Positions 1 to 64,000 of a stretch of 64,000 bases of DNA are shown here, piece after piece. Every line of letters starts with the position of its first letter. Within the stretch, counting starts at the first letter, position 1. A model generated the notes under the pieces. That model was not told the DNA's origin. It ran no database searches and saw only the letters and a program-made list of their open reading frames with translations. The DNA comes from an uncultured Bacteroidota bacterium. Its GTDB lineage: Bacteria > Bacteroidota > Bacteroidia > Flavobacteriales > Flavobacteriaceae. Position numbers and translations under genes: made by a program. Location: positions 1 through 64,000 of the forward strand of contig CABXHU010000002.1 in the NCBI GenBank assembly GCA_902512065.1, read 5' to 3'.

Positions 1-1
1 A

Positions 2-436
2 TTAGGTGCTTTAGAAGAAGAAGAATTTAAAGCAAAACTAACTTTCGTAGCTCCAAAAGGGATTGAACAAGCAGGAGCAGTACAATTCAAAATAAAGGCT
101 AATGTAAATATTCCACAAAATATAAATGTAAGAGCTGGATATAGTGCTAATGCAATTATGGAAACAGGAAATAAAGAAAATATTTTATGTATTAAGGAGT
201 CTTTATTACAATTTAATAGAATAACAGACAAACCATTTGTTGAAATTCAACAGGAAGATGGAACCTATAAAAAAAGCAATGTTAAGATTGGAATTTCTGA
301 CGGTATTAATGTAGAAATATTAGATGGAGTTACTAAAAATGATAAAATAAAGGTGTGGAATATAGTTACAGATGAGACTAATGAAGATGAAGATGACAGA
401 AGTCAAGATGAGACCGCAGACGATATGACAGATTAA
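2..436 (+). CDS. Efflux RND/ABC periplasmic adaptor (HlyD/MacA-like), C-terminal part
   Basis: The gene begins before the window; the frame is open from base 2 to the TAA at 434-436, about 144 residues. What remains resembles the C-terminal beta-barrel and membrane-proximal part of HlyD/MacA adaptors, including a stretch near base 130 (VRAGYSANAIM) that matches the usual 'v.pGm.a.v' strand of this family. The C-terminus ends in a very acidic tail rich in D and E. Adaptors of this type join an inner-membrane pump to a TolC-like outer-membrane channel, and such a channel follows 23 bases downstream, so the two probably form one tripartite exporter; the pump itself would lie outside the window. 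The substrate cannot be inferred. Confidence 0.75.
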   Translation, partial: LGALEEEEFKAKLTFVAPKGIEQAGAVQFKIKANVNIPQNINVRAGYSANAIMETGNKENILCIKESLLQFNRITDKPFVEIQQEDGTYKKSNVKIGISDGINVEILDGVTKNDKIKVWNIVTDETNEDEDDRSQDETADDMTD

Positions 437-459
437 TTTAATTTTTAAAATTGATATTT

Positions 460-1776
460 ATGAAAAGTAAAATTTTAATGATAACTATTCTAATAATTGT
501 ACAATCAATTTTTAGTCAGGAAAAAGTTTGGACACTTGAAGAATGTGTTATTTATGCATTAGAAAACAATATTTCAGTTCTTCAAGCTAGAAATGGTATT
601 TTATCTAATGAGCAAGATGTAAAAAGTGCAAAGGGAAATTTTATGCCTGGCGTAAGTTCTAATATTTCAAGTTCTATGAGCATAGGAAAGGTTGAATTAT
701 ACCCAGGAGAATTTGCTGACAGAGAGTTTTATTCATCAAGCTTAGGTATAGGGCTTTCTCAAACGATATTTAATGGTTTTAGAAATATTAATTTATTGAA
801 TCAAAGCAAATTAACCTTAGAAAAAAACAAATATGAACTCGGGAAACTAAGAGATGATATTACTTTGAATGTTGCCAATGTTTATTTGAATGTTTTATTT
901 AATAAAGAAAATTTAGATCTAGCTATCTCTCAGTATGAATTTTCTGTTTTACAGGTTAGTCAGGCATCCGCATTAGTTGAATCTGGCGCACAGCCTTCTT
1001 CTATATTAATTGATGCACAAGCTACACTAAGTTTAGATAGTCAGAATTTGACAATAGCTAAAAATAATCATGAATTGGCATTATTGAATTTATCTCAACT
1101 ACTTCAAATTCCTTATGAAGGCTTTGATGTAGCAGTAATTGAAGTTGATATCCCATCTGAAAATATTATGTATAAGGATATTAGACCAATTCTTAACTAT
1201 GCATTAGAAAATAGAAATGAAATAAAGGTTGCAGAAAGAGATATAGAGATAGCAAAATTAAATACTAAGATTTCTAAAAGTGCTTATTTGCCTAATATCC
1301 AACTTGGATATGGTTTTAATGCCGCAGCAAATTTTTCAAATTTAACTGAAGATGATCCATTTATGGATCAGATTGATGAAAATAAAGGACATTCAGTTAA
1401 TATGAATATTTCCATTCCAATATTTAGTAGGAATCAAACAAGAGCTGGAGTAAATAAATCAAAAATTTTAGAAAACTCTAGTAATTTAGCTTTAGAACAG
1501 GTAAAATTAAATTTAGAGTCAAGTATCCAACGTGCATTTACAGATGCTAAAGGAGCATTAAAGTCTTATCAAGCATCCCAGAAATCTGTACAAGCACAGC
1601 AACTTGCTTTTGAAAATTCTAGAGAGCGCTATGATTTAGGTGCATTAAATTCATTTGATTTAGAGCAGGCTAGAATTAGATTACTAAATGCTAAGTCATC
1701 TCTTATTAATTCAAAGTTTGACTTCATTTTTAAAACAAAAGTTTTAGATTACTATACAGGAAAAATAATAAATTAA
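460..1776 (+). CDS. TolC family outer-membrane efflux channel
   Basis: A 438-residue protein with a signal peptide ending near ...SIFSQ, followed by the two-fold repeated helical hairpin organisation of the TolC/OEP family, with heptad-like helices around residues 190-250 and 345-415. I chose the ATG at 460 over the TTG at 451 because it places the charged MKSK start directly before the hydrophobic signal core. Its role is the outer-membrane exit duct for the adaptor encoded just upstream. The stop codon directly abuts the TTG start of tsaB, so translation of the two is probably coupled. It is slightly shorter than E. coli TolC, as is usual in this phylum. Confidence 0.9.
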   Translation: MKSKILMITILIIVQSIFSQEKVWTLEECVIYALENNISVLQARNGILSNEQDVKSAKGNFMPGVSSNISSSMSIGKVELYPGEFADREFYSSSLGIGLSQTIFNGFRNINLLNQSKLTLEKNKYELGKLRDDITLNVANVYLNVLFNKENLDLAISQYEFSVLQVSQASALVESGAQPSSILIDAQATLSLDSQNLTIAKNNHELALLNLSQLLQIPYEGFDVAVIEVDIPSENIMYKDIRPILNYALENRNEIKVAERDIEIAKLNTKISKSAYLPNIQLGYGFNAAANFSNLTEDDPFMDQIDENKGHSVNMNISIPIFSRNQTRAGVNKSKILENSSNLALEQVKLNLESSIQRAFTDAKGALKSYQASQKSVQAQQLAFENSRERYDLGALNSFDLEQARIRLLNAKSSLINSKFDFIFKTKVLDYYTGKIIN

Positions 1777-2451
1777 TTGGCTTATATATTAAATATAGAA
1801 ACATCAACAACCAATTGTTCTGTTGCAATTTTTAATGATTCAAATTTAATAGAATTCGCTGAAGAAAATACTGAGGATTATTCTCACTCAAAATCATTAC
1901 ACGTTTTTATTGATTCAATTTTAAAGAAATCAAAAATATCTCCAAAGGATTTATCAGCAATTTCAGTTAGTAAAGGTCCTGGCTCATATACGGGATTAAG
2001 AATAGGGGTTGCTTCGGCTAAGGGCTTATGTTTTGCCTTAGATATTCCATTAATTTCTATTGAAACATTAAAAATACTATCTCAAAATATATTAAATAAA
2101 GGAACTGTAATTCCATGTTTAGATGCTAAAAGAAAGGAGGTTTATTCAGCAGTTTTTGATATAAATAACAATATGATTAGAGACACAAAGGCAGAAATAA
2201 TAAGTGAAAATTCTTTTCAGAAATATCTTAATAAAAATCAGGCATATTTTATTGGCAATGCAAATGAAAAATTAAAGACAATAATCACTAATAAAAATGC
2301 AAAATTTATTGACAATTATTTTCCTTCTGCTAGACAAATGGGGGTACTGTCTTTTAATAAATTTAAAAACAATAAGTTTGAAGATTTAGATAATTTTGAG
2401 CCTTCTTACTTAAAGGATTTTGTAGGAGCTAAATGGAATCCTAATCAATAA
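1777..2451 (+). CDS. tsaB: tRNA threonylcarbamoyladenosine biosynthesis protein TsaB
   Basis: 224 residues of the ASKHA (actin-like ATPase) fold. The N-terminus reads [18 protein letters not shown], the phosphate-1-like loop of TsaB, and the '[13 protein letters not shown]' segment near residue 65 is a hallmark of the family. TsaB dimerises with TsaD and, with TsaE, makes the t6A37 modification in tRNAs reading ANN codons. The start is TTG, immediately after the preceding stop codon; no alternative ATG would keep the conserved N-terminal strand. The last 11 bases overlap the end of the convergent YyaL-like gene. Confidence 0.93.
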
Positions 2452-4534
2452 GCTTTAATGCTTCTTTAATTGTTTTTACGGGCATTTTACAAGCCTTCTT
2501 TACACAAACATATATCATAGTTTCTCCTTCAATATACCTATTTTTAAGTAATGGTAGCGAATTATCTCCAAAGGATCCTACAACAATTTTGTTTGGCAGA
2601 TAAGTTTTATTTAATTCATTAATTTTTTTAATTGCATTATCTCCAACAATGGCAATTTCATAAAAATTCTTATTTAAATTTAGTATTAAATTCATCCAAT
2701 TTGAAAATCCATTTGGATACACTTCAATTTGATCTGAGATGTTTTTTACCATTGATAATGAGGTGTTTAAATATTTTGAACTATCATAATAATGAGATAG
2801 CTTAAATAGGTTATTTGCCATTATTGAATTACTAGATGGAATGACATTATCTCTAAATTCAACAGTTCTTGAAATTAGCTTATCATCTAATTTTGAAGTG
2901 AAGAAAAACATTTTAGTTTCAGGGTTATAGAAATTCTCATAAGAGTATTTCATTAAATTATCAGTTGTATTTAGCCATTTTTCATTTAGAGTATTTTCAT
3001 ATAGATTTAGAAAAGCCTGTATGACTGCTGAATAATCCTCTAGATATCCATTAATTTTACTAATGCCATCTTTATGACTATGATATAGTCCTCCATCACT
3101 TTTTTCCATATTTTCTAATATAAATTCAGCGCATGAATTTGCGGCTTCAAGAAATTTATCTTCTTTAAACACTCTATAGGCATCAACTAATCCATTAATC
3201 ATTAAACCATTCCATGAGGCTAGTATTTTATCATCAATATTAGGCCTAGCTCTTTTGTCCCTTTCTCTTGTCAATATCCCTTTCCATATATCTTTCTTTT
3301 TGATTAAGTCTTCTTTAGATAGATTAAATTCTTTTAAAAATTCTAAATCAGATTGATTTTTTATTAGAACGTAATTTTCATCTTCCCAGTAACCATATTT
3401 ATTAATATTGTAATAATCTGCAAATAATATAAATTCATCTTTAAGTAGATTTTTTAACTCCCTTTCACTCCATATGTAATATGCCCCTTCTTTTTCTTTA
3501 CCATCAAATGATTTACTATCGGCATCAATAGAAGAATAAAATCCTCCATTAGAATCTGTCAATTCTTGTAATACAAAATTTATTGTTTCATATACTACAT
3601 TTTTATATAATTCATTTTTTGTAATTAGATATGCATCTGAATAAAGACTAATTAGTTGTGCATTATCATATAGCATTTTTTCAAAATGGGGTATATGCCA
3701 TTTTTCATCAGTAGAATATCTTGAGAATCCCCCTCCGATTTGATCATAAATACCGCCATAAGCCATTTTTTCAAGAGTTAGATTAACTAAATCTAAAATA
3801 GCTTTGTCATTATTTTGATGTCCAGTTCTAAGTAATAAATGGATATTATTTGGCATCATAAATTTGGGAGCTCCAGAGAATCCTCCATGTTCTTTATCTA
3901 TTTTGCTTGTTATATTTTCAACATATTTTTCTAACTCTTCAGAGCTGACTTCTGTTTTATTTTCATTTGTATTAATTACATCTAAAGATTTAATTCCTTT
4001 TTCTAATGTATTGGCATAGTTAATAAACCTTTCAGGCTCCTTTTTATATATATTAGAAATTTGTGTTAGAGCGTTAATCCATTGATCTTTCGAAAAATAT
4101 GTTCCACCCCATATTGGTCTTCCATCAGGGAGAGCAACAACATTCAATGGCCATCCACCACTTCCAGTCATTAATTGAACGGCATTCATGTAAACTTGAT
4201 CAACATCAGGCCTTTCTTCTCTATCAACTTTAATTGAAATAAATTTTTCATTCATTATACTAGCGGCTAATGAATCCTCAAAACTTTCTCTCTCCATTAC
4301 ATGACACCAATGACACGAGGAATATCCTATACTTATAATTACTAATTTATCTTCTTTTTTAGCCTGTTCTAAATATTTTTTGTTCCATGGATTCCAGTTA
4401 ACTGGGTTATATGCATGCTGAAGCAGATAGGGACTTGTTTCGTTAATTAAATTGTTACTCATGCTAGGATCTTTTTCATTACAAGAATTAATAATGATGA
4501 TTAATAACAAAAAGGAGAAAATCACTTTTTTCAT
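2441..4534 (-). CDS. YyaL-like thioredoxin-domain lipoprotein (DUF255)
   Basis: 697 residues. A lipoprotein signal ends at Cys18 (IIINSC), so the protein is probably membrane anchored. Residues about 25-190 form the DUF255 thioredoxin-like domain with the active-site-like CHWC at 74-77; the rest is the long alpha/alpha-toroid, N-acylglucosamine-2-epimerase-like part with motifs such as 'APKFMMPN', '[20 protein letters not shown]' and '[10 protein letters not shown]'. The length is normal for the YyaL/spermatogenesis-associated 20 family. Its biochemical function is not established; I do not assign a substrate. It is monocistronic, with its 3' end overlapping tsaB by 11 bases in convergent orientation. 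Confidence 0.88.
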
Positions 4535-4560
4535 ATAATCAAAAGTACAAAATGAAATTG

Positions 4561-5439
4561 TTATTCATTAATTGCCTCTACAACTTCAACTTTACCATTT
4601 AACATTTGTTTTAACATATTTTCAATCCCATTTTTTAGCGTTATAGTTGAAGAAGGACATCCACTACAAGCTCCTTGAAGAATTACACTTACTGATTTAG
4701 TAGTTTTATTGTATGATTTAAACATAATATTCCCTCCGTCAGATGCAACAGCAGGCTTCACATATTCATCAAGAATAGTAATTATTTCTTTTGATATTTC
4801 ATCTAAGTTTTCTTCTTTAATAATATTTTCTTTTTGATAATCATCTGATAGTATCTTATTATCACCTTCAAGATATTCCTTTATAAATTTTCTTATTTTC
4901 AATGTGATTTCATCCCAGGATGATATATCATATTTTGTTATAGAAATAAAATTCTCATCAATAAAAATTCCTTTAACAAATGGAAATTTAAATAGCTCTA
5001 ATGCTAGAGGAGATTCTTCACATTCATCGATAGAGTTAAACTCTATTTGGAAATCTACTAGTTTTTTATTTGCTACAAATTTCAAAACTGCTGGATTTGG
5101 AGTACTTTCTGCATAAATACTAATAGGGCTTTTCTTATTATTAGTATTTGATATAACATTATTCCCTTGATTTAAATAGATTTCAATTTTTTTTGCAACC
5201 TCATCTTGCACATCCTTCCATTCTATAATGTTAAATCTTTCAACTGCAATAAAATTAGAAGCTATGTAAATTTTTTTTACAAATGGTAGATAGAATAGCT
5301 CTTTTGCTAATTGAGAATTTGAAGTTTCATCAATATTATTAAATTCATAGTTTTCATGATTTGTAATAAAATGATTTATCTCAAATTTAAGTATGAATTT
5401 ATTTTTGGTTTTACAGACAGAAACTTTATACTTCTCCAT
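4561..5439 (-). CDS. NifU/Nfu-type Fe-S cluster carrier with two Nfu N-terminal domains
   Basis: 292 residues in three parts: two tandem Nfu_N-like domains (about residues 5-85 and 105-190; the second begins with the typical '[16 protein letters not shown]' pattern), then a C-terminal NifU domain with the cluster-binding CSGC at 258-261 within '[11 protein letters not shown]'. Nfu proteins receive and hand over 4Fe-4S clusters to target enzymes. I chose the ATG at 5439; an in-frame TTG lies two codons upstream. The first N-terminal domain is more diverged than the second. The spacing to the flanking YyaL-like gene (26 bases) would allow co-transcription. Confidence 0.9.
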
Positions 5440-5517
5440 ATACAATTTTTTACAAAAGTAATAAAATGTGCTATATACTTAAAATCATTTACTTAGGATA
5501 ATGTCTTATAAAATTTA

Positions 5518-5525
5518 TATATTTG
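5518..5525 (+). promoter_or_regulatory. Promoter -7 element (TATATTTG) for the PorP/SprF gene
   Basis: TATATTTG fits the Bacteroidota -7 consensus TAnnTTTG exactly. The -33 region has only a weak TTAG. Transcription would start near 5531, which leaves almost no leader before the ATG at 5536 but about 17 bases before the ATG at 5548; this is the reason I prefer the latter start for the next gene. Confidence 0.5.
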
Positions 5526-5547
5526 ATCGATTCAAATGCATATGTTT

Positions 5548-6561
5548 ATGGACTTTAAAAGACACATTCTTTATATCAGTTTATTTTTTTATACTTTTTT
5601 TTCTGCTAATGCTCAGGAAGGATTACCTATATATTCAGATTATTTAACTGATAATTACTATCTTTTATATCCATCTATGGCTGGAGTATCAAATTGTGGA
5701 AAGGTCAGAATGACAGGAAGAAAACAATGGTTTGATCATGAAAAAGCCCCTGAATTACAAACACTTAGTGTAAATACTAGAATTGGGGATTCTAGATCTG
5801 CTATTGGAGCAATAGTTTTTAACGATACGAATGGTTATCATTCTCAATCTGGTGCATATTTGACTTATGCTCATCATATTTTATTTTCTAGAAGTGAATT
5901 AGACTTAGATATGTTATCATTTGGGATAAGCGCAGGAATGATACAATATAAGCTTGATGAAACATCCTTTTTAGCAGGAGGTTTTGACCCTATTATTGCA
6001 GGGATTGAACAAAGTGCAACAGATTTCAATATTGATTTTGGATTCTCTTATCAATACTTAGAATTTTATGCCCATGCTTCTATTAAAAATTTACTTAATA
6101 ATGATGGAATTAATTTTAATGAACAAGGATTGAGCTATAATAATTTAAGAACTTATCTATTCTCTACCGGATACTTATTTAGTAGTGGGTCTGGAGATTG
6201 GAATTTTGAACCATCAATTATGTTTGCCTATAAAGATGGAACTCAAGAAACCTTTCTGGATACAAATTTTAAAGTGTATAGAGAAACAGATTTTGGAAGA
6301 ATTTGGGGTGGATTATCATATAGAAGAAGTTTTGATGGTGCAGAATATTTAAATAACAGCAATCAAGTAAAAGCTCAGAAATTACAATATATAACTCCTT
6401 TAATAGGATTAGAGTATAATAGTTTTGTATTTGCATACAACTATTCATATCAATCTAATTCAGTAGTATTTGATAATGGTGGGTATCACCAGCTTACTTT
6501 AGGATTTAATTTTGGGTGTAGAAAAGAAAGATATGATTGTGAATGCCCATGGATAAAATAA
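5548..6561 (+). CDS. PorP/SprF family type IX secretion system membrane protein
   Basis: 337 residues from the ATG at 5548 (two further in-frame ATGs lie at 5536 and 5542). A signal peptide ends near SANAQ, followed by the family start pattern 'LPIYSDYLTDNYYLLYPSMAG' and an outer-membrane beta-barrel with alternating aromatic strands. Members of PorP/SprF work with T9SS, often in delivering or anchoring particular secreted proteins. No gldK-N/porK-N genes or large adhesin lie next to it here, so this is an isolated copy and its specific partner is unknown. The C-terminus carries a small Cys cluster (C-G-C-R...C-E-C), unusual for an outer-membrane barrel. Confidence 0.88.
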   Translation: MDFKRHILYISLFFYTFFSANAQEGLPIYSDYLTDNYYLLYPSMAGVSNCGKVRMTGRKQWFDHEKAPELQTLSVNTRIGDSRSAIGAIVFNDTNGYHSQSGAYLTYAHHILFSRSELDLDMLSFGISAGMIQYKLDETSFLAGGFDPIIAGIEQSATDFNIDFGFSYQYLEFYAHASIKNLLNNDGINFNEQGLSYNNLRTYLFSTGYLFSSGSGDWNFEPSIMFAYKDGTQETFLDTNFKVYRETDFGRIWGGLSYRRSFDGAEYLNNSNQVKAQKLQYITPLIGLEYNSFVFAYNYSYQSNSVVFDNGGYHQLTLGFNFGCRKERYDCECPWIK

Positions 6562-6562
6562 T

Positions 6563-7336
6563 TTAAAAATCAAGACTATTCACTTCTCCATTTAATTTTA
6601 TCATATTTTTAATTATTTCAGTCTTTCCATTTACATATATTATGTTTTTGTATTTATTTTCTAATGAGTTTTGAATATTATTTATAGTTAATATTTTTTT
6701 TGTTTGCTTTGCAATTGCCTCATTAGGGTCTTGAATATTTATATTTTTTGGAAGTATTTTTTTTATTAAAGGAATAAGAAAATGATAATGAGTACACCCT
6801 AGAACCAATTGATCAATATTTGATTGTAACATAGGGTCTATGAGAGATTTTAACAGACCTCTTGTCTCCTTTATTTTACCCTTTTCAATTAAATCAACAA
6901 GTCCATATCCTATTTGCTCATATATTTCTATTTTTTTAGAAAATTTATTTGAGGTTTTATTAAAAAGCCTACTTGTAAGAGTTTTTTCTGTAGCTAAAAC
7001 TCCTATTTTATTTGTTTTAGTATTAAGTATAGCGGGCTTGATTGCAGGTTCTATTCCTATAACTGGAATTGATAGTGAATCTCTAATTTCTTTTATGGCA
7101 TTTGTAGTGGCAGTATTACATGCTATAACAATTGCTTTACAATTCATTTTAATTAATAAAGAAGCATTTTTTAGACTTAACTTTAGTATATCAGATTTAT
7201 CTTTATTTCCATAGGGGCAGTTCTTATTATCTGCCAAATAAATAATATTTTCATTTGGCAGTACTCTATTGATCTCTTCTAAAATAGACAGGCCTCCAAT
7301 TCCAGAATCAAAAATACCTATAGGTTGTTTATTCAT
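6563..7336 (-). CDS. murI: Glutamate racemase
   Basis: 257 residues. Makes D-glutamate for peptidoglycan. The sequence shows the N-terminal 'IGIFDSGIGGLSIL' motif, the first catalytic Cys73 in 'VIACNTATTNA', and the second in 'LGCTHYHFL'; both proton-transfer cysteines are present. The length is typical. It is the last gene of the minus-strand envelope block, but a strong hairpin with a T-run lies directly before its start (see terminator at 7342-7376), so it may be expressed only by read-through or from a promoter inside the preceding region. Confidence 0.95.
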   Translation of the reverse strand: MNKQPIGIFDSGIGGLSILEEINRVLPNENIIYLADNKNCPYGNKDKSDILKLSLKNASLLIKMNCKAIVIACNTATTNAIKEIRDSLSIPVIGIEPAIKPAILNTKTNKIGVLATEKTLTSRLFNKTSNKFSKKIEIYEQIGYGLVDLIEKGKIKETRGLLKSLIDPMLQSNIDQLVLGCTHYHFLIPLIKKILPKNINIQDPNEAIAKQTKKILTINNIQNSLENKYKNIIYVNGKTEIIKNMIKLNGEVNSLDF

Positions 7337-7341
7337 TTTTT

Positions 7342-7376
7342 TAAATAAAAAAAGCTGTCTTTAAAAGACAGCTTTT
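7342..7376 (-). terminator. Intrinsic terminator after the ompH gene, directly upstream of murI
   Basis: Read on the minus strand, an AAAGCTGTCTT / AAGACAGCTTT stem with a very short loop is followed by TTTTTTTATTT. The stem occupies about 7350-7376 and the T-run reaches to about 7342; the murI start codon is at 7336. This is the best-formed rho-independent terminator in this block and would stop most transcription of the bamA-ompH operon. Confidence 0.75.
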
Positions 7377-7398
7377 ATACTATATTAACAAATACTTA

Positions 7399-7902
7399 TT
7401 AAAATCCTAACTCTCTTTTAACATCTTCAAGTAAGTCTTTACCATCAGCAAGGATTACGCCTTGACCTTGAGTTGAATCCAATACATATGTAAACCCTTG
7501 AGATTTTGCAACTTTAACTATTGCTGCTTGAGCTTTTTCTGTAATTGGTTTTAATAGGTCAAATTCCTTTTTTTGTAATTCTTGTTGAGCTTGGCTTTGG
7601 TATTGACGAATACTTTGTTCCATTCCTTGGACTTCTTGTAATCTTCTAGCATTTTCTTCATCTGTCTGAGTGGACGCTTCAGTATCATACTGCTTTACTT
7701 TGCTTTGAAGCTCTGCAGCCATAGTCTGAATATCATTTTCGTATGTCTTAGCAAGTTTTTCAAGTTCTGCTTTTGCCTCGTTCATTTCTGGCATAGATGA
7801 CACTAATTCAGTGCTATTAATATGAGCAACCTTGCTTTGCGAATTCACTGCAAAACTTAATGTTACACATAATATCAACAATAAAATCTTAATTTTTCTC
7901 AT
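7399..7902 (-). CDS. OmpH/Skp-like periplasmic chaperone (second copy)
   Basis: 167 residues with a signal peptide (MRKIKILLLILCVTLSFAVNSQ). Residues about 35-110 form a long charged, Gln/Glu/Lys-rich coiled coil, followed by the C-terminal strand region 'FTYVLDSTQGQGVILADGKD' typical of OmpH/Skp. Skp-type trimers hold unfolded outer-membrane proteins in the periplasm and deliver them to BamA. It lies 13 bases downstream of another ompH-type gene and in the same operon as bamA. It is a regular-length, more canonical copy than its neighbour. Confidence 0.92.
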   Translation of the reverse strand: MRKIKILLLILCVTLSFAVNSQSKVAHINSTELVSSMPEMNEAKAELEKLAKTYENDIQTMAAELQSKVKQYDTEASTQTDEENARRLQEVQGMEQSIRQYQSQAQQELQKKEFDLLKPITEKAQAAIVKVAKSQGFTYVLDSTQGQGVILADGKDLLEDVKRELGF

Positions 7903-7915
7903 TTGTTTATTTGTT

Positions 7916-8683
7916 TCAGTTATAATTATTATTTGTAAAGGTACTATCTTTTACTTTTTCTTGCGCAAGAATTTTTTGTTTTCTTTCTTCTAGCATTTTT
8001 TCTCTTAATTCTTTTGCTGTTAAAACTTTTGCAGGTTTTTTATTAGTTGTTTTACCTTCCGCTTCATCTTCATCATTATTATCAATTATTACAGAGGCAA
8101 CAATTGTTTTATCTTCTTCTTCAACTTGTCTTTTATCACTTCTAGAGTCTAGCTGTTTCCTATTGTTAGTTCTAGTAATTATTCTTAATATTTGATCACT
8201 AATATCAAATTTTCTATCAGAGTATAACATTACAATATCAGCTGATTTATCAAAAATAAAATCATATTTTCTAGATTTTGCAATTTCTTTTATGGCTATA
8301 AATATTTGATCTTGAATTGGCTGTATTAACTGTTTTCTTTGAATAATTAAATCTCCTCTTGGACCAAATCTCTTTTGTTGATAATCTAATATTTCATTTT
8401 TTTCAATTTCAATTTCTTCTTCCATTTCCTGAACTAGTTCTTCTGTAAGTAATAGTCTTTCAGCATTAAGATTTTCTTTTTTATTTTCTAATTCAGAGAA
8501 TCTTGCATCTATCTCTTTCTTCCATTTATTGGCTTTTTCTTCTAATTGATCTCTAGTTTGCTCAAATTCAGATAGATTTTGCAATATATATTCAGTATCT
8601 ACATATCCTATTCTTACTCCTCTTTGACTAAATGAGTAGCTTGATATAAGAAATACACTAAATATGATTAAAATCTTTTTCAT
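7916..8683 (-). CDS. OmpH/Skp-like periplasmic chaperone (first copy, extended)
   Basis: 255 residues, signal peptide ending near SYSFSQ, then 'RIGYVDTEYILQNL' typical of the family, a coiled coil at about 40-110, and the 'KYDFIFDKS' strand. Unlike the second copy it has a long C-terminal extension of about 80 residues that is charged and low in complexity (runs of acidic residues, then K/E-rich helix). Such tandem OmpH proteins of different length next to bamA are common in Flavobacteriia. The extension could be a client or partner-binding arm; this is inference. Confidence 0.9.
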   Translation of the reverse strand: MKKILIIFSVFLISSYSFSQRGVRIGYVDTEYILQNLSEFEQTRDQLEEKANKWKKEIDARFSELENKKENLNAERLLLTEELVQEMEEEIEIEKNEILDYQQKRFGPRGDLIIQRKQLIQPIQDQIFIAIKEIAKSRKYDFIFDKSADIVMLYSDRKFDISDQILRIITRTNNRKQLDSRSDKRQVEEEDKTIVASVIIDNNDEDEAEGKTTNKKPAKVLTAKELREKMLEERKQKILAQEKVKDSTFTNNNYN

Positions 8684-8749
8684 TGTTATATTTTATCATT
8701 TATTAAACGAAATATATAAGAATATATTTTAGCATGGATATATTTTAAA

Positions 8750-11308
8750 TTAGAATGATTGGCCAATTATAAAATGTGTTTCCCATCCGTGCTTTTTATT
8801 TTGTCCAGGGACAGCATCAAATCCATGACCAAAATCTATTCCAAGCAATCCAAAGGCTGGCATAAATAGCCTAACACCTAATCCAGCAGAACGTTTAATT
8901 AAAAATGGATTAAAATCTCTGAAGCTATTATATGAATTACCTCCTTCAATAAACGCAAGAGCAAATATTTTTGCTTGTTCCCCTAGACTGATTGGATATC
9001 TCATTTCTAATGAATATTTATTATATATAGTACCTCCATCTTGATTTGATAATGACTGATTAGGATAACCCCTAAGAGCAATAGTCTCTCTTCCATCTAA
9101 ACTATACATTCCTAAACCATCTCCCCCTAGAAAAAATCTTTCAAATGGGATAATGCCTCTATCATTATTATAGGCTCCAAGAAAACCAAATTCAAATGCA
9201 GGGCGTAATACTAATTTCTTTGTTAATGCAGCAAACCATTCTCCCTTAAATTTTATTTTATAAAATTCAAGCCATTTGTATCTTTCTTGATCTATCTCAG
9301 CTATCCTATCTGATGCAGTTGTATTGCTAGGATCTGTAGCTAGATCATCCATTAATTCATCTCTTTCATCTTTTAGCGCAGAATAATCTACATTGTTAAC
9401 GGCTGAATAAGGGAAAGATAGTTTAGCAGATATACTAAAACTTGATCCTCCTGTAGGATATATAGGATCAGTAAAGGTATTGTTTCTGCTTAAAGCAACA
9501 GTATATGATAGATTATTGGATGATCCATTACCAAATGTGAATAATCCTGTATTGTAATCATTTAAGTCATAATATTGAAAACCAATATAATGTTGAAGTT
9601 GGAAATAATCATCAGGAACACTTAATCTTTTTGCTAATCCAACAGATATTCCACTTATGTTAAATGATTTTGATTTGTCTGCTGTATATGTAACAGGATT
9701 AAATAAAAATTGTTTTGTTTGAGTTAGTTGAATTGAGAAATTTACAGGTTTTTTCCCACCTAGCCATGGTTCAGAAAAAGTAAAACTATTTTGGGTATAA
9801 AATCTACTTGCTTGAAGCCTTAGAGAAAGTTTTTGTCCATCACCCATAGGAACAGGGTTATATGCTTCTTTATTAAATAGGTCTTTAGCTGCAAAATTGT
9901 TAAATGAGAGCCCTAATGTTCCTATAAAACCTCCACCACCATAGCCTCCTTGTAATTCAATTTGACTTGAACCTCTTTCAACAACAGTATATTCTAGATC
10001 AACTGTTCCATCATTTGGGTTAACATTTTTAAAATCAGGTGAAATTAATTGAGCATCAAAAAAACCAAGTTGACCAAGCTCTCTTATTGTTCTTATAACA
10101 TTTGCTTTACTATATAATTGTCCAGGTCTTGTCCTTATCTCTCTATAAATTACATGATCATTAGTTTTATCATTACCAACAACAGATATTTTATTAAAGT
10201 ATGCTGGTTTCCCTTCATTAATTCTTATTTCAAGGTCGATTATATTTCCATCAGCACTTACCTCAACAGGAGTTACAGATGAGAAGAGGTATCCACTATT
10301 TTGATACAAATTAGATAAATCATCGGAGTCAGGATCAGAATTATCAGCAATTCTATTTTCAAGTTCCACTCCATTATAGGTGTCTCCCTCTTTAATTTTT
10401 AGTATTTGATTTAACTGTTCATCTGTATATACAGAATTTCCTAAATAATTAATTTTTCCAAAAGTATATTTTTCACCTTCTTGTAAATTAATTTTTAAAG
10501 AGATAGAATTTTCATCAAATGCTAAAATAGTATCAGAGATTATTCGAGCATCTCTATATCCATTTTCTTTGTATTTATCAACTAGACTAACAAGATCTTC
10601 TTTAAAATCATCTCCAATGTATTTTGACCTTTTCCAAAATCTATATATTTTTGATTTTTTTGTATTCTTCATTGATTTTTGAAGAGTTTTTGAACTCAAA
10701 TTATCAATTCCATCAAAAACAATTTCTTTTATTTTTATTTTATTACCCTTATTAATGTCTACTGACATTTTTACCTTACTCTTATTTGTAGAATCAATTA
10801 CTTCTTCAGTCTGAATACTAACAATTGTGTTTAAATAACCTCTTTTCTTATATTTATTTTCCAAGTAATTCTTAGTAGTAGTAATTAGATTTTCTGTTAC
10901 TTTTACTCCTATCTGTAGCTTATTTTCTTTAATTATGTCTTCAGTTTTTCTCTTTTTAACACCAGTAATTTCAAGATCAGATAGTTCAGGTAAATCCATT
11001 AATTGTATTTCCAGATCAACAATATTATCAATTTGATTAATTCTATAGATTTCAACAGAACTAAAAAGGTTTGATTCCCATAATTTTTTTATTGCTGTAC
11101 TTATCTTTTCTCCTGGAATAGAGACTTCATCGCCTTCTCTAAGCCCAGAATAAGTAATAATTGTAATAGGACTAAAAGAAGTATTCCCTGAAACAGTTAT
11201 TTCTCCAATTATATTTTTATTAGATATGTTATCCTCTTGTGAAAATATATTGAAATTAAATGATATTGATAAAAGAAATACAATAAAGAATTTGATTTTC
11301 AATCTCAT
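8750..11308 (-). CDS. bamA: Outer-membrane protein assembly factor BamA
   Basis: 852 residues from the ATG at 11308 (the frame stays open to a TTG at 11344, inside uppS, which I reject because the signal peptide MRLKIKFFIVFLLSISFN starts at 11308). Five POTRA repeats span about residues 35-430, followed by a 16-strand Omp85 barrel ending in the terminal F of 'HFIIGQSF'. The 'RGY' element of loop 6 is present (ETIALRGYPNQ), as is 'FFLGG.GLGMYSLDG'. It inserts beta-barrel proteins into the outer membrane. It lies 7 bases after uppS and before the two ompH genes. Confidence 0.96.
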   Translation of the reverse strand: MRLKIKFFIVFLLSISFNFNIFSQEDNISNKNIIGEITVSGNTSFSPITIITYSGLREGDEVSIPGEKISTAIKKLWESNLFSSVEIYRINQIDNIVDLEIQLMDLPELSDLEITGVKKRKTEDIIKENKLQIGVKVTENLITTTKNYLENKYKKRGYLNTIVSIQTEEVIDSTNKSKVKMSVDINKGNKIKIKEIVFDGIDNLSSKTLQKSMKNTKKSKIYRFWKRSKYIGDDFKEDLVSLVDKYKENGYRDARIISDTILAFDENSISLKINLQEGEKYTFGKINYLGNSVYTDEQLNQILKIKEGDTYNGVELENRIADNSDPDSDDLSNLYQNSGYLFSSVTPVEVSADGNIIDLEIRINEGKPAYFNKISVVGNDKTNDHVIYREIRTRPGQLYSKANVIRTIRELGQLGFFDAQLISPDFKNVNPNDGTVDLEYTVVERGSSQIELQGGYGGGGFIGTLGLSFNNFAAKDLFNKEAYNPVPMGDGQKLSLRLQASRFYTQNSFTFSEPWLGGKKPVNFSIQLTQTKQFLFNPVTYTADKSKSFNISGISVGLAKRLSVPDDYFQLQHYIGFQYYDLNDYNTGLFTFGNGSSNNLSYTVALSRNNTFTDPIYPTGGSSFSISAKLSFPYSAVNNVDYSALKDERDELMDDLATDPSNTTASDRIAEIDQERYKWLEFYKIKFKGEWFAALTKKLVLRPAFEFGFLGAYNNDRGIIPFERFFLGGDGLGMYSLDGRETIALRGYPNQSLSNQDGGTIYNKYSLEMRYPISLGEQAKIFALAFIEGGNSYNSFRDFNPFLIKRSAGLGVRLFMPAFGLLGIDFGHGFDAVPGQNKKHGWETHFIIGQSF

Positions 11309-11315
11309 TTTATAT

Positions 11316-12056
11316 TTAATTAACCTGTTTACTTGTTTTTCCAAATCTACGTTCTCTTTTTTGATAATTTATAATTGCTTCATATAGATCTTCCTTAGAG
11401 AAGTCTGGCCATAACTTTTTTGTAAAATAGAGTTCAGCATAAGCAATTTGCCATAATAGAAAGTTACTAATTCTTTTTTCACCACTTGTTCTTATTAATA
11501 AATCTACATCTGGTAAATAATGAGTGTAAAGATGCTGATTTATTACCGATTCATCAATATTTTTTAAAGAAATTAAGTTATTTTTAACTTTATCACCTAT
11601 TGTTTTAACAACATTTATAATTTCTTCTCTGGCACCATAGCTTATTGCAAGAGTTAAAGTCATTCTAGTATTATTCTGAGTTTCTTTAGTGACCTTTATA
11701 AGATATGATTGAACTTTTTTCGGTAGTCTATCTAAATCTCCAATAGTTTTAAATCTGATATCGTTTTTATTGAGATTATCTAATTCTTTATTTAGTGATA
11801 GTAGCAGCAGTTTCATTAAAAGATTTATTTCTATTTTTGGCCTATTCCAATTTTCTGTTGAGAAAGCAAATAGTGTAAGGTTTTTAACTCCCAATTCAGT
11901 ACATGCTTCTACTATCTTTTCTACTGATTTACTTCCTGCTTTGTGTCCAGCATTTCTATTTTTGCCTATTTTTTTTGCCCATCTACCATTGCCATCCATT
12001 ATTATGGCAATATGTTTTGGTATGCTATCGATATAAATTTTATTCTTTAAGCTCAT
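11316..12056 (-). CDS. uppS: Isoprenyl (undecaprenyl diphosphate) synthase
   Basis: 246 residues of the cis-prenyltransferase family: 'HIAIIMDGNGRWAKK' with the Mg-binding Asp21, 'LTLFAFSTENWNRP', and 'DLLIRTSGEKRISNFLLWQ', all conserved substrate and Mg motifs. It condenses IPP onto farnesyl diphosphate to build the undecaprenyl carrier needed for peptidoglycan and LPS sugars. The start codon overlaps the stop of the upstream DUF6089 gene by 4 bases, and bamA follows, which places lipid carrier supply and outer-membrane assembly in one transcript. Confidence 0.96.
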   Translation of the reverse strand: MSLKNKIYIDSIPKHIAIIMDGNGRWAKKIGKNRNAGHKAGSKSVEKIVEACTELGVKNLTLFAFSTENWNRPKIEINLLMKLLLLSLNKELDNLNKNDIRFKTIGDLDRLPKKVQSYLIKVTKETQNNTRMTLTLAISYGAREEIINVVKTIGDKVKNNLISLKNIDESVINQHLYTHYLPDVDLLIRTSGEKRISNFLLWQIAYAELYFTKKLWPDFSKEDLYEAIINYQKRERRFGKTSKQVN

Positions 12057-12757
12057 TGTATATTACAATAACAGGGTTGTCTCCCAAAGGTATAAGTCAG
12101 ATTAAATCCTGAGAACATATACCAATCATTATTATTTTCATTACCAAAAGTATAATTAAAATTATCATTATATGGAAGACTTCCATCCATTTTATCAGAA
12201 AAAGTGTACCTGGCACCTATTTCAAATGATAAAATAAATTGATCAAAGATTCTATATTTAACTCCTAGTACCATTGGTATGCCAAAACTCCAGTCGTATT
12301 CACCGCTATTCTGGAGATTATCCCCATTAAAGAATAAATTCTCATATTTTGAATAGATTATTCCAGAATAGATATATGGTGTAAAAAAAACATCATATTC
12401 GTGCAAATTATAATCAAAAAAATTAAACTCCATTCCGGTTGAAATCTCTTTTAAATTGCTTGAAAAATGATATCCTCGCTCCTTTCTTCTTGGATCATTT
12501 GAATCCATATCATTAGCAGTAATTGTTGTTGAAATAAAAGATAGTCTATATGAGTGTCTTGGGCTTCTATTCCATTTTATTATACCACCAAATCCAGACT
12601 CATTAGGATTGATAAATTGGGTATCCCCAACGTCACCAATAAAATTGCTTCCACCAAAAATTCCTCCAACCTCATAAATTTGACTATAAGAGAATTGACA
12701 ATTAAAAATTATTATTAATATGAATTGTATAAATTTCAATTTGTTTTTGGAAATCAT
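12053..12757 (-). CDS. DUF6089 family outer-membrane-like protein
   Basis: 234 residues with an N-terminal hydrophobic signal (ends near QFSYSQ) and short beta-strands rich in Tyr, Phe and Gly, ending in an 'FGRQPCYCN' tail. The start 'YEVGGIFGGSNFIGDVG' is characteristic of the DUF6089 proteins found between nadK and uppS in Flavobacteriia. An eight-stranded outer-membrane barrel is likely from the pattern; no function is known to me. Translationally coupled to uppS by a 4-base overlap. Confidence 0.82.
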   Translation of the reverse strand: MISKNKLKFIQFILIIIFNCQFSYSQIYEVGGIFGGSNFIGDVGDTQFINPNESGFGGIIKWNRSPRHSYRLSFISTTITANDMDSNDPRRKERGYHFSSNLKEISTGMEFNFFDYNLHEYDVFFTPYIYSGIIYSKYENLFFNGDNLQNSGEYDWSFGIPMVLGVKYRIFDQFILSFEIGARYTFSDKMDGSLPYNDNFNYTFGNENNNDWYMFSGFNLTYTFGRQPCYCNIQ

Positions 12758-12807
12758 ATATTCTATAAAATCTTAATTATAAAACTATTGTCAATTACTT
12801 TTATTGT

Positions 12808-13686
12808 TTAGTTCCTTTTATCTTTGCCCCAGAATAATTTGTCTCTAAGTGTTTTAAGAAAACTTTCTTTTTCTAATTGCATCATTTTAATCTTATATGG
12901 AGCTTTTTTTATTGACAGCTCCATTTCATTGGTTAGAGTAGTTATTTCAGAATCTATGGAGACAAAAAATTCATTTTCTCTACCACTAATTTTTAGATTA
13001 ATAGTTGTATTATCTGGAATAACAAGAGGTCTTGCATTTAAATTATGAGGAGCTATCGGAGTAATAACCAAGTTTTTTGATTCAGGCATTATTATAGGGC
13101 CTCCGCAGCTAAGAGAATAACCAGTTGAACCAGTGGGAGTTGAAATAATTAACCCATCTGCCCAATATGTATTAAGATAATCATCATTTAATTTGGTTTC
13201 AATAGTAATTAAAGAAGTTGTATTTTTTCTTGTTATACTAACTTCATTAAGAGCAGACCCTACATTATATTTCTTATTATTTTTAGTATAAGAAATTGCT
13301 ATTAATGTCCTTTCTGATAATTTATAGTTTTTATTAATTATTGCACTAACAGCATCGTCTATATCAACAACTTTAATTTTAGCTAAAAAACCTAGTCTTC
13401 CAGCGTTTATTCCAATAATTGGAATACCTAAATTTTTAATGTAAGATGAGGCCTTTAAAATTGTACCATCTCCACCAATACATATTACATAGTTAAAACT
13501 TTTATCTAGTTGAGTGAAGGGTTTAATATGATTTGAACTAGACGCATATTTCCCCCCAGCTAATTTCTTATTAGACTTTTCATCTATAAAAACATCCACC
13601 CCTTTATTATTCAATTTCTTTATAGTAGAAAGCAGAATTTTTGAGGAAGAAGTTTGATATAAATTTGTAAATATAGCTACTTTCAT
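12808..13686 (-). CDS. nadK: NAD kinase
   Basis: 292 residues. The catalytic GGDGT motif is at 71-75, followed by 'GINAGRLGFLAKI' and the nucleotide-binding 'STPTGSTGYSLSCGGPI'. It phosphorylates NAD to NADP. It is the first gene of the minus-strand envelope block (nadK, DUF6089, uppS, bamA, ompH, ompH). The 50-base gap to the next gene would allow co-transcription. Length and motifs are normal. Confidence 0.96.
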   Translation of the reverse strand: MKVAIFTNLYQTSSSKILLSTIKKLNNKGVDVFIDEKSNKKLAGGKYASSSNHIKPFTQLDKSFNYVICIGGDGTILKASSYIKNLGIPIIGINAGRLGFLAKIKVVDIDDAVSAIINKNYKLSERTLIAISYTKNNKKYNVGSALNEVSITRKNTTSLITIETKLNDDYLNTYWADGLIISTPTGSTGYSLSCGGPIIMPESKNLVITPIAPHNLNARPLVIPDNTTINLKISGRENEFFVSIDSEITTLTNEMELSIKKAPYKIKMMQLEKESFLKTLRDKLFWGKDKRN

Positions 13687-13804
13687 TTACGAAGGAATAT
13701 TAAAAATTTTACGTTATAATCAGGTCTGAAATTAACATGCAAATTAATTAAAATTATGTTAGTTTTAGCCTTAAGTAGTTTGTATTTTCACATAAAATAT
13801 TAAT

Positions 13805-14527
13805 ATGACTAAACTAAGTGTAAATATCAATAAAATTGCGACACTAAGAAATTCTAGAGGAGCTGATTTCCCAAACCTTATAAATTTTGCAAAAAGAATA
13901 CAATCTTATGGCGCAGAAGGAATAACTGTTCATCCAAGGCCAGATGAAAGACATATAAGGTATTCAGATATTTATGATTTAAAATCAATAGTTTATAAAG
14001 AATTTAATATTGAAGGTAATCCAATCAATAAATTTATTGATTTGGTAATTAAAAATAAACCTGATCAGGTTACTCTAGTGCCAGATGCTGAATCTGATTT
14101 AACTTCTTGTGCTGGTTGGAATACTATAAAACACAAAAATTACTTAAAAGAGGTAGTGTCAGAATTTAATTCTAATGGGATAAGAACATCAGTTTTTTTA
14201 GATCCAGATGTAAAATACATAGAGTCACTTAGTGAAATAGGAGCTGACAGAATTGAGTTTTATACTGAAGCGTATGCAAAAAATTATGGTCCAGAATTAG
14301 ATAGAAATAAAAAAGCAATTGAACCTTATGTTATTTGCGCTAAGTATTTAAATCAAATGGGAATAGGAATTAATGCAGGTCATGACTTAGCATTAGATAA
14401 TATTAAATTCTTTAAAAATAATATTGAAAACTTACTTGAGGTCTCTATTGGACATGCATTAATTGTTGAGAGTTTAGAATTAGGAATTGAAACAGTTATA
14501 AAGAAGTATTTAACATATCTCAAATAA
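13805..14527 (+). CDS. pdxJ: Pyridoxine 5'-phosphate synthase
   Basis: 240 residues. PdxJ signature segments are clear: 'TKLSVNINKIATLRNSRG' at the N-terminus, 'GAEGITVHPRPDERHIR' and the C-terminal 'GIGINAGHDLALDN' and 'SIGHALIVESL'. It condenses 3-amino-2-oxopropyl phosphate with deoxyxylulose 5-phosphate to form vitamin B6. It is divergent from nadK across a 118-base gap and its stop codon is immediately followed by the ATG of an alpha/beta hydrolase. In many relatives a CBS-domain gene sits between nadK and pdxJ; it is absent here. Confidence 0.96.
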   Translation: MTKLSVNINKIATLRNSRGADFPNLINFAKRIQSYGAEGITVHPRPDERHIRYSDIYDLKSIVYKEFNIEGNPINKFIDLVIKNKPDQVTLVPDAESDLTSCAGWNTIKHKNYLKEVVSEFNSNGIRTSVFLDPDVKYIESLSEIGADRIEFYTEAYAKNYGPELDRNKKAIEPYVICAKYLNQMGIGINAGHDLALDNIKFFKNNIENLLEVSIGHALIVESLELGIETVIKKYLTYLK

Positions 14528-15301
14528 ATGATATTACACTCAAAGATTGTAGGTGAAGGGGATAAGATTATAGTGATTCTTCATGGTCTTTTTGGTTCTG
14601 GTGATAATTGGAAAACATATGCTAATAAGTTAGTATCTCAAGGATTTTGCATTCATTTAATTGATCAACGAAATCACGGAAGAAGCTTTCATACTGATGA
14701 ATTCAATTATGAATTATTAGTTATTGATTTAAAAAAATATTTAGATCAGAATAATATTAATGATTGTATTTTGATGGGACATTCAATGGGAGGTAAGACA
14801 GCCATGAATTTTGCTTTAAAACATTCAGAATATGTTTCAAGGTTGATAGTTCTTGATATTGCCCCAAAATATTACCCAGTTCATCATAATAAAATTCTTG
14901 AAGCATTAACATCATTAGATCTTGATCAGATTTCTACAAGAAAAGAAGCAGATCAGAAATTAACAAATTATATTGATGATAGTATTCTAAAAAATTTCTT
15001 ACTAAAAAATCTTTATTGGGTTAATAAAACTAAGCTTGCTTTTAGGTTTAATTTATTGTCACTGAAAAAAAATATATCCAGTATAGGAGAAAAAGTTAAT
15101 GATAACAATAAATTTCTAGGTAAGACAATTTTTTTAAGAGGAGAATTTTCTACTTATGTAGAAGAAAAAGATAATATTGAAATCAATATGCTTTTCCCTG
15201 AGTCGTCAATTATAACTATACCTAAATCCAATCATTGGCTCCACGTTGATAATCCAGATCATTTTTTTTCTACAATTATGGAATTTATTCAAGATAAATA
15301 G
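14528..15301 (+). CDS. Alpha/beta-fold hydrolase (YbfF-like esterase)
   Basis: 257 residues. The oxyanion-hole motif 'LHGLFGSGDNWK' is at about 18-29, the nucleophile elbow GHSMGG holds Ser86, and the catalytic His is in 'SNHWLHVDNP' near residue 240. The pattern matches the YbfF/abhydrolase-11 group of short-chain esterases. It begins directly after the pdxJ stop, so the two are probably co-translated; the pairing is common in Flavobacteriia, but the physiological substrate is not known. Confidence 0.88.
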   Translation: MILHSKIVGEGDKIIVILHGLFGSGDNWKTYANKLVSQGFCIHLIDQRNHGRSFHTDEFNYELLVIDLKKYLDQNNINDCILMGHSMGGKTAMNFALKHSEYVSRLIVLDIAPKYYPVHHNKILEALTSLDLDQISTRKEADQKLTNYIDDSILKNFLLKNLYWVNKTKLAFRFNLLSLKKNISSIGEKVNDNNKFLGKTIFLRGEFSTYVEEKDNIEINMLFPESSIITIPKSNHWLHVDNPDHFFSTIMEFIQDK

Positions 15302-15312
15302 TCTGAATTAAC

Positions 15313-15343
15313 TTTGATGACTTTTAAAAAAAACGTATTTTCG
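15313..15343 (+). promoter_or_regulatory. Promoter of tig-clpP-clpX (TTTG-N19-TATTTTCG)
   Basis: A -33 TTTG at 15313-15316 and a -7 TATTTTCG at 15336-15343 are separated by exactly 19 bases, the Bacteroidota consensus spacing. Transcription would begin about 20 bases before the tig ATG at 15368. Confidence 0.6.
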
Positions 15344-15367
15344 CAAACCAATTTTTTACCTCAATAA

Positions 15368-16690
15368 ATGAAGATAACATCGAACTATATTGACAAGCTT
15401 AATGGTAAAATTTCAATTGAAATTGATAAGAAAGACTATTCTGAGCAAGTAGATAGAGAATTACAAAATCTTTCTCATAAAGCTAATATCCCTGGATTTA
15501 GAAAAGGACATGTCCCTGTTGGTTTAATAAGAAAAAAACATGGCAAGGCAGTTATAATGGATGAAGTAAATAAGCTAATAGATAAGGAATTAAGAAATTA
15601 TATAAAAGATGAGGAAATAGATATGTTAGGCGGCCCTATTCCTGTACCTCAAGGTGAAATTAATTGGGACTCTGATAAAATAACTTTTGAATTTGAAGTG
15701 GGATTAACTCCAAAGTTTGATTTGAAGTTAAAATTTCAAAAATCTGTTATAAACTATATTGTTAAAGCAGATGAAAAAATGGTTAATGAACAGCTAAGCA
15801 GTATTCAAAAGCAATACGGCAAACTAATTGCTAGAAAAAAGATTGAAAAAGACTGTGATATTACTGGAGTTTTTACCCATGAAGATGAAATTAATAATAA
15901 ATCAACTTTTAACTTAAATAGAGTAAAGAATAAGAAGAGTTTAAAGAAATTATTAGGATTGAAAGTTGGCGATTCTATTGATATTCATGTAAAAGATTTA
16001 TTTAATGACAGTCATGATCTAATACAAGTATTAGGAATTTCACATGATAGAGCCAAGGATATTGACATAGAAGTAAATTTAAATATTGATGAAATTAGTT
16101 ATAAAGAACCAGCTGATTTAGATCAGGAATTATTTGATAAAATTTATGGAAAGGGTATAGTAAAGAGTGTAACTGAATTGAAAAAGAAAATATCTGATGA
16201 TATTGAAAAACAGTTTGTAAATCAAACTGACCAAAAGTTAATGAATGATATTATTGAATTTCTAATTGAGAATACTAAATTTAAATTACCTGCTGAATTC
16301 TTGACAAAGTGGATCAAAATTAATTCCGAAAAGAAATTGTCTGATGATGAAGCAAAAGAAGAATACAAAAAATCTGAGAAGGGAATGAAATATCAATTAA
16401 TTGAAAGTAAATTGGTTACTGAAAACAATTTACAGGTTAATTTTGATGACCTTAAGTCTTATACAAAGGACTTGATAAGAAAGCAGATGAGTCAATATGG
16501 ACAATCTAATCCTTCTGAAAAGGAATTGGAAGATATAGTTGCAAGAGTTATGCAAAATAAGGATGAAATTAAAAGATTAACAGAGCAACTAACTAGTACT
16601 AGAATATTAAATTTCTTTAAGGAAAACACTAATATTAAATCAAAGGAATTAACCTATGAACAGTTCATAAAAGAAGCATATTCTTCCTAA
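15368..16690 (+). CDS. tig: Trigger factor
   Basis: 440 residues. The N-terminal ribosome-binding domain has 'NIPGFRKGHVPVGLIRKKHG', which contains the GFRxGxxP signature. The middle domain, about 150-235, corresponds to the FKBP-type prolyl isomerase domain but is strongly diverged and lacks its usual catalytic signature. The C-terminal arm is a long helical region. It chaperones nascent chains at the ribosome exit. It heads a tig-clpP-clpX cluster, a conserved order in bacteria. Confidence 0.93.
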   Translation: MKITSNYIDKLNGKISIEIDKKDYSEQVDRELQNLSHKANIPGFRKGHVPVGLIRKKHGKAVIMDEVNKLIDKELRNYIKDEEIDMLGGPIPVPQGEINWDSDKITFEFEVGLTPKFDLKLKFQKSVINYIVKADEKMVNEQLSSIQKQYGKLIARKKIEKDCDITGVFTHEDEINNKSTFNLNRVKNKKSLKKLLGLKVGDSIDIHVKDLFNDSHDLIQVLGISHDRAKDIDIEVNLNIDEISYKEPADLDQELFDKIYGKGIVKSVTELKKKISDDIEKQFVNQTDQKLMNDIIEFLIENTKFKLPAEFLTKWIKINSEKKLSDDEAKEEYKKSEKGMKYQLIESKLVTENNLQVNFDDLKSYTKDLIRKQMSQYGQSNPSEKELEDIVARVMQNKDEIKRLTEQLTSTRILNFFKENTNIKSKELTYEQFIKEAYSS

Positions 16691-16731
16691 TTTAAAATTA
16701 CTATATTTATAAATAATTAATTGAATAGATA

Positions 16732-17406
16732 ATGGATTTCGTTAAAGAATTTGAAAAATTTGCTACTAAGGATCAGGGTATTAGTAGCACTTATTATAAT
16801 AAAATAATGAGTAGCATGTATCCTTCCGGTCTCACTCCAAATATTATTGAGGAAAGACAAATGAATATAGCAATATTCGATGTTTTTTCAAGATTAATGA
16901 TGGATAGAATAATTTTTTTAGGAACTTCTATAAATGATCAGGTAGCAAATATTATTCAAGCTCAATTATTGTTTTTAGAAAGTACAGATTCTTCTAAAGA
17001 CATTCAAATATATATTAATTCTCCTGGCGGAGGTGTTTATGCTGGCCTAGGCATCTATGATACGATGCAATTAATAAAGCCTGATGTAGCTACGATATGC
17101 ACTGGAATGGCAGCTTCAATGGGTGCAGTTTTATTATGTGCTGGCGAAAAAGGGAAAAGAAGTGGCTTAACGCATTCTAGAGTTATGATTCATCAACCTA
17201 TTGGAGGAGCTCATGGACAAGCGAGTGATATTGAAATTACTGCAAAGGAAATATTAACCTTAAAGGAAGAACTATACAATATTATTAGTAAGCATACTGG
17301 TCAGGATTATAAAAAAGTTTATAAAGATAGTGATAGAGATTATTGGATGAAATCTGATAAGGCTTTAGAATATGGTATGATAGATGAAATTTTAACTAAA
17401 CAATAA
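16732..17406 (+). CDS. clpP: ATP-dependent Clp protease proteolytic subunit
   Basis: 224 residues. The catalytic Ser129 lies in 'GMAASMGAVLL', His154 in 'SRVMIHQPIGG', and the Asp follows in the 'DRDYWM' region near the C-terminus. It has an N-terminal propeptide of normal length. Tetradecameric ClpP degrades substrates unfolded by ClpX, whose gene follows after 9 bases. Nothing unusual is seen. Confidence 0.97.
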   Translation: MDFVKEFEKFATKDQGISSTYYNKIMSSMYPSGLTPNIIEERQMNIAIFDVFSRLMMDRIIFLGTSINDQVANIIQAQLLFLESTDSSKDIQIYINSPGGGVYAGLGIYDTMQLIKPDVATICTGMAASMGAVLLCAGEKGKRSGLTHSRVMIHQPIGGAHGQASDIEITAKEILTLKEELYNIISKHTGQDYKKVYKDSDRDYWMKSDKALEYGMIDEILTKQ

Positions 17407-17415
17407 AAATCTTCA

Positions 17416-18639
17416 ATGAGTAAGTCTGAGCTACATTGTTCTTTTTGTGGTAAGAAAAAAGCTGAGACAGTTTTGTTAATAGCAGGGATTGATGCGCACA
17501 TTTGTGATGAATGCATTGAACAAGCAAATGGTATTATTCTACAAGAATCTAAACAAGAAAAAACTAGCGAATCAAAGGAATCAGAGTTATTAAAGCCTCA
17601 ACAAATAAAGAGCTTCCTAGATGATTATATTGTTGGTCAAGACCACACCAAAAAAATTATTTCAGTTTCTGTATATAATCATTATAAAAGAATAAATCAG
17701 GAAGAATCTGACGAGATTGAAATTGAAAAGAGCAATATTATAATGGTTGGCCAAACTGGTACGGGAAAAACATTAATTGCTAAGACAATTGCAAAAATGT
17801 TAGATGTCCCATTAGCAATTGTTGATGCAACTGTCTTAACTGAAGCTGGTTATGTAGGGGAAGATGTAGAAGGAATTTTAACTAGGCTTTTGCAGGCAGC
17901 TGATTATAGTGTTGAAAAGGCTGAAAAAGGAATTGTATTTATTGATGAAATTGATAAAATTGCCAGGAAAAGTGATAACCCATCTATAACAAGAGATGTT
18001 TCTGGTGAAGGAGTTCAACAGGCATTATTAAAGTTACTAGAAGGAACTATTGTAAATGTTCCGCCAAAAGGAGGAAGAAAACACCCAGACCAAAAATTCA
18101 TTGAGATTAATACTGAAAAAATATTATTTATTGCTGGTGGAGCTTTTGATGGAATTGAAAAATTTATTTCAAAAAGATTAAATCTAAATGTAATTGGATA
18201 TAAATCTATTAAAGTAGAAGCCATTTCAAATCATAATATTCTTCAGTTTATAAATCCAAAAGATTTAAAAGAATTTGGCTTAATTCCTGAAATAATAGGC
18301 AGATTGCCAGTTGTGACATATATGAATCCTTTAAATAGAGATGCTCTTAGAAAGATATTAACTGAGCCAAAAAATGCACTTATTAAGCAATTCATAAAAT
18401 TATTTGAAATGGACGGCATAGAACTAAAAATTGATGATTTAGCCTTAGATCTGATAGTGGAAAAAGCTGTTGACTATAATTTAGGAGCTAGAGGTCTTAG
18501 ATCTTTATGTGAAGAAATTTTAAATGATGCAATGTTTAACCTTCCAGGAAGTGAAAAAAAGAAACTTCATATAACTAAGAAATATGCTGAAAATCAACTA
18601 TCAAGAATTAGTTTAGAAAAACTTAAGGCAGCCTCTTAA
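17416..18639 (+). CDS. clpX: ATP-dependent Clp protease ATP-binding subunit ClpX
   Basis: 407 residues. The N-terminal zinc-binding domain has Cys8, Cys11, Cys30 and Cys33; Walker A GQTGTGKT is at 112-119 and Walker B at '[12 protein letters not shown]'. The ClpP-binding loop is close to 'NVIGYKS' rather than the classic IGF, as the alignment region '[14 protein letters not shown]' shows. It unfolds tagged proteins for ClpP. The last 4 bases overlap the 3' end of the convergent GH3-like gene. Confidence 0.97.
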
Positions 18640-20150
18640 TTATTTAATTTAATTAATTCTTCAATAAATATTCTATCATTAGCTAATCTGGGCACTTTAT
18701 TTTGTCCTCCAATTTTATTATTTTTTTTAAGCCATTTTAAAAATACACCACTATTCCCAAGAATTACTTTTGGAGGATTAAGTGTGAAATCTTTATGTCT
18801 TTTAGCTTCATAGTCTGAATTTTCATTTTTTAGATTTTCATCTATTTTTCTCTCTATATCAAGATTATTGGGGACAGAATTTTTAAATTCTATAAACCAC
18901 TGGTGCCCGCCTTTTTCTTTTCCTTTCATAAAGATTGGGGCAACTGTATAATCAACAATTTCTAAATTATATTTTTTGCACAATTTACTAATCGTTTTGT
19001 CTGTATTTTCAATAATAACTTCTTCTCCAAAGACATTTATATAGTGTTTTGTTCTACCTGTAACTACAATTTTATATGGATTTATTGAAGTAAATTTTAT
19101 TGTATCGCCTATTTCATATCTCCACAGACCTGCATTAGTTGAAATAACTATTGCATAATTTTTATTTATTTCAATATCTTCAAGAGGAATAATTAATTTT
19201 TCTTTTGAATTATATGAATTCATTGGTATAAATTCATAATAAATTCCATAATCTAACATTAATAATAATTCATCTGAATTATTTTCAGATTGAATTGCAA
19301 AGAAACCTTCTGAAGCATTATAAATTTCATAATATTTCATATTATCATTTCCAATAATTTTTTGATATTGATTTATGTATGGCTTAAAGTTTACGCCCCC
19401 ATGAAAATACACTTCTAAATTTGGCCAGATGTCAATAATATTTTTCTTATCCGTCTCTTCTAATATCCTATTTAATACTACAAGCATCCATGATGGAACC
19501 CCTGCTAGACTTGTAACATTCTCTAAAGCAGTTTCATTTATAATTGCTTTTATTTTATTTTCCCAATCAGGTATTAGAGTTGTATTGATGCTGGGGGTAC
19601 TACTATATTCAAACCATATAGGCATATTATCAATTAAAATTGCTGAAAGATCTCCATAGTAAGTGCCGTTTTTTTTATATGGAGATTTACTTCCTCCTAA
19701 TCTTAAACTTTTTCCAGCAAACAACATTGAATTTTCATTATTGTTTAAGTACATGCATAGCAGATCTTTGCTTGCAGCATAATGGCATTCCTCTAATGAT
19801 TCATTACTTACTGGAATAAATTTACTTTTAGAATTTGTAGTACCACTAGATTGTGCAAACCATTTAATCTTGCTTGGCCAAAAAATATTATTTTCTCCTT
19901 TTCTAGCTCTACTAATTTTTTCTGAAAAATCTTCATATTTAAATACAGGGATTCGATTAGAAAAATCACGATAATTTTTTATTGATTTAAAATCGAACTC
20001 TTTACCTATTTCTGTGTCTTTGGCTGTATTAATTAGATTTATTAATACATCATTTTGTACTTCATTTGGATATTTTATGAATAATTCAATTTGATGAGAT
20101 CTTTTTTTTAAAAACCACGATACAATAGAATTTATAAATGGATTTGACAC
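18636..20150 (-). CDS. GH3 auxin-responsive promoter family protein (acyl-adenylating enzyme)
   Basis: 504 residues with the GH3 pattern: '[20 protein letters not shown]' (ATP-binding P-loop-like motif) near 100, '[10 protein letters not shown]', '[11 protein letters not shown]' (motif 2) and '[15 protein letters not shown]' (motif 3). GH3 proteins are ANL-type adenylating enzymes; in plants they conjugate amino acids to hormones. The bacterial members' substrates are unknown, although they are widespread in Bacteroidota. It is transcribed alone and its 3' end overlaps clpX by 4 bases. Confidence 0.9.
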
Positions 20151-20190
20151 TTTTTTATTACTTTTATTCTTCTAAAATTAACGATTTTCC

Positions 20191-20982
20191 ATGCATTTTC
20201 AAGGCGTAATAAAAAAAATGATTTCGGAATTTGATACTCCTGTAAGGTATTTCCTAGATTTTGATGATGATATATTATGCATGAATCAAATTCTAGACAA
20301 AAAAATAAGTATTGAATGTATTGGTTATGAATGCCTTTCATGCAGTTCTGACGCAGAGATATATAGACAAGGTTTTTGCAAAAAATGCTTTTTTGAAACT
20401 CCTGAAGCTGCGGATTGGATTATCAAGCCTGAATTAAGTAAGGCTCATTTAAATATTGAAGAACGTGACCTTGAATATGAAAAGAAAATTCAGCTTCAGC
20501 CACATATTGTATACTTAGCAAATACAGGAAATATTAAAGTAGGCGTGACTAGAAAAGCTCAAAATCCATATAGATGGATTGATCAAGGAGCGCATCAAGC
20601 TATTGAAATTTTGGAAGTACCCAATCGATATCTTGCTGGTGTAGCAGAGATTGCAATAAAAAAATATATTTCTGATAAAACAAATTGGAGAAAGATGTTA
20701 ATTAATGCACACAGCACTGAAAATATTATAAATTATAAAAATCAAGCTAAAAATTTTATTCCAAATCATTTGGCTCACTATTTCATTGAAAAGGATAAGG
20801 TAGTTGATATAAATTTCCCAATCTTAGAATCCCCTTCTAAGCCAGAATCTATGAAACTAAAAAACGGAAATGATGTTAAAGGAATTTTAAAAGGAATTAA
20901 GGGACAATATCTAATTTTTGAAGAAAACAAGGTGTTGAATGTAAGAGCTCATGAAGGATATCTAATAAAAATTTCTCTTTAA
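20191..20982 (+). CDS. DUF2797 domain protein
   Basis: 263 residues. Four cysteines in two CxxC pairs ('CLSC' and 'CKKC', about residues 49-71) could bind a metal near the N-terminus. A central segment 'HIVYLANTGNIKVGVTRK.....RWIDQGA' resembles a GIY-YIG nuclease-like fold, which fits DUF2797. A nucleic-acid role is possible but unproven. It is divergent from the GH3-like gene across 40 bases, a pairing common in Flavobacteriia. Its 3' end overlaps the convergent yhhQ-like gene by 4 bases. Alternative start: ATG 20218. Confidence 0.85.
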   Translation: MHFQGVIKKMISEFDTPVRYFLDFDDDILCMNQILDKKISIECIGYECLSCSSDAEIYRQGFCKKCFFETPEAADWIIKPELSKAHLNIEERDLEYEKKIQLQPHIVYLANTGNIKVGVTRKAQNPYRWIDQGAHQAIEILEVPNRYLAGVAEIAIKKYISDKTNWRKMLINAHSTENIINYKNQAKNFIPNHLAHYFIEKDKVVDINFPILESPSKPESMKLKNGNDVKGILKGIKGQYLIFEENKVLNVRAHEGYLIKISL

Positions 20983-21683
20983 TCAATATTAATTTCTTCA
21001 TTAATTTTTAGATTAAATCTTTTTCTAAATAAATAAACCCCAAGGTATAAAAATGGAGTATCAATAATAGCAATCACTACTTTAAAAATAAATCCAGAAA
21101 TTAATAGTCCCAAAAATTGGTCCCACATTAGAACATTAGATAAACATAGAAGAAGAATAATTGTAAATGTATCTAAAAATTGTGAGAAAAAAGTAGAAAA
21201 ATTATTTCTTAACCAAAGCATTTTCCCTTTGGTTAATTGTTTCCAAAAATGATAAATATGTATGTCGACATATTGTGCAAACAAATAGCTTAACATGCTT
21301 GCAAATACAGCTATAACAGTACTTCCAAATACAGTTGTGAATAGTGCATCATTAACAGGGGATGCATCTATTGCAGGTACTAGGTTAGCAACATATATAA
21401 TTAATATTGAGAAAATAGAAGCGAAAATTCCTACGGTAACAATAGCATTAGCCCTTTTCTTTCCATAAATTTCACTTATTAAGTCTGTTATTAAAAATGT
21501 TATAGGGTATGGCAATATCCCTACAGATAGCTCAAATAATCTTTCTCCAAAAATATTTATTTCAAATGGATGCCAGTAAAAGAATTTCTGAAAAATTAAA
21601 TTTGATACAACTAAAGATGTTATAAATAAGGATCCTAAAATCAAATAAATTTTTTGAGCTAATAATTTATCTTGCTTTTTCAT
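20979..21683 (-). CDS. Queuosine precursor transporter (YhhQ/DUF165)
   Basis: 234 residues with about six hydrophobic membrane segments. Motifs 'LPYPITFLITDLISEIYGKKRAN' and 'SQFLDTFTIILLL' are characteristic of the YhhQ/ECF-like queuosine-precursor transporter family, which imports preQ0/preQ1. The queA gene at the end of this window (63505) encodes a later step of queuosine synthesis, so salvage and modification both appear to be present. Confidence 0.9.
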   Translation of the reverse strand: MKKQDKLLAQKIYLILGSLFITSLVVSNLIFQKFFYWHPFEINIFGERLFELSVGILPYPITFLITDLISEIYGKKRANAIVTVGIFASIFSILIIYVANLVPAIDASPVNDALFTTVFGSTVIAVFASMLSYLFAQYVDIHIYHFWKQLTKGKMLWLRNNFSTFFSQFLDTFTIILLLCLSNVLMWDQFLGLLISGFIFKVVIAIIDTPFLYLGVYLFRKRFNLKINEEINID

Positions 21684-21743
21684 AAAATTTTATTAAACCA
21701 AATATAATAAATGAATTTCTTTTATTTAATTTGTTGATAGACT

Positions 21744-22871
21744 ATGGATGATTTCAAAAAAATACATATATCAATAGGATCCAATATTGGAGATAAATTA
21801 AAAAATCTTCAAAAAGCAATAGATTTAATTCATCTAAGAATAGCTATAATTGAATCTATCTCTTCAGTATATAAGACAGAATCTGTAGGTTTTAATGGAG
21901 ATGATTTTTTAAATATATGCATTAGTCTATATTCCAATGATCTTCCTAGCGATATTATGCAAAACATTCTGGATATAGAAAAAGATTTAGGTAGAGTAAG
22001 AAATAAAATCAATAAAATAGAATCTAGAGTAATAGATATAGATATTATTTTAATCGAAGAAATCGTATTAGATACTAGTTTGCTAAAGATTCCGCATCCA
22101 AAAATGAATAAAAGAAAATTTGTTCTTAGTCCATTAATGGAGATTGATCCAAAAATAAATCATCCTACTACTAAAGAAAGTGTTTTAGAGATGTTGGGTA
22201 ATTGCAAGAATGATAGTTTAGTTGAAAAAACAAATTTAAAAATTCTTAATCCAAAGGATAAAATCAAAATCGATCAATATAGATATATTGCAATAGAGGG
22301 AAATATTGGAGCTGGTAAAACTAGTTTAGCAAAAAAAATGGCAGTTGATTTTAATTCAAAATTAATTTTAGAAAGATTTGCAGATAACCCATTTTTACCA
22401 AAGTTTTATAAAGATCCTGAAAGATATGCTTTCACTCTTGAAATGTCTTTTTTATCTGAAAGATATCAGCAGATTTCAGAAGATTTATCTCAACTTAATT
22501 TATTTAATGATGTAATAATTAGTGATTATGATATTCATAAATCACTGATTTTCTCAAAAGTTAATTTAAATGTAGATGAATTTACTTTATATAGAAAGCT
22601 GTTTTATGATATGTATAACCAAATTCATAAACCAGATCTTTTTGTTTTTTTAAATCAAGAAATACCTAGGCTGCAGAGGAATATAAGCAGTAGAGGGAGA
22701 GATTATGAGAATACAATAACAAATGAATATCTTTCAAAAATTAATTCAGGATATTTTGAGTTTTTTAAATCTAGACCTGATATTAATTTTAAAATTATTG
22801 ATATCACTAATTTAGATTTTGTTGAGAATAGATTAGATTATTTATCAGTCTTAGATGAAATAGCTAATTGA
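21744..22871 (+). CDS. folK: Fused HPPK (FolK) and deoxynucleoside kinase
   Basis: 375 residues in two domains. Residues about 6-135 are 6-hydroxymethyl-7,8-dihydropterin pyrophosphokinase ('ISIGSNIGDKLKNL', 'ESRVIDIDIILI', 'IPHPKMNKRKFVLSPLMEI'), a folate-synthesis enzyme. Residues about 178-375 are a deoxynucleoside kinase with P-loop GNIGAGKT, the DNPF element and the 'R..ENTITNEYLSKIN' lid region. The fusion is known in Bacteroidota. A separate deoxynucleoside kinase paralogue is encoded at 55505-56110. The 3' end overlaps the convergent methyltransferase gene by 8 bases. Confidence 0.93.
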   Translation: MDDFKKIHISIGSNIGDKLKNLQKAIDLIHLRIAIIESISSVYKTESVGFNGDDFLNICISLYSNDLPSDIMQNILDIEKDLGRVRNKINKIESRVIDIDIILIEEIVLDTSLLKIPHPKMNKRKFVLSPLMEIDPKINHPTTKESVLEMLGNCKNDSLVEKTNLKILNPKDKIKIDQYRYIAIEGNIGAGKTSLAKKMAVDFNSKLILERFADNPFLPKFYKDPERYAFTLEMSFLSERYQQISEDLSQLNLFNDVIISDYDIHKSLIFSKVNLNVDEFTLYRKLFYDMYNQIHKPDLFVFLNQEIPRLQRNISSRGRDYENTITNEYLSKINSGYFEFFKSRPDINFKIIDITNLDFVENRLDYLSVLDEIAN

Positions 22872-23391
22872 TTTTGTTGTAAACATCCCATAGAACAATT
22901 CCAATTGAAACAGAAATATTAAACGAGTGTTTACTCCCATATTGAGGAATCTCAATTACTTTATCGCAAATGTCAATTGCTTTTTGAGATACACCATTAA
23001 CTTCATTACCAAAAATAAATGCATATTTTTTATTTTCTTCATAAATAAAATTATTTAGTAGTACTGAATTCTCTGCTTGCTCCACGGATACTATTCTTAC
23101 TCCATTTTTCTTTAATGAATTTATAAGATCTATAATATTCTTGTGATATTCCCAATTAACAGAGTCAGTACTTCCTAATGCTGTTTTATGAATATCTTTA
23201 TTTGGAGGTTTAGCGGTTATTCCGCATAGATAAATGATATCAATTAAAAATGCATCAGCTGTTCTAAAAACACTTCCAATATTATTTAAGCTCCTAATAT
23301 CATCAAGAATAATTGAAATAGGTGTTTTTTTAGAGTTTTTAAATTCTTCAATTGACAATCTATTCAGCTCAGAATTTTTTAATTTTCTCAT
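22864..23391 (-). CDS. SpoU/TrmH family RNA 2'-O-methyltransferase
   Basis: 175 residues of the SPOUT fold. Motif 1 is 'DDIRSLNNIGSVFRTADAF', motif 2 'IFGNEVNGVSQKAID' and motif 3 'IPQYGSKHSFNISVSIGIVLWD', forming the deep-knot SAM site. It methylates the ribose of a tRNA or rRNA nucleotide; the target cannot be told from the sequence. It is a short member without an extra N-terminal RNA-binding domain, which suits TrmL/TrmH-like enzymes. Confidence 0.9.
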   Translation of the reverse strand: MRKLKNSELNRLSIEEFKNSKKTPISIILDDIRSLNNIGSVFRTADAFLIDIIYLCGITAKPPNKDIHKTALGSTDSVNWEYHKNIIDLINSLKKNGVRIVSVEQAENSVLLNNFIYEENKKYAFIFGNEVNGVSQKAIDICDKVIEIPQYGSKHSFNISVSIGIVLWDVYNKIN

Positions 23392-23490
23392 TTATAATTA
23401 TTTCTAATAATCAGTTTTTAAAAAAACAAATATTGGTTACATTAGCAAGGGCTATGTTTAAGTAAAAATAATATTATAAATAAGATTTCC

Positions 23491-26097
23491 TTGGAAAAAC
23501 CAGCAAAAAAAATTACTCCATTAATGAAGCAATATAATACCATCAAGGCTAAGCACCCTGATGCTATTTTATTGTTTAGGGTGGGAGATTTTTATGAAAC
23601 TTTTGGTGAGGATGCTATAAAAACTTCAAAAATATTAGATATTATTTTAACAAAAAGAGGCGCTGGAAGCCTAAGTGAAATAGAGCTTGCTGGATTTCCT
23701 CACCATTCTTTAAACAACTATTTACCTAAACTAGTTAAGGCAGGAAACAGAGTTGCTATATGCGATCAGCTTGAGGATCCAAAACTTACAAAAACTATTG
23801 TCAAAAGAGGTGTTACTGAGCTTGTTACTCCAGGGTTAGCTACAATTGACGGAGTATTAAATCCAAAGTCAAATAATTTTTTAGCATCTGTATATATAGG
23901 AAATAATATTGGGGTATCTTTCCTTGACATATCTACTGGAGAATTTTTAATTGCTGAAGGCTCAATAGACTATATTGATAAATTACTACACAATTTTAAA
24001 CCTAGTGAAGTTCTTATTTCAAAACAGAAGAAATCAAATTTTTTATCAAGTTTTAATAGTAATTTTCAATTGTTCTTTATTGAGGATTGGGTGTTTCAGT
24101 ATGACTTTGCAATAGAATCATTATGCAATCATTTTAAAACTAAATCTTTAAAAGGGTTTGGTGTAGAAAATATAAGAGATGGTATTATTTCAGCTGGAGC
24201 TGTAATGCATTATTTAAGCGAGACTCAACATCAAAAAATTAACCATATTACATCTATAAACAGAATACCTCAAGATGATTACATATGGATGGATGGATTT
24301 ACAATTAAAAATTTAGAAATTTTCCAATCTTTAGGAAGAGAAGGAAAAAGTTTGATTGATGTAATTGATAAAACTATTTCTCCTATGGGAGGAAGACTTC
24401 TTAAAAGATGGGTCGCTCTACCTTCAAAAAATATTAAGACAATTCAAGATAGGCATTTAACAGTAAAATATTTTATAGATGATGAATCATGTTTAAATAG
24501 TATTCAAGAAAAAATAAATGAAATTGGTGATCTTGAAAGACTAGTTTCAAAAGCAGCAACAGCTAAAATAAATCCAAGAGAAGTGATTTATTTAAAAAAT
24601 TCTCTAATTGCAATAGAGCCTATTAAAAAACTAACTAACCAATCTAATCATAAATCTTTAAAAGAACTTTCAAAATCTTTAGATCCATGTAAAAAACTAA
24701 TACAAATAATAGACAAAACACTAAATGAAGATGCTCCAGTAAACATATTAAAAGGTGATTCTATATCATCAGATTTTTCTAAGGAGCTAAAAAATCTGCG
24801 TGAAATGGCCTTTTCAAATAAAGAATTTTTAGATAAGATGTTAGAGGAGCAGAGTGAAATTACTGGAATACCATCTTTAAAAATTTCTTCAAACAATGTT
24901 TTTGGCTACTATATTGAAGTTAGAAATACTCATAAGGATAAGGTTCCTGAGGATTGGATCAGAAAGCAGACATTGGTTAGTGCAGAACGCTATATTACAG
25001 AGGATTTAAAAAAATATGAACAAAAAATATTAGGAGCAGAGGAAAGAATATTAGAATTGGAGATACAGATTTTTCAAGACCTTATTGATAAGATGTATAA
25101 GTTCATTAAAGTTGTTCAAAACAATGCGTCAATTATTTCTCAGCTTGACTGTCTTTCTTCATTTGCTAAGATTGCTATGGATAAAAGTTATTGTATGCCA
25201 GAGATAAATGAATCTTATGATTTAAAAATTTCACAAGGAAGACATCCAGTAATAGAAACACAATTAGCAACTGAAGACCCCTATGTTGCAAATGATTTAT
25301 TTTTAGATAGAGATTCTCAGCAGATAATTATGATAACAGGCCCAAATATGTCTGGAAAATCTGCTCTTTTAAGACAAACTGCTCTTATAGTGATTATGGC
25401 TCAAATTGGATGTTTTGTCCCTGCTAAAAATCTAAAAATGGGAATAATTGATAAGATTTTTACTAGGGTAGGAGCTAGTGACAATATATCAATGGGAGAA
25501 TCAACTTTTATGGTAGAAATGAATGAGACAGCAACAATTCTTAATAATATTTCTGATAGAAGTTTAATTCTTCTTGATGAGATTGGGAGAGGCACTAGCA
25601 CTTATGATGGAATTTCTATTGCATGGGCAATAAGTGAGTTTTTACATGATCAAATAACTAGAGCTAAAACACTTTTTGCAACACACTATCATGAACTTAA
25701 TGAAATGACTTTATCATATGATAGAATTAAAAATTTTAATGTATCAATTAAAGAAGAAAAGAATGATGTTTTGTTTTTAAGAAAATTAATTCCTGGTGGA
25801 AGTGAACATAGTTTTGGAATTCATGTTGCAAAAATGGCTGGAATGCCAAAAAAGGTGTTAAATAAAGCAAATTCTATACTTAAAAAATTAGAAAAATCGC
25901 ATTCTAGTGAACAACTTAACAAGGATATCAAATCTATAAAGAGCGATATTCAATTAGAGTTTTTTAAACTTGATGATCCAGCTTTAGAGGAAATAAAAGA
26001 GGAGTTATTAGACCTTGATATTAATTCAATGACTCCAATGGAAGCATTATTGAAGTTAAGCGAAATAAAAAGAAAAATTAGCGATTCAAAAGATTAG
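23491..26097 (+). CDS. mutS: DNA mismatch repair protein MutS
   Basis: 868 residues. The mismatch-wedge motif FYETFGEDA is near residue 32, the Walker A GPNMSGKS near 620, and the Walker B 'LILLDEIGRGTSTYDG' follows. The start is TTG; no ATG would preserve the conserved 'ITPLMKQYN' N-terminus. MutS recognises mismatches and recruits MutL. Length and domain order are those of MutS1. It is followed by two tRNA genes. Confidence 0.96.
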   Translation: MEKPAKKITPLMKQYNTIKAKHPDAILLFRVGDFYETFGEDAIKTSKILDIILTKRGAGSLSEIELAGFPHHSLNNYLPKLVKAGNRVAICDQLEDPKLTKTIVKRGVTELVTPGLATIDGVLNPKSNNFLASVYIGNNIGVSFLDISTGEFLIAEGSIDYIDKLLHNFKPSEVLISKQKKSNFLSSFNSNFQLFFIEDWVFQYDFAIESLCNHFKTKSLKGFGVENIRDGIISAGAVMHYLSETQHQKINHITSINRIPQDDYIWMDGFTIKNLEIFQSLGREGKSLIDVIDKTISPMGGRLLKRWVALPSKNIKTIQDRHLTVKYFIDDESCLNSIQEKINEIGDLERLVSKAATAKINPREVIYLKNSLIAIEPIKKLTNQSNHKSLKELSKSLDPCKKLIQIIDKTLNEDAPVNILKGDSISSDFSKELKNLREMAFSNKEFLDKMLEEQSEITGIPSLKISSNNVFGYYIEVRNTHKDKVPEDWIRKQTLVSAERYITEDLKKYEQKILGAEERILELEIQIFQDLIDKMYKFIKVVQNNASIISQLDCLSSFAKIAMDKSYCMPEINESYDLKISQGRHPVIETQLATEDPYVANDLFLDRDSQQIIMITGPNMSGKSALLRQTALIVIMAQIGCFVPAKNLKMGIIDKIFTRVGASDNISMGESTFMVEMNETATILNNISDRSLILLDEIGRGTSTYDGISIAWAISEFLHDQITRAKTLFATHYHELNEMTLSYDRIKNFNVSIKEEKNDVLFLRKLIPGGSEHSFGIHVAKMAGMPKKVLNKANSILKKLEKSHSSEQLNKDIKSIKSDIQLEFFKLDDPALEEIKEELLDLDINSMTPMEALLKLSEIKRKISDSKD

Positions 26098-26126
26098 AAG
26101 AATACGACCCTTTTTTATAAAATCTC

Positions 26127-26156
26127 TTTGCTTTTCCCTAAATTGTTATAAATTTG
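26127..26156 (+). promoter_or_regulatory. Promoter of the tRNA-Gly/tRNA-Leu pair (TTTG-N18-TAAATTTG)
   Basis: A -33 TTTG at 26127-26130 and a perfect -7 TAAATTTG at 26149-26156 are 18 bases apart. Transcription would begin near 26163, about 30 bases before tRNA-Gly. This matches the Bacteroidota vegetative promoter form well. Confidence 0.7.
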
Positions 26157-26193
26157 CATCCGCACTAATATAGTGCTCGTTCATTCAAATATT

Positions 26194-26268
26194 GCGAAAG
26201 TAGCTCAGGGGTAGAGCATCACCTTGCCAAGGTGAGGGTCGCGGGTTCAAATCCCGTCTTTCGCTCCA
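26194..26268 (+). tRNA. tRNA-Gly (anticodon GCC)
   Basis: A 75-base cloverleaf with acceptor stem GCGAAAG/CTTTCGC, D-arm TAGCTCAGGGGTAGAGC, anticodon stem TCACC/GGTGA around TTGCCAA (anticodon GCC), and the T-arm GCGGGTTCAAATCCCGT. The 3' CCA is encoded in the DNA, after discriminator T. It reads GGC and GGU codons. Confidence 0.97.
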
Positions 26269-26289
26269 GAAGATATTATATAGTATAAT

Positions 26290-26375
26290 GCTGAAGTGGT
26301 GGAATTGGTAGACACGTTGGACTTAAAATCCAATGGATAGTAATATCCGTGCGGGTTCAAGTCCCGCCTTCAGTA
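26290..26375 (+). tRNA. tRNA-Leu (anticodon TAA)
   Basis: An 86-base class II tRNA: acceptor stem GCTGAAG/CTTCAGT (closing with one G-U pair), anticodon stem TTGGA/TCCAA around CTTAAAA (anticodon TAA), a long variable arm GGATAGTAATATCC, and the T-arm GCGGGTTCAAGTCCCGC. The 3' CCA is not encoded: the discriminator A is followed by CAA. It reads UUA, the leucine codon expected to dominate in an AT-rich genome. Confidence 0.97.
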
Positions 26376-26376
26376 C

Positions 26377-26412
26377 AAAAGAGGAGATGCTCGAAAGTTC
26401 ATCTCCTTTTTT
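26377..26412 (+). terminator. Two-way intrinsic terminator after tRNA-Leu and the DEAD-box gene
   Basis: A GGAGATG/CATCTCC stem with a 10-base loop is flanked by A-run on the left and TTTTTT on the right, so it can end transcripts from both sides. It sits between the tRNA operon (plus) and the 3' end of the helicase gene (minus, stop at 26415). Confidence 0.85.
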
Positions 26413-26414
26413 AA

Positions 26415-28133
26415 TTATCTAAAGCGAGATTTTGTTTTACTGCTTTTTCTTGAATTTTTTCTAGACCCTGATTTTTTTCTTGATCCTCTTCTGTCTTTTC
26501 TTCGCCTAGAAGGTTTTTCTTCAAATTCAGAGGGATTACCTAAAATTAGTTCATTTCCTTTGAAGTCAATTTTTTTGATATTCTTGACAAAATCATCCTT
26601 ATAGTCTTTGTCAATTTCAAAAAAGGTCTGGTATCTACTTAGCTCGATTTTACCAATTTCAATATCATTAGATTTTAATGCTCTATTAACGATTGAGATA
26701 ATATCTAAGGGGGTTGCTCTGTGTTTTCTGCCAATATTAATTGAAAATGCAGTAAGCGATTTCCCATTTCTATTGCCTTTTTTTGAGCTTCTCTTATTTA
26801 TAGATCTTTTAGTATTAAGTTTATTTGATTCCTTATAGTATTTTAGAAATCTATTGAACTCCGCAGAAACAAATCTCTTAATCAATTCTTCTCTGTTTAA
26901 CCACTCAAGTTTTTTGTATATATTATCTAAAAATGGTTTGATTTGTTCCTCATCTACATCGACATTTTCAATTTTGTCTATAAGCTTATACAATTGTTTA
27001 GAACAAATTTCATTTCCTGAAGGAACTTCCTTTGGAATAAATTTAATTGCTCCTTTTTTTTCAATTGATTTAATTTTTCTTTTCTCGCTGCTGTTAGATA
27101 TAGCTATAGAAATACCACTTTTCCCAGCCCTAGCTGTTCTGCCGCTTCTGTGAATATAAACTTCAGGATCATCTGGAAGTGAATAGTTGATTATATGAGT
27201 TATATCATCAACATCTAACCCTCTAGCTGCAACATCAGTGGCTATTAATATTTGTAAAGATTTATCTCTAAATCTCTGCATTACTTCATCTCTTTGATTT
27301 TGAGAAAGATCTCCATGAATAGCGTCAGCATTATAACCTTCTGCCATAAATTTATTAGCTATATCTTTTGTATGCCTTTTTGTTCTGCAAAAAACAATTC
27401 CATAAATATTTGGATTGACGTCAGCAATTCTTTTTAGAGCTTCATATTTATTTCTAGAGCTAACATCATATATATGATGTTCAATATTTTTTGCGCTAGA
27501 ATTCAATTTAGAGACAGCTATTTCCTTTGCATCTTTCATGTAATTTCTTGATATACTCTTTACTTCTTTAGACATTGTTGCTGAAAATAGCATAGTTTGT
27601 TTATTGGACGGGGTCTTGTCTAAAATAAAATCTAAATCATCTTTGAATCCCATACTTAACATCTCATCAGCTTCATCTAAAACAACTTTATTAACTATAT
27701 CTAGTTTTAATATTTTACGCTTGATTAGATCTTTAGTCCTTCCGGGTGTTCCTACTATTATTTGAACACCTTTTTTAATTGATTTTATCTGTTTTTCGAT
27801 ATTTGTCCCACCATATACAGGCAGCACTTTAACATAATCAAGGTATTTAGAAAATGCTATTAGATCTTTAGCAATTTGAATGCATAATTCCCTAGTCGGA
27901 CATAATACTATTGCTTGTACGTGCTTTATTTTTGGATCTATCTGTTGAATAATAGGCAATCCAAAAGCTGCTGTTTTCCCTGTGCCAGTTTGAGCTAATG
28001 ATATTAAATCTTGACCGCTTGTTAGAAGATAAGGTATAGACTCTTTTTGAATAGGAGTGGGTGTTTCAAATCCCATTTCTTGAATAGATTTAAGTAATTC
28101 TTTATTGACACCGATATCTTTAAAATTTGCCAT
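26415..28133 (-). CDS. DEAD/DEAH-box RNA helicase (CsdA/DbpA-like)
   Basis: 572 residues. Motif I AQTGTGKTA at 47-55, 'PTRELCIQIA', the DEAD box in 'VVLDEADEMLSMGF', 'LFSATMS', and the C-terminal motif VI 'YIHRSGRTARAGKSG' are all present. After the two RecA domains comes a DbpA-type RNA-binding domain (about 470-540) and a basic R/K/S-rich tail. Such helicases assist ribosome assembly and RNA decay, often at low temperature. The gene is preceded by an unusually long untranslated leader. Confidence 0.93.
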   Translation of the reverse strand: MANFKDIGVNKELLKSIQEMGFETPTPIQKESIPYLLTSGQDLISLAQTGTGKTAAFGLPIIQQIDPKIKHVQAIVLCPTRELCIQIAKDLIAFSKYLDYVKVLPVYGGTNIEKQIKSIKKGVQIIVGTPGRTKDLIKRKILKLDIVNKVVLDEADEMLSMGFKDDLDFILDKTPSNKQTMLFSATMSKEVKSISRNYMKDAKEIAVSKLNSSAKNIEHHIYDVSSRNKYEALKRIADVNPNIYGIVFCRTKRHTKDIANKFMAEGYNADAIHGDLSQNQRDEVMQRFRDKSLQILIATDVAARGLDVDDITHIINYSLPDDPEVYIHRSGRTARAGKSGISIAISNSSEKRKIKSIEKKGAIKFIPKEVPSGNEICSKQLYKLIDKIENVDVDEEQIKPFLDNIYKKLEWLNREELIKRFVSAEFNRFLKYYKESNKLNTKRSINKRSSKKGNRNGKSLTAFSINIGRKHRATPLDIISIVNRALKSNDIEIGKIELSRYQTFFEIDKDYKDDFVKNIKKIDFKGNELILGNPSEFEEKPSRRRKDRRGSRKKSGSRKNSRKSSKTKSRFR

Positions 28134-28296
28134 AATTTTGTTAAAGTGTGCAAATGTCGACTATTTAATCCAGTATTTACGAGAAGTAACTAAAGAATTA
28201 TTTTTAAAGAGGGATTATTCCGATTTCTTTCTGTGGGTCCAGATTCAGCAATAAAGAAGCAAAGCACGCTTCATAAGAATAAAATTGTATAGATTA

Positions 28297-28304
28297 CAAA
28301 TATA
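28297..28304 (-). promoter_or_regulatory. Promoter -7 element (TATATTTG) for the DEAD-box helicase, giving a long leader
   Basis: TATATTTG on the minus strand matches the -7 consensus. Transcription would start near 28290, so the helicase mRNA would carry about 155 bases of leader before its ATG at 28133. The gap 28134-28318 contains no convincing reading frame; it includes a small GAAGC/GCTTC hairpin near 28256-28272. Confidence 0.45.
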
Positions 28305-28318
28305 GTTTTAAAAAAAAA

Positions 28319-28651
28319 TCATTTGTATTTATTGTAAATAGCTGAAAAGATAAATAATACTCCAGGCAATGCCAATGCGTCTATCATAGAAAAATCATAT
28401 GGGCTGTCGTCTATTAAATTAAAGGCTCCTATACTTATTACTGTAATAACTCCGCCAATAAGCTCCCGCCTCCAAGCAATTATTTGCCCTAAACACACCC
28501 CGATTGGAAAAAACAAAAATAATGCCCCCTCTTTCATCGAAAGAACTTTGGTAAATTCATCTCCAGTCAAATGAGCAATGAAAAAGAACACTATAATTCC
28601 TATTGAGATTGCACTAGAAATTCTGGCAATCAAATAAAGAACTTTTTTCAT
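28319..28651 (-). CDS. Small integral membrane protein, unknown function
   Basis: 110 residues with about four hydrophobic segments (roughly 5-28, 40-62, 66-82, 90-106). I recognise no characterised family; a similarity to small DUF7670-like membrane proteins is possible but uncertain. It is divergent from the Cys/Met-rich outer-membrane gene, with the Fnr-like site 28697-28710 between them. On the minus strand a TATATTAA element at 28674-28667 lies at the spacing seen for the other Fnr-like promoters, so it may be induced at low oxygen. Confidence 0.6.
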   Translation of the reverse strand: MKKVLYLIARISSAISIGIIVFFFIAHLTGDEFTKVLSMKEGALFLFFPIGVCLGQIIAWRRELIGGVITVISIGAFNLIDDSPYDFSMIDALALPGVLFIFSAIYNKYK

Positions 28652-28696
28652 GTTTTATGTTTCTGTTTAATATAGCGCTTTTAATAGGGTAAAAAC

Positions 28697-28710
28697 ATGA
28701 TAATTATCAT
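28697..28710. promoter_or_regulatory. Fnr-like palindrome 1 (ATGATAATTATCAT)
   Basis: A perfect 14-base palindrome, ATGAT-AATT-ATCAT, lies in the gap between two divergent genes. Its half-sites and 4-base spacer match the Fnr box except for the outermost base (A instead of T). The nearest promoter-like element at class II spacing is on the minus side (28674-28667). On the plus side the -7-like AATTTTTG (28725-28732) is too close for class II activation. Confidence 0.65.
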
Positions 28711-28767
28711 ATTTTTTTGACTCTAATTTTTGTTTCTTAAGTTTTTTAATTTAATTCCTCTTTTCCT

Positions 28768-29832
28768 ATGAAAAATTTGACACTTATCCTGGCTCTTTTC
28801 TTTCTTAATATTTCATTTTCACAAGACAATTTTTGTTGTACTTCACCTGATGATCCTGAATGTTGCTCACTAAATGATAATAAAGATTGTTGTGCAGAGC
28901 GACCTGATGGTCATGGTCCTATAAATTTAATGGGAGATCATATGCATAGTAAAGGAGATTTAATGTTTTCGTATCATTATATGGGAATGTTTATGGAAGG
29001 TGCTCTAACAGGTTCTGAGGAAATTTCAACAGAAACAATCTTTGAAAATTATATAAATTCTCCTGAAAAAATGAAAATGGATATGCACATTTTGAGTCTT
29101 ATGTTTGCACCAAGTGATGAGATCACTCTAATGTTAATGGCAAATTATACTTCGAAATCAATGGATATATTTACAAACACTCTTGAGGTGTTTAATACGA
29201 ATTCAAGTGGTTTTGGTGATATTTCTGTAATGGGATTGTATAAAATCATGTATGAACCAAAGCAAGCTGCACATTTTAATGTGGGATTCTCAATTCCAAC
29301 AGGAAGTATTGATCAAAGAGACAATACACCAATGATGAATAATACTTTGCTGGGCTATTCTATGCAACTTGGTAGTGGAACCTTTGATGTAATAATTGGA
29401 GGAACATATTTTAATCAATTAGAAAATTTTTCCTGGGGAGCGCAAACACTATATAAGTCTAGAATTGGTAAGAACTCCAAACATTATACTCTTGGAGATA
29501 GAGCAGAAGCTACAATATGGAGCGCCTTTAAGGTTTCTAAAAAGTTAAGTCTTTCAACTAGTATAAACTATTATAAACTGAAGAATTTAGAAGGTTATGA
29601 TTCAGATTTAAATTCAATGATAAACCCATTAGTCAACTCAATAAATTCTGGAAGAAGCCAAATAGATTTTGGTATTGGCAGTAACTATATTATTCCTTCA
29701 ACAAGTTTAAATAAACTTAGACTATCTATTCAGGCTAGTTATCCTTTATATCAAAATGTTAATGGCATTCAAATGAAAAACACATGGAGCGGAGTTTTTG
29801 GCTTAAAATATTCATTTAAAAATACTCTGTAA
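28768..29832 (+). CDS. Cys/Met/His-rich outer-membrane beta-barrel protein, possibly copper-related
   Basis: 354 residues. After the signal peptide (ends near ISFSQ) comes a cluster of paired cysteines, C-C at 23-24, 31-32 and 41-42, then a Met/His-rich stretch (MGDHMHSKGDLMFSYHYMGMFME). The rest has alternating beta-strands like the MetA-pathway/transporter-type outer-membrane barrels, ending in 'FGLKYSF'. Related barrels often accompany copper or heavy-metal genes. N2O reductase needs twelve copper ions per dimer, so a role in copper supply is a reasonable inference, not shown. It is preceded by the Fnr-like site at 28697. Confidence 0.65.
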   Translation: MKNLTLILALFFLNISFSQDNFCCTSPDDPECCSLNDNKDCCAERPDGHGPINLMGDHMHSKGDLMFSYHYMGMFMEGALTGSEEISTETIFENYINSPEKMKMDMHILSLMFAPSDEITLMLMANYTSKSMDIFTNTLEVFNTNSSGFGDISVMGLYKIMYEPKQAAHFNVGFSIPTGSIDQRDNTPMMNNTLLGYSMQLGSGTFDVIIGGTYFNQLENFSWGAQTLYKSRIGKNSKHYTLGDRAEATIWSAFKVSKKLSLSTSINYYKLKNLEGYDSDLNSMINPLVNSINSGRSQIDFGIGSNYIIPSTSLNKLRLSIQASYPLYQNVNGIQMKNTWSGVFGLKYSFKNTL

Positions 29833-29854
29833 TTACTGATTTTTTTTTGTTTTT

Positions 29855-29868
29855 ATGATAATTGTCAT
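29855..29868. promoter_or_regulatory. Fnr-like palindrome 2 (ATGATAATTGTCAT), nos operon
   Basis: ATGAT-AATT-GTCAT lies upstream of the fasciclin-cytochrome-nosZ operon. Its centre is about 41 bases before the transcription start predicted from the -7 element 29891-29898, the position for class II activation by Crp/Fnr proteins. Confidence 0.75.
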
Positions 29869-29890
29869 TTTATTAAAAATGATGCTAATT

Positions 29891-29898
29891 TATTTTTG
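29891..29898 (+). promoter_or_regulatory. Promoter -7 element (TATTTTTG) of the nos operon
   Basis: A perfect TAnnTTTG element. Its TTTG starts 27 bases after the end of the Fnr-like site; no good -33 TTTG is present, as expected for an activator-dependent promoter. The predicted start near 29902 gives a leader of about 24 bases. Confidence 0.65.
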
Positions 29899-29925
29899 GT
29901 GTATTAATACTAAAAGACTTGTATT

Positions 29926-30516
29926 ATGAAAAAATCTAAGATATCATTCACAGCTCTATTGTCAATTTTATTTGTTGCAGCATTAGCAATTATTTATATT
30001 GATTTTACTCAGGCCACTAGAGAATTTGTCACTAATTCAGATTCTGTAACTAATTTAAATACTCCTCTAGGGCAAGCAAGTGTTGTAGATAATATTTCAG
30101 ATCCAAATATTTTACAAGTAGCAATGAGTTCAAAAGACCACACAACTCTTGTAACAGCTATTCAGGCTGCTCAAATTGAACATGTCTTAGTTAATGCAGG
30201 GCCATTAACTGTTTTTGCCCCAACAAATGAAGCCTTTGATTTCTTACCTAAAGGTACAATTGAAAATTTATTAGAGCCTGAAAACAAACAAGAACTAACT
30301 ACAATTTTAACACAACATGCTGCTCCTGGAACATTTGATATTGAAAAACTAAGGAAGGAAGCTGCAAAAAAAAGAAAAATATATATGGCAACTGGGTCTT
30401 ATTTAGAAATAACAACAAAAGGAGAACATGTTTTTGTTAATGGCTGTAAAGTTATTGCTTCTATACCAACAGTAAATGGCATTATAAATGTAATTGATAA
30501 AGTAATTATTCTATAA
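29926..30516 (+). CDS. Fasciclin (FAS1) domain protein, first gene of the nos operon
   Basis: 196 residues. An N-terminal hydrophobic anchor or signal (about 8-27) is followed by one FAS1 domain (about 60-196) with the H1 region 'LVTAIQAAQIEHVLVNAGPLTVFAPTNEAF' split as usual and the H2 region 'VNGCKVIASIPTVNGIINVIDKVI'. FAS1 domains mediate protein-protein or surface contacts; here the protein faces the periplasm. It begins the nos transcript and lies 12 bases before the cytochrome gene, so it may assemble or dock the electron-transfer partners of NosZ (inference). Confidence 0.88.
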   Translation: MKKSKISFTALLSILFVAALAIIYIDFTQATREFVTNSDSVTNLNTPLGQASVVDNISDPNILQVAMSSKDHTTLVTAIQAAQIEHVLVNAGPLTVFAPTNEAFDFLPKGTIENLLEPENKQELTTILTQHAAPGTFDIEKLRKEAAKKRKIYMATGSYLEITTKGEHVFVNGCKVIASIPTVNGIINVIDKVIIL

Positions 30517-30528
30517 ATATTTTTTAAA

Positions 30529-30993
30529 ATGAGAAAAAAAACATTAGTACAATTTATATTATTGGGAATCTTAACATACTCATGTAGTAGTGATGCATCC
30601 TTAAACAAATCTAACTTTGAAACAAAAGCACTTTCTACAAAAACAATAAATAATCCAATGCAAGATAAAGGGATTGGCCCCATTACATCAGTAAAAATAA
30701 ATACTGAAATTAATAAAGATCTGGCTATTCATGGAAAAACTTTATTTGAAACAAATTGTATAGCCTGTCATAAGCTAGATAAACGATTTATTGGCCCCGC
30801 AATCACAGGTATTACTAAAAGAAGATCTCCAGAATGGATAATGAATATGGTTTTGAATCCTGAGCAAATGGTTAAAGAAAACCAATTGGCAAAACAATTA
30901 TTAATGGAATACATGTCGCCAATGGCAAATCAGAATCTTACAGAAAATGAAGCACGCGCTGTGCTTGAGTATTTTATTGAAATTGATAACTAA
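30529..30993 (+). CDS. Monohaem cytochrome c lipoprotein (nos cluster)
   Basis: 154 residues. A lipoprotein signal ends at Cys19 (ILTYSC). The haem c site C77-I-A-C80-H81 is followed by a Met-containing segment ('MEYMSPMAN', axial ligand probably Met129 or Met132). Small class I cytochromes next to clade II nosZ are thought to deliver electrons to N2O reductase, and this one lies only 15 bases upstream of nosZ. It would sit on the periplasmic face, tethered by lipid. Confidence 0.9.
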   Translation: MRKKTLVQFILLGILTYSCSSDASLNKSNFETKALSTKTINNPMQDKGIGPITSVKINTEINKDLAIHGKTLFETNCIACHKLDKRFIGPAITGITKRRSPEWIMNMVLNPEQMVKENQLAKQLLMEYMSPMANQNLTENEARAVLEYFIEIDN

Positions 30994-31008
30994 ATAACAC
31001 TAAATATT

Positions 31009-33012
31009 ATGATAGATTTTAAAAACACAATTAAAGATATTAAAGATTTTATTTATATCTGGTTTGGGGAATTAATTTTTGTTGCTGGGTTAATCTTATT
31101 ATTATTCTTTTTTCTTTCATGTGAAGAAACATCTAATCAAGGAGCTTTAAAGAGTGATATAGCTGAAAAAGTATATGTACCACCAGGAGAACACGATGAA
31201 TTTTATGCATTAATTTCTGGTGGCTTTAGCGGTCAATTATCAGTTTATGGACTACCATCTGGAAGGCTTTTTAAAGTAATTCCTGTTTTTTCTCAAGATC
31301 CAGAAAAGGCATACGGATATAATGAAGAAACCAAGCCAATGCTTAATACTTCATATGGCTTTGTTCCCTGGGGAGATGCACACCATCCTGATATTTCACA
31401 AACTAATGGCGAACTAGACGGTAGATGGGTGTTTATAAATGAGAATAATACACCAAGAGTTGCAAGAATTGATTTAACAACTTTTGAAACCGTTGAAATT
31501 ATTGAATTACCTAATTCTGCAGGGAATCATAGCTCTCCTTATGTTACGGATAACACGGAATATGTGGTTGCAGGAACGCGTTTTGGAGTGCCTGTTCCAC
31601 AACGCGATATGCCAATAGATGAGTATAAAGGAAATTTTAAAGGAGCTCTTTCCTTTATAAAAGTTGATCAAGAAACCGGAGGCATGAATTTAGAGTTTCA
31701 AATAATGATGCCAGGATTTGATTATGATAAAGCTCATCCAGGGAGAGGGAAATCTCATGGATGGATGTTTTTTACTACATATAATGTAGAAGAAAGCAAT
31801 ACATTACTTGAAGTTAATGCCTCTCAAAGAGATAAAGATTTTATAGCTGCTGTAAACTGGAAAAAAGCAGAGGAATATATTAAATCTGGAAAGTATACAA
31901 CCATGAGCACGAAATATGCTCATAATGTATATGATGAACATACTCAATCTGCGACAAGTACAATGAAAAAGGAGGTTAAAATATTAGATCCTAAGGAATG
32001 TCCTGGACTTGTTTATTTTATTCCTATGCCGAAATCTCCACATGGATGTGATGTAGACCCCTCTGGAGAATATATAGTGGGAAGCGGAAAATTGTCAGCG
32101 AATGTCACTGTGCATTCGTTTTCAAAAATGATCAAAGCAATTAGTGAAAAAAAGTTTGATGGAGAGGCTTATGGAATTCCAATAATTAATTTTGAAGATG
32201 CACTTGCAGGAGTCGTTAAGCAGCCTGGATTGGGACCTCTTCATACAGAATTTGACAATAAAGGGAATGGATATACAACATTTTTTATTTCTTCAGAGGT
32301 TGTTAAATGGAAATTAGGAACATGGGAAATTTTAGACAGAAAACCAACTTATTATTCTGTAGGACATTTAATGATCCCTGGAGGAAATTCCCAAAGTCCC
32401 TTTGGTAAGTATCTTCTTGCATTGAATAAAATTACAAAAGACAGGTATCTTCCAACTGGTCCTGAGGTATGTCACTCTGCACAGTTATATGATATATCTG
32501 GCAGTAAAATGGAATTGTTATTAGATTTTCCTACCATAGGAGAGCCTCATTATGCTGCTGGAATTCCAGCAAGTTTAATCAAAGAAAAATCTAAAAAAAT
32601 ATACAAATTAGAAGAGAACCATCACCCTTATGTTACAAGAAGTCCAAAGGATGCAAAAGTTGTTCGAAATGGAAATGAAGTTCATGTATATATGACCATG
32701 ATAAGATCTCATTTTGCGCCTGATAATATAGAAGGGGTTAAAGAAGGTGACAAGGTCTATTTTCATGTAACAAATCTTGAGCAGGATTATGATGTTCCTC
32801 ACGGGGTCGCTATGATTGGTGCAAACACTTCAGAATTACTAATTATGCCAGGGCAAACAGAAACCTTTATTTGGGATGCTAATCAAGAGGGGGTATGGCC
32901 ATTTTATTGTACAGATTTTTGTTCAGCCCTTCATCAAGAAATGCAAGGATATGTTAGGGTGTCACCTAAAAGTAGTAACATAAAATTAAATTGGTCTTTA
33001 GACGGAGAATAA
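31009..33012 (+). CDS. nosZ: Nitrous oxide reductase, Sec-type (clade II)
   Basis: 667 residues. It reduces N2O to N2 in the periplasm. The seven CuZ histidines can all be placed: His125 and His126 (GDAHHPD), His174 (GNHSS), His345 (SPHGC), His412 (PLHTEF), His453 (VGHLM) and His513 (GEPHYA). The CuA domain has His598, Cys634, Cys638, His642 and Met645 (CTDFCSALHQEM). The N-terminus has a hydrophobic segment at 21-37 and Cys38, but no twin-arginine motif, so export is Sec-dependent, as in clade II; the n-region is unusually long at about 20 residues. A lipobox-like FLSC suggests lipid anchoring. Confidence 0.97.
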   Translation: MIDFKNTIKDIKDFIYIWFGELIFVAGLILLLFFFLSCEETSNQGALKSDIAEKVYVPPGEHDEFYALISGGFSGQLSVYGLPSGRLFKVIPVFSQDPEKAYGYNEETKPMLNTSYGFVPWGDAHHPDISQTNGELDGRWVFINENNTPRVARIDLTTFETVEIIELPNSAGNHSSPYVTDNTEYVVAGTRFGVPVPQRDMPIDEYKGNFKGALSFIKVDQETGGMNLEFQIMMPGFDYDKAHPGRGKSHGWMFFTTYNVEESNTLLEVNASQRDKDFIAAVNWKKAEEYIKSGKYTTMSTKYAHNVYDEHTQSATSTMKKEVKILDPKECPGLVYFIPMPKSPHGCDVDPSGEYIVGSGKLSANVTVHSFSKMIKAISEKKFDGEAYGIPIINFEDALAGVVKQPGLGPLHTEFDNKGNGYTTFFISSEVVKWKLGTWEILDRKPTYYSVGHLMIPGGNSQSPFGKYLLALNKITKDRYLPTGPEVCHSAQLYDISGSKMELLLDFPTIGEPHYAAGIPASLIKEKSKKIYKLEENHHPYVTRSPKDAKVVRNGNEVHVYMTMIRSHFAPDNIEGVKEGDKVYFHVTNLEQDYDVPHGVAMIGANTSELLIMPGQTETFIWDANQEGVWPFYCTDFCSALHQEMQGYVRVSPKSSNIKLNWSLDGE

Positions 33013-33029
33013 TAATAAACAAATAAGTT

Positions 33030-33533
33030 ATGATTGGAATTAACGAAAAATTTCCAGAATTCAAGCTTTTAGGAGTAGATGGAAATGAAATATTAGAAAT
33101 AAGTAGTCAAGATTATAAACAATGGAAGGTAATTTATTTCTACCCAAAGGATTTCACTTTTATTTGTCCTACTGAAATTACAAGCATGGACAAGTTAAAT
33201 AGTGAGGCTAAAGTTTTCGGAATAAGTGGAGACAATGAATATTGCAAATTAGCCTGGAAAAAAGAGAATGAAGGATTGCGTTTTATTAAGCATCCACTCT
33301 TGGCTGATTCTGGTTTAAAATTATCAAGAGAAATTGGAGTAGTAGATCAAGAAAATGAAGTTTGTTTACGAGCTACTTTTATTATTGATGAAAATAATAT
33401 TATAAGACATGTTTCTTGTAATGATTTAGATACAGGACGAAGTGTTGATGAAATATTACGCACACTACAGGCCTTGAAGACAGGCGGGCTTACTGGCTGT
33501 CAATGGGCTCCTGGAGATAAATTTGTGGGATAA
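33030..33533 (+). CDS. AhpC/TSA-type peroxiredoxin in the nos operon
   Basis: 167 residues. The peroxidatic Cys46 lies in 'KDFTFICPTEI'. Further cysteines are 72, 112, 130 and 157; Cys157 in 'GGLTGCQWAPGD' matches the C-terminal position of the resolving cysteine in mycobacterial-type AhpC. There is no signal peptide, so it acts in the cytoplasm. It reduces hydrogen peroxide and organic peroxides, perhaps also peroxynitrite. The gene lies only 17 bases after nosZ in the same direction, so it is probably part of the nos transcript. Confidence 0.9.
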   Translation: MIGINEKFPEFKLLGVDGNEILEISSQDYKQWKVIYFYPKDFTFICPTEITSMDKLNSEAKVFGISGDNEYCKLAWKKENEGLRFIKHPLLADSGLKLSREIGVVDQENEVCLRATFIIDENNIIRHVSCNDLDTGRSVDEILRTLQALKTGGLTGCQWAPGDKFVG

Positions 33534-33574
33534 AAAATGAATTTAGTATATCTTTTAATTTGTTGTTTTGATAA

Positions 33575-33637
33575 GTGCTATGGTGTGGTTAGCATAGCAC
33601 ATTATAGAGGTAGGTGTTTTTTAAAGATGCCTGCCTC
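33575..33637 (+). other. Two tandem RNA hairpins between the peroxiredoxin gene and nosL
   Basis: Hairpin 1 pairs GTGCTATG (33575-33582) with CATAGCAC (33593-33600). Hairpin 2 pairs GAGGTAGG (33607-33614) with CCTGCCTC (33630-33637), with one G-U pair. Neither is followed by a T-run, so they do not look like terminators. They occupy the 122-base gap in the middle of the operon, which otherwise contains nothing I can name. Processing or mRNA-stability elements that set different levels for nosZ and the accessory genes are likely. Confidence 0.6.
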
Positions 33638-33655
33638 TAATTAAAAAAAGAAAAA

Positions 33656-34714
33656 ATGGAAAAATCAAAATTATATATGAGCTTAGGAATGATAATGTTT
33701 TTTGTAATATATTTTGTTCCAATATGGACTGTCACATTAGAAGCTCCACAATATCCTGAACCTATTGGTCTGAATATTTGGATTAATAAAATTAGCGATA
33801 TGAATCCAAATGATTTAAAGAATATAAACCTAATGAATCATTATATAGGAATGGATGAAATCCCAGAACATATTCCTGAATTTGATTTTCTTCCATTAAT
33901 CTTAGGAAGTATGATTATTCTTGGGTTTATATTTATTTATTTCAATAATAAAAAACTATATGCTTTTTGGTTTATTCTAATGACTGTTTTAGGTATGCTA
34001 GGGATCTATGATTTCTGGCTCTGGGGACATGAGTATGGTCATAATTTAGATCCTAATGCTGCAATAAAATTTGTAGATGAATTTGGGAATCCTTTAGCCT
34101 ACCAACCCCCAGTAATTGGCAAAAAAACTATTTTAAATTTTGTAGCAATCTCCAAACCAAACATCGGAGCTATTCTAATTATAATTGGAATGCTTATGGT
34201 TTCTCTTTCAGTTTATGTAAAAAAAGGAGAAAAAATTTTCTATAATCAGAAGATAAAAATAAAAAATAAAATTATTGCTGCAAGATTATCCTACACGCTA
34301 TTAATACTACCATTAATGTATTCTTGCAGTGTTAATGCACAAAAGGTAAATTATGGCGAGGACCTTTGTTATAATTGTAAGATGCACATTGTCGATACTC
34401 AGCATGCTGCTCAAATTATAACCAAAAAGGGGAAAAAATTTCTTTTTGATTCTATTGAATGCATGCTCAATGAAATGTCAAATATGGATTTGAGTAAAAA
34501 CAAATTGTATCTAGCAAACACATATTATGGAAAAGAAACATTTTTTGATGTAAATAATCTAACCTTTTTAATATCTAAAAAAATTCCAAGCCCAATGGGG
34601 GGTAATTTAACCGCATTTAAAAATCTTGATGATGCTCATAATATAATGAAGGATATGGGTGGTGAAAATTATAATTGGAAAGAAATAAAAAAGAAATATA
34701 ATATTATACAATAA
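33656..34714 (+). CDS. nosL: Fusion of a multi-pass membrane protein with NosL
   Basis: 352 residues. Residues 1-190 have four hydrophobic segments (about 8-24, 78-96, 102-120, 168-187) with motifs 'WTVTLEAPQYPEP' and 'LWGHEYGHNLDP', matching a membrane protein often found as a separate gene in Bacteroidota nos clusters. A fifth segment (about 208-223) ends in a lipobox-like LMYSC. Residues 229-352 are NosL, with the copper-binding Cys238-x2-Cys241-x-Met243 and 'FDSIECM'. NosL delivers Cu(I) to apo-NosZ. With N-terminus inside, five passes put NosL in the periplasm, as required. Confidence 0.88.
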   Translation: MEKSKLYMSLGMIMFFVIYFVPIWTVTLEAPQYPEPIGLNIWINKISDMNPNDLKNINLMNHYIGMDEIPEHIPEFDFLPLILGSMIILGFIFIYFNNKKLYAFWFILMTVLGMLGIYDFWLWGHEYGHNLDPNAAIKFVDEFGNPLAYQPPVIGKKTILNFVAISKPNIGAILIIIGMLMVSLSVYVKKGEKIFYNQKIKIKNKIIAARLSYTLLILPLMYSCSVNAQKVNYGEDLCYNCKMHIVDTQHAAQIITKKGKKFLFDSIECMLNEMSNMDLSKNKLYLANTYYGKETFFDVNNLTFLISKKIPSPMGGNLTAFKNLDDAHNIMKDMGGENYNWKEIKKKYNIIQ

Positions 34715-34725
34715 TAACATTTGAA

Positions 34726-35970
34726 ATGAAATCATTACTAACCACTATTATTTGTTTATTCTCTATCAATATTATATACTCATCCGTAATAATTGTCTGT
34801 AACAAGTGTGATATATCTGATATATCAATAGCCATTGATAAAGCCAAAAACCACGATACTATAATTATCAAAAAAGGAACTTATTATGAATTTGATATAG
34901 AAATTAATAAGCCCATAAAAATTATTGGAGAAAATTCAATAATTGATGTTGAGTTTAATGGAGGAGGATTTAATATAAAATCTGACAGTGTATATTTATC
35001 TAATTTAAAAATCAATAATATTAAAAGATCATATACGAAGGATATTGCTGGTATTGTGGCTTATAAATCAGACCATTTTGTAATAGAAAATATTGAATTT
35101 AATAATCCCTTTTTTGCAATATTCTTGCAAAAATCTAGGAATGGTATAATACGGAATAATATAATAAAAGGAGTCAATAATGATGTATTAAATTCTGGAA
35201 ATGGGATACATCTATGGGATTCAAAAAATATAGAAATTGAAAACAACAAAATAATTAATATGCGGGATGGTATATATCTAGAGTTTGTTAGTGCTGCTAG
35301 CATAAATAATAATATAAGTGAGAAAAATTTGCGATATGGACTTCATTTTATGTTTTCAAACGAAAACAAATATTCTAATAATATTTTTATAAATAATGCG
35401 GCTGGTGTAGCAGTAATGTTTTCTAAAAATATTATAATTCACAGTAATAGATTTGAGAATAATTGGGGCTCTTCTTCTTACGGCCTTTTATTAAAAGAAA
35501 TTTATGATGCTAAAATTCAAAACAATTATTTTTATCAAAATACCATTGGAATAGCTGTTGAGGGATCAAACAGGATCAACTATAATCATAATATTTTTAA
35601 ACAAAACGGTTGGGCTACAAAAATTTCTGGGGGGTGTTATGAAAATATTTTTACAGATAACGATTATCTAAATAATACCTTTGATCTTTCATATAAAGGA
35701 CGAGAAAATGATAATGTATTCTCGGGAAATTATTGGAGCAATTATGTTGGTTATGATTTAAATCATGACGGTATAGGTGATGTCGCATTTATGCCAATTA
35801 AATTATTTTCTTATATAGTAAATTCAGTTCCTGAAGCAATAACACTTCATAGAAGTTTATTTGTTGAATTAATAAACTTTTCAGAAAAAGTAGCTCCAAT
35901 ATTTACACCCAAATACATAATGGATAAGGAGCCAAAAATAAAACCAATAAATTATGTTATCAATTACTAA
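34726..35970 (+). CDS. nosD: Periplasmic NosD maturation factor
   Basis: 414 residues with a signal peptide (ends near IIYSS). The body is a right-handed parallel beta-helix of CASH/PbH1 repeats rich in Asn and Ile ('GIHLWDSKNIEIENNKI', 'GIYLEFVSAASINNN'), as in NosD. The family's C-terminal '.NYWSNYVGYDLNHDGIGD' block is present. NosD works with the NosFY ABC transporter in assembling the CuZ site, probably by handling its sulfur. Its 3' end overlaps nosF by 17 bases. Confidence 0.93.
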   Translation: MKSLLTTIICLFSINIIYSSVIIVCNKCDISDISIAIDKAKNHDTIIIKKGTYYEFDIEINKPIKIIGENSIIDVEFNGGGFNIKSDSVYLSNLKINNIKRSYTKDIAGIVAYKSDHFVIENIEFNNPFFAIFLQKSRNGIIRNNIIKGVNNDVLNSGNGIHLWDSKNIEIENNKIINMRDGIYLEFVSAASINNNISEKNLRYGLHFMFSNENKYSNNIFINNAAGVAVMFSKNIIIHSNRFENNWGSSSYGLLLKEIYDAKIQNNYFYQNTIGIAVEGSNRINYNHNIFKQNGWATKISGGCYENIFTDNDYLNNTFDLSYKGRENDNVFSGNYWSNYVGYDLNHDGIGDVAFMPIKLFSYIVNSVPEAITLHRSLFVELINFSEKVAPIFTPKYIMDKEPKIKPINYVINY

Positions 35971-36649
35971 TCTTAATAAGAGTTTTGGAAAATTAGAAGT
36001 TCTTCAAGGAATTAATATAAATATTGTTAAGCAAGGCATATTTGCAATATTAGGCCCAAATGGTTCAGGGAAAACAACATTAATTAAGACAATATTAGGC
36101 TTGGTTATTCCTGATTTTGGCTCGATAACTATAAATGATAAGGAAATCATTAACAGATGGGCTTATAGATCAGAGATTTCATATTTACCTCAAATTGCGA
36201 ACTTTCCCAGTAATTTAACGGTTATAGAAATAATTAATCTGATTAAAAATATACGGCCAAACACAAAATTGGACAAGGACCTTATTGATTTATTTAATAT
36301 TAAAGAGTCAATGAATAAAAAACTAGTAGATCTTTCTGGCGGAACAAAACAAAAAGTAAACATTGTTCTCACCTTTATGTCTGACTCACCAATTATTATT
36401 TTAGATGAACCTACAGCAGGATTAGATCCAATATCTTTAATAAAGTTAAAAGATCTGCTTATAAGAGAGAAAGAAAAAGGAAAAACTATAATAGTTACTT
36501 CTCACATAATGAGTTTTATTGAAGAGATATCTCATGATATTTTCTTTCTTCTAGATGGAAAAATTTTCTTCAATGGAACAATAGAAGATTTGAAAGTAAG
36601 AACAAATGAAAGCACTTTAGAACGTGCCATTGCCAATCTATTAAAATAA
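35954..36649 (+). CDS. nosF: NosF ABC transporter ATP-binding protein
   Basis: 231 residues. Walker A GPNGSGKTT is at 34-42, the ABC signature LSGGTKQKV near 130, and Walker B 'IIILDEPTAGLDP' follows, with the H-loop in 'TSHIMSF'. It supplies ATP energy for the NosDFY complex that matures the copper-sulfur centre of NosZ. It overlaps nosD by 17 bases and precedes nosY by 5, so translation is tightly coupled. Nothing is missing. Confidence 0.95.
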   Translation: MLSITNLNKSFGKLEVLQGININIVKQGIFAILGPNGSGKTTLIKTILGLVIPDFGSITINDKEIINRWAYRSEISYLPQIANFPSNLTVIEIINLIKNIRPNTKLDKDLIDLFNIKESMNKKLVDLSGGTKQKVNIVLTFMSDSPIIILDEPTAGLDPISLIKLKDLLIREKEKGKTIIVTSHIMSFIEEISHDIFFLLDGKIFFNGTIEDLKVRTNESTLERAIANLLK

Positions 36650-36654
36650 TAGAA

Positions 36655-37437
36655 ATGTATAAAATATTAAGATATAGTTTTTATGATTTAATTAGAAGTA
36701 AATGGTGTTATATATATTTTGGTTTTTACTTTATATTAAGTTCAAGTCTGCTGTTTTTAAATAATAGTTTAGCAAAATCAATTATTACTTTAATGAATGT
36801 CATAGTTGTGCTGACTCCTCTTATAGGATCTATTTTTGGAGCTATGTACTACTATAGTTCTAAAGAATTTGTTGAATTATTATTAGCTCAACCCATAAAA
36901 AGAAATACAGTTTTTTTAGGACAATATATAGGGCTTTCATTATCTCTATCAGTAAGCTTATTGTTAGGGCTTTCTATACCTTTTATTGTTTATGGAATGC
37001 TAATTTCTCCAGAAATAACAAATTTTATTTCAGTAATAATCATTGGAGTATTGTTGACATTTATTTTTACGGCTATTTCATACTATATAGCTCTTTCAAA
37101 TGATGATAATATAAAAGGGATTGGCATAGCCATTCTTTTTTGGTTATTTATGGCAGTAATTTATGATGGCATTTTTCTTATATGCTTATTGACATTAAAA
37201 GAATATCCTCTAGAAAATTTCTCATTATTTTCAATCTTGATAAATCCAATAGATTTATCAAGGATCTTAATCATTCTTAAATTAGATATTTCTGCACTTT
37301 TGGGGTATACTGGAGCTGTTTTTCAAGGATTTTTTGGTAGAAAAATGGGCATATTAATTATTGGCTCTGTATTAATGTTATGGACAATTATACCAATAAT
37401 TATGATTAATATTAAAAGCAAAAGAAAAGATTTTTAA
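36655..37437 (+). CDS. nosY: NosY ABC transporter permease
   Basis: 260 residues with six hydrophobic segments and the family pattern 'YYSSKEFVELLLAQPIKRNTVFLGQ' after the second one. NosY forms the membrane part of NosDFY. It is the last gene of the nos transcript; the next gene has its own Fnr-like promoter 120 bases on. Confidence 0.93.
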   Translation: MYKILRYSFYDLIRSKWCYIYFGFYFILSSSLLFLNNSLAKSIITLMNVIVVLTPLIGSIFGAMYYYSSKEFVELLLAQPIKRNTVFLGQYIGLSLSLSVSLLLGLSIPFIVYGMLISPEITNFISVIIIGVLLTFIFTAISYYIALSNDDNIKGIGIAILFWLFMAVIYDGIFLICLLTLKEYPLENFSLFSILINPIDLSRILIILKLDISALLGYTGAVFQGFFGRKMGILIIGSVLMLWTIIPIIMINIKSKRKDF

Positions 37438-37489
37438 TTTCTTTTTTATAAATCATTAAATTTTATATAAGCTAAAAAAGAGTTAAAAT

Positions 37490-37503
37490 ATGATATACGT
37501 CAT
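37490..37503. promoter_or_regulatory. Fnr-like palindrome 3 (ATGATATACGTCAT)
   Basis: ATGAT-ATAC-GTCAT stands upstream of the CcoP-like cytochrome gene. A TTTG (37530-37533, within AACCTTTG) begins 27 bases after the site, exactly as in the nos promoter, and places transcription start near 37537-37540. Confidence 0.72.
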
Positions 37504-37558
37504 ATTTTAACTATAATATATTAACAACCTTTGTCTTATGATTATAATTCAAGTGTAG

Positions 37559-38263
37559 ATGAAGGTTTTATTTCCATCATGGATTAGAGTTTCTCTTCTA
37601 TTTATAATTCTAATTGGATTATTTGAATTACTATTTGGATCAGGAACAAAAATAGTTTTTTTAGAAAAACCTATTATTCTCTTATTTTTAATTTTATTCT
37701 TTTTACTTATAATAGCTTTTGAATTAGTCTTAGGATGCATTAGGGCTATTCTTGACCAATCAGGAATCAAAGGAGTTTCTTCTAATCATAAAAAAATAAA
37801 AGCTTATTTAGACCCTAAATGGGCATATTCTTCAATAATAGGCATTATTTGTTTTGGATCATTTTTTGGTGGAGATTATTTTTTTGATTCTAACTATTCC
37901 TTGAAAAAAATTATAGAAAATCATCAAAAAAATAATTTTTCGAATATTGAAATTTTAACAAGTTTAAATGATCTTGAAAATGGTAGAAATATATATGAGA
38001 CAAACTGTTCTGTATGCCATGCTAATGATGGAGGCGGAGGTATTGGTCCCAATTTTACGGACAGTTATTGGATACAAGGCGGTGGGATAAAAAATATCGT
38101 GAAGACAATAACTTTGGGCGGAAGAGAGGGTAAAGGGATGATCGCATGGAATGAGATTTTAACCCCATTAGAAATTAGCCAGGTAGCAAGCTATATAGTT
38201 CGTTTTGAAGGTAATAACTCAGTTAAGCCTAAAGCTGCTGAAGGTGCCTTGTGGACTAATTAG
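37559..38263 (+). CDS. CcoP-like membrane-bound cytochrome c
   Basis: 234 residues. Two hydrophobic segments (about 8-26 and 38-60) and a third near 91-105 precede a periplasmic haem c domain with C150-S-V-C153-H154 and axial Met194 (GKGMIAW). The 'NC.VCH..DG.GGIGPNFTD.YWI' and 'RGMIAW'-type motifs resemble CcoP of cbb3 oxidases from Bacteroidota. No ccoN, ccoO, ccoG or ccoS gene is in the window, so this is an orphan copy. It may carry electrons to NosZ or to an oxidase encoded elsewhere. The Fnr-like site upstream suggests induction at low oxygen. Confidence 0.85.
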   Translation: MKVLFPSWIRVSLLFIILIGLFELLFGSGTKIVFLEKPIILLFLILFFLLIIAFELVLGCIRAILDQSGIKGVSSNHKKIKAYLDPKWAYSSIIGIICFGSFFGGDYFFDSNYSLKKIIENHQKNNFSNIEILTSLNDLENGRNIYETNCSVCHANDGGGGIGPNFTDSYWIQGGGIKNIVKTITLGGREGKGMIAWNEILTPLEISQVASYIVRFEGNNSVKPKAAEGALWTN

Positions 38264-38307
38264 TTAAAATAATTTTGCTTTTATTACCGAAAATAAATTC
38301 CGGTTTT

Positions 38308-38321
38308 ATGATAAATGTCAT
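38308..38321. promoter_or_regulatory. Fnr-like palindrome 4 (ATGATAAATGTCAT)
   Basis: ATGAT-AAAT-GTCAT precedes the small membrane protein and the lactamase-fold/rhodanese gene. A TTTG (38348-38351, within TTCTTTTG) begins 27 bases after the site, again the same spacing as at the nos promoter. Confidence 0.72.
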
Positions 38322-38370
38322 ATTAATTTTTTTTCAATTTTTGTTCTTTTGATTATAATAATAATTGACT

Positions 38371-38634
38371 ATGAAACTAAGCTCTTATCAAAGAAAAGAC
38401 CAATATTTGTTTAATATAATAGCAGGTTTTGTTATTTCAGTAATAGTTGCTGGATGTTCAACATATTATATAGCTCAGCATCTAGATTATTTTGTTCTTA
38501 GACTTATGTTAACTGCTATTCCTATTGCTATTTTATTGGTTTGCATATTATCTGTTCAACCCCCCAAAACAATATACTATGCTACAATTCTATCACTTAC
38601 AGCAAGTTTTTTATCAATACTAATTAATTTTTAA
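38371..38634 (+). CDS. Small three-pass membrane protein, unknown function
   Basis: 87 residues from the ATG at 38371 (an in-frame TTG lies two codons upstream). Three hydrophobic segments at about 14-33, 40-58 and 63-84. I do not recognise a family. Its stop codon (38632-38634) is separated by one base from the ATG of the metallo-beta-lactamase/rhodanese gene, so the two are co-transcribed behind the Fnr-like site 38308-38321. A membrane partner or sulfur-compound carrier for its neighbour is possible, but this is only inferred from position. Confidence 0.6.
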   Translation: MKLSSYQRKDQYLFNIIAGFVISVIVAGCSTYYIAQHLDYFVLRLMLTAIPIAILLVCILSVQPPKTIYYATILSLTASFLSILINF

Positions 38635-38635
38635 A

Positions 38636-40057
38636 ATGAATATAAAACAGCTGTATACTCCCTGTCTTTCTGAGGCTACTTATTATATTAGCTCAAATGG
38701 AGAGGCTGCAATTATTGATCCCCTTAGAGAGACTAAGCCTTATATAAATCTTTTACAATCTGACAATACTAATCTCAAATATATATTTCTTACTCATTTT
38801 CATGCAGACTTTGTTTCAGGTCATGTTGATTTGGCAAAAGAAACTGGAGCAAAAATAATTTATGGCCCTACTGCTATGGCAAATTTTGATTTTCAACAAG
38901 GTGTAGATGGAGAAGTTTTTAAGCTTGGAAAACTAGAAATTAAATTAATTCATACTCCTGGGCATACACTTGAATCAATATGCCTTTTGCTTTTTGATGA
39001 GTCTATGAAGGAGCATTGTTTGTTTTCAGGAGATACAGTTTTTATTGGTGATGTAGGAAGACCAGATCTTGCTGCTACAGATGAATTAACTAAGGAAGAT
39101 TTAGCAAAGCTCTTGTATCGCTCCATACATACTAAAATACTTCCTCTCCCTGATAACATAATTGTCTATCCAAATCATGGAAAGGGTTCCGTATGTGGAA
39201 AACACATGAGTGAAAAAACCTTTGATACGTTATTAGGTCAAAAGCAAACAAACTATGCGTTAAACCCGAAATTAACTGAAGAAGATTTTGTAGAAAGAGT
39301 TTTGGAAGGTCTTCTTGCTCCACCACAATATTTCCCTAAGAATGTGCAAATGAATAAACAAATAAATAAAAATATAAATGAGATAATTTCAAAAGGCTTA
39401 ACCCCATTAACCATTACCCAATTTCTTAGATTTAGCAGCTGTGAAAATATATTGCTATTAGATGTTCGTTCCGCAAAAGAATTTGCTGATGGACATATAC
39501 CAGGATCAATTTTTATAGGTTTAGAAGGTCCTTTTGCCCCACTAGTTGGAGCACTAATTCCTGATTTGAATCAAAAAATAGTACTAGTTTCTCCGAAAGC
39601 CAGAGAACTAGAAGCTATAACACGGTTATCAAGAGTTGGTTATGATAATGTAATTGGATATATAGAAGATGCTTCAAAATATTGGGAAAATAAGGGATGG
39701 AAATTAGAAAAGTTAAATACAATTAAAGCAACCTCAAAAATTTTATTACAAAATCCTTATTTTATCGATGTTAGAGAAAAAACAAAGTATGAAGTAAGCC
39801 ATGCAAAACACTCTGAAAATATTCCAATCAAGTTTATAAGAAATAATAATTTAAATCCTAATATAAGATACTACGTGTATTGTAACAAGGGATATCTTTC
39901 AACAATTGCAATTTCAATATTTAAAAAACTTGGAATTAATAATCTAGTAAATGTAACTGGTGGATTTGAAGAAATTAAAAAAAGCTTTGTTCCAGTTTAT
40001 AAAAAAGACTGCTCTTGTACTCAATGCAACTGTAAAAAACTTGCAGAACTAAATTAA
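38636..40057 (+). CDS. Metallo-beta-lactamase fold protein with two rhodanese domains (persulfide dioxygenase-like)
   Basis: 473 residues. The N-terminal hydrolase-fold domain has the metal motif THFHADFVSGH (His54, His56, Asp58, His63), 'HTPGHTLESI', 'SGDTVFIGDVGRPDL' and 'YPNHGKGS', which match persulfide dioxygenase (ETHE1/Blh-like). The first rhodanese domain (about 265-355) has no cysteine at the expected place (LVSPKARE). The second (about 370-450) has Cys416 in CNKGYLS. The tail carries a Cys cluster (CSCTQCNC). It may oxidise or move sulfane sulfur; being in the low-oxygen island it could protect against sulfide, which poisons copper enzymes. Confidence 0.9.
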   Translation: MNIKQLYTPCLSEATYYISSNGEAAIIDPLRETKPYINLLQSDNTNLKYIFLTHFHADFVSGHVDLAKETGAKIIYGPTAMANFDFQQGVDGEVFKLGKLEIKLIHTPGHTLESICLLLFDESMKEHCLFSGDTVFIGDVGRPDLAATDELTKEDLAKLLYRSIHTKILPLPDNIIVYPNHGKGSVCGKHMSEKTFDTLLGQKQTNYALNPKLTEEDFVERVLEGLLAPPQYFPKNVQMNKQINKNINEIISKGLTPLTITQFLRFSSCENILLLDVRSAKEFADGHIPGSIFIGLEGPFAPLVGALIPDLNQKIVLVSPKARELEAITRLSRVGYDNVIGYIEDASKYWENKGWKLEKLNTIKATSKILLQNPYFIDVREKTKYEVSHAKHSENIPIKFIRNNNLNPNIRYYVYCNKGYLSTIAISIFKKLGINNLVNVTGGFEEIKKSFVPVYKKDCSCTQCNCKKLAELN

Positions 40058-40062
40058 AACGC

Positions 40063-40746
40063 TTAAATATTAACAATTTTTTCTAGTTTATTTAACTCTA
40101 GAATTTTAATTTTTTTTCCTTTAATCGAAATGTACTTTTTATTTTTTAATTCAGATAAAATACGAATTGCAGATTCTGTAGCTGTACCAACAATATTTGC
40201 ATAATCCTCTCTAGATAATTCGATCATTAACATTCCGTCTTTGTCATTTCCAAAAGAATTATTAATATGTAATAAAAGTTCAATTATACGTTTTTTTACA
40301 GATTTTTGAGCAATATCTACAATTGTATTATTTGAGGTTTTTAGTTCATCTGCCATTGAGTGTAATAATTCCTTAGCAAAATATCCATTTTTCATTATGT
40401 CTGAATTTATTTCTTTTTGTGGAATAAAACACACCTGAGTATCAGTTATAGCTGTAGCACTTAAATTAGTTCTTTCTTGAGCAAATAAGGAGCGCTGTCC
40501 CATTAAGTCTCCCTTTATGATAAGCTTTACAATATGACCTTTCCCATTTACTCCTAATTTTGATAATTTCACTACTCCATCTCGTACACAATAAATGCCA
40601 TTTAATTTTTCTCCTTCTTCAAATATTTTTTTTCCTTTATGAAAAAGCTGTGTTTCTTTAAATTTGCTGATTCTAGCCAATTCTTCTGGATTCAATACAT
40701 TTAATGCATTGCATTTTCTTACTATACAAAATTCACATTTACTCAT
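40063..40746 (-). CDS. Crp/Fnr-family transcriptional regulator with Fnr-type cysteines
   Basis: 227 residues. An N-terminal cluster Cys4-x2-Cys7-x4-Cys12 and Cys106 (in TQVCFIP) match the four Fe-S ligands of Fnr (in E. coli three near the N-terminus plus Cys122 in 'MVCEIP'). The cyclic-nucleotide-like sensor domain spans about 25-115, a dimer helix 118-145 and a winged helix-turn-helix about 170-220. The recognition helix (GTATESAIRIL) keeps the Glu and Arg that read TGA in Fnr, but has Ile where Fnr has Ser212. It is the best candidate to bind the four palindromes in this island. The gene lies convergent with the rhodanese gene. Confidence 0.9.
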   Translation of the reverse strand: MSKCEFCIVRKCNALNVLNPEELARISKFKETQLFHKGKKIFEEGEKLNGIYCVRDGVVKLSKLGVNGKGHIVKLIIKGDLMGQRSLFAQERTNLSATAITDTQVCFIPQKEINSDIMKNGYFAKELLHSMADELKTSNNTIVDIAQKSVKKRIIELLLHINNSFGNDKDGMLMIELSREDYANIVGTATESAIRILSELKNKKYISIKGKKIKILELNKLEKIVNI

Positions 40747-40808
40747 GGTAATTAATTATACAAAAATAAAACAACAATTTATTAATTATTATAGGTTATT
40801 ACAATATT

Positions 40809-42755
40809 TTATTTTTTAATAATTTTTTGAGTATATGAATTATTGATTTGCATGAAGTATATACCAGCATTTAATTCAGATATATTTAGTTCTTGTAAGA
40901 AATAATTCTTTAGTTCAATTACTATCCTCCCATTAATGTCAAAGATTATTAAATCTAATGGCTCTGTATAGTTATTAAATATGATTAATCCATCTGTAGG
41001 ATTAGGATATATTTTTAGATTTGATAAATCAATCTCATCAACACCTAGCGTACTAGAAACTGATAAAACAAATGCTCCATTCCATGCACTATATCCTTCA
41101 ACCATTATATAGTAAGTTGTTGTTCCATCTGATGTAAAAGTGATTTCTGACTGTAAACTACATGCATCATCGTTATAACCAATTTGATCACCCGTACATG
41201 AGTCAAATATTCTAATTAACGTATCATATGAAGAGCCGCATAAAGAAACTGTTATTTGATCGCTATCCCCATTTCCAGTATATGAATACCATAAATCATT
41301 AGAAGGATTATTACCAGAATCTGTTGCATTACTAGTATCGCCTGAAATTTCCTGACCTGCCTCAAGCGGTAATGCTCCTGTACATTCATCATTACAAACA
41401 TTGGTTACAACATATGTCTGATTACAATTATCATCTCCCTCTACAGTAATTACATGAGCATCAGCTCCTGTATATGGACCAAATGTAACTACCTGACCTG
41501 CAGTTTGAGCATACTGCACATTTCCTAGGTCATCTGTCATTGTTAATAATGTAGAGGAGCCCATATCAGTTACATTAAGCTCTACAGAAAATTGATCTTC
41601 ATTACAATCTACATTTGTAACTTCAACAACACATGAATTTAATCCTAGTGTAGCATAAGTTATCTTATAAATACTACCATATATAGAAGCTACGTATAAC
41701 TCTCCATCTATATCTTCTCCAAAGGTAACCCATGATCCATTGGTATTTGGACTATTTAAATACATATCCCAGGAATCTGATGAGGAATTTTGTGAAAGCA
41801 TTCCAATTTCTCCACTACAATAATCAGCAAAGAAATATACTCCATTGATTTCACTAATTTGACTCCCTCTATAGACATATCCGCCAGTTATTGAACATTT
41901 ATAGAGACCGCTATTGTTATGTGAATATTCACTAGCGGGAAAGGTTAATGTACTTGAATCAGGACAATTAGAGCTTGTGTTATATGTATGATTTCCTTCA
42001 TAACATCTCCAACCGTAGTTTAATCCTCCAGGATCATTTGTAACTTGATTAATTTCTTCCCATGCACTTTGCCCAACATCAGCAATCCATAAATCATCAT
42101 TGTTATCAAACGAAAATTTCCATGGATTTCTTAATCCACTTGCCCATATTTCATCTCCAAATGGATTATCACTAGGTATAGCATATGGAGAACCATTATC
42201 AACATCTATTCTAAGCATTTTACCTAAGAAAGAATTTAGGTTTTGTGAATAATTTTGAGGATCTCCTCCGTTTCCTCCATCTCCCATGCCTATATACAAA
42301 TAGCCATCAGGACCAAAATTAATACAACCACCATTGTGATTGCTATATGGTTGACTAATAGTTAGAAGTATCGTTTCACTTGTATCAGCTATATCAGGGT
42401 TAGAACTTACACTATATTTTGCAATTACAGTATTTCCACTATTGTTTGTATAGTTAACAAAGAAATACGGATTTGATGGGTAATTCGGATGGAATGCTAG
42501 TCCAAGAAGTCCTTGTTCATTACCCGCATTAGAAACTTTGTCTTCAATATCTAAAAAAGGAGTTGAATTGGCTGTACCATCAGCATTTAAGATTTTTATT
42601 TTTCCTGGCTGCTCAACAATAAACAGTCTATCATCTCCAGCATGTTTAATTTCTACAGGATCATTAAATGATGGTCCAAAACTTTCTAAAGTTACACTTT
42701 GAGAATAGATGTTATTAAAAAAAAGTAGGATAAAAGGAATTAATATTTTTTTCAT
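40809..42755 (-). CDS. Secreted PQQ-dependent sugar dehydrogenase-like protein with T9SS sorting domain
   Basis: 648 residues. A signal peptide is followed by a six-bladed propeller of the glucose/sorbosone dehydrogenase family (about 20-360: 'NEQGLLGLAFHPNYPSNP', 'NHNGGCINFGPDGYLYIGMGDGG', 'GLRNPWKFSFD'). A middle region (about 450-570) resembles a pre-peptidase C-terminal (PPC) domain. The end (about 575-648) is a type A T9SS sorting domain ('LKIYPNPTDG', 'LNAGIYFMQI', K-rich tail). The protein is therefore exported and attached to the cell surface; its substrate is likely a sugar, unproven. Confidence 0.88.
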   Translation of the reverse strand: MKKILIPFILLFFNNIYSQSVTLESFGPSFNDPVEIKHAGDDRLFIVEQPGKIKILNADGTANSTPFLDIEDKVSNAGNEQGLLGLAFHPNYPSNPYFFVNYTNNSGNTVIAKYSVSSNPDIADTSETILLTISQPYSNHNGGCINFGPDGYLYIGMGDGGNGGDPQNYSQNLNSFLGKMLRIDVDNGSPYAIPSDNPFGDEIWASGLRNPWKFSFDNNDDLWIADVGQSAWEEINQVTNDPGGLNYGWRCYEGNHTYNTSSNCPDSSTLTFPASEYSHNNSGLYKCSITGGYVYRGSQISEINGVYFFADYCSGEIGMLSQNSSSDSWDMYLNSPNTNGSWVTFGEDIDGELYVASIYGSIYKITYATLGLNSCVVEVTNVDCNEDQFSVELNVTDMGSSTLLTMTDDLGNVQYAQTAGQVVTFGPYTGADAHVITVEGDDNCNQTYVVTNVCNDECTGALPLEAGQEISGDTSNATDSGNNPSNDLWYSYTGNGDSDQITVSLCGSSYDTLIRIFDSCTGDQIGYNDDACSLQSEITFTSDGTTTYYIMVEGYSAWNGAFVLSVSSTLGVDEIDLSNLKIYPNPTDGLIIFNNYTEPLDLIIFDINGRIVIELKNYFLQELNISELNAGIYFMQINNSYTQKIIKK

Positions 42756-42763
42756 TTTTTTAT

Positions 42764-43933
42764 TTATAAATAGTTCATAATTTTATTGACAGCGCCTTTA
42801 TTTTTTAAAATAAAATTTAAATTTATTTGTCCTATTTCACCAGCTGTTAATTTACCTCTAGTAAAACTTTCAACATGTTTTTCAAATTCTTGAATATGAT
42901 TAACTGAGAACATGCCTCCAAGACTTATCATTTTTTTAGCTTCAGGAAATTTTGAATAATTTTTTCCAATGATTATAGGAATTCCAAATGCCGCAGGCTC
43001 TAGCGTATTGTGTAAGCCTGAGCTTCCCATTGCTCCGCCAATATATGCTAGGTTTGCATATTTATACAATCTTGACAACATTCCAATATTATCAATTATC
43101 AATACATTGCTGTGAATATTTTTTTCAGAAATTTCTGAATATAATATTGATGGCTTACTAATTGAATTTCTTAAGCTATTAATTTTGTTTTCATTTATTT
43201 CATGTGGCACTAGAATAAATTTTATATTTTCTTTTGATCTATTAATATAATCTACTAAAATTATTTGATCTTCCTTCCAAATGCTACCAGCAACCAGACA
43301 CAATTTATCAGATTTAAATTGATCAATATATTTGATAGATTCATTTTGGTTTGAGGTATTATTTACTCTATCAAACCTAGTATCTCCACATACATATATA
43401 TTATCATGACCAAGGCTTTGAATTGTATTTTTTGATTCCTCGTCTTGAACTAAAACATAATCAAATTTTAAAATACTATTTGCTATCAAATTAAAAGGCC
43501 ATGAAAATTTGATATCATCTTTTTTAAATAATCCACAAACAAGGGCAGACTTAATTTTATATTTTTTTATATATTTTAAATAATTTGGCCAGATTTCATT
43601 TTTAACAAAAACTACTAGTTCAGGGTGTAGGGATTTAATAAATTTTTTAGCATTTCTGTTTGAGTCTAGTGGAAGATATATAACCAAATCAACTTCACTT
43701 GATGTTTTCTTTACTTCATAGCCAGAAGGAGATAAAAATGTAAGAACAATTTTATGGCTATTATATTTTTCTTTTAACTTTTTAATTACAGGCAGACCTT
43801 GTTCATATTCGCCCAGTGACGAACAATGAATCCAAATAACCTTGTCATTTTCATTTATTGATGATGCAATTTTATTAAATGACTCCTTTCTTCCAATTAC
43901 TCCAAGTCTAATCTTTCTGCTAAAAATAGCCAA
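42764..43933 (-). CDS. waaA: 3-deoxy-D-manno-octulosonic acid (Kdo) transferase
   Basis: 389 residues from a TTG at 43933. The GT30 motifs are present: the catalytic-base region 'HCSSLGEYEQGLPV', 'VFVKNEIWPNYL', 'IGGAMGSSGLHNTLEPAAFGIPIIIG'. It attaches Kdo to lipid A at the inner membrane. The start is doubtful: upstream in the same frame the translation continues as '..IYNLLVNITGVFIRV' and matches the usual membrane-anchoring N-terminus, but no ATG, GTG or TTG lies there before the stop at 44009-44011. The true start may be an ATA or ATT at 43990-43985, or the gene may have lost its start. Confidence 0.88.
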   Translation of the reverse strand: MAIFSRKIRLGVIGRKESFNKIASSINENDKVIWIHCSSLGEYEQGLPVIKKLKEKYNSHKIVLTFLSPSGYEVKKTSSEVDLVIYLPLDSNRNAKKFIKSLHPELVVFVKNEIWPNYLKYIKKYKIKSALVCGLFKKDDIKFSWPFNLIANSILKFDYVLVQDEESKNTIQSLGHDNIYVCGDTRFDRVNNTSNQNESIKYIDQFKSDKLCLVAGSIWKEDQIILVDYINRSKENIKFILVPHEINENKINSLRNSISKPSILYSEISEKNIHSNVLIIDNIGMLSRLYKYANLAYIGGAMGSSGLHNTLEPAAFGIPIIIGKNYSKFPEAKKMISLGGMFSVNHIQEFEKHVESFTRGKLTAGEIGQINLNFILKNKGAVNKIMNYL

Positions 43934-44100
43934 GACTCTAATAAAAACTCCTGTTATGTTAACTAGTAAATTGTAAATAACCTTAATTATATTTTTAGCT
44001 AAAGTACATTAGTTAATACAAATATTTAATTTTTATATTAAAATAATCATCTAAAATAAATTCCTATATTAGTTAATTCATACTAACTAAAAAAATTAAA

Positions 44101-45378
44101 ATGAAAAGGATTTTAACCATATTCTTAGCCTTATTTTCAACAATTTTATTGTCACAAAACACATATATTCAATGTGGAAAGCTAATTGACACAAAAAAAG
44201 GAAAGGTTCATGCAAATAAAACAATTATAGTTTCAAAAGATCGAATCATTGATGTTAAGAATGGTTTTGTAACTTCAACTGATTCAGGTGATACTACAAT
44301 TGATTTAACAAATGCTACAGTAATGCCTGGATTCATAGATATGCACGTGCATATTGAAAGTGAATATAACCCTCAAAAATATTTAAATGCGTTTACATTA
44401 AATGAGGCTGATCTTGCTTTTAATTCACTAGAATATGCAAAAATTACATTAATGTCTGGGTTTACAACAGTTAGAGATTTAGGTGGAAGTGGAATAAATA
44501 TATCATTAAGAAATGCAATTGAAAAAGGAAAGGTTATTGGTCCGAGAATCTTTACTGCAGGTAAAGCAATAGGCACTACTGGAGGACATGCAGATCCAAC
44601 TAATGGAAGAAAAAAATCAATGCAAGGAGATCCTGGTCCAAAGGAAGGAGTAATTAATAGTGTTGATGATGCTAAAAAGGCAGTAAGACAGCGTTATAAA
44701 GATGGAGCAGATAATATTAAAATTACTGCTACAGGAGGGGTGATGAGTATAGCAAAAAATGGACAAAACCCTCAATTTACACTTGAAGAAATTAAATCAA
44801 TATGTGATACAGCTAAGGATTATGGAATGATTATCGCAGCTCATGCTCATGGTGATGAAGGAATGCAAAGAGCAATAATTGGAGGAGTAACAACAATTGA
44901 GCATGGAACATTAATGAGCGAAAGCACTATGGAATTAATGAAGCAATATGGAACATATTATGTGCCTACAATAACTGCTGGAAAGGAAGTAGCTGAGAAA
45001 GCAAAAATAGAAGGATATTATGATGAACTTGTCGTTCCAAAAGCATTGGCTATTGGACCTAAAATTCAGTCCACATTTAAGAAGGCATATGCTAAGGGGG
45101 TAAAAATTGCTTTTGGCACAGATGCTGGTGTGTTCCCTCATGGCAGAAATGCTAAAGAATTCGGATATATGAATGAAGTTGGAATGCCTGTAATGGAATG
45201 TTTACAATCAGCAACTATTACTAATGCTAGTATTTTAGGATATGCCGATGAATTAGGCCAAATAAGTGCTGGGTTTATTGCTGACATTGTTGCAACAAAT
45301 GATAATCCAATGGATAATATTTCAACTTTGGAAAATGTAATTTTTGTAATGAAAAATGGAGTGGTATATAAGAAATAA
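44101..45378 (+). CDS. Exported metal-dependent amidohydrolase
   Basis: 425 residues with a signal peptide (ends near ILLSQ). The metal ligands of the amidohydrolase superfamily are visible: His82 and His84 (MHVHIE), the Lys in 'DNIKITATGG', His residues in 'AAHAHGDEGMQ' and 'TTIEHGTLM', and the Asp in 'FGTDAGVFPHG'. The pattern is that of imidazolonepropionase-like/Xaa-Pro (prolidase) hydrolases. Periplasmic peptide or cyclic amide hydrolysis is likely. It is transcribed alone, ending one base before the convergent lspA. Confidence 0.9.
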   Translation: MKRILTIFLALFSTILLSQNTYIQCGKLIDTKKGKVHANKTIIVSKDRIIDVKNGFVTSTDSGDTTIDLTNATVMPGFIDMHVHIESEYNPQKYLNAFTLNEADLAFNSLEYAKITLMSGFTTVRDLGGSGINISLRNAIEKGKVIGPRIFTAGKAIGTTGGHADPTNGRKKSMQGDPGPKEGVINSVDDAKKAVRQRYKDGADNIKITATGGVMSIAKNGQNPQFTLEEIKSICDTAKDYGMIIAAHAHGDEGMQRAIIGGVTTIEHGTLMSESTMELMKQYGTYYVPTITAGKEVAEKAKIEGYYDELVVPKALAIGPKIQSTFKKAYAKGVKIAFGTDAGVFPHGRNAKEFGYMNEVGMPVMECLQSATITNASILGYADELGQISAGFIADIVATNDNPMDNISTLENVIFVMKNGVVYKK

Positions 45379-45379
45379 T

Positions 45380-45862
45380 CTATTTACTTCTAAAACTCAT
45401 TAATAAGATCATTATCATTCCTGTAGTAACTGATAAGTCAGCTATATTAAAAATTCCTGTTTTAAAGACTCCTCCTAAATCAATAAAAAGAAAGTCGGTA
45501 ACAGAACCGTATAGAATTCTATCATAGATATTTCCAATTCCTCCCCCAATTATAAAGCAGAATCCAATAAGAGATATTTTATCAATTTCTTTATCTCTAT
45601 ATACATAAATCATTATCCATGTCAATACTATTATTGGGAGAACTAATAAAAATATAATTTTTATAACAGGAGAAAAATCACTTCCCATTCCTAGAAATGC
45701 TCCGCTATTTTCAACATTTGTTAATATGAAATATTCACCTATTAATTTAACCTCTGAATACTGATCTACATTATTTCGAATCAAAATTTTACTAAGTTGA
45801 TCCAAAATAATACTAATAGCAATCAGTATTGTAATCGAAGTATTTCTATTTTTTTCTATCAT
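45380..45862 (-). CDS. lspA: Lipoprotein signal peptidase (signal peptidase II)
   Basis: 160 residues with four membrane segments. Catalytic aspartates are in 'GNIYDRILYG' and 'FNIADLSV'. It cuts prolipoproteins ahead of the lipidated cysteine. It is last in a tightly packed thyA-folA-fabD-lspA block, with only 2 bases after fabD. Nothing is unusual in the protein. Confidence 0.95.
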   Translation of the reverse strand: MIEKNRNTSITILIAISIILDQLSKILIRNNVDQYSEVKLIGEYFILTNVENSGAFLGMGSDFSPVIKIIFLLVLPIIVLTWIMIYVYRDKEIDKISLIGFCFIIGGGIGNIYDRILYGSVTDFLFIDLGGVFKTGIFNIADLSVTTGMIMILLMSFRSK

Positions 45863-45864
45863 AA

Positions 45865-46746
45865 TTAACTTGATATAGAACTTGCCTCCACATCACCATT
45901 TATTTTTCTAACTAGTCCTTGTAAAACTTTTCCTGGACCAAGCTCAATAAAATTATTTCCTCCATTTTCTATCATTTTTTGAATTGATTGAGTCCATTTT
46001 ACTGGTGATGTTAGTTGAGCTATTAAGTTTTCTTTTATTTCCATTTCATCTGAGACAGCAAATGATGTGACATTTTGATAAATAGGACATGAGGGTTTAT
46101 TAAATGTAGTATTATTAATTGCATTCTCAAGTTCTTGTTTTGCTTCTTCCATTAAAGGTGAATGAAAAGCTCCACCAACTGGCAAGACAAGTGCTCTTCT
46201 AGCACCTTTTTCTTTTAATTTTTCACATGCTATATTAATAGCATTTATCTCTCCTGAAATTACTAATTGACCAGGACAATTATAATTTGCAGCCACAACT
46301 ATTCCCTCAATTTCTTTACATACCCTTTCAACAATCGTGTCTTCTAATGCAAGTACAGCAGCCATGGTCCCAGGATTATTATCGCATGCTTTTTGCATAG
46401 CTTGAGCTCTTGCTGAAACCAACTTTAATCCATCTTCAAAACTAAGCGTGTTATTTGCAACTAATGCAGAAAATTCTCCTAGAGAATGCCCAGCAACCAT
46501 ATCTGGGTTAAAGCTATTGCCTAAAGTTTTAGCTAAAATTACTGAATGTAAAAAAATAGCAGGTTGAGTCACTTTAGTTTGTTTTAAATCTTCTGCGGAA
46601 CCACTAAACATTATGTTAGTAATCTCAAATCCTAATATGTCATTGGCTATTTTAAAAAGATTTTTTGCCAAAGCAGAATCATTATATAAATCTACCCCCA
46701 TTCCAGAATATTGTGCACCTTGCCCAGGAAATATATATGCTCTCAT
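45865..46746 (-). CDS. fabD: Malonyl-CoA:ACP transacylase
   Basis: 293 residues. The N-terminal 'YIFPGQGAQYSGMG', the catalytic Ser88 in 'VAGHSLGEFSA', and the His in 'GGAFHSPLME' form the transferase site. It loads malonyl groups onto acyl carrier protein to begin fatty-acid synthesis. It lies between folA and lspA with 20 and 2 bases, respectively. The length is usual. Confidence 0.95.
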   Translation of the reverse strand: MRAYIFPGQGAQYSGMGVDLYNDSALAKNLFKIANDILGFEITNIMFSGSAEDLKQTKVTQPAIFLHSVILAKTLGNSFNPDMVAGHSLGEFSALVANNTLSFEDGLKLVSARAQAMQKACDNNPGTMAAVLALEDTIVERVCKEIEGIVVAANYNCPGQLVISGEINAINIACEKLKEKGARRALVLPVGGAFHSPLMEEAKQELENAINNTTFNKPSCPIYQNVTSFAVSDEMEIKENLIAQLTSPVKWTQSIQKMIENGGNNFIELGPGKVLQGLVRKINGDVEASSISS

Positions 46747-46766
46747 ATTATTAAATATAGTTTAAA

Positions 46767-47270
46767 TTATTTTTTTTCATATGTTTCGTAAGTAAATGAG
46801 TGTGCATGCTTCTCATCAATTTCATGAAATATTTTAGAAACAAGATCCCAATCATTTAAATTAAATTCTGGAAAAAAAGCATCACCATCAAAATTATTAT
46901 GAACTCTTGTAAGCTCTATTTTATCTACAAGATTAATGCCAAGTTTATAAATTTGACCTCCACCAATTATATATGGATTTGGATCATTTTTGCATATTTC
47001 TATTGCATCTGAAATATTATTTACAACAATAACTTCGTCAGGAACTTCTAAATTTTTTTTATTAGAAATTACTATATGCGTTCTGTTTGGAAGAAGTCTA
47101 GGGAATGTATCATATGTTTTTCTCCCCATAATTATGTGGTGTCCTGATGTAAGTCTTTTGAATCTTTGCAGATCATCTGGAAGATCCCAAATAAGTTTAT
47201 TATTTTTTCCAATTGCATTATTCTCAGAAGCAGCAACAATTATAGTCAAACAATTTTTTTTAGATTCCAT
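46767..47270 (-). CDS. folA: Dihydrofolate reductase
   Basis: 167 residues. Typical segments are 'IIVAASENNAIGKNNKLIWDLPDDLQ' (split by the active-site Asp/Glu region), 'GHHIIMGRKTYDTFP' and 'IIGGGQIYKLGI'. It regenerates tetrahydrofolate after thymidylate synthesis. It follows thyA by 8 bases, the classic pairing that matches supply of methylene-tetrahydrofolate to its consumption. Confidence 0.95.
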   Translation of the reverse strand: MESKKNCLTIIVAASENNAIGKNNKLIWDLPDDLQRFKRLTSGHHIIMGRKTYDTFPRLLPNRTHIVISNKKNLEVPDEVIVVNNISDAIEICKNDPNPYIIGGGQIYKLGINLVDKIELTRVHNNFDGDAFFPEFNLNDWDLVSKIFHEIDEKHAHSFTYETYEKK

Positions 47271-47278
47271 AATATTAT

Positions 47279-48103
47279 TTAGATAGCTACATCTCCTTTT
47301 ATATGAGGATCTGGATTATAATTGATTAAGTTAAAATCTTCAAAATTGAAATTAAAAATATCCTTAATATCTGGATTAATCTCTATAATTGGTAATTGTT
47401 TTGGTTCTCTAGTCAATTGTAATTTTACTTGATCAAAGTGATTGCTATAAATATGTGCGTCTCCAAAAGTATGAATAAAATCTCCAGGCTTATATCCACA
47501 TACTTGCGCAATCATTAAAGTAAAAAGCGAGTATGAAGCAATATTGAATGGAACACCCAAAAAAATATCCGCACTTCTTTGATATAGTTGACATGACAAC
47601 TTCCCATCATTTACATAGAACTGAAAAAAAGCGTGGCAAGGCGGTAGTGCTGCTTTTCCCTGAGACACATTCTCTTTAAATGAAATTGATGTGTCAGGTA
47701 AAACAGATGGATTCCAAGCTGAAACAAGCATTCTTCTACTATTAGGATTTTTCTTTAAATTGTCAATTAATTCTGTTATTTGGTCAATATTATCCCCATT
47801 CCAATTTCTCCATTGAAATCCATAAACTGGGCCTAAGTCACCATTTTCATCAGCCCATTCATTCCAAATTCTTACTCCATTTTCATTGAGATATTTAATA
47901 TTAGTGTCTCCTTTAAGAAACCATAATAATTCATAAATAATAGATTTTAGATGAAGTTTTTTTGTTGTAAGCATTGGGAATCCTTCACTTAAATCAAATC
48001 TCATCTGATAACCAAAAACACTTTTTGTTCCAGTACCTGTTCGGTCCTGTTTAAAATCTCCTTTTTCCAGAACATGTTTTACAAGATTTAAGTATTGTTT
48101 CAT
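47279..48103 (-). CDS. thyA: Thymidylate synthase
   Basis: 274 residues. The catalytic Cys156 is in '[12 protein letters not shown]'; '[16 protein letters not shown]' and '[14 protein letters not shown]'-like motifs (here [13 protein letters not shown]) are intact. It converts dUMP to dTMP. A short insertion before the catalytic loop, common in Flavobacteriia, is present ('[15 protein letters not shown]'). First gene of the thyA-folA-fabD-lspA block. Confidence 0.96.
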
Positions 48104-48181
48104 ATGAAAATATTACGCCCTGATAAAAATAAAAATTGATATATAAGTGTAGTAATAAATATTTTAAAAGTTATTAACTTT

Positions 48182-49594
48182 TTACCCAATTATCATACCT
48201 GCAATAGTTGCTGATAATAGAGATGCAAGTGTGCCTCCAATTAATGCTTTGAATCCGAATTTAGACAAGTTTTTTCTTTGCCCTGGAGCCAGTGATCCAA
48301 TACCTCCAATTTGTATTCCAATTGAAGCAAAATTAGCAAATCCACAAAGCATGTATGTAGCTATAATTATTGATTTTTGATAGTTTAAATGAACAAGACT
48401 AGAAGCTTCTTTTAAATCAGCTAATTGAATATATCCAATAAATTCACTCGCTACTATTTTTATTCCTAGCAATTGCCCCATTAAAGTTACATCTTCCTTT
48501 GCAACACCAATAATCCACATAAGCGGAGCAAGTAAATATCCTAAAATAAGTTCAATAGACAGGGCTTCATAAACAGTGTTATTATTGATCCAATCATTTA
48601 TTTGAATAAGATTTCCAAATGTCTCCAGCATATAATTACCCATTGCAATGAAAGCTATAAATACTAGAAGCATTGCGCCAATATTTGCTGCTAATTTCAA
48701 TCCTTCAGTAGTTCCATTAGATATAGCATCAAGGAAATTAGCACCAATTTTTTCTTGAGATATATTAACATTGGTGTCAATTTTTTCTGTTTCAGGATAG
48801 AGTATTTTTGATATTACTATTGCCCCAGGCGCTGCCATAACAGATGCTGTTAAAAGATGTTTGGCATAAAATATTTTTAATTCAGGATCTGCACCTCCTA
48901 AAAATCCAATATATGCTGCTAATACACCACCAGCTACTGTAGCCATCCCTCCAATCATGACTAATAGAATTTCTGACTTAGTCATCTTTTCTAGATATGC
49001 TTTAATCATTAGAGGAGATTCTGTTTGACCTAGAAATATATTACCTGCGACACTCAGGCTCTCAGGTCCAGAAACACCTAATACTCTTGATAGAATTAAA
49101 GCCATAAGTTTAACAACTTTTTGAATTATCCCAAAATAAAACAAAACTGATGTTAAAGCTGCAAAGAATATAACCGTGGGTAGAATTGCAAAAATAAATA
49201 CACCGCCAAAATTATCCATACTAACTAAATCTCCAAACAGAAATTTAGTTCCCTCCATTGTAAACTCTAATATTTTTACAAAGATTTTACCAGCAAATTT
49301 AAATATGGATTGCACCCAGCCAATTTTTAATACACCAATAGCAAGAATTAATTGTATTAGTAAGCCAAATGATGCTGTTTTCCAGTTTATTGCTTTTTTG
49401 TTATTGCTTAAAAGAAAGGAAATAAAAATTAAAAAAACCATTCCAATAATCCCTCTAGTAAGAGTATTAATTGTGAAACCAGAGCTTTGAATTATTTCAT
49501 TAGTATCAATGTTTTGTGAAGAAGCAGTTGTAGAAAATAAAATTGCTACAATTATTAATGCTATAGACTTAAATTTATCTATTAGATATTTCAT
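48182..49594 (-). CDS. Concentrative nucleoside transporter (NupC/CNT family)
   Basis: 470 residues with about ten membrane segments. CNT motifs 'GNIFLGQTESPLMIKAYL' and 'GFANFASIGIQIGGIG' are clear. It takes up nucleosides with a proton or sodium ion. It carries an N-terminal signal-like extension of about 30 residues ending in 'TASSQN', common in Bacteroidota CNTs. Its start overlaps the upstream bifunctional nuclease gene by 20 bases. Nucleosides imported by it could be used by the two deoxynucleoside kinases encoded in this window. Confidence 0.93.
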   Translation of the reverse strand: MKYLIDKFKSIALIIVAILFSTTASSQNIDTNEIIQSSGFTINTLTRGIIGMVFLIFISFLLSNNKKAINWKTASFGLLIQLILAIGVLKIGWVQSIFKFAGKIFVKILEFTMEGTKFLFGDLVSMDNFGGVFIFAILPTVIFFAALTSVLFYFGIIQKVVKLMALILSRVLGVSGPESLSVAGNIFLGQTESPLMIKAYLEKMTKSEILLVMIGGMATVAGGVLAAYIGFLGGADPELKIFYAKHLLTASVMAAPGAIVISKILYPETEKIDTNVNISQEKIGANFLDAISNGTTEGLKLAANIGAMLLVFIAFIAMGNYMLETFGNLIQINDWINNNTVYEALSIELILGYLLAPLMWIIGVAKEDVTLMGQLLGIKIVASEFIGYIQLADLKEASSLVHLNYQKSIIIATYMLCGFANFASIGIQIGGIGSLAPGQRKNLSKFGFKALIGGTLASLLSATIAGMIIG

Positions 49595-50174
49595 CTCTTA
49601 TTTTTGCAGCTTTTTCATAATTCTCATTTTGAACAGCTATTTTCAGTAATTTTTGAAGCTCATCTATAGTTTTATCCTTAAAATCATCAGAATTTGCTAA
49701 TGTTGTTTCTTCAGAGAATAGTTCTTTAAATAATAGTTTTTCTTCATCATCATATTCTTCAATTTCAATTATGATCCCAGCCTTTTCGAGTATATTTTCA
49801 TAAGTAAAAATTGGAGCATCAAATCTACTTGCTAAAGCTATTGCATCACTAGTTCTTGAGTCAATTATTTCTTCAACTCCATCTCTATCACAAATGATAC
49901 TCGAATAAAAAACTCCATCAACTAGCTTATGAATTATTACTCTTTTGATAATTATATCAAACCTTTCACAAAAACTTTTAAATAAATCATGAGTTAATGG
50001 TCTTGGAGGTTTGATGTCTTTTTCAATTGCAATAGCAATAGATTGTGCTTCATATGTCCCAATAACAATTGGAAGTTTTCTTTCACCTTCAAGTTCACTA
50101 AGAATTAGAGCATAAGCTCCATTTTGAGTTTGACTATATGAAATGCCGTTAATTAAAAGTCTAATTAAATCCAT
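49575..50174 (-). CDS. Bifunctional nuclease family protein (DUF151) with UVR motif
   Basis: 199 residues. The DUF151/BFN domain (about 1-135) includes 'LPIVIGTYEAQSIAIAIE' and 'RTSDAIALASRFDAPIF'. A C-terminal UvrB/C-like motif (about 165-198, 'LLKIAVQNENYEKAAKIRDEI') follows. Members have been reported to act on DNA and RNA, but their role in bacteria is poorly defined. It lies in the etfB-etfA-bfn-nupC order usual for Flavobacteriia and overlaps the transporter gene by 20 bases. Confidence 0.92.
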   Translation of the reverse strand: MDLIRLLINGISYSQTQNGAYALILSELEGERKLPIVIGTYEAQSIAIAIEKDIKPPRPLTHDLFKSFCERFDIIIKRVIIHKLVDGVFYSSIICDRDGVEEIIDSRTSDAIALASRFDAPIFTYENILEKAGIIIEIEEYDDEEKLLFKELFSEETTLANSDDFKDKTIDELQKLLKIAVQNENYEKAAKIRDEISNR

Positions 50175-50232
50175 TTAATGATCTACTAGGATTATTAACA
50201 AATGTAATATTTTTAATCAAATAGAAAAATGC

Positions 50233-51195
50233 TTAAGCATTTTGTGACTTGAAAGTTTTCAATCCTTCGATTAATTTTGGGACAACTTCAAAGGCATCGC
50301 CTACTATTCCATAGTCAGCAGATTTGAAAAAAGGAGCTTCTGGATCAGTATTTATTACTACTTTAACTTTTGAAGAGTTTATGCCAGCTAAATGTTGAAT
50401 TGCTCCGGAGATACCTATAGCAATATATAAATTAGATGAAACTAATTTTCCAGTTTGTCCGACATGTTCGCTATGAGGGCGCCATCCTAAATCTGATACT
50501 GGTTTTGAGCATGCAGTTGCTGCTCCTAAAATATCAGCTAGCTCCTCAATCATTCCCCAGTTTTCAGGACCTTTGAGCCCTCTACCACCTGAAACTACTA
50601 TTTCAGCATCAGCAATAGTTACTTTATTGGTTGCCTTTTCTGTGGATTTAACACTAGTATCTGAACTGACTATACTGACTTCAAAATTTTCAATTTGAGC
50701 AGTTGTTTTATTTTCAATAATTCCATGTGAATTTTTAGAAATAGCTAAAAGACTATTTTTAGAATTTACTTTTGCATATTCAAATGCTTTATTGGTAAAT
50801 GAATTTCTTTTAACTGTAATAGGATTAAATTCTTTAGGTACATCAACAACATTAGTAATATATCCAGCATTTATTTTTACTGACAAAATTGATCCAAGAT
50901 ATTTAGTATTTGAGCTTGAACTTATTATAACAATACTTGAATCTTCTTTTTCGCATGCTTGTTTGATTACATCAGCATATAAAAAAGCATTAAAATCTTT
51001 TAAATTATCACTCGATACATTTAATACCTTGCTAACTCCATAATCTCCTAGTTCATTTGGATTATCTACATTAATTGATATAGCAGTTACTGAGGTGTTT
51101 AATTTATCAGCAGCTACTTTAGCATAAGAAGCAATTTCAAATGAATCCTTCTTGTATTTTCCGTTTTCTGATTCTGCATATATTAATATTGCCAT
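50233..51195 (-). CDS. etfA: Electron transfer flavoprotein alpha subunit
   Basis: 320 residues. The C-terminal FAD-binding domain has 'VSGGRGLKGPENWGMIEELA', 'SDLGWRPHSEHVGQTGK' and 'YIAIGISGAIQHLAG'. It pairs with EtfB to carry electrons from acyl-CoA dehydrogenases to the quinone pool. It lies 2 bases after etfB, so the subunits are made in step. Confidence 0.95.
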   Translation of the reverse strand: MAILIYAESENGKYKKDSFEIASYAKVAADKLNTSVTAISINVDNPNELGDYGVSKVLNVSSDNLKDFNAFLYADVIKQACEKEDSSIVIISSSSNTKYLGSILSVKINAGYITNVVDVPKEFNPITVKRNSFTNKAFEYAKVNSKNSLLAISKNSHGIIENKTTAQIENFEVSIVSSDTSVKSTEKATNKVTIADAEIVVSGGRGLKGPENWGMIEELADILGAATACSKPVSDLGWRPHSEHVGQTGKLVSSNLYIAIGISGAIQHLAGINSSKVKVVINTDPEAPFFKSADYGIVGDAFEVVPKLIEGLKTFKSQNA

Positions 51196-51197
51196 TG

Positions 51198-51944
51198 TTA
51201 TATTGCTTTAGCTTCGTTATGAAGAAGATTTATTAATTCATCAACATCTTCTGATGAAACTAATGTTACTTCCGCTTTTGGTTGAGGTTTTTCAAAATTT
51301 ACTGAACTTGTGGAATCGTCTAAATCAATTGGATCTACTACTTGAAGTTCTTTTCTTCTAGCCATCATAATTCCTCTCATGTTAGGAATTCGTAAATCAC
51401 TTTCTTCTACAATACCCTTTTGGCCAGCAATTACAAGTGGTAGTTTTGATTCAACAATCTCTTTACCACCTTCAATTTCTCGACTTGCTGTTACACTGCC
51501 ATTATTAATTTCTATACTAATACATTTATCAACAAAATTATAGTCTGTTAGTGCTGCAATCATTCCCGGAACCATACCGCCATTATAGTCTATAGATTCA
51601 CGTCCTCCAATAACTAAATCATAGTTTTCAGATTTAACTAGACTCGCAACTTGTTTGGCTACATTAAGGCCGTTTTTTGGCTCCATGTTTATTCTAATTG
51701 CTTTATCTGCACCAATTGCAAGTGCTTTTCTTAAAGTTGGCTCCGTATCAGAAAGACCAACATTAATTACATCAACAGATGCTCCTTGTTTTTCTTTAAG
51801 CCACATTGCTCTTGTTAATCCAAACTCATCATTTGGATTAATTACAAATTGCACACCATTTTTGTCAAATTTTGAATTATTTTCCGTGAAATTTATTTTT
51901 GATGTGGTATCTGGAACATGACTTATACATACTAATATTTTCAT
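51198..51944 (-). CDS. etfB: Electron transfer flavoprotein beta subunit
   Basis: 248 residues from the ATG at 51944; the frame stays open further upstream to 52013, but the MKILVCISHVPDT start is the conserved one. The AMP-binding and signature motif region 'VEESDLRIPNMRGIMMARRKEL' is present. It forms the ETF dimer with EtfA. It is divergent from the pyruvate dehydrogenase E1 beta gene; a minus-strand TATTTTTG at 51979-51972 could be its -7 element. Confidence 0.95.
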   Translation of the reverse strand: MKILVCISHVPDTTSKINFTENNSKFDKNGVQFVINPNDEFGLTRAMWLKEKQGASVDVINVGLSDTEPTLRKALAIGADKAIRINMEPKNGLNVAKQVASLVKSENYDLVIGGRESIDYNGGMVPGMIAALTDYNFVDKCISIEINNGSVTASREIEGGKEIVESKLPLVIAGQKGIVEESDLRIPNMRGIMMARRKELQVVDPIDLDDSTSSVNFEKPQPKAEVTLVSSEDVDELINLLHNEAKAI

Positions 51945-52053
51945 TATATTTAAAGGGTAAAATTTGGTACACAAAAATACATAATTTAACTTATAATTAT
52001 TATTATCAAACAAATATTTTTTACTATAGTATTTAATTCATATTTAAGTTTAT

Positions 52054-52061
52054 TATTTTTG
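52054..52061 (+). promoter_or_regulatory. Promoter -7 element (TATTTTTG) of the pyruvate dehydrogenase E1 beta gene
   Basis: A perfect TAnnTTTG lies 16 bases before the ATG at 52078. The -33 region has only a weak TTTA. The same 133-base gap has a TATTTTTG on the opposite strand at 51972-51979 for etfB. Confidence 0.5.
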
Positions 52062-52077
52062 CTGAAAATTTGATTTA

Positions 52078-53055
52078 ATGAGATCAATTCAATTTAGAGA
52101 AGCCGTGTGTGAGGCAATGAGTGAAGAAATGAGAAGAGACGAGAGTATCTACTTAATGGGAGAGGAAGTTGCTGAATACAATGGAGCATATAAGGCATCC
52201 AAAGGAATGCTTGAAGAGTTTGGAGATAAGCGTGTAATTGACACCCCTATTTCAGAATTGGGATTTGCAGGAGTTGCTATTGGATCAACTATGACAGGTA
52301 ATCGTCCAATAGTTGAGTATATGACTTTTAATTTTTCACTTGTTGGTATTGATCAGATTATAAATAATGCAGCTAAAATTAGACAGATGTCAGGTGGGCA
52401 ATTAAATTGCCCAATAGTTTTTAGAGGACCAACTGCATCTGCTGGTCAATTGGCAGCGACGCACTCTCAAGCTTTTGAGAGTTGGTATGCAAATACTCCT
52501 GGATTAAAAGTAATTGTACCATCAAATCCTTATGATGCAAAAGGACTATTAAAATCTGCAATTAGAGATGATGACCCTGTGATTTTTATGGAAAGTGAAC
52601 AAATGTATGGTGATAAGGGAGAGGTGCCAGAAGGAGAATATACCCTGCCTATAGGAGTGGCAGATATTAAAAGAGAAGGAAAAGATGTTACTATAGTCTC
52701 ATTCGGCAAAATTATTAAGGAAGCTTATAAAGCTGCTGATGAATTAGCTAAGGAAAATATTTCTTGTGAAATTATTGATCTAAGAACTGTAAGACCAATG
52801 GATCATAAAACTATAATTGAATCAGTTAAAAAGACCAATAGACTTGTTATTCTTGAAGAAGCATGGCCTTTTGGCAATGTATCAACTGAAATTACATATC
52901 AGGTTCAATCACAGGCTTTTGATTATTTAGACGCACCTATAGAAAAAATTAATACAGCTGATACGCCAGCCCCATACTCTCCAGTATTGCTAAAAGAATG
53001 GCTTCCAAATAGTAAAGATGTGGTAAAAGCAGTACACAAGGTGTTATACAAATAA
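52078..53055 (+). CDS. Pyruvate dehydrogenase E1 component, beta subunit
   Basis: 325 residues. The transketolase pyrimidine-binding domain includes 'GEEVAEYNGAYKASKGM' and 'DTPISELGFAGVAIG', and the C-terminal domain 'EEAWPFGNVSTEI'. It makes up the heterotetrameric E1 that oxidises pyruvate to acetyl-CoA with E2 and E3. The alpha subunit gene is not in the window, which is normal for Flavobacteriia, where it pairs with E2 elsewhere. Confidence 0.94.
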   Translation: MRSIQFREAVCEAMSEEMRRDESIYLMGEEVAEYNGAYKASKGMLEEFGDKRVIDTPISELGFAGVAIGSTMTGNRPIVEYMTFNFSLVGIDQIINNAAKIRQMSGGQLNCPIVFRGPTASAGQLAATHSQAFESWYANTPGLKVIVPSNPYDAKGLLKSAIRDDDPVIFMESEQMYGDKGEVPEGEYTLPIGVADIKREGKDVTIVSFGKIIKEAYKAADELAKENISCEIIDLRTVRPMDHKTIIESVKKTNRLVILEEAWPFGNVSTEITYQVQSQAFDYLDAPIEKINTADTPAPYSPVLLKEWLPNSKDVVKAVHKVLYK

Positions 53056-53090
53056 AATATCTGAGTGTTTTTTAATTACAGCTATTTCAT

Positions 53091-53098
53091 TATTTTTG
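53091..53098 (+). promoter_or_regulatory. Promoter -7 element (TATTTTTG) of the membrane pyrophosphatase gene
   Basis: A perfect TAnnTTTG with the predicted start about 20 bases before the ATG at 53125. No strong -33 TTTG is visible. Confidence 0.5.
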
Positions 53099-53124
53099 CC
53101 AACTAAATAAAAAAATATACAATT

Positions 53125-55500
53125 ATGGATGCAATGATGATATATATGCCAATTGCTATGGCACTTCTAGGTTTAGCCTACGTATTTTATAAAAGATCAT
53201 GGGTTATGAAACAAGATGCCGGTGATGGGAAGATGAAAGAAATTTCAGACCACATATATGTCGGGGCATTAGCATTTTTAAATGCAGAATATAAATTATT
53301 ATCAATTTTTGTTATTGCAGTCAGTTTAGCACTGGCAGGAATATCATTTGTTGTTCCTACTACACATATATTAATTGTTGTAGCATTTGTATTTGGCGCT
53401 TTTTTCTCAGCACTTGCTGGGAATATGGGTATGAAAATCGCTACAAAGACAAATGTAAGAACTACTCAGGCTGCTAAGACGAGTTTGCCTGATGCATTGA
53501 ATATATCATTTGCAGGAGGAACTGTTATGGGATTAGGAGTAGCTGGTTTAGCTGTGCTAGGTCTAACAGCATTTTTTATATTCTTCTTTAAATTTTTTAT
53601 GAGTGGTGCGTGGACATCTGTCGATGATATGACAATTGTCCTTGAAACTCTAGCAGGGTTTTCTCTAGGTGCAGAATCAATAGCATTATTTGCTAGAGTA
53701 GGTGGAGGAATATATACAAAGGCAGCTGATGTTGGAGCTGATTTAGTTGGAAAAGTTGAAGCAGGAATTCCTGAAGATGATCCTAGAAATCCAGCTACAA
53801 TTGCTGACAATGTTGGAGACAATGTTGGAGATGTTGCAGGAATGGGGGCTGATTTATTCGGTTCTTATGTTGCAACAGTATTGGCAGCAATGGTGCTTGG
53901 TAATTATGTGATTAAGGACATGGGAGGCTCTATTGATGATGTCTTCGGTGGTATTGGCCCAATTCTATTGCCAATGGCAATTGCAGGTGTAGGGATTATC
54001 ATATCTCTAATTGGAACAATGGTGGTAAAGATTAACTCTAATGATGCTAAGGAAGATGAGGTAATGGGAGCCTTAAATAAAGGAAATTGGCTTTCTATAT
54101 TTTTAGTTGCTATCACATGTTATTTTCTTGTAGGCTATATGTTGCCTGAAACTATGACTATGCAATTTTTTGGAGAAGGGGCTAGAGATATTTCATCAAT
54201 GAATGTGTTCTATGCCACATTAACAGGGCTTGTAGTAGGCTGGCTAATATCTTCTATTACTGAATATTACACAGGACTGGGGAAAAAACCAGTTCTTGAA
54301 ATTGTTCAAAAATCTAGTACTGGAGCAGGAACTAATATTATTGCTGGTTTAGCTACAGGGATGATGTCTACATTTGGATCTGTACTATTATTTGCAGCAG
54401 CAATTTGGACTGCATATGCTTTTGCAGGATTTTATGGAGTTGCTTTATCAGCATCTGCTATGATGGCAACTACTGGAATGCAATTAGCAATTGATGCCTT
54501 TGGGCCAATTTCTGACAATGCAGGTGGTATTGCAGAAATGAGCGAACAAGATCCAATTGTAAGAGAAAGAACAGATATTTTAGATTCAGTTGGTAATACC
54601 ACTGCAGCTACAGGAAAAGGATTTGCTATTGCTTCTGCAGCATTAACTTCGTTAGCTCTTTTTGCAGCTTATGTAACTTTTACTGGTATTGATGGAATTA
54701 ATATCTTCAAAGCTCCAGTTTTAGCAATGTTATTTGTTGGAGGAATGATACCTGTTGTATTTTCTGCATTAGCAATGAATGCTGTAGGTAAGGCTGCAAT
54801 GGAAATGGTGTATGAAGTTAGAAGACAGTTTAAAGAGATTCCAGGAATTATGAAAGGAACTGGAAAACCTGAATATGATAAGTGTGTTGCTATATCTACT
54901 CAAGCATCACTAAAAGAAATGGTATTGCCTGGAATATTAACTATTGGCACACCTATCCTTATCACTGTATTGCCTATGTTAATGGGCATGGACAATCAAG
55001 CTATAGCTGAAATGTTAGGTGGATATATGGCTGGGGTAACAGTAAGTGGAGTGTTATGGGCTATTTTCCAAAACAATGCTGGTGGAGCATGGGATAATGC
55101 AAAAAAATCATTTGAGGCTGGAGTGGAGATTAATGGAGAAATGACATACAAAGGGTCTGAGGCTCACAAGGCATCTGTTACTGGTGATACTGTAGGTGAC
55201 CCATTTAAAGATACTTCTGGACCTTCAATGAATATTTTAATTAAACTTACTTGTTTGATTGGATTAGTAATTGCTCCTATTTTAGGTGGGCATTCAGTAA
55301 GCTCAATTCATGAAGAACATAATACAGTTGAAATAAATGTTAATGCTTCAAGTGAAGATGCTGAAAATGTTACTGCAACGGTTGAAATAGTAACTAATAA
55401 AGCTGGAGTTCAAACTAAAGTATCCTCTGTTATTGAAGGCACTCAATCAGAAGTAGACGAAACAATTAAGGAAATTGTAACAGAAGCTAAAGAAAACTAA
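53125..55500 (+). CDS. hppA: Ion-pumping membrane pyrophosphatase, K+-dependent type
   Basis: 791 residues with about sixteen membrane segments. The pyrophosphate site motif '[19 protein letters not shown]' and '[10 protein letters not shown]' are intact. Ala494 in '[10 protein letters not shown]' marks the K+-dependent subfamily. The ion-gate glutamate is not at the 'DLFESY' position of sodium pumps (here DLFGSY, Gly246) but at Glu184 in 'LGAESIALF', a placement known from flavobacterial H+-pumping enzymes. It conserves energy of PPi as an ion gradient. A hydrophilic tail of about 60 residues follows the last membrane segment. Confidence 0.94.
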
Positions 55501-55504
55501 AGTA

Positions 55505-56110
55505 TTATTTTAATTTTTCATCTATTAGATCAATAATTTTTTTGAGATCCCCTTTGTTTTCAACAAAATCAAGATCATCAATATCGACTACTAATAGATT
55601 GCCTTTTTTATAATTATGAATCCATGCTTCATACCTCTCATTTAATCTACTTAAGTATTCTATACTTATAGAATTTTCATAATCTCTTCCTCTTTTATGA
55701 ATTTGTGAAACTAAATTTGGAATAGAGCTTCTAAGATATACTAATAGGTCAGGGGCTTGAACAGTCCCCTCCATTAAATCAAAAAGAGATCTGTAGTTTT
55801 CATAATCACGATTTGTCATAAGTCCCATTGCGTGAAGATTTGGTGCAAAAATGTTTGCATCCTCATAAATGGTTCTATCTTGGACTACATTTTTTTTACT
55901 ACTAATAATACCTCTTAGTTGTCTAAAGCGACTATTTAGAAAATAAATTTGAAGATTAAAACTCCATCTTTCCATTTGATTATAAAAATCATCTAGATAA
56001 GGGTTGTCTACAACATCTTCAAGTTCAACATCATATTTATAGTGCTTGCCAAGTGATTTGGACAGTGTAGTTTTTCCAGCACCAATATTTCCTGCTATAG
56101 CAATATGCAT
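55505..56110 (-). CDS. Deoxynucleoside kinase (stand-alone)
   Basis: 201 residues. P-loop GNIGAGKT at 7-14, 'DRTIYEDANIF' with the ERS/DRx-type base, and the lid region 'HKRGRDYENSISIEYL'. It phosphorylates salvaged deoxynucleosides to monophosphates. It is a paralogue of the kinase domain fused to FolK at 21744-22871, and the two likely differ in base preference. Convergent with the pyrophosphatase gene, 4 bases away. Confidence 0.93.
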   Translation of the reverse strand: MHIAIAGNIGAGKTTLSKSLGKHYKYDVELEDVVDNPYLDDFYNQMERWSFNLQIYFLNSRFRQLRGIISSKKNVVQDRTIYEDANIFAPNLHAMGLMTNRDYENYRSLFDLMEGTVQAPDLLVYLRSSIPNLVSQIHKRGRDYENSISIEYLSRLNERYEAWIHNYKKGNLLVVDIDDLDFVENKGDLKKIIDLIDEKLK

Positions 56111-56113
56111 AGT

Positions 56114-56896
56114 TTAATTTATTTTAATTTGAAATTGATTTAAAAAATCCTCATCATAAATATACAAGGTTTCGTTGATTACAAAAAAATCTTTTATAAA
56201 TAATTTTGGATGAATAATTTTTTTCAGTGTTTTATCAATCTCATTGAATAATATTAGATTATTTTTTGATTGAAAAATCAGATAATTTTTATAAAAATTA
56301 AAGGAATCTATTTGATTAATTTCAATTTTATAAATCAATGATCCTCTATAATTAAATTTATATAAGTAATTGTTTGTATGTAGCCAGCAATAATTAGAAT
56401 TTCCTTTTAATGATTTAATTTCACCCTCAATAGGAATATTAATATTATCAAATGAATCGTTAATAAAATTATATTTTTTAAGTCTCATAGAAATCCCATC
56501 ATATACCCAAATATTATTTTCATTTGATGATGAGAATTCTTCAACATTAATTAAAGGATTGGAATAATTAAAATTAATTTTTTTAATCTCATTTAATTTA
56601 TTATCTAAAATAATTATTGAATTTTGATCCTTGTAAAATAATTTTACTTGTAATGGGTTAAATAAATCAAATTTGTAGAGTTCGCCTAAATTAATGTTAT
56701 TGTAAGTATAGGATATTTCCTGGTTTTTTTTAACTATTGAATTGTTAACTAAGTAGAATCTATAATCTTCGTAGCTGTAAGAGATTTGAATTGAATCATT
56801 GTGTGGAGTTTTAGATTTTAGTAACAATGAGATGTTTTCTTGTCCAAAAAAAACAAAATTTACAGATAAAAAATAAAGCAATAAAATAATCCTCAT
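56114..56896 (-). CDS. Exported protein of unknown function, beta-propeller-like
   Basis: 260 residues with a signal peptide (ends near FVFFGQ). The remainder is made of short repeating beta-strands rich in Asn, Ile, Tyr and Lys, with recurring 'x-LYKFN' or 'YLYKF.YRG' units that suggest a propeller-like fold. I recognise no named family. It lies 3 bases upstream of the deoxynucleoside kinase gene and is divergent from the GLPGLI gene. Nothing in the sequence points to a ligand. Confidence 0.65.
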   Translation of the reverse strand: MRIILLLYFLSVNFVFFGQENISLLLKSKTPHNDSIQISYSYEDYRFYLVNNSIVKKNQEISYTYNNINLGELYKFDLFNPLQVKLFYKDQNSIIILDNKLNEIKKINFNYSNPLINVEEFSSSNENNIWVYDGISMRLKKYNFINDSFDNINIPIEGEIKSLKGNSNYCWLHTNNYLYKFNYRGSLIYKIEINQIDSFNFYKNYLIFQSKNNLILFNEIDKTLKKIIHPKLFIKDFFVINETLYIYDEDFLNQFQIKIN

Positions 56897-56988
56897 GGAT
56901 TTGAAAGTACAAAAAAATTATGATTATTTTAACTTGAAATTAACATTTCATCTTATGAGTAATAACTAGCTTTGAGAAAAATATTTTT

Positions 56989-57834
56989 ATGAGAAATTAC
57001 ATCTTAATTTTTATAGCACTATTTTCATTTAATTTTCTTTACGCTCAAGATTTTCAGGGAAAAGCATATTATATGTCAAAAACTTCTTTTGATCTTGGGG
57101 AATGGGGAGCAAAAATGAGTACCGAGCAAAAGAACCAAATGAAGGCCAGAATGAAGAATATGTTAGAGAAGACATTCATTTTAACTTTCAATAAGGTTGA
57201 GTCTACTTTTAAAGAAGAGGAACGACTAGCAGCTCCTGGACAGGGAAGAAGTTGGGGAAGCTGGGGGTCAGGAGCTGGTCCTAGATATAAAAATGTAAAA
57301 GATAGAATCTCATTAGAGGAGGTTGAATTTTTTGGAAAGAAATTTTTAGTAAGTGATGATATGAATGCGATAAAATGGGAGATGACATCTGAGCAAAAGA
57401 AGATAGGAGATTACACTTGTTTTAAGGCAATAGCTAAGAAAAAAGCACCATTTGATTGGAGTAAGGCATTTGCTCCTCCTAGACCCAGAGGAGATAGAGC
57501 AAAAGATTCTACTAACAAAAAACGTGAAGCTAAAATGATTGAAGTTCCAAAGACTATTGATATCGTAGCATGGTATACACCGCAAATACCCGTAAGTCAT
57601 GGCCCTGGAGAATTTGGAGGATTACCAGGTCTTATATTGGAATTAAATACTGATAACATAGTGCTTCTGTGTTCAAAAATTGTTATGAATCCTGAAAAGA
57701 AAGATGAAATATTAAAGCCTTCTAAAGGGGAACAAGTCACTAGAAATGAATACGATGAAATCGTTAAATTAAAAACGGAAGAAATGAAAAACATGTATCA
57801 GTCAAGAGGAAAAAGAGGTGGTAGAAAATTTTAA
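56989..57834 (+). CDS. GLPGLI family exported protein
   Basis: 281 residues with a signal peptide (ends near FLYAQ). The family motif is 'GEFGGLPGLILELN' near residue 210, with the preceding 'WYTPQIPVSHGP' block. GLPGLI proteins are Bacteroidota periplasmic proteins of unknown role, often encoded beside TonB-linked receptors, as here. A Gly/Trp-rich insert (about 84-100) and a basic C-terminus are local features. The stop overlaps the frame upstream of the receptor start, with 10 bases between stop and ATG. Confidence 0.92.
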   Translation: MRNYILIFIALFSFNFLYAQDFQGKAYYMSKTSFDLGEWGAKMSTEQKNQMKARMKNMLEKTFILTFNKVESTFKEEERLAAPGQGRSWGSWGSGAGPRYKNVKDRISLEEVEFFGKKFLVSDDMNAIKWEMTSEQKKIGDYTCFKAIAKKKAPFDWSKAFAPPRPRGDRAKDSTNKKREAKMIEVPKTIDIVAWYTPQIPVSHGPGEFGGLPGLILELNTDNIVLLCSKIVMNPEKKDEILKPSKGEQVTRNEYDEIVKLKTEEMKNMYQSRGKRGGRKF

Positions 57835-57844
57835 CTATATTCTT

Positions 57845-60553
57845 ATGAAAAAATTTCTTGTATTTATTTTAGTTCTGAATTCTTCATTATTATTTTCTCA
57901 ATTAAAAATGGAAGGTAAGGTAACTGACAGCTTAAATAAACCTTTAGAACTTGCAAATATTATTTTAATAAATAGTGAAACAAATGCACTTGAATCATTC
58001 GCTATTTCTGATCCTAATGGAGAATATAAGGTTGCCATAAAAAAGAATTCAAGTTATAACTTACAGGTTAGTTACATTGGTATGGCCAACTACAGTCAGC
58101 TTATAAAAACTGAAGAATCAGACATCTCAAAAGATTTTATCCTTTATGAAAACAATGTATTAGATGCCGTAGAATTAACTTATGAGATGCCAGTTGTAGT
58201 TAAAGGAGACACTCTAGTTTATGATGCAGATTCTTTTAAAACAGGAACAGAAAGAAAACTTGAGGATGTGCTAAAGAACCTTCCCGGAGTTGAAATAAAT
58301 GATGACGGAGAAATTGAGGTAGAAGGTAAAGCAGTAACTAAATTGATGGTAGAGGGTAAAGACTTTTTTGATGGCGATTCAAAAATTGCTTCAAAAAACA
58401 TTCCTTCAAGCGCCGTGGACAAGGTAGAGATATTAAAAAACTATGCTGAAATAGGTCAGCTTAGCTCTGTTCAAAATAACCAGGATAACATAGCAATAAA
58501 CATAAAACTTAAAAAAGGAAAAGATAAATTTTGGTTTGGTACGGTTACAGCAGGAGCAGGTGATTCACCTGTAGAAAACTTACATCTTTTTCAGCCAAAG
58601 CTTTTTTATTATAGCCCCTCTTATAGTATTAATGTAATTGGAGATTTAAATAATATAGGAGAACAAGCATTTACTCAAAGAGATTTCTGGAATTTTTCAG
58701 GAGGTTTTAAAAAGCCAAGTGGTAAAAGCGGAACTAGTATAAGTTTAGGGAATAATAACTTAGGATTCCTTCAATTACAAAATAATAGAGCTAAAGACAT
58801 TAATACTGAGTTTGCTGCTATTAATGCTAGCTATTCACCAAATAAGAAAACTGATTATTCAGGTTTCGCAATTTTAACTAACAGTGAAATTGAGCTTCAA
58901 GAAAATAATTCTACTCAATATATTGATCAAGGTCTTGGAATTCCTGATGAAAATACTGAAAAAAACACATTTCAAACAAGTAATTTAGCAATTGGAAAAT
59001 TTACTGTAAAGCATAAGCCCAACCTTAACAATCAATTGGACTATGAAGTACTTGGAAGAATTACAGAGGAGGATCAAGATCAAAATTATTTATCTTCAGT
59101 AATTGGCCAAATTGATCAAAATGAGGATGTAGAGACATACAATATCAGCCAAAATTTAAATTACTATTACACGCTAGATGATAAAAATATATTTGCATTT
59201 GAAGCGCAACATGTAATTAAGAACGAAGATCCCTTTTATAATGCAATTTTGGAGAATAACTTAAATTATCAATCAACTGCTATTGGATTAGGGCTTGTTA
59301 CTACTGAATCAAATTTCAATCTTGCTCAAGAGAGAAAAGTAAAATCTAATCAATTGGATGCAAAATTAGATTATTGGAATATTTTAAACATTAAGAGTGA
59401 CCTAAATTTTACTTTAGGAGCTATATATAGCAATCAAAAATTTGATTCTGAGATTTTTCAATTTATAGAAAATAGTATTTTTTATCCGACTCCTATGATT
59501 AATGATGGTCTAGATTATAATGATACAGATTATACTTTTACTGATTTATATTTAGGAATGCATTATAGGTTAAAAACAGGAAAATTTACTATTAGCCCAG
59601 GCTTTACAGCACATGCATATAATTCAAAAAACACACAATTTGGAACTGATTATTCTGATTCTTTTTTCAAGTTATTGCCAGATTTTAATGTTATAATTCA
59701 GTTAAAAAACAGTGAGAATATAAGATTTAATTATGCTATGCGAACACAATTTACTGATGTAACTAAGCTAGCAAGGGGTCTGGTATTAAATAATTATAAC
59801 TCCATATTTTATGGTGATCAAGAACTTCAGAATGCATTATCGCATAATATAAATTTATCTTACTATAGTTTTAACTTATTTAATTATACAAATGTTTTTG
59901 CTAGACTTTCATATAATAAATCTATAGATCAAATAAGAAATCTTACAAGTTTTGAAAGTGTAATTGCGACAAGTTCACCATTTAACTCATCATTTGCTGA
60001 TGAGACATTCTCAGCATCAGGAAGATATCAAAGATCATTTGGGAAGGTTAGAACCACTTTAAGCACGAGCTATAATTATTCTAAATTTAATCAGTTTATT
60101 CAAAGTATTCAGAACCCATCTCTAAGTGAGAGTTTTTCTCAAAATTATAAAGGCTCCATTAGGACATTATTTAAAACAGCACCAAATATTGAGCTGGGTT
60201 ATTCTTATAATTTAAGCGACAATAATATAGGAGATATTAGCACTAAATATTACACTAAAAGCCCTTATGTTGATATTGATGCCTTAATTTTAAAAAGCTT
60301 CACTTTTAGAACAAATTACTCGCAAACAAAATTTAGTGATCAAGACAATCTAATTAATAGCTATAAGTTTTGGGATGCTTCACTTTCATACAGAAAGGAC
60401 AAGGATAGTAAGTGGGAGTATGAAATAAAAGCTTCAAACCTTCTAGATACTAGATCGCAAAGTAATTCAAGTATTTCCAACATATCTATAAGTGCTACGG
60501 AATATTTTATTCAGCCTAGATTTATAACTTTTAGGTTTATCTATAGTTTATAG
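57845..60553 (+). CDS. TonB-dependent receptor-like outer-membrane protein with carboxypeptidase-like N-domain
   Basis: 902 residues from the ATG at 57845 (an in-frame GTG at 57818 lies inside the GLPGLI gene and is rejected). A signal peptide is followed by a carboxypeptidase-regulatory-like beta-sandwich (about 20-100, 'VTDSLNKPLELANIILIN'), a plug domain ('RKLEDVLKNLPGVEINDDGE', 'VDKVEILKNYAEIG') and an outer-membrane barrel ending in 'FRFIYSL'. It belongs to the OMP_b-brl_3-like group. The GLPGLI/receptor pair is a recurring Bacteroidota module whose ligand is unknown. Confidence 0.9.
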   Translation: MKKFLVFILVLNSSLLFSQLKMEGKVTDSLNKPLELANIILINSETNALESFAISDPNGEYKVAIKKNSSYNLQVSYIGMANYSQLIKTEESDISKDFILYENNVLDAVELTYEMPVVVKGDTLVYDADSFKTGTERKLEDVLKNLPGVEINDDGEIEVEGKAVTKLMVEGKDFFDGDSKIASKNIPSSAVDKVEILKNYAEIGQLSSVQNNQDNIAINIKLKKGKDKFWFGTVTAGAGDSPVENLHLFQPKLFYYSPSYSINVIGDLNNIGEQAFTQRDFWNFSGGFKKPSGKSGTSISLGNNNLGFLQLQNNRAKDINTEFAAINASYSPNKKTDYSGFAILTNSEIELQENNSTQYIDQGLGIPDENTEKNTFQTSNLAIGKFTVKHKPNLNNQLDYEVLGRITEEDQDQNYLSSVIGQIDQNEDVETYNISQNLNYYYTLDDKNIFAFEAQHVIKNEDPFYNAILENNLNYQSTAIGLGLVTTESNFNLAQERKVKSNQLDAKLDYWNILNIKSDLNFTLGAIYSNQKFDSEIFQFIENSIFYPTPMINDGLDYNDTDYTFTDLYLGMHYRLKTGKFTISPGFTAHAYNSKNTQFGTDYSDSFFKLLPDFNVIIQLKNSENIRFNYAMRTQFTDVTKLARGLVLNNYNSIFYGDQELQNALSHNINLSYYSFNLFNYTNVFARLSYNKSIDQIRNLTSFESVIATSSPFNSSFADETFSASGRYQRSFGKVRTTLSTSYNYSKFNQFIQSIQNPSLSESFSQNYKGSIRTLFKTAPNIELGYSYNLSDNNIGDISTKYYTKSPYVDIDALILKSFTFRTNYSQTKFSDQDNLINSYKFWDASLSYRKDKDSKWEYEIKASNLLDTRSQSNSSISNISISATEYFIQPRFITFRFIYSL

Positions 60554-60614
60554 TAAATGTTTTTGTTTCAAAATTTATTTTATTGTGTCTGTCCAATTTA
60601 TTAGTATTAAAAAA

Positions 60615-61595
60615 TCAGTAAAGTAAATTTATTCTTTTCGGGATCTGTAAGGTCTTTATAAAATATTTTTCTAATACTAATAATGAAATGAGCTTCTCTC
60701 TATTGTAGTCCTTAAATTGACTAACATAAGTGTTAGCATTTTCAATGATTTTCAAGCATTCATCTACATTATTTATATAATAATTCAATTTTTCTTCAAG
60801 ATTAGAATAGTCATCATTTATTTCTATATAATGATAATCTGCAACTAGCTTACTTTCCATAAACCATGATTCTATTTTTGGTTTTGCCATTACAGCTATA
60901 GAATTTGATGACATTACCCATTTTAGATTAGTTGCAACATCCACTCCTTCAACACATAAGACAAACTTGTATTTTAAATGATCTTCAATTGATATTTTAT
61001 CTTTAATCCAATGATCATGATCTGTATTTTTATTTATTTGACCTAAATCACATAGATGATGATTAAAATATATTTTATAAAAACTAGTTCTTTTCTTATG
61101 TTTTTTAGTAACAGCCCCTCTCCCTATTAAGATGTTTTTCTTGTCAGCAAACTGATTTGAATCATTTGTGTAAGTAAAATGCCTTACTTTATTTAATTTA
61201 AATAAAATTGAGTTTTTTTGATTTTCCGCTATTGGTCTACTTTTTACAATAGAAGGAATTTCAGGAATATGTGTAATATCTCCAAATAAGAAATTCATTT
61301 TTAGTGATGACTTAAAATATCTAGTAAATTCATAGCTGTCAAAAAAGTATGTTTTATGAAAATTTTTAATTTTTAGTTTAGATAATTCTGAAACATTTTC
61401 TGATAAATTTATATCTCTATCTAACTTATTGTAGAAATTAACTCGCATCTTAATATAGTCATCATCATACTTTTGAATTTCATCTAGATTTTTCTTAAGA
61501 CTATTCCTATACAAGAAATTAGGAATTAATAATTTTAAGAAATTTAATGAGTAGTATAATTGCTTATTATTTCTATGAGATTTTTTACTTAACAA
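60615..61595 (-). CDS. Glycosyltransferase family 90-like protein
   Basis: 326 residues, no signal peptide. The CAP10/GT90-type C-terminal block is 'YKFVLCVEGVDVATNLKWVMSSNSIA', followed by 'ESWFMESKLVADYHYIEI'. The upstream 'KSRPI' segment also fits the family. These enzymes transfer sugars to LPS or capsule. The gene stands alone in an AT-rich surrounding (the 120-base upstream gap is nearly all A and T) and is high in Lys and Asn, so acquisition by transfer is possible but not demonstrated. Confidence 0.82.
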   Translation of the reverse strand: MLSKKSHRNNKQLYYSLNFLKLLIPNFLYRNSLKKNLDEIQKYDDDYIKMRVNFYNKLDRDINLSENVSELSKLKIKNFHKTYFFDSYEFTRYFKSSLKMNFLFGDITHIPEIPSIVKSRPIAENQKNSILFKLNKVRHFTYTNDSNQFADKKNILIGRGAVTKKHKKRTSFYKIYFNHHLCDLGQINKNTDHDHWIKDKISIEDHLKYKFVLCVEGVDVATNLKWVMSSNSIAVMAKPKIESWFMESKLVADYHYIEINDDYSNLEEKLNYYINNVDECLKIIENANTYVSQFKDYNREKLISLLVLEKYFIKTLQIPKRINLLY

Positions 61596-61715
61596 GAAAA
61601 CATATTTAATAATTAATAAATTACGTTTTTTTTATTATTAAAATAAATTTAACATAAATTAAAAAATTTAAAAAAAAGATTAAAAAATAAATAAGTAATC
61701 ATACTTTTAGTATTA

Positions 61716-62645
61716 ATGAAAGGAATTGTATATAAATCAACAGGAAGTTGGTATTCTGTTAAAACTAAACAAGGCATAGAACATCAATGTAGGATTAAGG
61801 GTAAATTGCGATTAGATAATTTGCAGAGCACAAATCCATTAGCAGTTGGAGATATTGTTGAATTTGATTTAGAGAATAAAGAAAAGTCTAATTCTGGAAT
61901 TATAAATCAGATTTGTGAGAGGAAAAATTATATTTTAAGAAAATCAGTTAATTTGTCTAAACAGACGCATATATTAGCTGCTAATATTGACATTTTATTT
62001 TTAGTTATTACACTTAACAATCCTGTAACAACTACAAATTTTATTGATAGATTTTTAATTTCTTCTAATGCATACTCTATTGATACTATACTTTTATTTA
62101 ATAAAATAGATAGCTATAATAAGAATCAAATATTAGAAATTGAAAAGTTGATTAATATTTATACTAAAATTGGTTATAAATGCATTAAAATATCAGCTAC
62201 TGAAAATTTAAATATTAATAAGATAGTTCCCCTAATTAAGAATAAGACAATTATGTTTGGAGGTCATTCAGGTACTGGAAAAACTAGCATTATAAATTGT
62301 ATTGAACCCAAATTAGATTTAAAAACTGCAAATATTTCTACTCAGCATCTCCAAGGAAAACATACCACGACTTACGCTGAATTATTTGATATAGACTATG
62401 GTACTAGGGTTATTGACACACCTGGAATAAAAGGCTTTGGTATTGTAAATTTTGATAAAAATGAAATTGGAGATTTTTTCCCTGAATTTTTAAAGAATAA
62501 GAATAATTGTAAATTCAATAATTGCCTACACATAGATGAGCCTGCTTGTTATATAAAAAAAATGGTTGATTTAAATAAAATTTCTCTATCTCGTTATGAA
62601 AATTATAAGCAAATAATTACGAGTGATAATTTAAAATACAGGTAA
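61716..62645 (+). CDS. rsgA: Ribosome small-subunit-dependent GTPase RsgA
   Basis: 309 residues with the circular permutation of RsgA: an OB-fold N-terminal domain, G4 'LFNKID', P-loop 'GHSGTGKTSIINC' (the family often has GVGKS) and G3 'DTPG', then the C-terminal zinc motif 'CKFNNCLHIDEPAC'. It checks the 30S subunit late in its assembly. It is first of a rsgA-dtd-mazG-like run and is divergent from the GT90-like gene. Confidence 0.94.
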   Translation: MKGIVYKSTGSWYSVKTKQGIEHQCRIKGKLRLDNLQSTNPLAVGDIVEFDLENKEKSNSGIINQICERKNYILRKSVNLSKQTHILAANIDILFLVITLNNPVTTTNFIDRFLISSNAYSIDTILLFNKIDSYNKNQILEIEKLINIYTKIGYKCIKISATENLNINKIVPLIKNKTIMFGGHSGTGKTSIINCIEPKLDLKTANISTQHLQGKHTTTYAELFDIDYGTRVIDTPGIKGFGIVNFDKNEIGDFFPEFLKNKNNCKFNNCLHIDEPACYIKKMVDLNKISLSRYENYKQIITSDNLKYR

Positions 62646-62659
62646 TAAATAAATTAGAA

Positions 62660-63100
62660 ATGAAATTTGTGATTCAGAGAGTTAAAAGTGCTAGTGTCAA
62701 TGTTGAAAACAAAGCTGTTTCCTCTATTGATAACGGAATGTTGATTTTGCTAGGTATTTCAAATAAAGACTCTGATGAGAATATAATTAGAATAGCCAAT
62801 AAGATTGCAAAACTTAGAATTTTTAATGATGAAAATTTTATAATGAATAAAAATATAAATCAAATCCAAGGAGAGGTGTTAGTAGTAAGTCAGTTTACTT
62901 TATATGCGGATACAAAGAAGGGAAACAGACCAAGCTACATAAATGCAGCTAGACCAGAAATAGCTGAACCACTATATAAAACATTTATTTTAGAATTAAA
63001 TAAATTAATTAATAAAAAGGTAAAGACAGGAGTTTTTGGAGCAGATATGATGGTTGACCTTATAAATGATGGACCAGTTACTTTAATAATAGAAAATTGA
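62660..63100 (+). CDS. dtd: D-aminoacyl-tRNA deacylase
   Basis: 146 residues. The catalytic 'SQFTLYAD' motif and the C-terminal 'GPVTLIIEN' (Gly-cisPro motif) are both present. It removes D-amino acids from mischarged tRNA. It follows rsgA by 14 bases and precedes the MazG-like gene by 4. Confidence 0.95.
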   Translation: MKFVIQRVKSASVNVENKAVSSIDNGMLILLGISNKDSDENIIRIANKIAKLRIFNDENFIMNKNINQIQGEVLVVSQFTLYADTKKGNRPSYINAARPEIAEPLYKTFILELNKLINKKVKTGVFGADMMVDLINDGPVTLIIEN

Positions 63101-63104
63101 AATT

Positions 63105-63428
63105 ATGGAAATAAAAATATTACAAAAAAAGGTAGATGATTGGATAAATAAACATGGAGTAAGATATTTTAATGAGTTAACAAATATGGCTCAACTTACT
63201 GAAGAGGTTGGTGAAGTAGCTAGAATTATATCAAGAGAATATGGTGAACAAAGCATGAAGGAAACTGACAATCATGATCTTGGACAGGAATTAGCAGACG
63301 TTTTATTTGTTGTTTTATGTTTAGCCAATCAAACGGGTGTAGACTTACAGCAATCTTTTAGTACTATGATGGAAATGAAAGCTAAAAGAGATCATAAAAG
63401 GCATCATTCAAACAGAAAGTTAAAGTAA
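63105..63428 (+). CDS. MazG-like nucleotide pyrophosphohydrolase
   Basis: 107 residues. Metal-binding acidic residues are in 'LTEEVGEVARII' (EExxE) and 'LGQELADVLFVVL' (ExxD), the pattern of the MazG/RS21-C6 all-alpha NTP pyrophosphatases. It probably removes non-canonical nucleoside triphosphates. It lies directly after dtd. In many relatives aroA follows; here queA follows instead. Confidence 0.92.
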   Translation: MEIKILQKKVDDWINKHGVRYFNELTNMAQLTEEVGEVARIISREYGEQSMKETDNHDLGQELADVLFVVLCLANQTGVDLQQSFSTMMEMKAKRDHKRHHSNRKLK

Positions 63429-63452
63429 AAATTAAATTATATCTAAAATTTC

Positions 63453-63484
63453 TTGACAACCCCACTTCTGAGATTGTATATTTG
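63453..63484 (+). promoter_or_regulatory. Promoter of queA (TTGACA, TATATTTG)
   Basis: TTGACA at 63453-63458 and TATATTTG at 63477-63484 are 18 bases apart, close both to the Bacteroidota form (TAnnTTTG) and to the general sigma-70 form. Transcription would start about 15 bases before the queA ATG at 63505. Confidence 0.5.
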
Positions 63485-63504
63485 CCCTTTCTAAAAATAA
63501 ACCT

Positions 63505-64000
63505 ATGAAATTATCAGCTTTTAATTATGAACTGCCAGAAAAACTGGTAGCAGAATATCCAAATAAAAATAGAGATGAATCTCGTTTAATGGTCCTTGAT
63601 AAATCAGATCAATCTATCCAGCATAAATTATTTAAAGATATGATAGATTATTTTGACGAAGATGATGTCATTGTTTTAAACAATACAAAAGTTTTCCCTG
63701 CAAGATTATATGGTAATAAAGAAAAGACAGGAGCAAGAATAGAAGTTTTTTTACTTAGAGAGTTAAATAGCGAGCAAAGACTTTGGGATGTTCTAGTAGA
63801 CCCTGCAAGAAAAATAAGAATTGGAAATAAACTTTATTTTGGAGAGGAAGAAATTTTAGTTGCAGAAGTTATAGATAATACAACATCTAGAGGAAGGACT
63901 TTAAGATTTTTATCTGACACCCCATATGATGATTTTAGAAAATTATTACTTGATCTAGGTCAAACACCTTTACCTAAATATATAAAAAGAGATGTAGAGC
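63505..64000 (+). CDS. queA: tRNA preQ1(34) S-adenosylmethionine ribosyltransferase-isomerase, N-terminal part
   Basis: 165 residues to the window edge, still open. It starts [19 protein letters not shown], and includes '[11 protein letters not shown]', '[12 protein letters not shown]' and '[11 protein letters not shown]', all typical of QueA. It adds the epoxycyclopentane ring to preQ1 in tRNA on the way to queuosine. The YhhQ-like transporter at 20979 would import the precursor. Confidence 0.95.

Follow-up and report, generated by a model that had tools for sequence, protein, structure and literature searches.

What controls the nos genes, which destroy the greenhouse gas N2O, in this uncultured member of the Flavobacteriaceae? 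A sequence-only reading of the 64,000 nucleotides analysed here (the window) noted four copies of a palindrome, ATGAT-N4-RTCAT, adjoining these genes. It predicted from them a low-oxygen regulon and proposed the protein encoded at 40063-40746 as its regulator. Each copy was said to stand upstream of a transcription unit and to resemble an Fnr box in which the outer T and A are exchanged; nothing similar had been seen in the other gaps read. A pattern scan located all four palindromes between genes, at 28697-28710, 29855-29868, 37490-37503 and 38308-38321.

In the window the strict pattern matches five distinct sites, equivalent to seven strand-hits; 100 dinucleotide shuffles gave a mean of 1.19 strand-hits and a maximum of 6, with none reaching 7. 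The fifth site, ATGATTTAAATCAT at 35753..35766 (no strand assigned), had been missed by the earlier reading, whose statement about the other gaps is nevertheless right for the strict motif. This copy lies inside the nosD ORF (34726-35970) and nosD of a sister species contains no core box, so that we judged it a chance match and not a fifth operator. A further candidate, TTGATCTAGGTCAA at 63950, was rejected because it is inside an ORF. The assembly (1,273,972 bases, or 1.27 Mb, in 44 contigs, 77% complete) contains 14 distinct strict sites, or 23 strand-hits compared with 16 for a reversed-pattern control, and the genome-wide number by itself therefore barely exceeds background. What sets the four palindromes apart is their location: they are the only strict copies between ORFs in the assembly, the other 10 of the 14 being inside ORFs. 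The looser core TGAY-N4-RTCA yielded 121 genomic sites and 79 for its control. For the 27 window gaps of at least 30 bp (2,865 bp in total, bounded by ORFs of at least 90 aa; gene calls throughout were those of a simple ORF script), a first-order Markov model predicts 0.005 sites on one strand, and four or more sites appeared in 0 of 2,000 runs.

In the sister species, whose assembly is 84% complete, all four boxes are in place, with inner bases changed in three. Across 80 related nos loci, ATGAY-N4-RTCAT was found 74 times in gaps and 42 times in genes, corresponding to 0.631 per kb of gap versus 0.031 per kb of gene (20 times); the motif is thus far from being as frequent in genes as in gaps. 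The classical TTGAY-N4-RTCAA occurs in the same loci once in gaps and 18 times in genes, which is background, and of four altered or scrambled forms of the pattern three gave one match in these gaps and one gave none. When the upstream regions of nos orthologues were compared, a core box was present in a gap at 55 of the 73 loci having at least 2.5 kb upstream. This count rises to 62 with the addition of seven loci at which over-called ORFs had masked the box; the looser search behind these seven was without its own control. No box was seen at 11 of the 73, of which three carry the label Flavobacteriales or Lutibacter.

The boxes also stand at a fixed distance from a second element, TAnnTTTG. 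In ten genomes, with a pattern that began with TGAT only, 74 of 150 matches (those listed of 152) shared a single gap length, the standard spacing, and 26 other lengths had a mean of 2.9 matches each and a maximum of 8; the reversed control for this free-gap pattern gave 37 matches. For 30 of the 74 gap sites of the nos loci the direction was unambiguous and the flanks were complete; of the 17 TAnnTTTG elements at these sites, 16 were at the standard spacing. The composite of box and element was found at 51 of the 73 nos loci, a number that, unlike the 55 gap boxes, ignores ORF calls, and in 45 of these 51 the outer bases were A..T. A start-site atlas for F. psychrophilum places TAnnTTTG at -12 to -5 (PMC9723704). 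Given the fixed spacing, the palindrome would then extend from -48 to -35, with its centre at -41.5, which, on start sites taken from that atlas, is the position of a class II activator site.

This geometry is repeated in the window. Box 2, ATGATAATTGTCAT (29855..29868, plus strand), is followed at the standard spacing by TATTTTTG (29891..29898, 6/6 matches) and is the predicted promoter site of the nos operon, its counterpart being the box of the 62 related loci. Downstream of it, on the plus strand, are genes for a fasciclin-domain protein (29926-30516, PF02469) and a cytochrome c (30529-30993, PF00034), a Sec-dependent nosZ (31009-33012; TIGR04246, 937.8 bits with a cut-off of 625), genes for an AhpC/TSA-family protein (33030-33533, PF00578) and a NosL-domain protein (33656-34714, PF05573), nosD (plus strand; TIGR04247, above cut-off), and genes for an ABC ATPase (35954-36649, PF00005) and a membrane protein (36655-37437; PF12679, score below cut-off) that by position are nosF-like and nosY-like. 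Box 3, ATGATATACGTCAT (37490..37503, plus strand; ATGACTTATGTCAT at the corresponding position of the sister species), and its element AACCTTTG (37526..37533, 5/6 matches, standard spacing) precede a plus-strand gene for a CcoP-like membrane cytochrome c (37559..38263, PF13442), whose product, in an alignment of 292 columns, shares 34% identity with a CcoP-like protein encoded behind ccoN in another genome. Box 4, ATGATAAATGTCAT (38308..38321, plus strand; ATGACAAATATCAT in the sister species), with TTCTTTTG at the standard spacing (38344..38351, 5/6 matches), precedes a plus-strand unit at 38365..40057 consisting of an 89-aa ORF that matched no family and an MBL-fold/rhodanese gene (38636-40057; PF00753, PF00581).

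Boxes 2, 3 and 4 are thus upstream of transcription units, as had been claimed, whereas box 1, ATGATAATTATCAT, a perfect palindrome at 28697..28710, lies between divergent genes and points to the left, on the minus strand. There a -7-like element, TATATTAA (28667..28674, minus strand), occupies the standard spacing; with 4/6 matches to TAnnTTTG it is the weakest of the four. The left-hand gene (28319..28651, minus strand) encodes a DUF7670 protein (PF24709, E 2.6e-12). Box 1 stands 59-60 bp upstream of it both here and in the sister species, where the box is kept beside the DUF7670 orthologue and the right-hand gene is a different one. The minus-strand element and this gene order make the DUF7670 gene the most likely target of box 1. 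We rejected box 1 as a promoter of the plus-strand gene at 28768 alone, since the sister species retains DUF7670 but has a different gene on the right; the box may nevertheless control both.

The regulator gene (40063..40746, minus strand) has no core box in its own upstream gap. Its product matches PF00027 and PF13545 above cut-off and, among four candidates scored, is the sole match of its kind in its genome at E 0.001. It reaches only 78 bits with NF008365, the model for E. coli-type Fnr, whose curated cut-off is 228, and we therefore call it FNR-type without filing it under that model. The cluster ligands of E. coli FNR are C20, C23, C29 and C122. Of the cysteines of the window protein (4, 7, 12, 53 and 106), C4, C7 and C106 align with C20, C23 and C122, and C12 falls one column off C29. 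All 35 aligned rows, a number that includes duplicates, have Cys 4, 7, 53 and 106; C12 was seen only in the window genus, and most orthologues have F or L at position 12. With the third N-terminal cysteine missing in most orthologues and Cys53 conserved instead, the set of Fe-S ligands is uncertain. The recognition helix, GTATESAIRILSEL, compared among orthologues over 31 rows (duplicates included), has Thr in place of Val208 of E. coli FNR, a residue that we take to be equivalent to R180 of CRP, and Ile in place of Ser212; Glu209 and Arg213 (E. coli FNR numbering) are invariant in a 10-sequence alignment.

In 199 Flavobacteriaceae genomes the composite gave 1,399 matches, compared with 29 for the reversed control, and it frequently precedes hemN, cco, pfl, usp and nos genes. 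For the target scan 112 of 147 composites were examined (23 of the 26 from genome G025 and some from G021, G154 and G168 were left out); four had no downstream ORF by the rule used, and the remaining 108 proteins, each cut at 400 aa, included HemN (9), Usp (9), CcoN (6), PFL (4) and PTA (4). Lactamase_B and rhodanese domains, as in the unit behind box 4, occur in 2 of the 108. In the F. psychrophilum study, genes for cbb3 oxidase and haem synthesis are up at oxygen limitation (PMC9723704). The usual core targets of the box were not found in the window's genome at its 77% completeness. The composite is absent from 0 of 154 genomes that encode an FNR orthologue or a receiver-Crp fusion and from 26 of 45 that encode neither. 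An FNR orthologue is here a protein matching that of the window at E 1e-45 or better, a similarity threshold and not a tree, by which four genomes with matches at E 1e-36 to 1e-43 were not counted as FNR-bearing. Four of the 45 (G048, G051, G138, G147) have three or more composites despite having neither regulator, and genomes with neither are often small, so that the co-occurrence partly follows lineage. These data support the box as a probable common Fnr-type box of the Flavobacteriaceae and not a local one, and the presence of the regulator's group tracks it.

We therefore favor, with a probability of roughly 0.86, a model in which the four palindromes are operators for an Fnr-type activator, the protein encoded at 40063-40746, which would induce the nos and neighboring genes at low oxygen. 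A dimer predicted to bind all four boxes, as ATGAY-N4-RTCAT centred at -41.5, would adjoin RNA polymerase carrying the Bacteroidetes housekeeping sigma factor, itself reading TAnnTTTG at -12 to -5, and would turn on the nos operon, the CcoP-like cytochrome, the MBL-rhodanese unit and the DUF7670 gene. The cysteines are probably the ligands of an oxygen-sensitive Fe-S cluster, through which the genes would be on at low oxygen. The predicted regulon is thus supported, with low oxygen as a signal that we infer. PMC8510549 predicts MalR-like carbon sensing for a Crp/Fnr homologue from a MAG of the Flavobacteriales; this differs from the oxygen reading and possibly concerns another homologue.

A chance cluster, or repeats without a regulatory role, might be considered in DNA with a GC content of 29%, where most genomic copies are in ORFs and strand-hits little exceed the control. 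This is ruled out, for practical purposes, by the rarity of the motif in window gaps, the retention of the boxes in the sister species and the sharply defined distance between box and -7 element in other genomes. The same boxes might instead be read by another Crp/Fnr protein missing from the incomplete assembly, such as the receiver-Crp fusion, the recognition helix of which is nearly identical to that of the FNR-type protein. The fusion occurs without an FNR orthologue in 37 of the 199 genomes, with 2.51 composites per Mb, and another protein can therefore probably read the box. However, no fusion was detected at E 1e-45 in this genome or in the sister species, and both carry beside their nos genes an FNR-type gene with the helix of its group, which makes this explanation improbable.

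We consider it similarly unlikely that the regulator responds, like DNR, to nitric oxide or another nitrogen oxide. In Pseudomonas and beta-proteobacteria DNR likewise has an FNR-like box (CTTGATnnnnATCAAG) upstream of its nos targets, according to PMC1274295. The DNR box has other outer bases, and DNR is NO-responsive, whereas the flavobacterial regulator has the conserved cysteines described above. Further, the wider target set, with hemN, cco, pfl and usp, is one of oxygen limitation. Of the 117 genomes that encode an FNR orthologue, 52 have a composite but no nosZ match. Returning to the low-oxygen activator, we give about even odds to a broader scheme: the Flavobacteriaceae would share a single low-oxygen regulon, whose box is specific to the lineage and which is served either by the FNR-type protein or by a phosphorylation-controlled receiver/Crp sensor with a common helix, the fusion taking over where FNR was lost. 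In the window genome the regulon would perhaps have shrunk to a 12-kb island containing N2O reductase and its own sensor.

E. coli FNR activates a low-oxygen target set from class II sites at -41.5, an arrangement like that predicted here, and its box, also a 14-bp palindrome, shares the TGAT-N4-ATCA core; Glu209 and Arg213 are common to both proteins. The outer bases are T..A in E. coli and A..T here, so that the canonical TTGAT-N4-ATCAA is not matched, and the flavobacterial system differs further in its Thr and Ile helix residues, its TAnnTTTG element and, at the third position, its cysteine pattern. PMC11539149 likewise proposes a Crp/Fnr protein as the regulator of clade II nosZ in the thermophilic chemolithoautotroph Nitrosophilus labii, with a TTGA-N6-TCAA consensus and a negative relation inferred. 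Within literature titles and abstract openings, with subscription journals and regulon databases outside this scope, we found no description of an Fnr box in Flavobacteriaceae. With its exact promoter geometry, the box allows a prediction of which N2O-consuming bacteria are switched on when oxygen runs low.

The variant also offers a test case for the way in which residues of the recognition helix determine the outer base of a Crp/Fnr site. HcpR regulons (TTGACnnnnGTCAA, GTAACnnnnGTTAC) too have variant boxes, with other outer bases and target genes, and HcpR box bases correlate with helix residues equivalent to CRP R180 and E181 (PMC1274295). The Thr and Ile changes may account for an outer A in place of the T of E. 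coli FNR boxes. Genome G198, in which the receiver-Crp fusion is the only one of the two regulators, has A as the 5' outer base in 3 of 10 boxes and T as the 3' outer base in all 10. This speaks against our reading, in that the fusion may be less strict about the outer base.

The sequence-only reading had placed four ATGAT-N4-RTCAT palindromes between genes of the nos island, at 28697-28710, 29855-29868, 37490-37503 and 38308-38321 (boxes 1 to 4), and all four coordinates were confirmed. A fifth strict match, at 35753-35766, falls within nosD. The strict motif occurs at 14 distinct places across the 1.27 Mb assembly (23 strand-hits, against 16 for the reversed pattern), and boxes 1 to 4 alone lie between ORFs. 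Under a Markov model of gap sequence in the window, 0.005 strict sites would be expected in these gaps on one strand. A sister species of the same genus, with a NosZ 92% identical to that of the window, carries a box at each of the four equivalent positions. The one next to DUF7670 reads ATGATATATATCAT; the fasciclin gene is preceded by ATGATAATTGTCAT, identical to box 2, the CcoP-like gene by ATGACTTATGTCAT and an 87-aa ORF by ATGACAAATATCAT. In three of these the inner bases differ from those of the window, whereas the symmetric outer bases are the same, and the consensus is therefore ATGAY-N4-RTCAT. Both species have DUF7670 and, 59-60 bp upstream of it, the box, while the gene to the right of box 1 is a different one in the sister. 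The nosD copy is not retained in the sister species, which has an extra box upstream of a small gene that the window organism lacks.

Across 80 nos loci the motif has 74 copies in the gaps (117 kb) and 42 in the genes (1,358 kb), and is not as frequent within genes as between them. The classical TTGAY-N4-RTCAA was found once in these gaps; each of four control forms, altered or scrambled, was found once or not at all. Conservation upstream of nos orthologues, a comparison proposed earlier, was borne out in the 73 loci that extend 2.5 kb or more 5' of nosZ: 55 have the core box (TGAY-N4-RTCA) in an upstream gap, 47 have the full ATGAY-N4-RTCAT there, and 7 further loci have the core within an over-called ORF. 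The core is absent upstream of nosZ in 11 of the 73 (four labelled Calditrichota, Calditrichia or Caldithrix, one Saprospiraceae, three Bacteroidetes or "bacterium", one Flavobacteriales and two Lutibacter). When ORF calls are disregarded, 51 of the 73 loci carry the composite of core and -7 element TAnnTTTG, and 45 of these 51 have A..T as outer bases.

The spacing of this composite is narrowly defined. When the distance between TCA and TAnnTTTG was allowed to vary from 10 to 36 bp in ten genomes, 23 bp accounted for 74 of the 150 matches counted; the remaining 26 gap lengths had a mean of 2.9 matches and a maximum of 8. At this spacing box 2 matches six of six -7 positions, boxes 3 and 4 five, and box 1, read on the minus strand, four. 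In F. psychrophilum promoters TAnnTTTG occupies positions -12 to -5 (PMC9723704), and the palindrome would therefore lie at -48 to -35, a predicted class II position centred at -41.5.

In 199 Flavobacteriaceae genomes there are 1,399 composites versus 29 for the reversed control, with at least one in 173 genomes. Among 108 target proteins from 112 composite sites are HemN (9), Usp (9), CcoN (6), pyruvate formate-lyase (4), phosphate acetyltransferase (4) and cytochrome c (12). A genome from another genus has a box between an FNR-type gene and an opposite P-type ATPase gene, and the next composites precede ccoS-ccoN and hemN. As a whole, these sequence comparisons predict a low-oxygen regulon of Fnr type whose box is specific to the lineage. 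PMC9723704 reports that oxygen limitation raises cbb3 oxidase and haem-synthesis genes in F. psychrophilum; its main text contains neither "fnr" nor "crp".

The helix GTATES-x-IR is common to FNR-type orthologues of the protein encoded at 40063-40746 (31 of 31 aligned rows). In alignment with E. coli FNR, Val208, which we take to correspond to CRP R180, is replaced by Thr and Ser212 by Ile, while Glu209 and Arg213 are retained. One box base has been linked to the residue at the CRP R180 position (PMC1274295). Cys 4, 7, 53 and 106 are present in 35 of 35 rows, duplicates counted. The family's FNR-type proteins are without E. coli's third N-terminal cysteine, yet all have Cys53; their cluster ligands may differ from those of E. 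coli.

A second candidate regulator emerged from 16 nosZ genomes picked for missing an FNR orthologue (E 1e-45 or better), each encoding a Crp-type protein some 350 aa long. Both of those scanned are receiver-cNMP-HTH_Crp fusions; a phospho-acceptor motif is present in all eight fusions inspected, and the commonest helix is GIATESLIR. Composite density is 1.86 per Mb in genomes with FNR only (69), 3.30 with FNR and fusion (48), 2.51 with fusion only (37) and 0.42 with neither (45), the control ranging from 0.010 to 0.057. The composite is missing from none of the 154 genomes having either regulator and from 26 of the 45 having neither; four of the 45 hold at least three. Of the 91 genomes with a NosZ match, all but G048, which is 82% complete, encode one of these regulators or both (90 genomes). 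In the window's genome and the sister species, the FNR-type gene was found and the fusion was not.

Matches to the fusion (examples are L296:1495-2556 and L293:1495-2565) at E 1e-45 occur in 85 of the 199 genomes, with a recognition helix nearly that of the FNR-type proteins, and in several the fusion gene lies immediately 5' of a box-driven usp gene. In three genomes (G061, G121, G159) a composite comes immediately after the fusion gene, then one gene, which Pfam assigns to Usp in G061 and G121, and then the FNR-type gene; G198, without FNR, has fusion gene, composite and Usp gene. In E. coli too, a usp gene (uspE) adjoins fnr (L321), as in the usp-fnr pairing of flavobacteria.

In the window organism's small, incomplete genome, HemN was not found above the cut-off and the oxidase subunit I found was of the aa3 type alone; the regulon may therefore extend scarcely beyond the nos island there. 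This genome contains 121 sites of the looser core, versus 79 for the control, and weaker members outside the window are possible among them. CcoN was not found in the genome, and the apparently orphan CcoP-like protein under box 3 (37559-38263) may be an oxidase cytochrome that has been recruited to N2O respiration.

Across the phylum 55 of 296 genomes carry the strict composite: 29 of 30 Flavobacteriaceae, 5 of 6 genomes from another family in the order, 12 of 37 from the remainder of the class and 9 of 223 elsewhere, G459 among these nine with 18 copies. In a different genome, 10 of 18 composites fall within about 92 kb (G168:C1:3845682-3937953), adjoining a second receiver-Crp gene; several have GC-containing spacers, and the cluster is possibly a separate sub-regulon.

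Follow-up and report, generated by a model that had tools for sequence, protein, structure and literature searches.

A predicted FNR-like regulator and ATGA-type palindromes in the clade II nos cluster of a marine flavobacterium

The window analysed here, a 64,000-nucleotide stretch of DNA from a marine Flavobacteriaceae MAG (1.27 Mb, 29% G+C, 77% complete), encodes on its minus strand (40063-40746) a Crp/Fnr-type protein of 227 amino acids, the sole FNR-like regulator that we found. We propose, with a probability of roughly 0.7, that at low oxygen this protein would carry an Fe-S cluster on C4, C7 and C106 together with C53 (or, in the genus of the window, possibly C12), and that the cluster-bearing form would dimerise and bind (A/C)TGAY-N4-RTCA(T/G) palindromes centred at −41.5. 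From there, it would exert class II activation on the nos gene runs (cytochromes, NosZ, NosL, NosDFY and accessory genes) and on the Fe-S repair gene ytfE/RIC, until oxygen or NO damages the cluster, thereby turning the regulator off or resetting it. We infer the cluster, the dimerisation, the binding, the direction of regulation and the signal from the comparisons described below. An earlier note on this DNA had pointed to an Fnr-type regulator and to palindromes with an altered outer base. On the comparative evidence that finding holds for an FNR-like nos regulator with an altered site preference, whereas its list of cysteine ligands needs revision and its explanation of the altered base by the recognition helix is a guess.

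The regulator

The protein combines a cNMP-binding-type beta roll (Pfam cNMP_binding PF00027, 1.3e-17, 64 bits for a cut-off of 27.5) with a Crp-type helix-turn-helix (Pfam HTH_Crp_2 PF13545, 2.6e-14, 53.4 bits for a cut-off of 27), and its structure matches reach a Z of 23.9, which places it in the Crp/Fnr superfamily. It is the only HTH_Crp_2 match in the 77%-complete assembly, in which a sequence search likewise found no other relative. The NCBIfam Fnr model NF008365 scored it at 78 bits, below the curated cut-off of 228. The candidate Fe-S ligands are C4, C7, C53 and C106, plus the genus-specific C12; structure prediction gave low confidence for the N-terminal part (pLDDT 59). The recognition helix reads T190-E191-S192-A193-I194-R195. 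The protein is likely an FNR-like Fe-S sensor, which would work like FNR but, by the defining features tested, is not a canonical FNR.

The nos cluster and its palindromes

The neighbouring genes form a Sec-dependent (clade II) nos cluster, with a Sec-type NosZ and nosL, D, F and Y; clade II NosZ occurs in 90 of the 199 sampled genomes of the family. The central run, on the plus strand, encodes a fasciclin-domain protein (29926-30516); a cytochrome c lipoprotein (30529-30993), whose relatives come first in the nos operons of other genera; NosZ, the Sec-dependent nitrous-oxide reductase (31009-33012; TIGR04246, 937.8 bits for a cut-off of 625); an AhpC/TSA peroxiredoxin (33030-33533); a NosL-domain protein (33656-34714); NosD (34726-35970); an ABC ATPase in the NosF position (35954-36649); and an ABC-2 membrane protein in the NosY position (36655-37437).

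The palindromes to which the earlier note had drawn attention are real and exceed what chance would give: four occur in the window and all of them are intergenic. The first, ATGATAATTATCAT (28697-28710), lies 57 nt before the plus-strand gene of an outer-membrane-type protein with a weak Phenol_MetA_deg match (28768-29832), and 45 nt before the minus-strand gene of a DUF7670 membrane protein (28319-28651), its likely divergent target. The second, ATGATAATTGTCAT (29855-29868), stands 57 nt before the fasciclin-cytochrome c-nosZ run, and the third, ATGATATACGTCAT (37490-37503), 55 nt before the gene of a membrane-anchored cytochrome c (37559-38263, plus strand). The fourth, ATGATAAATGTCAT (38308-38321), precedes by 49 nt an 87-amino-acid membrane ORF with no family match (38371-38634, plus strand) and the gene of a protein with a metallo-beta-lactamase fold and a rhodanese domain (38636-40057, plus strand), which ends in the cysteine cluster DCSCTQCNCKK. 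Through this last gene, downstream of the 38308 site, sulfur handling may be connected with the regulon.

In the whole 1.27-Mb genome, ATGAYN4RTCAT has 15 perfect matches, as compared to 10 for the reversed-pattern control. Ten of the 15 fall inside coding sequences and five stand just upstream of start codons, namely the four of the nos cluster (28697, 29855, 37490 and 38308) and one located 48 nt before ytfE/RIC on contig C1 (TIGR03652, 244 bits for a cut-off of 204.7). The latter site clips the end of one 84-amino-acid ORF call overlapping ytfE in antisense, which is unlikely to be a real gene. In the genus-mate, five intergenic sites are present in this cluster. The TTGAT-N4-ATCAA pattern occurs in the window about as often as expected (13 times, for an expectation of 12.8), and the upstream gap of the regulator gene itself holds no recognisable site, unlike that of most orthologs.

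In relatives, the regulator is placed beside the genes of the cbb3 oxidase. A CcoNO query, which gave positive controls in two relatives, found cbb3 CcoNO in neither MAG of the genus of the window; this absence, which may reflect a real loss or incompleteness, seems to leave the nos genes as the principal target here. The one CcoNO match in the window genome (5e-9, 22%) was rejected, as it falls on the same locus of the contig labelled C4 as the COX1 match.

The site across the family

Scanning genome contigs with an alignment retrieved 80 loci, and the single-sequence scan none. In the neighbourhoods of 38 orthologs belonging to other genera, the intergenic XTGAYN4RTCAX' palindromes (n=95) have the outer pairs AA (54), AC (36), AG (2), AT (2), GT (1) and TT (0), whereas those inside coding sequences have mixed outer pairs. 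The sites precede ccoI, ccoS-ccoNO, the regulator gene and uspA genes (names given by sequence resemblance). In 79 named loci, which partly share genomes with the 38 neighbourhoods, the 161 intergenic sites display the half-site AAAYATGAYAWW, with A as the outer base in 84% of the cases, C in 10% and T in 2%, and with the outer pairs AA (117), AC (33) and TT (3). Since the outer T is found in about 2% of the sites, TTGAT-N4-ATCAA is not the site of this family, and the whole Bacteroidota branch appears to read an ATGA-type site in place of the textbook TTGA.

The earlier note had regarded the regulator of the window as the reader of the palindromes, a proposal that the following lines of comparative evidence strongly support. 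First, it is the sole Crp/Fnr protein of the assembly. Second, the site is family-wide; for instance, the nos cytochrome c gene is preceded by it in 18 of the 20 other genera with an ortholog. Third, a scoring matrix built from the 79 loci of other genera, from which the window and the same-genus sequence were excluded, ranks the four nos sites 1 to 4 in the window, with 27.6 bits for 28697, 20.9 for 37490, 15.4 for 38308 and 14.4 for 29855, the next score being 9.1; in simulated windows, any site reached the score of the fourth in three cases out of 50.

Flavobacteria are abundant marine bacteria, many of which have a clade II nosZ, so that knowledge of the switch and its site makes the N2O-consumption regulon predictable from sequence. 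As the site is of the ATGA type, flavobacterial regulons of this kind would escape a search based on TTGAT FNR boxes. Our literature search found no description of the flavobacterial motif or of the ligand set discussed below, though papers elsewhere may exist. The same site also occurs, at six loci, 48-51 nt before a gene product starting with ..KYNV(A/P)GPRYTSYPT, which looks like a HemN-type coproporphyrinogen oxidase.

Promoter geometry

FNR and CRP act as class II activators from position −41.5. In the 79 named loci, the spacing between site and start codon is most often 50-59 nt. In 50 oriented sites, the last base of TAnnTTTG lies exactly 37 nt from the centre, and every other offset is represented at most eight times. 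The flavobacterial −7 box TAnnTTTG has been placed at −12 to −5 (PMC9723704), so that the 37-nt lock to this box puts the site centre at −41.5, as in class II Crp/Fnr activators when the box position is taken from that work. This geometry supports activation as the predicted direction of regulation. In the window, TTTG occurs at +37 of three of the four forward sites (background 0.008 per base), i.e., at 29855, where the last base of TATTTTTG is exactly 37 nt from the centre of the palindrome, at 37490 and at 38308; site 28697 has no TTTG at +37.

The cysteine ligands

The earlier note had equated C4, C7, C12 and C106 with the four Fe-S ligands of FNR. In the alignment with E. coli FNR (fnr from NC_000913.3), C4, C7 and C106 indeed match Cys20, Cys23 and Cys122, but C12 lies one residue short of Cys29 (CX2CX4C here, CX2CX5C in FNR), the column of which is occupied by N13, so that three of the four ligands (Cys20, 23, 29 and 122) align. 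C12 is found only in the genus of the window (window protein and genus-mate) and is absent from 42 of the 42 aligned relatives outside it, which have F (37), L (4) or Y (1). C53, which had gone unnoticed, is kept in 44 of 44 aligned relatives and is as invariant among them as C4, C7 and C106; the same set of four is also seen in other families of the order and across the phylum.

A census of 118 full-length proteins comprises 73 with the CxxC only, together with C53 and C106; 27 with the CxxC, a third N-terminal cysteine and C106, and without C53; 10, including that of the window, with the CxxC, the third N-terminal cysteine, C53 and C106; seven without the N-terminal pair, C53 and C106; and one other. 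Thus, C53 accompanies the CxxC-only arrangement in 73 of 73 cases, and the third N-terminal cysteine occurs in 27 of the 27 proteins that have C106 and not C53; from these counts, no protein relies on the CxxC and C106 alone, and C4, C7, C53 and C106 are retained or lost jointly. The 118 proteins are kin and their counts are not independent, the Fisher p value of the C53 rule going from 8e-10 to 0.017 and 0.24 when near relatives are thinned at 70%, 50% and 40% identity, respectively.

The simplest reading of these data is a four-ligand site, the fourth ligand of which would be either the third N-terminal cysteine or C53, with C53 probably replacing the former. In the predicted model, C53 and C106 are located in the middle of strands 50-56 and 103-109, respectively. 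In the jelly roll of cNMP domains, the matching strands are adjacent and antiparallel, and full strand pairing would set C53 opposite C106. The activating-region residues 72-73 and 118-120 of E. coli FNR lie close together, which agrees with this register. We give about even odds to the wider proposal of a Bacteroidota-wide FNR-like branch that would hold a [4Fe-4S] cluster on the CxxC and the beta-roll cysteines C53 and C106, the genus of the window being intermediate, with both possible fourth ligands. A relocated fourth ligand, if true, would mean that the cluster-binding site of FNR can be rebuilt in evolution.

A cluster bound much like that of E. coli FNR, by C4, C7, C12 and C106, with C53 only structural, seems unlikely. 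C12 is indeed present in both the window protein and its genus-mate, and a flavobacterial paralog family has the CX2CX4C arrangement without C53, but the close relatives outside the genus all lack C12 and yet keep C4, C7 and C106, and C53 is missing from none of the CxxC-only proteins. This paralog family is a second FNR-like one in flavobacteria and carries the helix GTTEEQVIR.

Equally doubtful is the possibility that there is no cluster, and that the conserved cysteines form a thiol-disulfide switch or a site for another metal, for direct redox sensing. Thiol switches commonly contain a CxxC, and the mid-strand positions of C53 and C106 on expected neighbour strands would allow a cross-strand disulfide. 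However, the candidate cysteines always number four or more, the proteins that have a third N-terminal cysteine instead look like FNR, and the targets (nos, cbb3 oxidase and Fe-S repair) coincide with those of FNR proteins that carry an Fe-S cluster. All four cysteines have disappeared together from one relative that shares the recognition helix; this protein may be a derivative without Fe-S that recognises the same sites.

Genomes without a close ortholog

Genomes lacking a close ortholog of the regulator were expected to lack the sites as well. This expectation was ruled out by the occurrence of nos sites in 15 of 19 such genomes, which implies that another type of regulator can read the same site. 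These genomes encode proteins of about 350 amino acids with a response-regulator-receiver-like start and a Crp-type helix-turn-helix end carrying ATESxIR (REC-CRP), and their sharing of the helix probably explains why the sites are there. The coexistence of REC-CRP proteins with unchanged nos sites in these flavobacteria represents a possible sensor swap with a conserved regulon. It is improbable that the palindromes of the window are read mainly by a different regulator, for example a REC-CRP response regulator sharing this helix: the ortholog-less relatives do have ATESxIR proteins alongside the same nos sites, but the assembly has no second HTH_Crp_2 protein, though one could be encoded in the missing 23% of the MAG.

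The recognition helix and the outer base

Returning to the regulator of the window as the proposed reader, its helix is as the earlier note had described it: the alignment confirms the Glu (E191 for E209 of FNR), the Arg (R195 for R213) and the Ile in place of Ser212 (I194). E191 and R195 are invariant in the relatives, I194 occurs in 44 of 44 and T190 in 42 of 44. T190, which the note had not mentioned, is also a change from FNR, at the equivalent of V208. The outer base has been found to track the position of CRP R180, i.e., FNR V208 (PMC1274295), which is T190 in our protein. Since T190 and I194 both differ from FNR and hardly vary in the family, the comparison cannot separate them, and the proposal that Ile at the Ser212 position accounts for the outer A is a possible reading that fits the alignments.

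Two other types of Ile-bearing regulators, REC-CRP and the GTTEEQVIR paralog, also go with outer-A sites. The paralog, which has the Ile but a Glu at position 190, is flanked in 13 of 17 loci by a strongly conserved palindrome, TAAGTAtnnATACTTA, which is probably its operator. The outer base of TAAGTAtnnATACTTA in the same register is A, but several other residues of the paralog differ and the regions are A+T-rich, so that these data lean only slightly towards a role of the Ile in the choice of the outer base.

Comparison with known systems

The regulator resembles the FNR of E. coli and Aliivibrio fischeri in fold (holo-FNR 5e44, Z 19.9, 23% identity), in its N-terminal CxxC, in its beta-roll equivalent of Cys122 and in its equivalents of E209 and R213, as well as in its predicted class II position −41.5 and its predicted anaerobic respiration targets. 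It differs from them by the lack of a Cys29 equivalent and the presence of the invariant extra Cys53, by having Ile at the Ser212 position and Thr at that of Val208, and by its predicted site, ATGAY instead of TTGAT. The best match in both sequence (1.2e-29) and structure (Z 23.9) is the Crp/Fnr protein 2gau of Porphyromonas gingivalis, the recognition helix of which also has Ile-Arg; the sequence match begins at residue 16, leaving the N-terminal cysteine segment unmatched.

In Proteobacteria, nos and cbb3 operons are activated by the Crp/Fnr proteins FixK2, NnrR and DNR, of which DNR and NnrR are devoid of the FNR cysteines. The sites of these three regulators are of the TTG type (PMC1274295). 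The Wolinella-type Nss and other regulators of clade II nos genes place N2O reduction under Crp/Fnr control, and the consensus used for them is TTGA-N6-TCAA (PMC11539149).
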